Part shown: positions 1 through 43,807 of the stretch, piece by piece | Layout: each line of letters starts with the position of its first letter | Numbering within the stretch: position 1 is the first letter of the stretch | Origin: Fragilaria crotonensis | Lineage: Eukaryota; Bacillariophyta; Fragilariophyceae; Fragilariales; Fragilariaceae | Reading direction: 5' to 3' | DNA length: 43,807 nucleotides | Assembly (NCBI GenBank): GCA_022925895.1 | Contig: JAKSYS010000526.1 | Location: forward strand, 1 to 43,807 | Notes under the pieces: generated by a model | Databases searched by the model: none | The model's input: the letters and a program-made list of their open reading frames with translations, nothing else | Told to the model about the DNA's origin: nothing | Position numbers and translations under genes: made by a program

Positions 1-485
1 ACTACCGTAGTATACCAGGTATAAATGTAGGGAACATCGATACACTGTAGTACTAGTACTGGTACTTGTACTTTGTACGGTACTGTTCCAAGATTTGGGG
101 GTTCCGGTTCATTACTCATGTCTCATTAGTAGAATTTACGCGATTTTATTACCAGGTGAACAAGGAAACCGCCTCACGGCGAACCGGAGTGACAGAGGTG
201 ACTCGGGATTCGGGATGACATTTCGGAGAGGTCCCAAATAGGCGAGCGTGCATGATTTCAGATGGTTTGAAAACATACGAGCTGCTACACAGAGCCTCTG
301 TAGAATTTCTCAATCCAACAAGAATTCTCGGTCGTAATTAAGGACGAATTACAGGATGTTTGCTATGGTGTGTTCGTACGAGTGCGTCGTAGGCACTCAA
401 GGCAAGACCGCAGTCTGTCGTTGCCATATCAACCCCAAAACAGCAAGACCGACGACAGACCTTGGGAATAGGACAACAACAGACC
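1..485. other. Intergenic region upstream of first gene
   Basis: No coding sequence is recognised here. The first hundred bases are rich in GTAC-containing short repeats of the kind seen in many other gaps of this window. The rest is presumably the 5' flank of the gene starting at 486. No TATA box or other promoter element could be assigned with confidence. Confidence 0.5.
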
Positions 486-1508
486 ATGAGTGAAGAAACG
501 GACGGACAGATCGACTTGACTCCGGATGCTTTGCCCCGCGATCCAGTGGATGCAGATGAAGTTGCCGCTGCTGTTGCCGCAGTAGCCAACGATGCCGCTG
601 CGACAGCTGCCGATGAGAAGAGTGCGGAGGAGGCTGCAATTGAAGCAGCGGTAGGGGAAGAAGCATCTGTGCTGATCTCGGAAGCTGCGGCTGGTAAGTT
701 TTATCTTTGTGTTGTTGTTATATCTGATTTGTGGATGTTTGACTTTGCACACACAAACTCATCACGTTTGCACAATGTCAATTCTAATTTCCCATTATCC
801 TTCATCAATCCCACAGCTGCCGCCGCCGCTGCAGCAGCAGCGTCTGTAGCAGATCAATCTGCAGAAGCCGATGAAGCCACAATGGCTGCGTTGAACGTTA
901 CCAAAAACGAAGAAGTCGAAGATGATGATGACGAGGACGACGATGATGATGACGACGACGCGAACGCTCGTCGTAATGAGCAACGCCGTAAGCGTTACCG
1001 CGAAGCCAAGGTGGATGACTCCTCCAGCAAAGATGATGGCGACAAATCTCCAAAGAAGGCGCAGACCCATGAATCTCAACTTGCCGCACGTCGTTTGAAG
1101 GATCGTCAGCGCTACGCGAACATGACGGACGAACAGCGCCAGGTATACAATGCGAAACGCCGGGAACAGTACCATCGCCAGACGGAATTGAGTCGCATCA
1201 AGAGAAGAGAGCGCGAGAGATCCCGATACCACGCCCTCACCACGGATATGGCCAAGGACCGGAATGCGCGTCGAGCTCGATTGGAACGAGAACGTTATCA
1301 GAAATTGAGGCCCACGGAGCTGGAAAACAAGAATCGACGCAGGAGAGAGCGAGCAGCGTTGGCTCGACAAAAGAAGGAAGCTGCGGCCGCAGCTGCCGTT
1401 GCGGCCGCCGCCGTGGGAGAGGAACCTGATGTGAAAATGGAAGAAACACCTGTGCCCTCCGATGTGCCTGTTGCCGTGAAGACGGATGATGAAATGGTGT
1501 CTGTCTAG
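486..1508 (+). CDS. Acidic/basic nuclear-type protein with RRxRY repeats
   Basis: Two exons, 486-693 and 817-1508, give 299 residues. The intron (GTAAGT...CCACAG, 123 nt) is a multiple of three and has no stop, so retaining it would add 41 residues. The start is the first ATG (MSEETDGQ); an in-frame TTG lies 24 nt upstream. The N-terminal third is alanine/glutamate rich. An uninterrupted Asp/Glu run follows, then a strongly basic region in which a unit resembling R-x-R-Y-x-x-[LM]-x-x-[DE]...N-[AR]-[KR]-R-R recurs about every 20-25 residues. This spacing and charge recall the 23-residue STPR repeat of the DNA-binding protein FMBP-1, but that link is by eye only. A poly-Ala stretch and an acidic tail close the protein. 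A nuclear, nucleic-acid-binding role is inferred from composition; the function is unknown. Confidence 0.7.
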   Translation: MSEETDGQIDLTPDALPRDPVDADEVAAAVAAVANDAAATAADEKSAEEAAIEAAVGEEASVLISEAAAGKFYLCVVVISDLWMFDFAHTNSSRLHNVNSNFPLSFINPTAAAAAAAAASVADQSAEADEATMAALNVTKNEEVEDDDDEDDDDDDDDANARRNEQRRKRYREAKVDDSSSKDDGDKSPKKAQTHESQLAARRLKDRQRYANMTDEQRQVYNAKRREQYHRQTELSRIKRRERERSRYHALTTDMAKDRNARRARLERERYQKLRPTELENKNRRRRERAALARQKKEAAAAAAVAAAAVGEEPDVKMEETPVPSDVPVAVKTDDEMVSV

Positions 1509-2779
1509 GGACGACAACGCTAAGTTCATAGAGGCCATGACAACATGATGCATGAGGGTATTGGGTATGATGTATGATCATTCCTTCTAAGTACGTAACG
1601 ACAGTAAGCAACTGCATACAAGGGCTAGATTTGCACTAATGGTTGTCATCAAGGAGTCCACTTTCAGTTCAGTGTCTGGACTCCAGGTATTGTGGCTTGC
1701 AATGTTCAATCATACGTCATCAGGTGTGTCATGTGCAATGGACATCATTGAATGTACTGAATCAAAGTGGAGGAATGAGACAAGAAACTCCATAACGATA
1801 GAAAGATTGTGTCAGGGGAAAGCATAATCTTCATTGCACTCAAAGTACTGCCGTTCCTCTTTGGCATGTAGCTTGTTGTAGATGGCAACTTTTCTCAGGA
1901 GGGTGGAGACAAATGAAGGTTTGAAGGTTTGAAGGTTTCTGTAATGCACATCATTCATCATTTCATTGAATAAAAATTGAGAGTAGATACTTCACTGTAC
2001 ATTTAAATTTCTTCTGCTTTGCTGGACCTATCGACTACGGGAGTACAAGTATGTCGCACTCGTACCAGCACAAGTTGCACCTGGTACCATGAAGGAGTAT
2101 GTCGTATGTCATATGTCGGAGTACCTGGTACAAGTACCTGGAGGTTCCGGGATATCCTCATAACAGGAGATGGTATTGCGAATCCTGTAGAAGGTCAATA
2201 TGTGCTCTATAAGACGAAATTCCGGAACCTCCTGGTACTACTATGTCATACTTTATTCTTTATTTGACTGAGCGCTGGGATGGTACTTCTTTACTTGGTA
2301 CAAACCGTAGTAGAGCAGCATTAGTGTTCTCCCAATACCAGGTACCAGAGGTACCGTACTCGTCAGTAAAAAGTGAGGTGAAGTGATCCTATCGCCTCGA
2401 TTTCTTGCACTTCGTATAGTGTGCTACTACCGGTAGTAGAGTGCAGGAATTTGACTTGTCACAAGGCGCTGATTCTGACATTCTGACATCATCAACAAGC
2501 GTACGGTTCGTACTGTATGTATAATATATGTACAGTACATGTACAGGGCAGTGGTATAGTATATTCCAATCGTTGATGTCATCGTATGCATATATATAAT
2601 GAAGATAGAAGATACGCCCCGGTTGGTCCTGTATTCGGAAGAATGGAATTGTGAAATCACTCCAATTGCCATCAGTGGCCCGGAACATCGACCCGAAGAT
2701 TCGTATTCCACCTCTCTCACATCAACTACCTGGTACTGTCAAACTTTCATCGTTCCCATCCAATTGATTTGACACCAAC
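1509..2779. other. Intergenic, GTAC-rich, no gene seen
   Basis: No convincing coding sequence. A 9-mer (TTTGAAGGT) is repeated three times in a row near 1917-1943. From about 2040 to 2380 the sequence is dense in overlapping GTACC/GGTAC/AGTAC words, and a further palindromic patch (ATGTACAGTACATGTACAG) lies near 2526-2545. The last hundred bases are probably the 5' flank of the PFK-2 gene. Confidence 0.5.
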
Positions 2780-4903
2780 ATGCCGCACAGCAATGCTCCC
2801 GCCCTGTATTATGCCAAGGGCTCTGAAGAGGTTGCAAGTGAAACAGCGTTGACTTTGAAAAAGTTGGAACAGGTGAGTTAAACGTCTGTGGCCAGCCATA
2901 CCTCGCACCTGTTAGATATACTCTTGGGTACTGCCTGCTGGAGCCATGCTACCAGTACTTCGTATCTTGGTCGCCGTGCAACCTTCTGCGTACGGCCGGT
3001 ATTTCTCCTGATTTGAAAATTGAAACAAGTTGGTTCAGTGTCCTCTACTACGTCGAACGTCATTTGCCTCAAGTCTCTCAGACCTCCTTGTACATTCACC
3101 AATCTCTCTCTCACACACTTGCAACTCCCGATGACATGATTTATTGTAAATAATGCCAGCGACGCAATCTAACACGTGACTCGGAGCGCCTCATCATTGT
3201 CCTCGTCGGCCTCCCGGCGCGCGGCAAATCATTCATTTCCCGCAAACTCCTTAATTTTCTCAATTGGAGTGGGTACGCCTGTCGAACCTTCAATGTTGGG
3301 AAATACCGTCGCGAGGCATATTCACACGCTGCGGAAGAGGGCGAAAATGAGGCCCGAGCAGAAGTGGGTGCGTGCGATGCCAACTTTTTTGATTCCAAGA
3401 ATGAAGCCGCGGCCAGAATGAGACAAGAGGCTGCCGATCTGGCACTCCGGGATATGTTGAAGTGGTTGGACCGAGAAGATGAAGCGATGGACGACGACTC
3501 GTCCATTTCGCACAAGCCCGGAGTGGACAGGATTGCCATTTTTGATGCCACGAATTCGACGAATGCTCGGAGGACCTGGATTTTGGAAGAAAGCACATCT
3601 CCGACTAAACGCGCGGGAAAGGCAACTGGCGTGGTGTTTGTCGAGAGTATCTGCGACGACGAAGAGCTGCTTCGACAAAACTACAAATTCAAGGTCAGCA
3701 GCAGTCCTGATTTTAAGGACATGGACGAAGAAACGGCACTGCAAGACCTCAGAAACCGCGTTGCCAAGTATGAAGAAACCTATGAGACGATCACCGACGA
3801 CAGCCAATCGTACATCAAGATATTCAACCTTTCATCCAAGCTCATGGTTAATCATATCTACGGTCGCATGGCAAAGGTGATTGTACCGGCTATCATGGCT
3901 TGGAATGTTGGCACGCGCCCGGTTTTCCTTTGTCGTCCTGGCAAGACGCCCCATACAGTCCGAACTGATGGAGAGGACTACCTCTTGCGCAGCGATAGCA
4001 GGATTTCAGATCTGTCCAGTCACAACAGTCGAAAAGGTAGGGCAGAAAAGCTCGGACCGGAGGGTATTCGCTTCCGCGACGCGCTGGAAGAATTTATGCG
4101 AGACGAGGCCCTTGAATTTCTAATGAAACAGCAGGCCATTGCAAGCCACCCAGCTCTCTATACTGGTACTTCCATCACGGGCCTCTCGTCGTTCAGGCGG
4201 GAAGTTGGGTTGCACGGCGATGAACTACCGTTCGCGTGCACGATTCTAACGAGTACCATGCCTCGCGCCGCAGATACGGCAATGTGGGAAACATTCAGTT
4301 TTCCAGTATCGATGAATCCTCACCTCAATCCACTCGATAAGGGTGACTTTGAGGGTATGGAGCTTGATGAAATCCGCGTTGAAGATCCCAAATGGTACGC
4401 TCGTTTGGAAGCGGATCCGTATGCGACTCGGTAAGTGGGCCAATTGCAAAATGTGTTGGTGCGTTGGTGGCCGCATGTCTCACGAACCCTGCATCTGTAG
4501 CTTTCCCGGTGGCGAGTCGTATAAGGATTTGATCAAGAGACTGGAGTCACCAATCATTGATTTGGAACAGCAAACTGCGCCAGTACTCATCGTCAGTCAT
4601 GTCAGTGTGTTGCAAGCTCTAATTGCATACTTTCGTCAGTCTCCTGCCGATCAGTGCATGAATATTGAGGTACCCATGCATACGGTTCTCAAGTTTACGC
4701 CGTCACGAGGAGGAGGTTGGGTGGAAAGCCGCCATGATTTGATTCCCGAAGACGACACCCAAGTCAACGCCGAAGAAAAGATTTATTCCATCGCATCTGA
4801 ATCTGAGCTTAGTGCACTTTCCTTCGTCGATCAAGTTGCGTCATCACCTATTTGGGGCGACCATATACCGACATCACCAGTCTCGCACAAGATTGTGCGA
4901 TAA
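2780..4903 (+). CDS. PFKFB: 6-phosphofructo-2-kinase/fructose-2,6-bisphosphatase, phosphatase site degenerate
   Basis: Three exons, 2780-2872, 3160-4430 and 4501-4903 (introns 287 and 70 nt), give 588 residues. The family makes and breaks fructose-2,6-bisphosphate, the cytosolic switch between glycolysis and gluconeogenesis. The kinase half is intact by eye: Walker A GLPARGKS at residues 48-55, then FNVGKYRR, NFFDSKNE and IFDATNSTNARR. The bisphosphatase half is recognisable (RFPGGESYKDL, IVSHVSVLQALIAYF, PMHTVLKFTP). However, the phospho-histidine motif LCRHGE reads LCRPGK, with Pro291 where the catalytic His should be, and the region matching the acid/base Glu reads NPLDKG (about residue 422). 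His488 and Arg400, matching other phosphatase residues, remain. The likely result is a kinase-only enzyme. The short leader before the kinase lacks an obvious targeting signal. The convergent neighbour ends only 91 bp downstream. Confidence 0.93.
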
Positions 4904-4994
4904 TCGTAATTGCTATAAAATGTGATCAACATTACTGCTATTTGCTGTGTACATTCATGCGACTGTCGCGGCTTCTCTAGAAGTGGCTTCAAGA

Positions 4995-5606
4995 TCAGTT
5001 GTCGTTGAGATTAACCATCTTCAACACATAACTCATCAAGGGGCTGCTGCGAATAAATTGTGACCCTCGTAGTAACAATGAATCATTGTTCTCTGGAGGC
5101 AGATTCAGTATTGATATGGTTAGATGCGGAGCTCCATCATCTGGTTGCAGACCACTGTCCATCTCAATCTGCTCATCCATGATATCTTGGAGAATATCAC
5201 ACAAATTCTTGTTGTCAGATCTTCCAGGGATATTGATATCAATATCCTCTCCACGACCTGATTCCTCCACCACCTTGGCAATGTTCCGCTGAAATCGCGA
5301 TTCACTGGATGCCTTAGCCCCTGCGTGAACAACTCGTGCGTTTCCGAGGCTGTTTTCTAGTGATGCCATGAGTTTAGCCGTTGATTGCTCGTTCAGGCGA
5401 ATGTTGGTGTATTTGCTCTCGGAGTCCGTTCCACGTCCTTTGAACAGTTTGGGACATGACAGGAGATGATATCCAGTCGCTGATGTAGCAGATGACTTCT
5501 CCAATGAGAGGTGATCAACAGCTGTTGCCGCCAAAAAGTATAGAGAAGCTATGCCGCAGAAGACGCATAGTACGTCCACCGTAATGAACAGGCAGGTCTT
5601 ATTCAT
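4995..5606 (-). CDS. Small signal-anchored membrane protein, unknown function
   Basis: Single exon, 203 residues. The chosen ATG (MNKTCLF) lies just before a hydrophobic segment at about residues 7-30 (ITVDVLCVFCGIASLYFLAA), which could be a signal anchor or an uncleaved signal peptide. The open frame continues 70 codons upstream, but that part crosses a GTGTAGT tandem repeat and looks like 5' untranslated sequence. The remaining 170 residues are hydrophilic, with an acidic central region (GRGEDIDINIPGRSDNKN) and no motif I recognise. It lies tail to tail with the PFK-2/FBPase-2 gene. Coding status is supported mainly by frame length and the leader segment. Confidence 0.5.
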   Translation of the reverse strand: MNKTCLFITVDVLCVFCGIASLYFLAATAVDHLSLEKSSATSATGYHLLSCPKLFKGRGTDSESKYTNIRLNEQSTAKLMASLENSLGNARVVHAGAKASSESRFQRNIAKVVEESGRGEDIDINIPGRSDNKNLCDILQDIMDEQIEMDSGLQPDDGAPHLTISILNLPPENNDSLLLRGSQFIRSSPLMSYVLKMVNLNDN

Positions 5607-7439
5607 TTTTTCGATAAGCCGAGCTTTGAGCTTTGTGATTTGTGATGTGGGGAAAGTGTTGCTTTTTTCCTTTGTCTTGCTGGTAACTGGGAAAAGTACA
5701 AGTAGTGTGTAGTGTGTAGTGTGTACTACGTCGACACGAGCTTCAACGAGAGAACTGGCCGTTTCATTCAGCGATATTGAGGAAAGTGCCAGGTACAGTA
5801 CTGTACGTGGATGCACGTACCGTTTTCAAATTCGCTCCACCCACGTATGCAGGGGGCACGATTGGGATAACGGCCTCACGAAAATGAGATCACGAGTCCC
5901 TGTCGAGAAGGACTACCGGTATATGTGGATACAATCTGTCAGTTGACAATTCATACTACACTACATACAGAAATCGAAGTGCCTGTGACAGTAAGGAATA
6001 CTATATGACATAAAGGTGATGTCTTCTGCACAAGGACATTGGTTGGGGCTTAAGACACAATCTGTAAGGCAATTATCCTAACCTAAAGTCCGTTTGAAGT
6101 TTATCGCCAAGTAATGTGCCGTGGATGATTCGACCAGGTCTGGGAAGCCTGTGATTTGGTACTCCAGGGTCATCCTGTAGTATGACATATAGAGTTGGAG
6201 AACCTGGTACTGGAGCACCAACCAGAAAGTTCGCAAAGCTTCGAATCTGCTCCTCAACACCCCCAAAGTGCACGTCTGCGCCACCAATGTAGCGAGGGTG
6301 AGAGGGGCAAAGGACATGTAGGATGTACATATAGGAAGTAGGATGTGGGATGTGGTAGTAAATCTAACTTTTGGTGTCCGACGATCCGGAGAATTACCTG
6401 TATCTTGGAAAAACTACTGTAGTGATAATCGGATCTACAAAAACATTTTCATCATGACATCATCCCCTGTGACGGGGTCTGTGGTCTGTGCCACAGTGGC
6501 CGAAGACTGTTAATGCTGGAGCGGAATGTCTATGTTAATGGGAGCAACTGTTTGGCACACAGGTTTGGACACTATTTGGCCATTTTGGAAAGGGCTAACA
6601 GATAAACTAGCACTCAAATTCTGTTCCAATTTGGTGTCTGGATCAAAGAACTCAATACAAGAGCAATCAAGTTTTAGATGCATTGAAGCAACATCAATCA
6701 AATGGGGGCCAGAAACATGCTGCACCAGCATTGCTTGTAGATGAAACCTTTTGCTGCTCACCATGGAGGCATCTAATATAATCCACAATTAGCTATGAAT
6801 AGGATGAAATGGGGGAAGGGCGCGCAAGCACAGCAACTGCATATCCTCATCTATTATGAAGAAGTTTCAGTGGGCAACAGAAGTGGCATTTGCATTCAAC
6901 TTATTTATTCATTTTCATCAACAGTTTAGTCTGTCTCTGGTTGTGTTTTGTACTTCAGGAGTACAGCCTGCTGGCTAAGGGCCTCCCTCATCGGAGTGAA
7001 AAGTTGCGATGAAAAATTGAACCCCCCCCCCCAACTTTTTTGGCGTTTCCCGGCCTTATCAAATAAAGGTTGCTTAAAACCGAAATGGACAGTTGAGATC
7101 CTTGGAGTCGAATGAATCATCTCGGCAATGCATGGTATCTTTGGAAGAACGACATCCACTGTTGTTGTCGAACGAAGGACCACGAGCATCAGCCAATCCA
7201 ATAGGTTGTGGGAGCACACATGCTACCGGTTCACTCCTCCTTTGCTATTTTGGTGTCCTGCTGGTCATTAAAGTGGAATTGACAAGTGCATAGGAATATC
7301 TCAAAGAACTGCTAGGTGAACGCCGACTATTTCAAATGTTTGAAGTGGTGATAGGTGAGTGACATTTTCAAATGTTTCTTGAAGTGGTGATGTCTTCCAA
7401 GATTGCAATCTCGCAACGCGTACTGTGCTTGAAGGAAAG

Positions 7440-8095
7440 TTGTCCCAAGTACACCGAATGTGTGCTCCGTTGTTGCAGTATTCGGAGTACTCCGAGTACT
7501 TTGAGTAGCTACTTCGAGTACTATGATGAAGCGAAGCACAGCGAAAGCGATTGATGTTCTGCGAGCTCCGAGTACACCGAGTGTGTACTACATCATCTCA
7601 GTACTAGGATTACTCCGAGCATAGCTACTTCGATTACGAAGAAGAAGCGAACAAGCACAGCGGAAGCAATTGTTGTACTCCGAGTTGTTCCGAGTACACC
7701 GAGTGTGTACTCCCTTGTTGTCGCAGTAGCTTGAAGAGATTTTTGTACACTTCGAGTACATGAACGAAGAAGAAGCGAAGAAGTTGTAGTGCTCCGAGTA
7801 CTGCGAGTAGGTACCTTGACTTCGAATATTGTTGTACTTTGAGTGCAAAGAGGAAGCGATTGTACTCAAAGTACAGAGAGCAAGGAATCTATTGTTGTAG
7901 AGATCCGAGTACGGATTGTTGGACTTCAAGGACGAAGAGGGAGCAAAGAGGAGGATGCAATTGTTGTTCTATCAGTGCTACGAGTACAAAGAGTTACTAG
8001 ACTAATACTCATTATACTTTGAGTACAATGAGGAAGAAAAAAAGCTACACTGACGACGAAGGAGGATGCTTTAGATGTAGTAGTAGTACTCGGAG
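7440..8095. repeat. Degenerate ~120-bp tandem array built on CGAGTAC
   Basis: Units starting with CTCCGAGTAC, often followed by ACCGAGTGTGTACT, begin near 7444, 7566, 7688, 7792, 7902 and 7974. The first three are about 122 bp apart and later ones are shorter and more diverged. Each unit tends to end with a purine-rich GAAGAAGAAGCGA or GAGGAAGCGATT block and then TTGTTGTACT. The array is not open in any single frame. A smaller duplication (TTCAAATGTTT...GAAGTGGTGAT) precedes it at 7331-7392. Confidence 0.65.
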
Positions 8096-10423
8096 AACAA
8101 CGAGATGTCCACATAAGTCCGAATGATGTTTGGTTCAGTCCCACCACCAGCTGTGTTCTTTGTTGGTCAAAGATGTTTACTCAGTGAATGGACGTGTCAG
8201 CTGTCAAAGGCACTTGAGGGACGAGCCATAGACCTCCATAGACCCATTCTCATAGTTTCTGGTGCCTTGTTGTCACACCGTATCCAGCCACCAAATCTCG
8301 TGAAGTGAACCAGCCAGCATATCATACTCCTCCTCCTGACAGAATATGATGATCATATTCTCATTGCAATACACTCCTGCCCTTACCTTTAATGTAGTGC
8401 ACTACAGTATACTATCATTACTAGTATCTGGTACTACAATACAATGGCCATGTATAGTACGTGGATATACCAGTAGACTACCAATACAACAATACAGTGC
8501 TACAATAGAACACTGATCCTGTCTGACAGTACAACTGTACAACACTATGTGATTAAACAGTAGTTATGAGAACTTACCTTGACAACTATTGGAGTCTCCA
8601 TTAGACTCCAAGAATATCAAAGAAGATCATTTTCAATCCCATCAAGGATTGGAGTGATCTCAAGCTTGTTGTTAATCAGTCTCATTACTTTTAACCTACA
8701 TTCATCACTCTAACAAACTACAAAACTTTTCTGCAACGAAAACTGCTGATAACTTCAAACATAGGGCACTCATCACCTCTTCAAACCCCCCCTGGGGAGG
8801 AGGAGACGAGGATTTCACCTTTGGGACCTGTCAATAGTATCTAGGCTGCTGGCAATGAACAAGAATTGCTTCTACTAGGTCTCATTGTCCAACTACTAGG
8901 TACTATTACAACTACTTTTTATGCCTTTCACATTATTCTTCCTTGGTGTACATTATATGGCTGTATTAGTAGATTGCCTGCTTTATCCTTTTTATCCACA
9001 CAATTTTCTGATTTAGTTTTCACTAATATGTTCTGTCAGTCATCCGTAAATGTGTACACCGAATAGGAACTTGTCACGTACCCCATCACCGCTGACCATG
9101 ACCGTTGTAGCGGCTTCACCAACCCCGTGGCAAAGTTATCCCAAGCACCATTTGTGTGGTTACTTTCGTGACGATTGGGAAGCAAGAAAGCTTGAATCCA
9201 ACCAAATCAGAAAGGTTTCAGATGATGAATGCTATTGTATGAATGCCCATGCCAATGCTTACCATCACTTTGGAAATCCAAGCGGATGGAGTCAATAGCT
9301 ACTAGTACATTATTCTCGGTTGCTTTGTTTCGGAGGACTTTGGAGAATAAAAACGATAATCCTGGATAAGGAACCCCTCTTGGTGCACACCAGAGTAGCA
9401 CCTGTGGTGTCGATCTCTATTGCTTCTTCTCACCTGAGCCATAAAGAATCTTGTTTCTGTTAGCAGGAGTTAGGCTCCTCCTCAGGATTCAAAAACTGAA
9501 TCCTCCTCTACACCTTGCCTTTCAAATGTCAACAATAATCTCAGATCGGGTATCATTATTTCTCCGACCAGAGCTCGTCCCCTGGACTCTCAATACACTT
9601 CTTCTACCAATACTACAGTGGGAGTGGTTGATGAATGAGTAGTAGCCCATCCATTATCTCAGAAGCATGGCCAACATCAGGAGAGAGAAAAATGCCATCA
9701 TCACAGAGCTTGTGCTCCAGCAGCATGTGCGATCCAAATGGAAGGGGGGTCAGTTTAGTCAACCCAGCACCACTTTCCAGCCTCCCTCGGATACACCACT
9801 CAAGACTGCCAAAACAATCTTGACCTATGCTAACCGTGGGAGTAGCAACCTATGGGGATGAATGGGATTCTTTCAACAAACACAACTCTTTCAGTACTAG
9901 GAAGGATCCGCTAGTAGAGAATTGTTGCTGTCCCACATGTGGGTAACAGTCCCGAGATATGAATCCACATAACCCAATGTTGTCCTTATGCTGACTGAAT
10001 GGAATGGTGAATGACCACCTTGGTTGCAATCGATGCTACATGTGTGGAATAGCACAAGGATCCTCAATTATGTCAAATCCTACGCACCTCAGTCGCCGGC
10101 TGGTAGTTTACACTCGTTACTGTACACGACATGAGACCAGCTACTGTCGCTCGTACTCCAGTACGCTAGTATTCGTGTGCACCCCCTTCATACTGTACCC
10201 CTACTCCAGTACAACTTTGAGCTCGGAGTACATTGTAGCAACTTGTATGCTGTATATTTCGTGTTTGTTACTGTGCAACGCAGTACAAGTACTGGAAGGT
10301 CCGGCCCAAGCACGTTTCGCGATTAACAAGATGTACCTTAAGGATGTGCGCGCCAGCTAATGACCGGCCGGCGTGATGAGAGCTTGTTAGGATCTTTGTC
10401 GTATCATTCGAGCTGGCAAGGTT

Positions 10424-10690
10424 CAGCAAATGTCAGCAGATTTCTTTTTCGTCAGCAAATGTCAGCAGATTTGCTTTTCGTCAGCAAATGTCAGCAAACT
10501 TGATTCTCGTCAGCAAACGTCAGAAGATGTCAGCATCACCGTAGCTTTTGTACTGGAAAAAACTCGTTTTCGTCATCATATGTCAGAAAATGTCAGCAGA
10601 TTCGAATTTCGTCAGCAGACGTCAGCAAATTCGTTTTTTGTCAGCGGATGTCAGCAGATCTGTCTTTTCGTCAGCAAGTGTCAGCAAAAC
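10424..10690. repeat. 29-bp tandem repeat, CAGCAAATGTCAGCAGATTT type
   Basis: Four consecutive units start at 10424, 10453, 10482 and 10511, exactly 29 bp apart: CAGCAAATGTCAGCAGATTT plus a CTTTTTCGT-like tail. After a diverged stretch with an insertion (about 10530-10575), further imperfect copies continue to 10690. Each unit holds an internal duplication of the word GTCAGCA. Because 29 is not a multiple of three, the open frame crossing it (10430-10870) is unlikely to be a protein. Confidence 0.85.
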
Positions 10691-11101
10691 GACGATGACG
10701 CTGGCATAACCAGTTTAGCACCAGCCAGACACAGAACGGAAATGATTTTCGCCTCCGGCCAGCGTGAATTCGACCTTGATTCACGACTAAGCGTGTATTG
10801 CCGGACCTTCCTGGAGAACTCGTGCACTAGAGTAGCTACGGTAGTACCTGGTATTACTTGTAATATATAGAATAGGCGGAAGGCGGATGAGATATCTGGA
10901 ATGGAAATTCTCATTCCTATCTACTCTATGCATATACTGTACTCAAGTACAAGGTCGTGCAGTAGAATTGCATAAGTGCCCTACCATGGTACTCGTACGT
11001 ACGGTGCAATAGTCCAATTCATGAATGACTTGACATCTGACAATTTGTTCTCTGTCGTCAATTCTTTGAAAGAATAACTTCATTGCCTCGCCACTGCTAC
11101 C

Positions 11102-12468
11102 ATGGCAGATGCAGAGACTCTCGTTCAATCTGTTATCGACCTGCTTGATGTGCTGGTTGATCTGTATCTGGGGTCGTTGGTCAAACCCTTTCTTCGGTTT
11201 CACGATGAATTCTCTTCCGACGTGAACTCCATCCTCGATGACAACAAGGACAACATTCCTGATTGGCTTACTGGAAACGCCAGCGCCTACCTTCGAGTGT
11301 TTTTAGTATTTCCTACCATCCTTTTCCTTTCATGGGGTCAGCTCGTCATTCCTTTCTTGTTTGTGGTCATGGTCGATTTATTGGGCTTGCTGGGTTCTGT
11401 CGTTGCCAAATTTTGGGTAGATGCCAAGCGAGATCATGCCGAGGATGTAGTTAGGGAGGACGACCGTCCAACCAGTAAGTCTTTCACGCCCTCCGATGAT
11501 GATAGTATGGATAGTTACGAGTTCGGTGAGTTGATGTCCGGTATGTATGCAACGTACGTGTTAGTTGTCGCCCCTCATTTTTCTTCTTTATCTAGAGGTG
11601 GTAACAACTGGATCTCCTCAGCGGATGAAATCATGGAGTCTAACTCATCGATATCGATCACGCGCTGGGTTCCTGGATGCGGCCTGCGATAAGGCCTTCA
11701 TTATACCTTGTTGGATCTACCTTCTGTCGACAGTCCCGTCAGGGCAATATCGAACCATCAAATATGTTTCACTGTTTTGGTTAATCGTGACTGAGTTGGC
11801 CAATGGATGCCTTCAATTTAAGACCTTCTACGCAGGTAGTGGTGTCCCACAGGTTGAGGGTGATGTGTTTCCATTGAGTAGCATCAGCGTAAGTTGATCA
11901 TGTTTCGGAATGTCGACGGGTTTCTTCACTCGGAATGGTTTTGTCACTCATGATTTATTCGCAGCGTGAAAAGCTCAGCGCTTTGAAGCGAAGCTTTGAA
12001 ATGTTGGGGACTGCCTTGTTCATTTTGCCTTATTTCCGTTTTCTTGGTGTGACCTTGCTGCTATTGGCATGTCCCTTGGCCTATAAATCGTTTCGCCGAA
12101 AAACGAAAAAGAGAGTTATTTACGTTGTGTGCACGCAATCCGAGAAATTCGACTACAAAATCATTAAATTCTGGAGCCAGGCCAAAGCCCTGGGAACCAG
12201 GTTGGTTGTTGGTGTCGTCGGAAAAGGTCAGACGGACATGGTATGCAATGCGTGTGCCACAGCATGCGTCGATGAAGTTATTGCAGAGGCGCCCGCCAAG
12301 GCAGATTTGATGTTTCTAGAAAGGCAACGAATCGACTATGTTGTCTTCATGTCGAGCCAGACGAGTTTGGTCACAGACGAGGTCGTTGCCATGGGCGCCT
12401 GCTTGGTGTTGGGTGATGATCATGTGGTCCGACCGATGAAGCCAAAGGTGGATTCCAAGAAGTTGTAA
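11102..12468 (+). CDS. CDP-alcohol phosphatidyltransferase/cytidylyltransferase-like fusion, catalytic motifs degenerate
   Basis: Three exons, 11102-11525, 11596-11888 and 11965-12468 (introns 70 and 76 nt), give 406 residues. A second in-phase donor (GTATGT at 11541) would add five residues. The N-terminal half has the membrane-embedded layout of CDP-alcohol phosphatidyltransferases: an opening NIPDWLTG...LRVFLVFPTILFL, a helix ending VDLLGLLG, then FLDAACDK and the late REKLSALKRSFEMLGTALFIL. Against the family signature D-xx-DG-xx-AR...G-xxx-D-xxx-D, the last two Asp are present, but the DG-xx-AR part reads LLGLLGS. The C-terminal half (RVIYVVCTQ...QAKALGTRLVVGVV...CVDEVIAEAP...IDYVV) matches ethanolamine/choline-phosphate cytidylyltransferase folds, but the HxGH nucleotide-binding motif reads DYKI. 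Both halves therefore look non-catalytic, or changed in chemistry. A role in phospholipid head-group metabolism or its regulation is inference. Confidence 0.75.
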
Positions 12469-12880
12469 GACATTCTCCAAGTGCTTTCGTCAACCTTGTT
12501 GCGGAGGCTTTTGCGTGTTTCTATTGTCTCTAGACGCAAACGACTGACTATATGCTACGTGACACGACAATTGTAAACCTGACATAGAGATTCATTCCCT
12601 GTAGCTGATGCATCGTAGCACAACAACAACAACAACTACAAACATATCTGTTTCGAAGAGCTGTGAACCTGCGGTTTTGGCAGATGCAGCCAGGGCAGTA
12701 TGCGTAGTGACGTCAATCAAGCGTTTCGTTCCTCCTTATTCAACAAGTAGTCGTTGATCGAGAACGCATATCTACGATCTCGCAATGAACGCTCACAAAA
12801 CAACCTCGCTGAAAGGTGGAGCTATCAGATTTGTTGTGCAAAGGATTTTGTATCTTTGTGAGCGCTTTTCAGCAATCTAC
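12469..12880. other. Convergent intergenic spacer
   Basis: A 412-bp gap between two convergent genes. It contains a short CAA microsatellite near 12618-12634 and no convincing open frame. It should hold the 3' ends of both transcripts. Confidence 0.5.
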
Positions 12881-14370
12881 TTATACAATCAATAGCTTTG
12901 AATCAAGCTTTTGGATAGCAGACTCCACGTGTTGGCGAGCCCAAACATCGCACGCCAAAATATCATCAAGCGTGACACCGGTTGTCTTCAATTCATTCTT
13001 GTGAGCCTCCATTGCTCCTTCAATCAGTCGTGGAATGTCCAAGAAGCCAAGGCCAACATTGGCACGATACTTTTCATTAGCCGCTTCATTGGCTGCGTTA
13101 AGAACGGCAGTCATAGTGCCTCCTGCTCTTCCAGCTTCGTAGGCAAGTTCAATGCAAGGATACTTTTCCCGGTCAGGCTTCATGAAGGTCAATTTGCTAA
13201 GTTCGGCTAGATCAAGAGGTCTGTACGGCATCTTCAGCCGGTGTGGCCATGCAACAGAGTAAACAAGTGGTAACCTCATATCCGCCCATCCCAACTGAGC
13301 CAAACAAGACGTGTCCTGCGTCTCGATCATGGAGTGCACAATAGATTGTGGGTGAACGACAATATCAATGTCGTCGTAGCTAGCTCCGAACAAGTAGTGT
13401 GCCTCAATGACCTATATGGAGAGCAAGCCGGTGAGTTTGAGCAAGCAAAATGTCGTCAGAGTTGACAAAAATGGTGGCGCACCTCAAGGCCCTTGTTCAT
13501 CATCGTTGCACTGTCGAGCGTGATCTTGGCCCCCATATCCCAGTTAGGATGGGTCGTGGCCTTTGCTTGGACCGCTTTTGGGTCGTTTTGGCACATTGTG
13601 AAAAGCTCTTCTTTGCTCATGTCGCGGAATGCACCGCCGGACGCTGTGAGAATGATACGACGCAGCCCGCCTTCCGGCACTCCCTGGAGACATTGAAAGA
13701 TAGCACTGTGTTCCGAGTCGGCTGGAAGCATGTTGACACCGTATTCCTTAACCAGTGGATTAATGACTGGTCCTCCACTGATAAGCGTTTCCTTGTTGGC
13801 AAGAGCAATGTCCTTCCTGAGCTTGATCGCTTCAATTGTGGGTTTGAGTCCCGCCGATCCAACGATACCAGTAACAACAGTGTCAGCACTGTCGACAGTT
13901 GCGGCAGCAAGGATTCCTTCGTCGCCAAACATAATTTCTGGCATCTTTTGGCATCCAGCCGCCTTCAAGCGGTCTCTGAGTTCGTTGGCTGCTGCCTCCG
14001 TACTCATGGATGCAATCTTCGGGGCATATTTCATCACTTGCTCTGCCATGAGCGCAGCGTTGCTGCCAGCAGAAAGAGCATCGACAATAAAGTTGTTTGG
14101 ACATGCATCAACAATTTCCAGCGTTTGTGTACCGATGCTACCAGTGGATCCCAACAAGGACAATCGCTTTTGAAAATTCGCCCCCTCTAACGATTTGGCA
14201 AGTGTCTTTCTCATGGATGCCTCAGAGTTGACAGGAGCTGCTGGGTTCAGCAACCATCCTTCTCCAGTTCCCTTACTTCCAGAGATTGGAGCCACCAAGG
14301 CTCCAACTTCTCCGACACTCAAGGCGATCAAAACGCAGGTCGTTGTTTTGATCATTGTCATCGTCAACAT
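12881..14370 (-). CDS. dxr: 1-deoxy-D-xylulose 5-phosphate reductoisomerase, plastid
   Basis: Two exons on the minus strand, 14370-13483 and 13411-12881 (intron 71 nt), give 472 residues. DXR converts 1-deoxy-D-xylulose 5-phosphate to 2-C-methyl-D-erythritol 4-phosphate with NADPH, the first committed step of the plastid MEP isoprenoid pathway. Signatures are the dinucleotide-binding [64 protein letters not shown] (split by the intron before VIEAHYLFG), [11 protein letters not shown] and [13 protein letters not shown]. The first 25 or so residues form a signal peptide (TCVLIALS core), followed by VGALVAP. That resembles the diatom ASAFAP cleavage motif, with Leu in place of the usual Phe, so import to the four-membrane plastid is expected. 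A serine/alanine-rich transit stretch precedes the enzyme, whose length is normal. Confidence 0.97.
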
Positions 14371-15062
14371 CTTAGAATGCGGTATGATGTATGATGGTAT
14401 GATGTATGCTGATCATGATCGCAGAAATAAATTCTTGAGGAAGTTCAACATCCACTACACCTGGTCATACTGACCGTCGACAAATACGCTACGGGCTCTT
14501 GGAACTGAGTGCGTCACCGCGGGGGCTCCACGTATTGCGCCACTCCTGTACTCGGAGTATCATACCATACATACTGTGCGTGGTACTACCGGTACCAGTA
14601 GTACCTGTTAGCGCAACCCTTTTGATACGGCTCGATGACTGACCGACGACGAAAAAGTGGGCATGGTATGCTCATACCATGTACCTGGTACTGTACAATG
14701 TACAGTACTTTTTTGGCAATTACCGGTACATCGTATGAAAGTAGAACTGGAGTACCAGGTACGGTACCAGGTACTTTGATAGGTACTACTACTATCATAC
14801 TTGTACTCTACATGTGTACCAGGTACCATACAAGCTACATAGTAAATGACTGAGAGGACAAGTGCAATATACAACTTGCGTACAAATAGCGTTGCAGTAG
14901 GTCAGTAGGAGTATGATCTTCACATCTTCAATCCACACACTCACACACGCCAAAATCCAAAATGCAAGGTGCAGGCGTAAGGGTGGATGCGAATTTGCTC
15001 TCGTTTTCACGTTTTCCCAGCAAGCACACTGCACACCGCCAGGAAGACCAGGCAACAAGATC
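14371..15062. other. Divergent intergenic region with dense GTAC palindromes
   Basis: The gap between the divergent DXR and the membrane protein at 15063 should hold both promoters. It carries several hairpin-forming words: a 20-bp near-palindrome at 14662-14681, a 21-bp perfect palindrome around one central base at 14688-14708 (GTACTGTACA-A-TGTACAGTAC), and two adjacent GTACCAGGTAC copies at 14752-14774. No defined promoter element could be assigned. Confidence 0.5.
14662..14774. repeat. Cluster of GTAC palindromes
   Basis: CATGGTATG-CT-CATACCATG (14662-14681) is followed directly by GTACTGTACA-A-TGTACAGTAC (14688-14708). Two GTACCAGGTAC words lie at 14752-14762 and 14764-14774. All can pair internally. 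Similar words recur in most intergenic gaps of the window. Confidence 0.75.
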
Positions 15063-15560
15063 ATGAGGTCAAGGGCTAATCGTGCAAATAGAATTGATGA
15101 GATTCCAGCTGATCCCCTGGATGAGGATGAGCAAGATGAAATAACGAAAACTCTCACACATGACGCATCCGTTCAAATGAAAGAGTTAAGTGACATCTTT
15201 GGCATCATTTGTGCAATGGCGGCGATTGTTTGTCTCGTTGTCGCCGTGGGTGTCGTAAGCAACCTAAGTGGGAGAATGCATGCTGTTGTGGCATCGGTTC
15301 TACACTATGCGGCTCGACATCTTTCATTGCAATTGGGGAGTTCCCAGCTCATTATGGAGGGCGTCCTCCTGGCAATGTGCCTTCTCCCAATACTGCTTTC
15401 ATGGCTAACCGATGGACTAAATGCTGAGATCCATTGGAGTTTGAGTTTAGGCAATTTGTTGATCACTGTCGCAGCAATGTTTCTTCGACGAGAACAGCAG
15501 TCAACCAGGAAAGCAATCTTGGACCTTCATGCTGCAAAATACCGATACAAAAGCTTATGA
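15063..15560 (+). CDS. Small multi-pass membrane protein, unknown
   Basis: Single exon, 165 residues from ATG 15063 (MRSRANRANRIDEIP). The open frame allows an earlier ATG at 14913, but the added 50 residues are low in complexity (repeated CACACA) and look like 5' untranslated sequence. An acidic segment (DPLDEDEQDEI) is followed by about three hydrophobic stretches: SDIFGIICAMAAIVCLVVAV, LIMEGVLLAMCLLPILLSWL and LGNLLITVAAMFL. A basic tail ends the protein. I do not recognise the family. The layout fits a small integral protein of an internal membrane, with the acidic N terminus probably on the cytosolic side; that topology is inference. Confidence 0.6.
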   Translation: MRSRANRANRIDEIPADPLDEDEQDEITKTLTHDASVQMKELSDIFGIICAMAAIVCLVVAVGVVSNLSGRMHAVVASVLHYAARHLSLQLGSSQLIMEGVLLAMCLLPILLSWLTDGLNAEIHWSLSLGNLLITVAAMFLRREQQSTRKAILDLHAAKYRYKSL

Positions 15561-16007
15561 GTTGACTCGAGTTTGTGTTGAATCGAGCGGATTGGTTCCA
15601 TTTTTCATTGTCATGTATGGTTGGTGATTGTTGCAACACGCCCTCGATAGCCGCGCTGAATATCCTTGTTTTAGTTGACCTCGATGCTCGACGATGCAGG
15701 TCCCCCCGCAAAATGCACAGCACTGCACACTGCACAGCGACTCCAACTCGCGAGCTCGCAAGGATTTCAAATTTTGAATTTTCTGCACGTGCAATTTCCA
15801 AGTTCGTGTTCTGGATACTACGTACCTCCGGTGCCCCTCGTACTCAGTATTCCAGTACCATACTGTATCTGGTACTGCACTTATAGATTTTCTCCGATTG
15901 CTTGCTTGCTGCACTTCAGACTTCACACAGCAACCACGATGGTTGCTTGGTCGTGTATCCTTCTGCCCTGACATCACAAACGTCGAAACATCAACTTGAA
16001 ACCTTTC
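15561..16007. other. Intergenic region, no gene seen
   Basis: A 447-bp gap between two genes on the same strand. It includes a CACTGCACACTGCACAG repeat near 15718-15738 and a GTAC-rich patch at 15838-15880. It should contain the 3' end of the upstream gene and the promoter of the M48 peptidase gene. Confidence 0.45.
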
Positions 16008-16871
16008 ATGTACTACAGAGACAATCGTCCGCGCAATCCCTACCGCGGGCGACGACACCAGCAAGGAAATATGGTTTCCCCTCGATCGAGAAACATTGCC
16101 ATGGCGTCTCTTTTTGGATTCCTGGGTCTTTGGTATCTCACGCCAGTCAGTGATTGGATCGTTGCTCGTGTATTGATCTTTGTTCCGATAGAGGCTGACA
16201 TTGACTTGGGACGAAAGGCATGGCGAAGCATGGGCTACTCGACAGCCCCCGACCGTTGGAATGTCAATGTCGTTGGGCACCGGTTGGTTTCATTGCTTGA
16301 GGAGCCTTACACTCTGCCTTGGAGTTTTGCAGTCATTCGAGCCGATATCATCAATGCATTTGCTTTGCCGGGAGGAATTGTGCGAGTGTCGGATACTTCG
16401 TTGCGCCAACTGAATCTCAGTGAAGCAGAACTCGCTGCGTTGATTGGTCACGAGATGGGTCACATCTTGCATCGTCATTCACAAGCTCGACTGTTGCAAG
16501 ATCAGCTCATCGGCTATCTTTTCAGGGCTGTGTTTTATGATGACAACGACAGCGTTCAAGAATCTTTTGGTGAAGCAATTGGAGAACTGCTGTTGAAAAG
16601 CGCCAGCTTCCTTGGAAAGCAATCTTTTTCTCGAAAGAATGAATACGAAGCCGATGCCAAGGCCTGGGAATTGTTGTTAATCTCTAAACGCTACTCGCCT
16701 CAAGCTGTCGAATCTCTCCTTAAGAAATTGTGGGATGCTAGTGGCGGATCAGGAGATACATCTTGGGAAAGTACGCACCCTGGTACCAAAGACAGGATCG
16801 ACGCTCTCAAAACAAAATGGAACGAGCTTCCCATTTCGGAACGACGACGTCTAGGACTGCTTAAGAATTAG
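16008..16871 (+). CDS. M48-family (OMA1-like) zinc metallopeptidase
   Basis: Single exon, 287 residues from ATG 16008; the frame can be read four codons further upstream only from a TTG. The zinc-binding HEMGH motif is at residues 148-152, in the helix IGHEMGHILHRH. The third ligand is expected in NEYEADAKAWELL (Glu near residue 212). NAFALPGGIVRV before the active site and STHPGTKDRIDALK near the end are M48 landmarks. One hydrophobic segment at about residues 30-50 (MASLFGFLGLWYL) follows a basic, arginine-rich N terminus, which fits a membrane-anchored organellar enzyme. The compact single-helix form is closest in outline to OMA1, the mitochondrial inner-membrane quality-control protease, and to bacterial BepA/YfgC. 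Family membership is firm; the organelle and substrates are inference. Confidence 0.88.
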   Translation: MYYRDNRPRNPYRGRRHQQGNMVSPRSRNIAMASLFGFLGLWYLTPVSDWIVARVLIFVPIEADIDLGRKAWRSMGYSTAPDRWNVNVVGHRLVSLLEEPYTLPWSFAVIRADIINAFALPGGIVRVSDTSLRQLNLSEAELAALIGHEMGHILHRHSQARLLQDQLIGYLFRAVFYDDNDSVQESFGEAIGELLLKSASFLGKQSFSRKNEYEADAKAWELLLISKRYSPQAVESLLKKLWDASGGSGDTSWESTHPGTKDRIDALKTKWNELPISERRRLGLLKN

Positions 16872-17169
16872 CAGCTGACAGCCAACGGAACATAGCTCCG
16901 TGGCTAGGCAATCACACTAAGTCGAGTCTACTAGCCTCGCAATGAAGACTTAATACTGTGTGGGACATTAGTATGGTACAAGTTCAAGATCTCCGTAGTC
17001 TCGATGAGTGTGCTCTCAAAAGAACTGTGGATTGTTCAGGTACAAAACATCATCAAGTGAGTGAAAACCCTCGTCGTTCGTGTCTGGCTTTTTGGTGCGC
17101 ATCTTGGCTTTGCTTACGAGGTTCTACAGTCAATAACTGCAGAGTTAGTCCAGTTGTTGTGTGCTTCTA

Positions 17170-18789
17170 TCAGACAACAGATGGATGATCTGCGGCAGCG
17201 GCCGCTCTGACGCTGTTTAAGAAACCTACTAGCGCTTGTGCATCTTCGGTCCCGCTGGAGTCGTTCCCACTTAAGCGCCTCGGCCTCTTATCCACTGGAG
17301 GCTGCGAACTTTCCTGATCTCCTGACAGCGACGTAGTATATTGTAGTGGGCTGTCGCTGCCCAGGGAATGGTCGAGAAGACGGGGCAACCCTGCGGTTGT
17401 TTGCTGAATGATCGGCCCTTCGTGAATAAGGCGTTGGACTTCTATCATTTCATCTTCGATCTCTTTCGCAGGTTGCGAAACGCCTCCTTGGGCGTGATCC
17501 TGGATTCGATCACCCGTTTGCAAGGGCGTGGGTTCATTTTCTCCGCCTGCAGCAAGAATCGTATTCGCACGGTCTAACCAAGATGCGGTCCTCGTGACAA
17601 TGGCCTCCTGAGGAATTGCCACTGAGTGGGCCACAGAGACACCTGTTGATTGAATGGAAGGGAGTGGGTGAAAATGGCTGCGACAAGAGGCAACAGCTGT
17701 TGCCGCAGCTGCTGACGCAGCTGCTTTTTTGGCCGCCTCTCGCTGCTGCATGTCTAGTCGACGCCGCCACCTTCGTTCGAGAGCGTCGAGTTCTGCCTGC
17801 GCGAAGAAGAAGAAGGAACATGAGAGAACGCAGAGCTACACCTTCCATTTTCTGGAATGATATGTGCGTACCTGCGCTTTGTCTATGAAGGCGGTATTGG
17901 TAGGACAACGAACAGCTGGATGGAAAACTCTCTTGCCAATACATGAGTCGCCAGTGAATTTCTTCGTGATTCGCATAGGGTCGCAATGTAGTTTGTCGGA
18001 CAAATAGCTTCGAAGAGTTGTCCCTGCTGGTGCATTTAAATAACCTGAGTTGAAATCCTGGATGACTCGAGCAACATAAGATTCCTCTTCCACAGTCCAC
18101 TTCCCTCTCCGAAGCGAACTGACGGATTGCCTCGATTTCTGCGACGAGTTATGTTGATGATTGGGCGCCATCGGATGAATAACGACCTCATCGCATTGCA
18201 ACTTCCCGGGAAAGTGAGTGCAGGGATGGAGCATTGCGTTGGTAAAAAATCCATATCTTACCTTGGAAAGAGAATGCGGAGTGGATGCGGGACGAACCAA
18301 TGTTGTCCTTAGTTGTACCTCGACTGTGGAAGGTACTGGATCAGACGAGATACTTGCAGTCTCCATCGGAGGAGAGATCCCACTCCTTTCCGAACGCCCT
18401 CCCATTCCATGAGGAGTCGATTCTTCTGAACCGTCTTCATGCCCACGCTCCTCGCTTTTGCTTGACAGCGCCGGTGATGAACTCGAGGAGGCAAGATGGG
18501 TCGTATTCACGAATGCTGGAGGCGTTTCACGTCTTTCGGGAGCGACAGAGATCGCTTGGCGAGACGATGTCCCCGTTCCTTGTCTCGCGATCAGTGGTGG
18601 GATACCTTGGATGGACGAGGCAATGCCAAATGCATTCGAGTCGCTTTCTAGAGGTCCTGCTGACGATGATGTGTGAATGTCTGGTTCACCCACTTCCATG
18701 AGGATCGATGCTGCTCCCGTTGCACCGAACCCATGAATCGACGAAGGGGTGTTCCCTTGCTCTCGTGCGGCTGTGTTTGACGGTGTCAT
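17170..18789 (-). CDS. Diatom-type WT-EE/GTTLR...MRITKKF domain protein
   Basis: Two exons on the minus strand, 18789-17872 and 17796-17170 (intron 75 nt, CAG/GTACGC...CGCAG), give 514 residues. The conserved block at about residues 229-299 starts GKWTVEEESYVARVIQDF, a SANT/Myb-like opening. It continues NAPAGTTLRSYL, KLHCDPMRITKKF and CIGKRVF. I recall this block from many diatom proteins, where it forms a large family with no assigned function. Just after it comes AELDALERRWRRRLDMQQREAA, a basic coiled-coil-like helix. The rest is low in complexity (Ser/Thr/Pro-rich N terminus, Ala runs). The start was set at the first ATG (MTPSNTAARE); a TTG 63 nt upstream is in frame. A nuclear regulatory role is inferred from the domain layout only. 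Confidence 0.78.
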
Positions 18790-20180
18790 TCTTCCTAGTT
18801 TGTTCTCAACATCGCAAGTGCGTCCGACCGTGTATCCTCGGGTTGTGTTCAATCAGAGTTTGCTCCTTCTCGCTGTTGAAGCTTTTCCACTCGTTGCTCT
18901 AGGTGCTACAAAGATATACTCAGTGTACTTTCTTGCAATTATCCTTGCAGGTCAAAGGTCAAAGGCTACCCCAGCCTCCCTGTCTTCGACAAAAGTTCAA
19001 CAAGGCTGGTGAGAGGAAAAAAGATGATGGGGAAATGGCTTCTTCAACTAGAAATATTCTACAGGGGAATCAGTACTAATATGTCCCGTATCTTTAATTC
19101 GAGTTCAACAACAATGGAGGCGAATCATGGAGTATCAGGGAATCTCATACACGCTCCACTCGGAGCAAATAATCCTACAGTACTCAGTGTGCTACTGTAC
19201 AGGTTGCCGAGCTCCGAAGTGTAAATTCGAAATGTAAATCACACAACCGAGAAGTTGAAGTTCCTTCCATCCAAAGCTACGTAAAATAGTACCTGGTACG
19301 GAGGCGTGTACTGGATCATCACCATGGACGAAAATCATGGTCGAGTGCGATACAGAAATAATTGGCGACCTCGTTTCAAGACGATGATCTTGTGATTTTC
19401 AACAAGCTGAGCTAACCTACCTGATACGTCGGCGAGAGAAGCGGTTTTTTTAATACAATGAGAGATCAACAAACGACCTTTCACTTGTGTGTGTTGTTCG
19501 AATGGTTTCCGTCGCGGGAGTTGGTGAGCTTCGAGTGAGATGTCTTGCAGCTGGTTTCATGTTTCGTACTTAGAATCATCATGCCTGACATCACCTGTTG
19601 GAGTCGAATTGGTCCTCCGACGAGACGACCACTTCGACTTCAATGCATAGTGTATAGTGCATAGTAGCATAGTGCACACTCCGAGCCCCGAGTGAGGGAA
19701 GTACATCTGGACAGTATTAACATACTGGAGACTCGAGTATGTACAGTATGTATGTAAATATATAACAAAGGCCAACCCCATGAGCGAATACTGTATACTG
19801 TACACTCGAAGTACTCCAGTACAACAGTACAATCGTAACTGGTACTGCGGTAGTAGTACCTCAGTACATTCACATACCTACACTGTATGCATAATGCTAC
19901 TACTGGTACAGTAGAATGTGAGTGAAGGACCTGTTGCCTGTAAATTGTACGAGTAAATCATACATCATCCACACCTGTACTACAGTAGGCTATGACGTTC
20001 CAAGTTCCAATACCTGGTATAGCTGGTTTTGTGTAGTGAAATCCTGGCGCAGCACCCAGTACAGAATGTACGTATAGCCAATAGGAAATGAGGCTGAGAC
20101 ATTGCTTCGGAATATTGTCTCGTGTTGGAAGCCAGCGTTCCACAATGAGATTGAGCACCGCCGTTTGAAACATATTCATT
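18790..20180. other. Intergenic, no confident gene
   Basis: No open frame here looks like a real gene. From about 19640 to 19990 the sequence is low in complexity, with many GTAC, GTATGTA and TACAGTA words. A 73-codon minus-strand frame at 19958-20179 ends against the inverted repeat before the transposase. It reads somewhat protein-like but matches nothing I know. Confidence 0.45.
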
Positions 20181-20261
20181 CCTATCTATCGACTTACCCC
20201 CTGCAGTTGCCCTCCAAACTCTCTCAAGAACTGTGTTGCCGGGGTTAAGTCGATAGATAGG
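20181..20261. repeat. Inverted repeat abutting transposase start codon
   Basis: The left arm 20181-20200 (CCTATCTATCGACTTACCCC) pairs with the right arm 20241-20261 along its whole length, with one extra T in the right arm. A 40-bp spacer separates them. The right arm ends one base before the ATG of the transposase-like gene. It could be a remnant terminal repeat, a transposase-binding site or a 5' hairpin in the mRNA. No matching copy was seen after the gene. Confidence 0.85.
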
Positions 20262-23200
20262 ATGTCTGACAAAGGTAGATACTCTATCTTGACCGGTGCT
20301 ATCATGCTCATGCGATTGGACATCACGTACGGACCAAGATTATCAAATTGCTGGCTCCCAGCATCAACATTCGTTGAAGCATTAACCAAATTGAACCTCA
20401 TTGATGTTTCCCTCGCCATTGATGTGAGAAAGTTCAACAGCGCCATGTCCAAGTCCCCCTTGCTTGGAGAAGCAATCCATCAATTTGATGGATCCAATAT
20501 GACGGGTGTATTCAGAATTACGTTTCAAAAGACCTTCTTTTACTATTTCACTGAAGAATCAAGGCAGGTTCGGTACCCATTTCCCCTTAACAGTGCATGG
20601 AGGGACAAGGTAATGGAAGCAGCATCAAATGTGCTAGTCGTTCCAAGTACTAGATCGTGCAGAGCTGCTCCTGATATGACGACTACAACTGCTACCGACA
20701 TCGGACAAAACACTGAAGGGCAAGATGCAGAATCTCCAAACAAACGGCCGAGGGTAGGGGATCAAGATGCTGAGCTGCTTGTTGATTCTACTTCGGTTGG
20801 TCTACTATCAGGCTCGTACTGGCCCTGCAGTCCTGAGGCATATCAACTGTTCAAACCGAAGAAAACATGTACTCGGCTTAACGACAACTGCGAAATTGAC
20901 TGCGTTGATGATCTGGATTCTGAAACTCCAATGGAAGCGGTCCAGAGGCGAATCCTGTTGCTTCAAAGTGTTCACGAGAGGGAAGATAATTGGAGAAACG
21001 TTGTAGTTGGTCGCGATGATAACGATGTATGCACCAAGGCCGAGATCTGGGAAATTCGGCAACGAGCAACATTTCTTTGCTATGCCTACCAGTTGGCGCT
21101 CGAAAAAATGAATGAGTGGACGTGGCAAGACTGTTGTTCAAGCGCTTGTCAGCTTTTGAATTCCTTCGGGATGAAGCAAGCAAGCTTCTATAAAACAGTA
21201 TCGAATTGGAACATTGCATTCAGGAAGTACGAAAGCTTCCCGCACCCAAATCTGTCGGTTCAGTGTGGAAAGCAACCACTCCCTCGACTTCTCGAAGTGT
21301 ATCCCTGTGCAAAGGAGCAGATTGTTTCATTCGGTTTGAAGAACTTAGCGCATCTATCAATTGAAGCAGTGTATCAGTTCATTCTTTCGACAGTTGTCCC
21401 GAGACTTGCAGCTTTGTGGATAAAGGAATCACATGACGATGCTGCTACTACTAGTAGTACACCATCTAGTAGCAACAACTCTACCACCGGTGCAAATGAA
21501 GACAATGATGTGGTTTCCTTATTTCTTCGTGCACATAGACTTAAGAAATTTAGCTTCTCAACATCGTGGCGATGGATGCGACTGCTAGGCTTCGACTACA
21601 ACAATCGAAGAAAAAGCTATTATGTCGACGGCCACGAACGCGAGGATGTTGTGGCACATCGACACTCGTTCTGCAAGAATTACCTTACCATGCTTGAACC
21701 CTATTGTCGGCGCTGGATACAGGTTCCTCTGAGTGAAGCTGCAACGATGAAAACATTGGATGCGGATATTGGACACCACTATTTTGATATTATATCTAAC
21801 GAATCACGCGTTGAGTTTCACGTTGACTACTGGCGAAGCTGCCTTGCAAGACTCAAGGCTTCAGAAGAGACACTGCCACATCGGGAAATTGAAGCAACAA
21901 CCAGCATTCGAAAACCAACGTCAGTAAGGCCACTCATGATAATTGGTCAAGACGAATCAGTCTTTTCGCAATACCTCATGTCGTCGAAACAATGGATGGG
22001 ACCGAGGGGACAGGTGGCACTATTGCCGAAGTCTGAGGGTGACGGGTACATGCTTTCTGCATTTGTATCCCGTGAGTTTGGATTTGGAAGACAGATGACA
22101 GAAGACGAGTTAGCAGAAGTCAATATGAGAAGGCAAACGACAGCACTTGGTAGCGGGACTTACCGAGACACGATTGCGGCAATGGAAATATTGGGAACAA
22201 CAAGGAAACCCACTTTAAAAGAATCGCCGTTTGTAAAATCCTTGTTCATTGGTATCAACAATGAAGGATATTGGAACTCATATCATATGAGCTTACAGTT
22301 TGAGGATGTCATCGATTGCGTACGAGTTTTGTACCCCACCTTCGATTTCGTGTTCCTATTCGATCATTCTCAAGGCCATGCTCGCAGACGCGACGGCGCA
22401 CTCAATGCCCTCAGCATGTCAAAGAACTTTGGAGGAGCAGGAGCACAGCAACAAATGAGAGACACGTGCATAGCATCACAAGAGGGTTATCTCGGTTCAC
22501 ACTCACCGTCACTGTCTGTTGGCGATGTCCAATCAATGGTCTTCAAAAATGACGATGACGGCCCTTGGTACTTATCACCAGAGCAAAGGGAATTACAACG
22601 GTATGATAGAACCACAGGGAAAAGTAAGATGGTTGAGAAGACGAAGAAGATACTTCTCCAAGAACTCAATGATAGGGGTGTGACGCTCCAACAGAAACGG
22701 GGATACACGAAAGCAGAGCTCCAGGGATTGGCGAGAGAAAACGGAATTGAGACCGCCAATCAGGTTGACAAACTCCTACCAGGGTGGCAAGGAAAAGCTA
22801 AAGGTCTACTACAAGTTCTGCACGAAAGAGGTCTGTTAGATCCATCGATTTCAGACAAGTACACATTGGAAGGGAAGAAAGATGTCATTTCGGGAAAGTT
22901 TGACTTACAGTTATCGCTTCGCAGAATAATGTCTGAATGTTCGGATTTCAAGAATGAACAGACTGCCCTGCAGCATCTGGGATCACAGCTTGGAGTGCAG
23001 GTGCTTCTGACTCCAAAGTTTCACGCCGAATTGGCTGGGGAAGGCGTTGAATTTAGTTGGGGACACGCGAAGGCATTCTACCGGCGTATTCCTCTTTCTA
23101 AAAAGCGGGGACGAGAGAATTTTAAACAATGTGTGAGAGATTCAACTTGTCCCATCAATGAGTTGACTCAAGGAAGAATGGAAAAGTTTGCAGCACGAGC

Positions 23201-23456
23201 ACGCGCTTATATTTGTACTTACCACCATATATATCAGCAGTCTCAACAGAGAAGGCAACAGGATCATGCAAACGCAAGCATCCCTGCATTTTCAACGTCA
23301 TGTGACGATCCCGTGCTTCTGTCGTACTCAGACATCCAACATGTTTCGAAGCAATTCAAGACACACAGATGTGTCTTGGACTTTGATACTGGCTTCATCT
23401 ATGGTTCACTGAAAGAGGCAAAGCCTTGGAAGGATCATGATGTTGATGCTTCGTGA
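20262..23456 (+). CDS. DDE-superfamily transposase-like protein, single 3.2-kb ORF
   Basis: One uninterrupted frame of 1064 residues. The core resembles a family I recall from fungi and invertebrates whose members share YVDGHEREDVV, a DE pair, an FDNSSNH-like motif followed by MRDT, and a late PKFHCELNPIE block. Here these read YYVDGHEREDVVAHR, GQDESVFSQY (Asp564), LFDHSQGHARRRDGAL (Asp701), QQQMRDT, and PKFHAELAGEGVEFSWGHAK (Glu930), giving a plausible DDE catalytic triad for an RNase H-fold nuclease. The segment YTKAELQGLARENG looks like a SAP-like or helix-turn-helix insert. The first 200 residues are unlike known transposases. The lack of stops or frameshifts suggests a recent or still-active element, or a domesticated gene. 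The immediate 5' inverted repeat fits a mobile origin, but matching right-end terminal repeats and target duplication were not found. Confidence 0.8.
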   Translation: MSDKGRYSILTGAIMLMRLDITYGPRLSNCWLPASTFVEALTKLNLIDVSLAIDVRKFNSAMSKSPLLGEAIHQFDGSNMTGVFRITFQKTFFYYFTEESRQVRYPFPLNSAWRDKVMEAASNVLVVPSTRSCRAAPDMTTTTATDIGQNTEGQDAESPNKRPRVGDQDAELLVDSTSVGLLSGSYWPCSPEAYQLFKPKKTCTRLNDNCEIDCVDDLDSETPMEAVQRRILLLQSVHEREDNWRNVVVGRDDNDVCTKAEIWEIRQRATFLCYAYQLALEKMNEWTWQDCCSSACQLLNSFGMKQASFYKTVSNWNIAFRKYESFPHPNLSVQCGKQPLPRLLEVYPCAKEQIVSFGLKNLAHLSIEAVYQFILSTVVPRLAALWIKESHDDAATTSSTPSSSNNSTTGANEDNDVVSLFLRAHRLKKFSFSTSWRWMRLLGFDYNNRRKSYYVDGHEREDVVAHRHSFCKNYLTMLEPYCRRWIQVPLSEAATMKTLDADIGHHYFDIISNESRVEFHVDYWRSCLARLKASEETLPHREIEATTSIRKPTSVRPLMIIGQDESVFSQYLMSSKQWMGPRGQVALLPKSEGDGYMLSAFVSREFGFGRQMTEDELAEVNMRRQTTALGSGTYRDTIAAMEILGTTRKPTLKESPFVKSLFIGINNEGYWNSYHMSLQFEDVIDCVRVLYPTFDFVFLFDHSQGHARRRDGALNALSMSKNFGGAGAQQQMRDTCIASQEGYLGSHSPSLSVGDVQSMVFKNDDDGPWYLSPEQRELQRYDRTTGKSKMVEKTKKILLQELNDRGVTLQQKRGYTKAELQGLARENGIETANQVDKLLPGWQGKAKGLLQVLHERGLLDPSISDKYTLEGKKDVISGKFDLQLSLRRIMSECSDFKNEQTALQHLGSQLGVQVLLTPKFHAELAGEGVEFSWGHAKAFYRRIPLSKKRGRENFKQCVRDSTCPINELTQGRMEKFAARARAYICTYHHIYQQSQQRRQQDHANASIPAFSTSCDDPVLLSYSDIQHVSKQFKTHRCVLDFDTGFIYGSLKEAKPWKDHDVDAS

Positions 23457-23806
23457 TGTATCGAAGCTTTTATGGAGTGTCGGGGGCATCTGTATCTTTT
23501 CCTTGATTTTAAGTATAGGATTTATTGTATGTAGTACAAATTGTACACAACGTACGCGAGGATGGTTGACCAAGAAACCAGCCGTACCGGTACCACAAGT
23601 GTTCCGTTTACTGGAACCATCCGCACGCGAGACAGGGAGAGTCGCGACGTCTCGAATTGAAACTCGAAACTCGAGTGAGGTAATTGTTGATTGTGTGTCC
23701 CCCATGTCTCCTGTCGTGTTAATGCAATCATAACACTATCAACGGGAGCCTTGTCCGATCAGTTTGGCACCGGGAAGTCCAACCTGTATCGGAATAACAA
23801 AGCGAT
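23457..23806. other. Short intergenic gap
   Basis: A 350-bp gap between the transposase-like gene and the PRP40-like gene. It has a few GTAC words (23531-23600), which would have to include any right end of the element, but no copy of the left inverted repeat was seen. No gene is supported. Confidence 0.45.
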
Positions 23807-26089
23807 ATGAACGACAGCAACAGGCCTTCGAATGGTCAACTACCACCTGATCAAGGATATCGACGAAGGATGCCTCTAGGTCCTCAAGGACGAGGGTTCC
23901 AGCAAGGGTTTGGATTGTATTCGAGGGACAGAGGCTTCCATCCCGGCCGGGGACCACCAAATATGATGGGGAGGGGGGGAGGCCCACCACCTCCACCTCC
24001 ACGGGGTCGAGGGGATCGATTTGGCCAACCTCCGGGTCGAGGCCACTTTTCAGAACGGGATCGCTTCATGGACCGAGGACCGCCTCCCTTGGGTAGGGGA
24101 TTTGACCATGGAAGGGGTATGATTCCCCCGCCGCCTCCTCCACCTCCTCCTCCCACGCAAGGACGTATGGGAATCGGAAGTATTCCTCCCCCGCCTCCAC
24201 CAAGGATGCATCAAGGACATTGGATTCCGCCCCCTCCTAGGACGCCGATGCACATTGCGCAGCAACCGACGAATCCGCACGTCGGTCCCGCAAACTTCAA
24301 TCGCTTCCCTCAGCATGCGCATTATCCGCAACTAATTCAAAATGTACCCCAGCAACAGCAAATGCCGCAGCAAAGGCATCAGCCCCTACATGCACCTGTA
24401 CTTCCATTACAAACATACAATGCGACCACGGCACAGGGAACTAATGCGGTTGCACCACAACCAAGCACACAATCAGCGTCACAGTCACAAATCGACCAAG
24501 CATGGACTGTCCACACTGCGCCGAATTCCATGCAGTTTTTCCATAATCTCATCACGCTGGAAAGTACTTTCACAAAACCAGAGGCCTTGATGCGAGGCGC
24601 TGAAGTTAATAAACCACCGGAGCGACCGTGGATGGAATACAGGGACGCAAAATCCGGGAAAGTGTACTATTCGAATGGTGTTGAGACAAGTTGGGAGAAG
24701 CCTGAAGGTTTTCAGGGGTCAACAGCGCTTACTTCAGAAGAAAAAGATCAAGAGCCGCCGAAGAAAAAGAAAAAAACTATTTCAACGAAGGTACCTGAGT
24801 TTGCCAGCAAATCTGAAGCCATAGCCGGGTTCAAAGGTCTCCTTCTTTCGAAAGACATCCAGCCAACAATGAAATGGAATGATGTTGTCAAAATGTGTTC
24901 ATCTGATCCAACATGGGAAGCCTGCGAAACTCTCACGCAAGGAGAGCGAAGGCAAGCGTTGGCTGAGTATCAAACCAAACGAGCGAATGAGTTGAGAGAT
25001 CTTGAACGGGAAGTACGCATGCGAGCCAAGGAAGCGTTCACCAAGCTTCTCACTGACGTATTACCAACAGTTCACTTGTTCAATCCAGTTTCGTCTCGCT
25101 ATCTAGAGATGCGAGATTATTTGTCTAAGGATGACCGCTTTTTCGCTGTCGACGATGAGCCCACTCGAGAGACCCTTTTCCTTGAGTTCTGCGAGGAAGT
25201 GAGGAAAAGGGATGAAAGAAAGAAAAGAAGCCAAAGAAGAGATTCAAAGCTTTCACTATTTGATTTCCTACGAGAACACCAGGAAGGTGGAAGGTTGACT
25301 TTCGCCTCTACATGGTAAGTGCACGCAAGCATGCTTCTGCTCGTGCAGGTGGCTTGAATCATCTCTGTTTCTAATTTTTTTTGCAGGTCATCGTTTGCAT
25401 CATCGCTCAGTGACGCAAGCAAATCTGATCCTAGATTTCAAACTTCAGACGCGATGTCAGAATCCGATCGGGAGCTCTACTTTTCTGACTTTGTGCTTGA
25501 ATTGCAAGCGGCAGAAGATGAAAAGCGACGACGAGTTCGCGACGCGAAGCATAGAGCCGAAAAAGCACAACGAGAAGAGTATACAGAGCTTCTTGAGGAC
25601 TTGGCAAGGAAGGGCACGCTCCTACCATCTACGAAATGGCGAAGTGTTGAAAATTTGCTGTCTGAACGTCGACCCTTTCAATTGGTCGCAGCGCAAGATC
25701 GTGATACTCCGAGAGAGTTGTTTCAAGACTACATCGATGAGTGGAATGACATATATCGAAGGGATCGAATCTTCCTAACGCGTCTTGTGCAGCCATCGTC
25801 GGGCATCGGTGTAAATGTTACCAACGAAACAAGCTATGATGAATTCTGTAAAGTCCTGCTCGACGCAGCCGCACATTCTTCAGAGCAATACAGTCACTTG
25901 CGGTTGATTATGAAGAGCGAAGATCCGATTTCAAGTGCTCGTGTTTACTTCCACGAGCTTGTCAATCGAGTGAATGAAGTTGCTATGACAGCTATGCGCC
26001 GCAACAATCGCCGTGGGTCAGTAAGAGATGACTCCAGCGAAGACGAAGGAGAGATCGTCGAAGATGGTGAGATCAAGGAAGAGGATTAA
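23807..26089 (+). CDS. PRP40: PRP40-like WW/FF-domain splicing factor
   Basis: Two exons, 23807-25314 and 25387-26089 (intron 72 nt, GTAAGT...TTTTGCAG), give 736 residues. The first 230 residues are Gly/Arg/Pro-rich, with long proline runs and a Gln-rich segment. Two WW modules follow: QAWTVHTAP...FTKPEAL (about 231-262) and RPWMEYRDAKSGKVYYSNG...WEKPEGF (about 274-303). A basic KKKKK stretch and a chain of FF domains come next, the first beginning SKSEAIAGFKGLLLSKDI. A second begins RAKEAFTKLL, and further copies lie in exon 2 (EEYTELLEDLARKG..., SYDEFCKVLL). The tail is acidic. WW plus FF order is that of PRP40/PRPF40, a U1 snRNP-associated protein that bridges splice sites and the Pol II tail; TCERG1 is the main alternative. 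The first WW lacks its second Trp and may be weakened. Confidence 0.88.
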
Positions 26090-26480
26090 CGTCGATTAGT
26101 TATTCTCATGGCTGGTGCGATAAATGTTTGGGAATCAATCATAAAGCCATCTGCTAATCGATTGATGGCGAGATTGAGGACGGGGATGAATGACGATGCG
26201 TCCACTATTGGATTGAATGATTGGACTGACGATGCAGTCTGACAAAACATCACAAATGCCGGATGGGGTGTCTTCGAATGCTGGCAGAAAAAGACGTGTG
26301 TGATGGGTTTGGAGGTCGACATAGTGTTGGGATTTCCCCCGTGTTGTTCATCAGTTATTGTGTGTGATCTGTCGGATTTCTGCGTTATGAGATAGTTCCT
26401 ATGCCGCGGCTTATTGATTTTGAACTTCGGATGTACTCCAGTTTGCTTCGCTGGGACGTTCTCAACAATATTATGAGAAT
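26090..26480. other. Convergent spacer, no supported gene
   Basis: A 391-bp gap between the ends of the convergent PRP40-like and ARM-repeat genes. A 78-codon minus-strand ATG frame (26086-26322) overlaps the PRP40 stop codon. It has no recognisable motif and is not called. Confidence 0.45.
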
Positions 26481-28098
26481 TTACATGGATGGAGCGAGCA
26501 TAAGCACACCGTACAATGCCGCCCGCTTTAGTTCAACGTCCCCATCAACTGATGTCCCATACCTGGACAGAGCCTGAATGAGTCCCTTATACTTGGCTAC
26601 GCGTTTCGATGCGGATGAGTGGTTGGCAATTAGAAGAATTGAGCGCACTGCCTCTCGTTGTTCACTTTCCGATACCCCGCTTTCATTCCCTCGGTTGATG
26701 CACTCGATTAGAGTTTGGACGACCGCATCGTGCGTTGAAATCCGCCTCGCGTTTGCTGCTTCCTGGGACAAGTTTGCTATGGCTTCGAATGCAGAGCAGC
26801 GCACTCTGCTGTTCTTTGACTTGGCCAAACAGAGTAGAGATTCGATGGTAGACTCACTCCTCACCATGAAGAAGCTGTTCGATGCGTTGAGCGACTGTTC
26901 GATGTATGCGCGAGCAGTCCACAACGAAACGTCTATACTTGAGCTCTTCGACATACGTACTAGAGCATCGCATAGAGTTTGATGGCTGCTGTGTCGAGTT
27001 CGCATGTAACAAGACAGGCGTTTGATTGCCCTGGAAGCGATAACGGAACAATCAGTTGCAGGAGAGGACGATCCTATGTCGGCAAGTTGTTCCATTAAGT
27101 TTGAGACTCGTCCTATTGCGTCAGCACTCGATTCTGACACCAAGTTCGAAATTGTCTGCAAAACCCTCATCGTCATGTCAATGCATCCCTCGTTAAGTAG
27201 ATCGACCAATCGGCCAATCAAAACGCCTGACTCAAATGTAACCAGCATGTCGTTGACGAAACTTGCCGAAGACAGGTGCAGCAAACAATGACTCGCACTG
27301 CAGACAATGCCGTGCTCTTTCGAACCAGATGCAGTCTTCAACAACTCGAGGAACCCACTGGTCTTGGTGATTGCTTCTTTATTCCTGGAATCGACGACAA
27401 GGTTGGCCAGGAGAGCTAATGCATTTTCTTGACAGGCGTCAGCTGATTCAATGACGGCTTCCACTAAACCTGGGAATCGAGCAACAATAGGTTTGCTCTC
27501 TCGATGCATGGCAATGTTGCGCAACGCAAATAGTGTGCTGTTTTGACAATCAACCATCCCGTTTCGCAAGAATCGTACCATCGCGATCAAAAGAAGGTCA
27601 GCGTCCTTCATCTGTGACAGAGAAAGTCCTTCTGGATTGCTTCTCTGCAGAAGTCTTGTCGCTGTCATTTTCGAGCGAGTGAAGCCAGGCGAGCTCGATG
27701 CAATGATCACAAGAAGTGGAAGCAGTATAGCACCATGTTGACCAAAGGAAGCAGCTGCGATTGCATCTGAACACTTGTATATGCTTTCCATAAGGCGGCA
27801 GAGACGATCGGTTTCCCAGGGAGCCATAATCACTAGCTACTGCCCGACGGAGGCAATTGCAAATAATGAGATCTGCACCAAGCTTGATTTCTTCGTTGTG
27901 GACGTCTTCGTCATCGTGCTCAAACGAGATGAGTGCTAACGTGAGGACGCTACCCCTTGCCTTATCGGTGGAAGCACATTTTAGAGCTGGAATTATACAA
28001 CAGATTAGCCTCGTGATTCACAATCATTTGGCGCTTTTGACGAGCTTACCTTCAAGCAAACGCTGCGATTGCACCAGATGGAGTGATTGCTTCGTCAT
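26481..28098 (-). CDS. Armadillo-repeat protein, reading frame broken near its start
   Basis: The long minus-strand frame from ATG 27827 to 26481 encodes about 448 residues of alpha-helical repeats (VEAVIESADACQENALALLANLV, SRVRCSAFEAIANLSQEAA) typical of ARM/importin-type scaffolds. Upstream sequence also looks coding: exon 28098-28050 (MTKQSLHLVQSQRLLE) splices over a 63-nt intron (GTAAGC...TTCCAG) to 27986. That gives ALKCASTDKARGSVLTLAL...LRRAVASDYGSL in a frame one nucleotide out of register with the main frame. Reasonable explanations are a one-base deletion or assembly error around 27811-27830, an unusual 46-nt intron (GTGCAG...AGCTAG), or a true start at 27827 with the upstream part being another transcript. 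Partner and function are unknown. Confidence 0.65.
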
Positions 28099-28535
28099 GC
28101 CTGGTTCGTTCACGACAAGGCAGCATGAGTTTTTGGAAAAGAAAATCGGCTAAGGGTGATGACCTACAGATGGAGAAACGGCTAGTTTGGCCTTGTGAAT
28201 AGACGAGTAGGGCACTGTCCTACCAATAACGTCAAAACCCGACTTATAGAATTACAGATTTGAAACGAGAAATCACGCTTTAATTCGACACCATTTGTTA
28301 CATAGGTGTACCAGAGGAACGGATCCAGTGATAAATGAGCTGCTGCTCAACTTTTCCAGGTGGTGACTTTTGTTCTACTGTACGACGATCGGCATTCGTT
28401 GTAGGCCTCGTCGACGATGCACCATAGGTTACAAATAGTTGCGCCACACGATCGTGGGCGAACGTTTTCGGCATGCATCATCATGTTGTCAGTACGACAA
28501 CAGACTCAGGACGACCTGGACTGTGCAGATTATCA
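28099..28535. other. Intergenic region between two minus-strand genes
   Basis: A 437-bp gap between the TSR3 stop codon and the probable first exon of the ARM-repeat gene. The frame of that exon stays open for some codons upstream (LVVNEPG before the ATG), so its true start could lie further out. Nothing else was recognised. Confidence 0.4.
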
Positions 28536-29348
28536 TCAACCAGTTTCATTCAAATTAATCTCGTCATTCTCGTGCTTTTGGATGGTATTTCCAAACGAAT
28601 CCAATTCTGAGTCATCGTCTGATTCGTAAAAGTCTTCATAGTTTTCGTTCTCCATCGATGGCAATTCTCCTAATATCTCGTGAGATTCCTGTTGTTCTCG
28701 CTCGGCTTGCTCAAGCCACTCGTTCTGTCGATGCACGACTTCTTCAGAGTTCTCGCAACTCGCATAAATATCAAGCAGCTCCTGATTAAGTCTAATGAAC
28801 TCCATGCCCCAAGAAAATTCTTGTAGAATTGCCATTGCAGCGTCAACCCTTCCACAGATGTAAAGGGTTGCGGCTCCGGCCTCAACACAGGAGAGTTTAC
28901 TTGGACGACCATAATTGACTGTATTGGCGGCAACCAAGAATGGCAGCAATCGATGGTGCCCGGCCTGCATCTGTGAGAAGGGAATCTCCGCGATTCTAGC
29001 CCAGGAGCAGTCAATCAGCGAAATGCCGAATCGCTCCAGAATTTCTGAATCAGCAGGACTGACCGCAGTCGTTCCTAGCGGACTGAGCACTATCCCTCGA
29101 AAGGGCTGTTTCAGAGGCATTGACTGAAACATCTTTCGCTTGACTAGTCTCGCACCAGTACATCGCTTTGGATCACATTGAGCGAAGTCCCATAGGCGCA
29201 ACGTCAGACCAGAGAGTGGATTTGACGGTATCTCGGACGAGCAGTACTGGTCTGTATTTCGTTGTTGTACCTCTTGAGCAGATGCGCCTCCATGTGCTCG
29301 TGACCTTTGACTTCCTCTACTTCCACTTCCTTTCTTTCCCTTGGTCAT
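28536..29348 (-). CDS. TSR3: TSR3, 18S rRNA aminocarboxypropyltransferase
   Basis: Single exon, 270 residues from ATG 29348; the frame opens four codons earlier with a GTG. TSR3 transfers the aminocarboxypropyl group of S-adenosylmethionine to the hypermodified pseudouridine of 18S rRNA, a late cytoplasmic step of 40S maturation. Landmarks in order are LRLWDFAQCDPKRCTGARLVK, FRGIVLSPLG, VSPADSEILERFGISLIDCSW, GHHRLLPFLVAANTVNYGRP, LSCVEAGAATLYICG and FSWGMEFIRLNQELLDIYASC. These are the SPOUT-like core and substrate loop of the family. The N terminus is basic and the C terminus acidic (YESDDDSELDSF), both usual. It lies upstream of, and on the same strand as, the ARM-repeat gene. Confidence 0.96.
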   Translation of the reverse strand: MTKGKKGSGSRGSQRSRAHGGASAQEVQQRNTDQYCSSEIPSNPLSGLTLRLWDFAQCDPKRCTGARLVKRKMFQSMPLKQPFRGIVLSPLGTTAVSPADSEILERFGISLIDCSWARIAEIPFSQMQAGHHRLLPFLVAANTVNYGRPSKLSCVEAGAATLYICGRVDAAMAILQEFSWGMEFIRLNQELLDIYASCENSEEVVHRQNEWLEQAEREQQESHEILGELPSMENENYEDFYESDDDSELDSFGNTIQKHENDEINLNETG

Positions 29349-30352
29349 GATACACCCCACAAGTGTTCAAGGCTGTGTAATGCTTTTACCTTTGGGTAGG
29401 AGTCTGTTTAAGTTGGCTCGTGGCATGCGGCCTTGATTATGTCGAACTTTCTGAGTCGGGAATTTTGCAAGTTGTTTTTTCTCGATGACCGGTCGCCGGT
29501 TAGACACGTCGTACTATCGTACTGTAGTGAACGAGACTGCCTACGGTAGTCCAAATACTGTATGCACAGGACACGTGGTCATCACGTCATCAGTCATGCG
29601 TTACGACTTACTCCGATACGAATTAACTTGTGCGACATACGACATGCTAGCTCGGTACGGAGTATTCGGTACAAATACCTGTACAAGTATCACATACAAC
29701 ATTTGAGGGACTCGAAGTTTGAAATGATGTGGCCAGTTAGAGTATAGTAAAAAATGGATGAATAATACTTAAATCTCGTGCATCCGATAGTATGCCGTAT
29801 GCATTATATACGTGTACCAGGTACCATCAGAAAATGCTTCACTACGGCATGAAAATACAACATTGTCTCCCATCTTGAACCTGAACGGTCGCCAAGACAT
29901 TCATGGAAAAAAAGATCCGGGTTCTTCATGATTCCCCGTCGAACGTCGAACCATCGCAGACTTTATTAGACTCCCGTTAAGTCGTCGAACGACACCGTAA
30001 CAAAAAACTGCGCTGTCGGCTGATGCCACCACAATAGCATCGCAAAAGGATTCTTGTTGCGACAACCTTCTTGCCACGCCACCTCGACTCCCCTTCTTGA
30101 CTTGCGAAAGAAGGAAGCGAGAGAAGGAGTAGCGTGGAGCGTAGTGAACGACAGAGTGCGGATTCATTTGGCGGTGTTATTTGAATTGCAGAACGAGCGC
30201 CCATCCTGTGGCGAAGGCGAACTCTAGACTTTTTCAAGCCGTACCGTACAAATTCACCGGGGAATATCGTCTGATTTCTGCGTCATATAAAGGGATCAAA
30301 AGGCGCTGACGATCGATAGAAACCATAGAGCACTATCTTCACGGAGGCCACG
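29349..30352. other. Divergent intergenic region, no gene seen
   Basis: One kilobase between the divergent TSR3 and TRF4-like genes. From 29500 to 29830 it is rich in GTAC words, including a GTGTACCAGGTACC stretch near 29812. The minus-strand frames at 29901-30237 look incidental. Both promoters should lie here, but no element could be named. Confidence 0.45.
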
Positions 30353-33300
30353 ATGTATACTAATCCAAGTAATCCGTTCAAAGAAGATGGAGATTCCAAC
30401 CATGGCGCAACGATGAAGCAAAATGGTATTTTTGAAACGCAGTTGAGGGCTTGGATGAACGCGTTATCACCCGAGGGTCGAGCTGCTGCATTGTCGGTGA
30501 AAGATAATGCCTTTTTGTTCACTTTGATGCATTTTGCTTCGTTGTCGTCATGGTGCGGAAATTGCAGCGACGGGACCGTGGCTGGAATTGATGGTGAGTG
30601 CACAATACATATCGCGAGAGCTCGTATTCTTGTGATTTCCGGGTTTGCGCTCGATCCGCGCATACTCCAAGTACGAGTACTTGTACCAGTTAATTACTCG
30701 TGTGTTGTACTGGAGTGCGTTTTGCTTGTTTTCAGATTCGGCGCAATACGCGCGTAGTGCAGATTTGCCTCAACTTGATTTGGGGTCACGAAACCATGCA
30801 CTTACATCGTCCCCCATCTCGTTGGATACAGGTGCAACCAGTCTTGAAATTCCTAGTAATTGCAACTGGAAGGAGGAGTTCTTGATCAGTGACATTGAGA
30901 GCATCTACTACAAACACGGCGAACGTATCTCTATGGAGCCGTCAATATCGACGAATCTTCCTGCGTGTCCGCCGTCATCATTGTCACCTGTCACCAAGCC
31001 CCGCGTTACTGAATCCGAGGCCGAAGATGGCGGAAAACAACACCAGCTCAGCTCCAGGCAGTTGAGCAAGGCGACGGATGTTGTTGTCGGTGAAAACGAC
31101 GAGGAGAGAATACAGAGTCGCTCAATTGGGTCGGATGCGTTTTCAATACAAGGTGAAACTGATGTTTTGAGTTCCACTGAATTAAATGATGCTTCAGAAT
31201 TTTCTGTTGTAAGCGACAAGTTCTACAAATCAGCTGAAACGCTTTCCTGTGACGAAGACATCCTCAAAAAGTTGTTGTTGGTATTCCCTTCTGTCATTTC
31301 TGTCGCGATGGAGCATGATCTGCGTTGTCAAGTAGAGCTTCCCAAACGAGGGGACACCCTAGTCCCGATATTGACCTTGCCTCCGCTTATCGCCAAGGCC
31401 TTCAATTTTCCTATGATCCCCCTGGATGCGTGTGCTCGTAGCGATGCGGCATCGTGGGTCAATGTGCTTCGAGTTCACGCCGAGAACAATGCTTCTTCGA
31501 CGGGGGTTCTCACGGCATCGTTGTCTCGCATGTTGGTTGCGAGGATGCAAGTTGCATTGGCGGAGTCGTTCATGTCCCACAAATATGGATCTTTGATGAA
31601 TTCTTCGGATGGTGAAGAAGAACAGTCAAGCGTCGAACAATACACCACATCCAGAGAAGACGAGGAAAGTGATGAGAAGGAAGCAGATGAATGCGGGGCC
31701 GACATTCTTGCAATTCCATGTCATGTATTGTCGAATCGAGTGCCTCGCAAGGCTCGACATCAAAGTTCCAACAGGGCTGGTGATAGTTCTCGTAAAGAGG
31801 TAAGGGAAATCGTTGTGGACGAGCCTCCTTTTCCTTCCGTTTTCAAACTATCGGAGGTGGTAACCAAGGTTGCTACAGAGTCCGATCTTGAGGGGCTACG
31901 ATCAATACCCGCGGGATCCTTGCCTTTTGTTCCTTTTGAAATCGTGATGAGGTATACCGACGAGGAAATGAGGAGGATGGACGCCGCTCTTGAGAAGTTC
32001 CTTTCGTTAACAATGCCAAGAGTTACCGACGTTAGTGCTCTAGCTGAAAGGCTCGTGTGTACCCATGATCACGAGGCGACCGATGCTGCCGTCCCCTCCG
32101 TGCAAAATGAAGGTGATGCCGATTCCGCAAATTTCGAAGATTGGCAACAGTCGTTGTCCTTGCTGAAGAAGAAAAAGAAGAAGAAGAAAAAGGTACGTGC
32201 ATAGGGTGTTGCTTCTTCTCATGGAGCTTGAGTACTAAGTATTCTTTGCTCTTATCTCCAGAAGCGTAAGGTCTCGAACGCTGACTCCTCAACGCACGAC
32301 AAGGAGGCAACAGCGATCGTTGCCGTTAAACCAGTTTCTGCTTCCATTTCCCCAGCGGTGTTCATGTTGGAAGCACCAAAGGTAGTTGCGTCGCCGGAGT
32401 CGAGTACCAAAATTAACTCGTCGGTGGAGACGAACCTCGATGACAACTTGATGACACTCGGTGAAGCGCAGACTGCTACTGGAACGTCGGCTGACGTTGA
32501 CGACCTTGGTCTGTTAGCATCACCATCAGAGGATACTTCTTCCGTTAATGTTCCACAAAGTGTTGCTCCTGAGCCCGAGCGCATTGTAGTCCCAGCCAGC
32601 GAGACACTCTCGAGCAACGGTGCGGAGATTGAAATGCAGGTAGGAGCAGACGGAGATGCGGAAGATGAGGATGCGTGGGAGACCGTCGAAGCGAAAGGAA
32701 AAGGCAAAAATCGCAATAAGCCTACTGAGTCTAGAACTCGAACAAATCATGCATCGCACAATTGGCGATTCAACTCTGCGGCGTCGCGTAAGGTGAAAAC
32801 TAGCCGGACAACTGCATCAAGGAAACGCCACGCAGCACGAAAAGTTGTTAGAGAAGTTTTGACGTCGCTCATTGACTCTGTTGAGTCGGAGGTCCGACGC
32901 TCGCGAAGCGCGGCGGAAACGAAAATCTCGGAGGAGCGGAGTGGCCGAGTATCTCAGCCTCTGCACCCACTTGGCCCATCTGTCTCATCGGTGATAGGCC
33001 AACCGGCGCCGCCATCGAATCCGCTTAGCATGCGTGACGTTGTCCTTGGAAAGCAGCGCCCCGTTGCGACAAACTTGCCTCCTACGCAGTTGCCTGTCGT
33101 TGCGAAACCCGCCAGCTGTGCGCCTTGCTCCGGTGAACCCGGAGAGGCGCTCCTTGGACAGAAGAAAACTATCACCAATGTTGAGGTGAGATCTAAAGGT
33201 ACTCAAACGCTTTCAGCTGGTGCAGATCGAAGCACGGCGCCAACTCTCCCAGAGACATTGTCAGGTGCCTCAGCGAATACCCAGTCTAGCCTTGCCACTG

Positions 33301-35831
33301 ATGAAGTAGATAATTTGCCCGAAAGAGTTCAATTGACGGGTGCAGAACTGGTTACCGATGACTCAAGCTCTGCTGGTGCAGGTGGTGATGAAGTTGAATC
33401 AAATAACACGAAGGTTCTTGCCGGTACCGAGGATGGAAGCTCCCCTCCCCTCTCGACGCTGCTTGGCCCTGGCAACACCAACAGTGCGACCTCTTCGGTT
33501 GCGTCTAGCCTTGAAGCCCCACACACTTCCAAGCATCGCCACCACCACCATCACTCCTGCAACGAAAATGATGTGGGATATCATCTTCTCGATGTATGTG
33601 ACCGTCTATCTCGCGACATGAATGTGTTTATGGCCAGACGTTCCTTGGCGTTGTCGGCAAGGAGGCAAGAGCGAGGCGCTCTTTTGTCGGCACTGCAAAA
33701 CACTGTTTCAAAAATCTGGGCGAACCGTGGCCAGGTGGAAATGTATGGAAGCTGCGCGACCCAGCTCGACTTGCCGTCATCGGATTTGGATGCAGTTATC
33801 CTTGGCCTCGATGCCCCCCGCGATGTAAATTCATCCATGTCCAAGGTTTCGATGAGGAAACAGTCGCATCGAGAATCATCTATGCATCTCGATTCAAATT
33901 CGATGAACGTAGCTGGTCAAACTCGCACCCAGTATGGCCACGTGCACCCATATGGAAGGCTGTCGTCAAATGGCGAGAGAGTCTTGATTCTCGCTGCAGA
34001 GCTTGAGAGACAGGCGTGGGCGGTTCAAGTGAAGGCTATTCCAACAGCAAGTGTCCCCGTAGTGAAAATCCTGGCTGATCCATCAAAACTGCCTGGTGCG
34101 GACATTGCGGTCGGTTCCAGTGGGAATTGGATGATTCAGCAGCATCATTTGGCGGCTGAAGCGGCTGCGGCCGCCGCTGGCATCAAACCTCCTCCCTCTC
34201 CTTCCACGCACACAAGCCGCGTAGCCCCAGTCCCTCAAGGACAAACGCCGTATCCACCGTGGCGTGGCGCCGATGTCATGAATGGTCTATTCTCCATAGA
34301 CATCACGTTTGAGGGACCAGAGCACGGTGGTATCGGATCCACTAAGTATTCGGCGGCTGTAGTGCAAGACGCATGTCGGGAGACGGGACTGCCTCCTGAG
34401 GGGACTCCGTTGGTGCAAGTGCTAATGGTTTTGAAAGAGTTGCTCGCTCAGCGAAGATTAAATGAACCTTTTTCCGGTGGACTCAGCAGTTACGCCCTAC
34501 TCCTCTTGGTCAATGCAGTCGTTAAGGAGCGAGCTATTATCCGCGAAGAGATGGAACGCATTGAGCGTCACCGAAAGCTTGTAGCAGCCGAAGACACCGC
34601 AATCCTTACCCGTCATTTCGAGGAGGCCGATGACGGTGCTGCGAAGGCGAGTAATGATCGTTCAGGCAAAAGGAAGGCAAACGGAAAAGCAGCAAGCGTG
34701 CCGAAGCAAACAACTCGCGAAACTTCCCCAGGATTGTTGATCGAAAAAGATGACAGGCAAAAGGAAACTCTTTCCACAGCCCCTTCGAATGATGGATTGG
34801 CTAGATCGTCGTGGGCCGCGATTGCTAAAAAGAGCGCGAGCAGCCACCCATCTAGACAATCTCCAATGGAGTCAACGCCGAAGAAGCCTTCAGCATCGCA
34901 CGACCCAAAATCCCCACCTTCCTTTGCTGAAGCTGTCATCAGAAACAAGCAAACTTCGCTGCGACAGGAAAGCCAAGTTAAGCTTTCGACGACGACAGAA
35001 CCTAGTGCTGAGAAACAACCAGAGGCGCAGAATAACGCGACGGGGGTCAAGCAAACGAGCAACATTGAGGAGGGTCTCAAAGCAAAGAGTGATCATGTTC
35101 CCACATCGGCGAGGTCTACCACGGCCCAGGCAGCGCCCCCGCAGACCACAAACCAATTCACCCCTCAGCTTCTGTCACATAGGCAAGGAAAGCAGGGCGT
35201 GGTTCAGCACAGCAAGACCTCGTTTGCCTCCCTCGATGCGACTTTAAGCAGTGCCCCTTCTCTGTTCCCACAGGGGTCTGACGACGTGCTGGAGGTGCTT
35301 TGTTCAGGTGAAGCCAGCGCAGGAAAGCTGCTCATGCACTTCCTCTTGTACTACGGTGAACACTTTGATTCTAGAGCGCTTGCTATTGATGTGGTTGGAA
35401 ACTGCTATCCGGACCATGTTTATGGTTTTAAGCCTCCAAACGACCACACTTCTCCGTTCATCCCAAGACGCGCCGGAGGGACGATCGATCCTGTAACTGG
35501 AATGCTCACTGTCGATCCTATTGTTGTCTATGATCCATGGGAAGGTGGCCGAGGGAGCAACGTCGCTCGAAGTTGTTACGCGTGGAGCAGCATTCAATGG
35601 CATTTCGCGCAGTGCTACATGACCCTTTCGAGTGCTGTTGAGAGATGCGGGACTTCCATAACAACGCCAGGGCTAGAATCCTCGGCACCTCGACGATCGT
35701 CTTCGGAGAACATCCAACCGACTGTTGACAGCAGGACGAACTATTCCATTGTGGACAACACTAAGGCGGGGCCACCACCACCTCCCGTCGACGTCGTTTC
35801 GCCCCTCCTAGAGTTGCTCCTCTCTTTTTAA
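30353..35831 (+). CDS. Very large TRF4/PAPD5-type non-canonical nucleotidyltransferase
   Basis: Three exons, 30353-30593, 30736-32192 and 32262-35831 (introns 142 and 69 nt), give 1755 residues. The polymerase core starts near residue 1020: HLLDVCDRLSRDMNVFMARR, then the nucleotide-binding and first catalytic motif MYGSCATQLDLPSSDLDAVI (Gly1062-Ser1063, Asp1074 and Asp1076). The third Asp is in LFSIDITFE (Asp1246), and the PAP-associated part includes FSGGLSSYALLLLV, LLMHFLLYYGEHFD and VARSCYAWSSIQWHF. This is the TRF4/Cid14 group, which adds short A tails to nuclear RNAs for exosome decay. Odd points are about 1000 residues of low-complexity Ser/Thr/Glu-rich sequence before the core, a lysine run at the second exon junction continuing KRKV that would serve as nuclear localisation signal, an insert of roughly 150 residues between the second and third catalytic Asp, and a second long insert before the PAP-associated end. 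Assignment to TRF4 rather than another subgroup is moderate. Confidence 0.88.
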
Positions 35832-36161
35832 GTTCGGTAAACGAACAATACACCTCTTTCGATATACATAGTGAGATAGACAACATAAATAAGTATTGAT
35901 GTGCATGCGAACAGACAACGTGAAGAGCGCGTTGGGTTTTAGGAGCGTGCGCATATTCTCATCTTCTGACGTCGTGTACGTTTTTCTACATGGTAATCTA
36001 CAGTAGTTGAGGTTTTGGGGTGATATTTGTACCGTTTACGACGCACGAGTAGTTGAACGAGAGACGTGCTGACAACAGCTTCGCGTTCACGAAATGTGGC
36101 AATAGAACGTAAAACAAAGAACTCTTGGCTCCCTTCATCACCCTCAGTAAACCATGAGGCC
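35832..36161. other. Tandem intergenic gap
   Basis: A 330-bp gap between two plus-strand genes. An in-frame GTG at 36066 extends the downstream frame but lacks an ATG. A three-codon upstream ORF, ATG AGG CCA TGA, starts at 36154, and its stop overlaps the next ATG by one base. Confidence 0.55.
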
Positions 36162-38212
36162 ATGAGCTTCGATAACAATGCCTCAGAGTATGCACCGACC
36201 GTCGACGACATAAGCAGTGATTCCGACGTTACTGTTTCGCTTTCATTAGGTGATCCTATGAAACCAGCGCCTGAAGCAAGTTCTCGGTCATCTAGTCCGA
36301 GTCGGTTCAGCCATTGCTTTCGTAGAGGTAGCTCTCCACTCACGTCGATTAATAGCAATTCACTACTTTCTTTGCCATCTGACGATTCAGAAGGTGATGT
36401 GAATCCATCGGGCTGGTTTCAACGCAGAAACTCTGAAAACGACGGAGAGAATCTTGCTGTCGAAGTATCCAGTCAACCCTCATCGCACGACCGTGGGGAT
36501 GACAACTCAGCCTCGGAGCCACAGCATATTCACGAAGTAGTTGGACCAGAACCAACCAAAAGGCGATTCGCTGGTATACCGTTGTCAGGTTACTGCCCCA
36601 AAGTGCCTCCGTTGCATCGGGTTTCCGCGTTCGTCACTAGAACTGCTCCATGCTTTTGGTGTTGTTACAGAGAGTTTCAATATGGGATTACAAATCGAGT
36701 CATCCTGCATCGTTTGAATCTTCTATGCGCCTTCTTTGCCGTTGGGCAAATTGCTGCTGGAGGCTTCCTCTTGTTCTTGCTTGTCTCGAACTCATTTGGA
36801 GCCAGAGATTATGTTCCAAGTCTATGGACTCTAAACTCAAACGTTCTTTTCCTTGGCATGGTCGCTTGCATTATTCTTGTCACAACAGTCCTTGCGTTGC
36901 GCACAGTTCGCGAGGTTAATATCCGCGGTTCCATTCTCTATCTATGGGTTTTGTTGTGGTTGCTTCCGCTGCACATCTTCTTTTTGATCGGGCTCGTTGA
37001 TGTACATCAAGTCACATATGTTTGGATCAAACATTGGTGGGTTACACCAACCATGACTTGGTTCCGACGGTGGTATTGTGTTAATGGTACTTATGACACT
37101 CTCTGCCTCGTCCCTGTTGGAGGCGAACCGGGCTACAATGGCGAAGAGCAATGGTGCCTGGGTGTGTATAATGCAACAAATTGTTCCGAGATCCGCAACA
37201 ACGCTCAAAGTGCAATGATCACAGATGCCTACATCTTCTATTACTCCGTCGCAGGTAAGTTGTGCTGGAATACCATGTTGTCCCCAAAGGAATGTAATTC
37301 TAATCGCATCTAAAATTTCAGGTTGGGCGCTCTTGGCTGCCACAGTCTTGTTTTTGACCATCAATATGCTAGAGACGATTATCACCAGGTGAGTGAGCCA
37401 GAAAAATGCTTGCTTTTAATCCTGATTGTAGTTTCATTTTCCCGTAGACCTATCGTTCAACAGTCTCGCGAGGCGAATATCCCTCTCTGGATGCTATTGC
37501 CAACGGCAGGGTGCTTTGCTGCAGGATCATTCCTTTTCCTTTCTTCGTCATCCATCACAAAAATTTCGGATATACAAACAGGAGGACCATGGATAGGAAT
37601 TCTGTACATCAGTTGTGTAAGTGTTTCGCGGTTCGCAGCATGCCTTTATAGATTTTGCCAGATGCGCACTTACCAATGTCCGCCAACAAGGGCTTCTGCT
37701 TCTTCCTTTCCGCCCTCCTGGCGGGGTGCATTAGACAGTTCAGCATCCTTGATACAAACGACAAGAAAAACAAAGTTGTTGCAGTTATTGGCTTCATCGG
37801 AATCAACGTACTTGCAGCTATAACTCTTGGTATGTGTATTCTTGCTAGTTTGTCCACATCTCAGGCGCCCCTTCATTTGACTCATTCAGCCTTTGCGTCG
37901 AACATAGTAGCCATAATCACTGGAAGCATACTAGCATCCATCCGCTTTGGTTATTATCCAATAACTGACGAGGAGCGCGGTGCCGTGGCTTGCAACTTTG
38001 ACACAGCACGAACTTGTTCATACTGCGGAAATCGTATCGGCGAGCAAGAATGCCCAGAATGGACTGCAGGTGACGTCACGAGTCTGCTGCAAGCGGAGTA
38101 CAAGATGACAGCAATCCTTGCGGTCATCTTCATAACGTATGCGATCAGCGCAACTAGGTACGGCATTCTTGCCAAGAAGCACATTTCGTCGTATCAGATT
38201 GATTACGTTTAA
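36162..38212 (+). CDS. Multi-pass membrane protein with Ser-rich cytosolic head
   Basis: Exons by splice signals and frame: 36162-37254, 37322-37388, 37448-about 37616, then about 37652-38212. The first two introns (67 and 59 nt) are clear. The third junction lies between 37615 and 37691 and is unsettled: options include 37617-37651 (35 nt), 37615-37661 (47 nt) and 37617-37690 (74 nt). About 165 Ser/Asp-rich residues precede a hydrophobic body of seven or so segments (LLCAFFAVGQIAAGGFLLFLL, NVLFLGMVACIILVTTVLAL, LWVLLWLLPLHIFFLIGL, WALLAATVLFLTINML and others). Between the third and fourth is a Cys/Trp-rich loop with Asn-glycosylation sequons (NGTYDTLC, NATNCSE), expected on the luminal or outer face. 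The layout is receptor- or transporter-like, but I know no family. The stop codon overlaps that of the convergent MO25 gene. Confidence 0.7.
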
Positions 38213-39513
38213 AGCGCATCGATGGTCGATATGACTAAGGCCTTCTCATCTCGAAACTGTGCTTCCTTTGCTTCTTTATCTTTGTGCAGGCCCTCCAAAT
38301 AAGTGCAGAGTTTGATCTTGTTGTCGGATAAAATCTTAATAATCTCTGGTGACTTATTTGGGTTCGCCACGAAAATTTTGAAGACATGAAAAGCATCCAA
38401 CGTTATATGCGGGCTCTTGTCACGAAGCAGCAGCATCACCAGAATTAGATTTTTCTTGCTCTCAATGTATCTCACCATAGTTTTGTAATTTGTTCTTGTT
38501 AGAAGGACAGTGGACAAAATCTGCAACGCCATCCGTCGGATGAGATAGTTTGATTCTTCGGATGAGAGTAATTTCGAGTTAAATCGTTGATCCCAAATTA
38601 CCTCGTAATCTCGTTCCAGAAACTTTGCAACTTCCTGCAACCTCTTCAATTGGACATCGTGATCAAGGTCGCTCTCAGCATTTGCTTCCACACCACCAGT
38701 AACAATCAGCTTAAGGCTCTCCATGGCATCACTGGCGCAATCAAAATTTGGCGAGTGAACATAATTGTCGAGGAAGGGAAAGACGAATCGTTCTACGTTC
38801 TCCCTTGTTGATACAAGCTTCACGTATAAGGACAAGTGTTTGATACAAGACCGGAACATTTTTCCGGAATGGATAACAACATCCAAATCTAGCGCTGCAC
38901 TTGAGCAATCATGATTCCGGACAAGGCAAGAGATAATTTCGTCGAAGCCCGTCTCCACATAGTCGCGAAAATTAGCCATGCACTCCTGATAGCTTTCGGC
39001 ATCCACACCATCCAGACCACATAACAGCAAATACGAGAAAATTGCGGATACATCTTTCCTGGTTTCGAACTGCAACTGAAATAGATTGTGCAGCAACGTC
39101 GGTATAAGTCTCGTCAGGATATCCTTGCTGCTACCTCCCCTGCCTGTCAGCATGTCTGTCATTTTCGACGCCACAGCAGGCGTTCGATTGCGCAATGACG
39201 ACTCCGCTTGGGAGGTCTGGCGCCTTTCATCGCACAACAAAAAGCGCAGCCGACAAAGACTTGAGGACAAATGTCTCGCAGCCATTTCATGGTCCAATCT
39301 TGTTTGTTCGATACACGTTAAATCTTGAGGGCCGGGCGCTGCCACTTTATGTTCGGCGTACAACTTTGTAACATTCTCGTTCACGTCATTTAGCAGAAGT
39401 TGTACTTCTTTGCAAGTATCCGTTTCACTGGGGTTTTCACTTTTCTTCCCAAAGAAAAGACCTCCCGAAAGCCATTCGAAAGGAGTTGAAGGGCCAGTTA
39501 TGTTGGAGGCCAT
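38209..39513 (-). CDS. MO25: MO25 (CAB39) scaffold protein
   Basis: Single exon, 434 residues. MO25 proteins are curved HEAT/ARM-like scaffolds that bind and activate germinal-centre (STE20-type) kinases, including the LKB1-STRAD complex in animals. The signature near the C terminus is HITLDAFHVFKIFVANPNKS followed by EIIKIL and KLCTYLEGLHKDKEA. Earlier helices (FEWLSGGLFFGKKSEN at the start, YLIRRMALQILSTVLLTRTNYKTMVRYI late) also match. The protein is longer than the usual ~340 residues because of extra sequence in its first third (about residues 60-130, including a basic TPAVASKMTDMLTGRGG segment). The stop overlaps that of the convergent membrane-protein gene, so the two 3' untranslated regions must be antisense to each other. 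Confidence 0.94.
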   Translation of the reverse strand: MASNITGPSTPFEWLSGGLFFGKKSENPSETDTCKEVQLLLNDVNENVTKLYAEHKVAAPGPQDLTCIEQTRLDHEMAARHLSSSLCRLRFLLCDERRQTSQAESSLRNRTPAVASKMTDMLTGRGGSSKDILTRLIPTLLHNLFQLQFETRKDVSAIFSYLLLCGLDGVDAESYQECMANFRDYVETGFDEIISCLVRNHDCSSAALDLDVVIHSGKMFRSCIKHLSLYVKLVSTRENVERFVFPFLDNYVHSPNFDCASDAMESLKLIVTGGVEANAESDLDHDVQLKRLQEVAKFLERDYEVIWDQRFNSKLLSSEESNYLIRRMALQILSTVLLTRTNYKTMVRYIESKKNLILVMLLLRDKSPHITLDAFHVFKIFVANPNKSPEIIKILSDNKIKLCTYLEGLHKDKEAKEAQFRDEKALVISTIDAL

Positions 39514-40441
39514 CGTTTGATCGACTGTGGAGGGAAAGGAGGCAATGATGACTGCCGTAGTTCCATTTATTGTTTAGATAGCACTCTGGAGATTGGCGTA
39601 GTACATTTACGTATGTATGTATACCGGCAGTTATTCCCGTGAATATGCCTTTGTAAAGTACTGCGAATACAACAGTATCAGGTACCAGTGAACTGCACAA
39701 TACCAGCATACATGGAGATTGCGGTACCGGTACTTACTGTAATACAGATATGATACCGGTACATACCGGCCATGCGATGTTGACGGTTGACGAGTTTCAA
39801 GTTTCAAATCATGGCAATTCAAGCAGGGCACGGTATTACGGTATGGGTAGTATGGAAAAATAATGATGAGGCTGTACGTAGTATTTTGTATTTTGCATGT
39901 CATACAAGCATTCACGATGACCAGGGAAACGCAACATTCTTCTCAGTGGATGCCTGCAGAAAATATGATCTCTGCGTGAGAGGTTGACCATCCTACTAGA
40001 CTTGACTCCACATTCCACGAATAGCAATAGACATCCCAAAATCTAGAGTCCTTGGCAGATGAAGACAGAATTGGTAACGGGGAAACGACTTGGCATTCAC
40101 GTTTGTGAGTATCCTACTGAGACTGAAACCACACCAATAAGAACACGTTGCGCCGCGTTAACGATGATAAAGCTTACAAAACAGTATTTGGTACGCGGAG
40201 TTTAGGATGGATGCGCCTGGTACATAGTACATAGTCCTATGTCGTATTGCTAATGATCTCGTAGACTGCTGCGCACGTCAGATCAAGAGTAGGAGTACCA
40301 GTACAACCAAACAATATGCATTCCTAATTGTTCACTTGATGATACACATTACTGAACAAAGCCCCCAAGTTGATACATAAATGAAATATAGAGAACAACC
40401 CATCGCACACATCACATCATGCTTCCCAGACTAGTCGGCAA
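39514..40441. other. Intergenic, no gene seen
   Basis: A 928-bp gap between the MO25 start and the 3' end of the CaaX gene, both on the minus strand. From 39590 to 39770 it is GTAC-rich with several TACCGGTA and GGTACCGGTAC words, and a weaker patch lies at 40200-40305. No open frame is convincing. Confidence 0.45.
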
Positions 40442-41222
40442 CTAAAGAATAGTGCATTCTGCACATACCATCCCCTCCTTCTTTCCGTCATTGTCGTCGA
40501 CGTACACGCTGATTTCCTTATCTTGGTGGTCATCCGTCTCCTCTACCCCCGCCTCTGGTTTGAAATGCGTGTCCGTTTCAACAATTTCTGCCGGCCTCTC
40601 CACTACCTTCTCCTCTAGAGTTGGCGAAGAAGTAATGGTGGGTGTAAGCGACGCTTCATTTGCAAAGCCAGCTTGCTTCTCCTGCTTCTTCTTTCGAAAG
40701 GAAAACGGGAGCACCTTCTTCAGAGCTCTTCCAGTAGAATTCGCAATTTCTCGAGCGCGAGATGATGGAGATGAATCGATGACGCTTTCCTCGTCATCCT
40801 CTGGGCACGATTCCGGCACTGGCTTTCCTTGTTTCTTCAATTCTCGGTTCAAAAACTTTCGAACGCGCCTTTCTGGCAGTTTCCATGCAGGATTGTCTGT
40901 CTCCAGTATCGTTTGCACCTCCTTGGTGGTTGGGGTGCCATTAGTCTGCGTTCGTTAGTCGATGAGGGCAGAAGTTTAGTGACACCAGTTGTTCATTTTT
41001 TGTGTCATTTCAGAACTCAGAACAGAAAGGGTATCCTCTTAACAGCATCTCGGAGTGCTGAATACAGTATGCTACAGTGCAGAGGAATCAATATAAAACT
41101 TGAATTCCATTTCTTCAAAAATCAGAACGACCGATAAATTAACGTACATTGCTCAAAGCAACAACCATAGCTTTCTGCATGTCATCCGAGGTAGGGAGGT
41201 AATGCACGCTTGCGCTCGACAT
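40442..41222 (-). CDS. Small two-exon protein with C-terminal CaaX prenylation box
   Basis: Exon 1 is 41222-41148 (MSSASVHYLPTSDDMQKAM...LSN) and exon 2 is 40945-40442, giving 192 residues. The 202-nt intron starts GTACGT and ends GACTAACGAACGCAG, with a branch-point-like CTAAC. Exon 2 alone has only a GTG for a start, and joining exon 1 gives an in-phase ATG protein. The first 60 residues form a folded-looking unit (TKEVQTILETDNPAWKLPERRVRKFLNRELKKQ) that I recall only vaguely from diatom proteins. A polybasic stretch (RKKKQEKQ) lies mid-protein, then acidic, disordered sequence. The last residues CAECTIL form a CaaX box with Leu at the end, the form preferred by geranylgeranyltransferase I, and the Cys three residues before it could be palmitoylated. 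Membrane attachment is inferred from this; the function is unknown. Confidence 0.72.
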
Positions 41223-42129
41223 GATCAAGCGTCGTCAGCAGGAAGGGTGAACCTGATTGTCGTGACAAACGATGAGAACGATTCGACAACCGAGTTAGGG
41301 GCCTGGATCGGGGATCGGGGATCGTCTGGCGTCGGGTCTGTCGAATTTGAGACCAGAGCTCTACGTAAATTAATTGGTAATCAAATCATGCCGCGTATCC
41401 ACCCTTCTAAACTTGGATTGATTTTTTTTGTATAGTGACACTGCCTCAGTAGTATAAGTACTCGGAGTTCGGACTGCGGATTACATACATTGCCTGTGGA
41501 AATTATTGATAGTTTCGTGTGGAAAACGGATATCACCTGGCAAAGATACTCGTTAGGTGCTGGAGTGCGGAGCAAGATAAAGTTACTTGGGAGTGCTGTT
41601 GCGAGGACGAAAGTGAAGATGAGCAGTTCGTATATTGTGAGCTACTAATTAGTATGCTAGCTCTATGAAGTTGACGCCTCCCTTGACACCTATCGTACAA
41701 CGTTGGTCGAAGGCGTTCTTCGCAATCGTTCGTTTGGGTTGATTAGTTCAACCATTTGATGCCTGGGAAGTTTAGTTAGGTGATGTGCCGTCACCATAAC
41801 ACTCGAAAGAGGGGACAGTCTCTTCTCGCGGGAACACATGTTGGAGCCAGAAGAACGTTGACCGAAAGTCGGTAGGACGGTAGGACAGTCCTCCACAACT
41901 GTAGGTCGGTCCGGTACCAACATACCACATTTCTGGCTCGAGGCACTAAGGCACAGACACTGCCCATAGCCGTACGCTTTTGTCGACTACTGGAGTATGC
42001 GGAACGATATGCATGCATACGAGGTCTTACAACATGTACTTTTTTCGTTCTTACATATAGTTCCTGTCCCCACCCCCCAGAGTTGCTCGCTTTTGTGGGT
42101 TACATCGATCACTACCGGTGCAGTAGAGA
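41223..42129. other. Intergenic between CaaX gene and copia element
   Basis: No gene is supported. A short tandem GGGGATC word occurs at about 41308-41328, and GTAC words reappear near 41915. The 5' flank of the CaaX gene must lie at the left end. Confidence 0.4.
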
Positions 42130-42611
42130 TGTCGTAGTAGAGTGCCTGGAACTGATACAACCGGAGCTATCAATTAGTGGGCGAAGGGAGAACAAGGAAA
42201 GGTCTTTGTCGGGACAAAGAGAGAGTTTCTTGAAGTTGGCGATGAGCGAAGAAAAGTTCAGATGACGAATAATTGTGAGAGATTATTTTAATTCTAAAGT
42301 AACAGGTAAATTGGAACCTGCAGAGCTTCAGTAGCTTTGATATGAAGCAATCGGTCATTTTGGTAGCTTCGCTATTGATCTCAGTAGAAGTGTGAAGTGT
42401 GAGTAAACGAAGAGGTTCGTTCACTCGTTTGTAACCAATAAGAATGATCACCAAAGTGTGATAGTAATCGAATCCGATGAAGGGTGATTCGAGTGAGTGC
42501 CGGTTGAATAAATGCCATTCATTCACATTTGAACTCCAAAGCGGTACGCAGTACGTGAAGCTGTCTTCTATCCGTAGGTTAGTAGCACAGTAGACAGTAC
42601 AGTACCCCACA
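42130..42611 (-). repeat. Candidate 3' LTR of copia element
   Basis: Just after the pol stop codon on the minus strand comes a purine-rich GAATGAGGGAG, a plausible polypurine tract. It is followed by TGTGGGGTACTG, a plausible LTR start (TG at 42611). A matching ACA end could be at 42130, but this limit is only a guess because the 5' LTR is outside the window. The start is better supported than the end. Confidence 0.35.
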
Positions 42612-42640
42612 CTCCCTCATTCAATCGCACTCGACGAGAG

Positions 42641-43807
42641 TTACCAACCCAAAATGGCGAGGCGCAAACGGGAGAAAAGGGTCGTTGGCAATGGCTTGGT
42701 GTAGATGTCCGCTTCCTGGTTTGCAGAAGTGACGGGATAGAGCGAGATCTCGCCCCTCGCAACGTGATCACGAAAGTGGTGGTATTTGACATTCAAATGC
42801 TTGGTGCGGGGACGCATTTTGGGAACTTGAGCCATAGTTAGCGCACCACTGTTGTCTTCGAAGACTTTGCAATGGATTCTCGGATTGGTAGCGACATTTG
42901 GGATGCCGTGTCTCTGAGCTTCCTTCAAAAGTTCCATGAGGCATATGACCTCCCTCAAAGCGGATGACAACGCAACGTATTCGGCTTCTGTGGTGCTTAG
43001 GGCGGTTTCAGTTTGAAGTTTGGATTGCCACACGATTGGGCAACCCGCGTACTTGATGACGTAGCCAGTTCGGGATTTCGATGTGCTTGAATCTCCCTCA
43101 GCGGTATCTGGGTTCCAAGTGCCACAGAAATCGGCATCCACGTAGCAGTCGAAAGAGGCAGTTGTCGGGTTTAGAATAATGCCCTTGTCTTTGGTTCCCA
43201 CAAGGTAGCGCCCAATATGTCGGATTGCTTCTGCGTGCGAGTGTTTTGGATTCGCTGAGAAACGTGCGCACTGGTGGACGGCGTATGACAAATCGCCTCG
43301 AGTGGATTTTTCCAAGAAGTTCAACTTGCCGACGACAGACCGATATGCCCATTCTTCTTCAAAATCAGGACCATCCGTGTCTCTGTGCAGGATGGTGGTT
43401 GACGGGGCTGGCGTGCGTTTAGGCTTGGTGTTGTCTTTGAAGCCGATGTCATTGAGAATCTGTTGGATCAAGTGTGGCTGTGACAAACGCATGCGGCCTC
43501 CCTCAAGGTGGTCGATCTTGACACCCAAATAATCACTTAGTGTCCCTTCGTCCGTGATGTCGTAGGAAGTTGTGTAGTTGGTGTCTCTTTTAAGTGACAA
43601 AATCAAATCGTCAATCTCTTTGGCGTCGGGTCCAATGAAAATTCCATCGTCAACGTACAAGAGAAAAACAGTATTGCCCTTGTAGTACACGCAGTGATCG
43701 ACCGAGCTCTGGCGATATCCGCGTTCAATTAAGCCAGTATGTATATGCTTGTTCCAAACGCGACCTGCTGACGAGTGCCATATATGTTCTTGAGTAGCTG
43801 AAGGACA
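42641..43807 (-). mobile_element. Ty1/copia retrotransposon, 3' part of pol, frameshifted at 5' side
   Basis: A minus-strand frame runs from 43768 to the stop at 42641 and encodes the end of a copia polyprotein. The reverse transcriptase catalytic box YVDD is in LLYVDDGIFIGP. Connection sequences (LSDYLGVKI, YRSVVGKLNFL, YAVHQCARFSANPK, HIGRYLVGTKDKG) and the RNase H domain (VDADFCGTW, ALSTTEAEYVALS, VFEDNSGALTMA, HLNVKYHHFRDHV) follow. Upstream of 43768 the frame breaks: the LLKNIYGTRQ segment lies one register off, consistent with a missing base near 43768. The element therefore looks inactive, unless this is an assembly error. Gag, integrase and the 5' LTR would lie beyond the window. The type fits copia elements common in diatom genomes. 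Confidence 0.9.

Follow-up and report, generated by a model that had tools for sequence, protein, structure and literature searches.

An intact gene of three exons lies on the plus strand at positions 11102-12468 of contig JAKSYS010000526.1 of the diatom Fragilaria crotonensis, and its product of 406 residues, which contains no internal stop, is best read as a membrane-anchored pseudo-cytidylyltransferase, a reading to which we assign a probability of roughly 0.4. The window, i.e., the whole stretch of 43,807 nucleotides that was analysed, is one contig of an assembly of 62.1 Mb in 881 contigs. As judged from its sequence, the product would be a membrane protein that has about six or seven hydrophobic segments and ends in a soluble domain; this anatomy, a membrane domain joined to a dead cytidylyltransferase (CT) domain, we consider highly probable, and more so than any particular role for it. 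The first-pass annotation of this DNA had described the protein as a fusion of two phospholipid-enzyme folds with broken active-site motifs, and it quoted the motifs correctly, LLGLLGS being found at residues 93-99, FLDAACD at 167-173 and DYKI at 302-305.

The exon model presented in Table 1 was picked, for its consensus splice sites, out of 196 open exon models within the ranges tried. Exon 1 is contained in an open reading frame that extends from 11078 to 11692, and its start codon is found in the context ACCATGG. The use of an alternative donor of intron 1 at 11541 (GTATGT) would keep the frame and add five residues, giving a product of 411 residues. From the local stop frequency, a run of 406 stop-free codons is expected by chance with a probability of about 1.5e-8. 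The in-frame codon score is coding-like in exon 1 and exon 3 (0.202 and 0.231 bits per codon, respectively), as compared with real 97-codon chunks, which have a median of 0.181 and a 5th percentile of 0.013, and with presumed-noncoding ones, whose 95th percentile is 0.092. Exon 2 is neutral by this measure, given that its score of 0.013 bits per codon equals the 5th percentile of the real chunks and is lower than those of another plus frame (0.047) and of a minus frame (0.066); its own frame is nevertheless the sole stop-free plus frame, the other two being interrupted by 6 stops and, in the frame that scores 0.047, by 7. The absence of a codon signature in exon 2, together with the lost motifs and shortened loops described below and the failure to find a homologue in collections with few or no eukaryotes, would fit a decaying gene, or else a model that wrongly joins neighbouring exons. 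We regard this explanation as improbable in view of the 406 stop-free codons, the consensus splice sites and the coding signature of exons 1 and 3.

Table 1. Features of the gene and of its predicted product (positions in the window; CDP-AP, CDP-alcohol phosphotransferase; CT, cytidylyltransferase)
Feature	Positions	Strand	Residues	Content or basis
Exon 1	11102..11525	+	1-141	helix-like hydrophobic stretch at the N-terminus, first two hydrophobic segments, beginning of the insert
LLGLLGS	11378..11398	+	93-99	at the site of DxxDGxxAR in CDP-APs
Hydrophilic stretch (insert)	11411..11651	+	104-160	57 residues, contains intron 1
Intron 1	11526..11595	+		70 nt, GTGAGT...CTAG
Exon 2	11596..11888	+		rest of the insert, then FLDAACDK and the third and fourth hydrophobic segments
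FLDAACDK	11670..11693	+	167-174	resembles D3xxxD4 at the end of the CDP-AP signature
Intron 2	11889..11964	+		76 nt, GTAAGT...GCAG
Exon 3	11965..12468	+		fifth and sixth hydrophobic segments, CT-like domain, stop codon TAA
Putative degenerate CT domain	12106..12465	+	287-406	profile search, hhalign, BLASTP
DYKI	12151..12162	+	302-305	in place of CTP-binding HxGH; alignments
KGQT	12223..12234	+	326-329	may be what is left of the loop with the catalytic lysine; alignments
CVDEV	12265..12279	+	340-344	matches VDE of the RWVDE dimerisation motif

The identity of the C-terminal half, as a divergent relative of the CCT/ECT group that extends from about residue 287 to residue 406, was confirmed above chance by several kinds of sequence comparison. 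A profile built from 13 CT domains gave 22.7 bits with this half in hmmsearch (E 3.7e-9 for this one comparison), as against 11.3 bits for the best of 3000 shuffles, and a profile of the five eukaryotic-type CT rows alone gave 19.7 bits versus 13.0 for the best shuffle. When 561 open reading frames from the window and 13 other loci were ranked with the CT profile together with three spliced entries, the three entries of the 406-residue protein came out on top (22.7, 20.9 and 18.1 bits), and the next entry reached 3.4. Likewise, alignment of this half as a single sequence to a nine-row CT alignment with hhalign returned a probability of 96.1% (E 3.4e-9, 65 columns), and BLASTP against the ECT of the same genome gave 21.9 bits with an E value of 0.003. 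Among the single CT sequences used as queries, Plasmodium CCT (4zcp) scored 11.1 bits, the first domain of ECT (3elb, which we take to be human ECT) 9.3 and rat CCT (3hl4) 8.9, and in each case the score was beaten by none of 1000 shuffles. The remaining 13 of the 16 queries gave 5.2 bits or less, with negative values for two bacterial proteins and for two from the same genome, the latter pair being presumably NMNAT-like and PPAT-like, as they were labelled.

Curated collections are silent on this half: NCBIfam gave no match to it, Pfam offered no CT model and only RAI1 (E 0.11-0.21), a match that falls short of the cut-off of that family, and PHROGs returned two unrelated weak matches only (E 0.053 and 0.25). 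When the assembly as a whole was scanned with CTP_transf_like (E≤10), four places were marked, and the gene at 11102-12468 was not among them. The silence of these collections and the low scores of 13 of the 16 single queries count against our best explanation. The lack of a curated CT match, with the sub-cut-off RAI1 as best Pfam model, is the point in favour of a likeness that arose by chance or through some other alpha/beta fold, in which case the product would be a membrane protein of other descent that ends in a soluble tail. We give this only a slim chance, as the CT scores exceed those of the controls and VVGV, KG, VDEV and IDYV follow one another in CT order. The half of the earlier fusion proposal that concerned the CT therefore stood, with its 22.7 bits and its hhalign probability; the half that concerned a CDP-alcohol phosphatidyltransferase, as detailed below, found no curated match and scored close to shuffles.

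According to the available part of the source (PMC6060094), HxGH and RTEG(I/V)ST(S/T) are CT signatures, RWVDE is a dimerisation motif conserved in all cytidylyltransferases, and the K663A mutant of Plasmodium CCT is practically inactive. In the alignments of the C-terminal half the HxGH position is occupied as given in Table 1, which agrees with the loss reported by the first-pass annotation, and RTEG(I/V)STT, too, is without a counterpart after IDYVV; a loose RTEG(I/V)ST(S/T) pattern found nothing in the six frames of 9500-13500. The elements VVGV, KG(Q), VDEV and IDYVV are kept in the order that they have in CTs. The KGQ lies 7 residues nearer to VVGV than in CCT and ECT, and the same three letters are read in Plasmodium CCT; its lysine is to be compared, at this shifted spacing, with K663 of Plasmodium CCT and K122 of rat CCT. 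Of RWVDE, VDE is retained and RW is replaced by AC. The stretches on both sides of KG are each shorter by about 7 residues and the C-terminal region, too, is cut short, for which reason the dimer surface may not survive. Since both HxGH and RTEGISTT are lost, synthesis of CDP-choline or CDP-ethanolamine by the CT-like domain is not expected; the domain is probably catalytically inactive, and the word pseudoenzyme is a fair one for this half.

It had been considered beforehand that intact motifs might be recovered under a different exon model, and the remaining frames of 10391-12468 were checked for them, as were GT/GC-AG junctions of 30-900 nt within it. HxGH appeared only at eight artificial junctions, with acceptors at 12231 or 12365, which lie beyond VVGV and remove the start of the CT, and DGxxAR, a part of the CDP-AP signature, appeared at a single junction placed inside the CT half; all of these were discarded.

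The identity of residues 1-286 as a CDP-alcohol phosphotransferase (CDP-AP) is possible and unproven. Hydropathy gave six peaks at residues 64-82, 83-101, 167-185, 196-214, 243-261 and 265-283 (values of 0.97-2.38, for ranges chosen by hand), and a seventh at residues 6-24 (1.42) that has no place in the six-helix CDP-AP scheme, whose signature is carried by helices 2 and 3. FLDAACDK starts the third hydrophobic segment, as FLDPVADK does in the PgsA-like protein of the same genome, and EKLSA is found where that protein has GKVKT. The order of the segments and the position of FLDAACDK appear to be the sole solid likeness of this half to CDP-APs.

The CDP-AP signature, as given in the available part of PMC4634129, is D1xxD2G1xxAR...G2xxxD3xxxD4, with eight residues that are absolutely conserved and D4 as the likely base. 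In the N-terminal half D3, D4 and at best one A are in register, i.e., no more than three of the eight; D1, D2, G1 and R are gone, and G2 is displaced by one residue. When the insert is left out, the profile alignment pairs GSVVAK (98-103) with DGxxAR, the A being kept and the R replaced by K. The hydrophilic insert itself contrasts with the CDP-APs of the same genome, in which AR and G are separated by about 8 residues. Neither DGxxAR nor GxxxDxxxD was found at 9500-13500. Searches with Pfam (E≤10) and NCBIfam gave no match for this half, PHROGs returned for the piece tested only a family of unknown function (E 1.7), and PF01066 identified eight other places in the whole assembly at E≤0.001 and not the gene at 11102-12468. 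As a separate observation, the CDP-alcohol phosphotransferase genes on contigs C670, C740 and C75 look nearly identical, which may reflect a recent duplication or uncollapsed alleles.

Scores of the N-terminal half with CDP-AP profiles were within those of hydropathy-preserving shuffles or marginally above them. The uncut half gave 3.1 bits with a nine-row profile, equalled by 25 of 2000 copies after local shuffling and by 8 of 1000 after full shuffling, and 4.5 bits with a 14-row profile, equalled by 8 of 2000; residues 141-286 alone were equalled by 4 of 2000 (nine-row) and 2 of 2000 (14-row). With hhalign the uncut half reached probabilities of 0.98% and 2.1% over 22 columns, and only the region of FLDAACDK was aligned. 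After removal of the insert, a single copy scored 11.1 bits, a value attained by none of 3000 decoys, the best of which reached 10.8, and the alignment, which then spans segments 1-3, rose to 12.3 bits, as good as which were 2 of 600 decoys that had been given equal freedom (89 variants each). This alignment is not counted as proof, given that the cut was chosen after seeing the sequence and that 2 of the 600 decoys match it. Forced global alignment was of no help, since between 8 and 375 of 1000 decoys, varying with the profile and the settings, did as well. With two CDP-AP profiles the open reading frame of exon 2 ranked first of the 407 reported (7.0 bits) and second of 396 (6.0 bits), and the spliced N-terminal half fourth and sixth among the reported frames; the decoy loci of this ranking were the 13 loci picked by the FLDAACDK pattern, a choice that biases it against the CDP-AP reading.

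An exact scan for [FY][LF]DAACDK in 84,980 species genomes returned 13 stretches, 7 of them in open frames of fewer than 60 residues; in none was DGxxAR found within the 40 residues before the peptide, and the viral contig collection contained no stretch of this kind. As far as these sequences indicate, the peptide FLDAACDK alone is no marker of the CDP-AP family. The statement that the first half lacks DGxxAR and keeps FLDAACD is right as to the letters and did not carry over to the family assignment.

These results bear on the proposal of the first-pass annotation that both halves are degenerate Kennedy-pathway enzymes, a CDP-AP and a CT, and that such a paired pseudoenzyme acts as a lipid sensor or regulator. 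The overlay of the six segments on the CDP-AP order, the placement of FLDAACDK and EKLSA as in the PgsA-like protein, the ranks of the exon 2 frame and the insert-free scores all point to it; it is weakened by the near-shuffle scores and low hhalign probabilities of the uncut half, by global alignments that 8 to 375 of 1000 decoys equal, by the missing DGxxAR upstream of every peptide of the FLDAACDK type, by the few signature residues in register, by the seventh peak and by the silence of PF01066 at this gene. We see it as a tentative possibility: the pseudoenzyme reading is fair for the CT half, and for the phosphatidyltransferase half it depends on a stretch of 22 residues and on segment order. 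It is far less probable, indeed very improbable, that the protein is an active enzyme of great divergence, one or both of its halves being catalytic with substituted residues. The retention of D3 and of the likely base D4 (PMC4634129, in the part available), a possible catalytic lysine in KGQ and the intact frame are compatible with activity; D1, D2, G1 and R of the N-terminal half are lost and its G2 displaced, and HxGH and RTEGISTT are lost from the C-terminal half, all of which argues against it.

With regard to copies and homologues, the whole protein, the C-terminal half and a piece from exons 2-3 were each searched against the assembly at E≤10 and matched only themselves. Six patterns of 8-residue peptides from exons 2-3 found one stretch in the viral contigs and 36 in the genome contigs, none of which was confirmed; tblastn against phages gave no homologue, and a profile that included the row of the 406-residue protein itself added nothing in the PDB. 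These peptide patterns detect close relatives only and the collections hold few or no eukaryotes, for which reason absence says little. The same genome carries, on contig C104, an ECT in which HFGH and RTEGISTTD are present, and besides it no other gene of the CCT/ECT type was found in the genome, these counts being lower bounds.

According to our preferred reading of a membrane-anchored pseudo-cytidylyltransferase, an integral membrane protein would carry a C-terminal soluble domain derived from the CCT/ECT fold, which, without HxGH and RTEG(I/V)STT, would carry out no cytidylyl transfer and which keeps, in sequence, the core strands and the VDE of the dimerisation motif. Through the conserved CT dimer surface this domain could pair at the membrane with the intact soluble ECT of the genome; or it might bind a nucleotide or a CDP-alcohol without turnover, as a sensor. 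The outcome would be that a step of the Kennedy pathway is placed or tuned at a membrane. Such a docking or regulatory mechanism, though the likeliest, is doubtful as it stands. A fuller version, in which a diatom lineage fused two successive enzymes of the Kennedy pathway, a CDP-alcohol phosphotransferase and then a cytidylyltransferase, a long loop split the phosphotransferase signature and both sites were lost, so as to give a membrane regulator or scaffold that docks ECT, seems unlikely. Pseudoenzymes of the CCT/ECT and CDP-AP families seem to have been little explored, and, if our reading is true, a dead CCT/ECT domain on a membrane protein would suggest a diatom way to place or meter the CT step. 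With orthologues that keep the motif losses, the protein would be a regulator open to testing; should there be none, it would be a fast-decaying oddity of one genome.

Several other features of the window and of the assembly were recorded. Positions 10294-10811, about 290 bp upstream of the gene, are occupied by a MITE-like repeat whose terminal inverted repeats of 12 bp (GGAAGGTCCGGC) are perfect and in which a GTCAGCA-rich unit of 29 bp forms two arrays. At least 46 matches to this repeat, including itself and fragments, were counted in the assembly (40 of 134 candidates scored; the query was the element with its flanks), and the near-full copies are 88-100% identical with mostly the same borders, which suggests a recent burst. 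On the minus strand, 12881-14412 encodes a 1-deoxy-D-xylulose 5-phosphate reductoisomerase in two open frames, convergent with the gene. On the plus strand, a 6-phosphofructo-2-kinase / fructose-2,6-bisphosphatase-like gene is found at 3154-4434, and probably goes on to 4903 in another frame, and an open frame of 1095 residues at 20169-23456 has no Pfam match at E≤0.001. In the assembly Silic_transp has 19 matches (best E 4e-193), as against no score above the cut-off in any of 14 named prokaryote controls, and by this yardstick the DNA comes from a diatom. Silicon transporters appear fused in places, with three matches in one frame of 1456 residues (C97) and two in a frame of 1008 residues (C771).

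Compared with known systems, the protein is closest to CCT/PCYT1 and ECT/PCYT2, to which it owes its top single-sequence similarity; the likeness runs from the first helix to IDYV and includes VVGV, KG, VDE and IDYV. It differs from them in the absence of HxGH and RTEGISTT, in two shortened stretches and in the attached membrane domain, and it is related to CCT and ECT, not by motif a member, as neither HxGH nor the RTEG signature is found in it. The second CT domain of the genome's own ECT is an earlier example of a degraded CT domain next to a good one: with exons joined by eye, it seems to read HCAH at the HxGH site and to lack RTEGISTT; in contrast with the protein described here, that domain keeps GDFD, KG and NER and is part of a two-domain enzyme. 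With the CDP-APs (PF01066) the protein shares the order of hydrophobic segments and the likeness of FLDAACD to D3xxxD4, and it differs from them in the lack of a profile match, in the loss of D1, D2, G1 and R and in the insert of 57 residues instead of about 8. Among the papers listed, none describes in its title or abstract opening a diatom or fused CT/CDP-AP protein, and none was found on pseudoenzymes in a CDP-alcohol/phospholipid or cytidylyltransferase context, in searches that leave most subscription journals outside. The two families are also paired in a bacterium, on plasmid pSN35N-3 of Lactiplantibacillus plantarum, where the genes for a tagD-type cytidylyltransferase and a CDP-alcohol phosphatidyltransferase overlap head to tail.

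The remark of the first-pass annotation that no protein of this kind had been described needs to be narrowed, as the joining of a CT to a CDP-AP is not wholly new and archaeal cases exist in the reverse order. As presented in the available parts of PMC4634129 and PMC8633023, Af2299 and AfDIPPS (IPCT-DIPPS) of Archaeoglobus have a CT or CT-like domain fused to a six-helix CDP-AP, and they are structurally solved CDP-APs with metal-binding aspartates. Their CT-like domain is N-terminal, whereas in the 406-residue protein it is C-terminal and the CDP-AP signature is not intact. When the PDB was searched with the CT profile (E≤10), Af2299 did not come up; this means that the CT-like domains of the two are not closely related, and it gives no hint that the fusions share an origin. 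A chimera with the CT-like domain of Af2299 offers a useful parallel, as the helix 2-3 loop of its CDP-AP is packed against that domain (PMC4634129, in the part available), and, if the CDP-AP reading is right, the long insert of the diatom protein would fall, by analogy, in the corresponding helix 2-3 loop.
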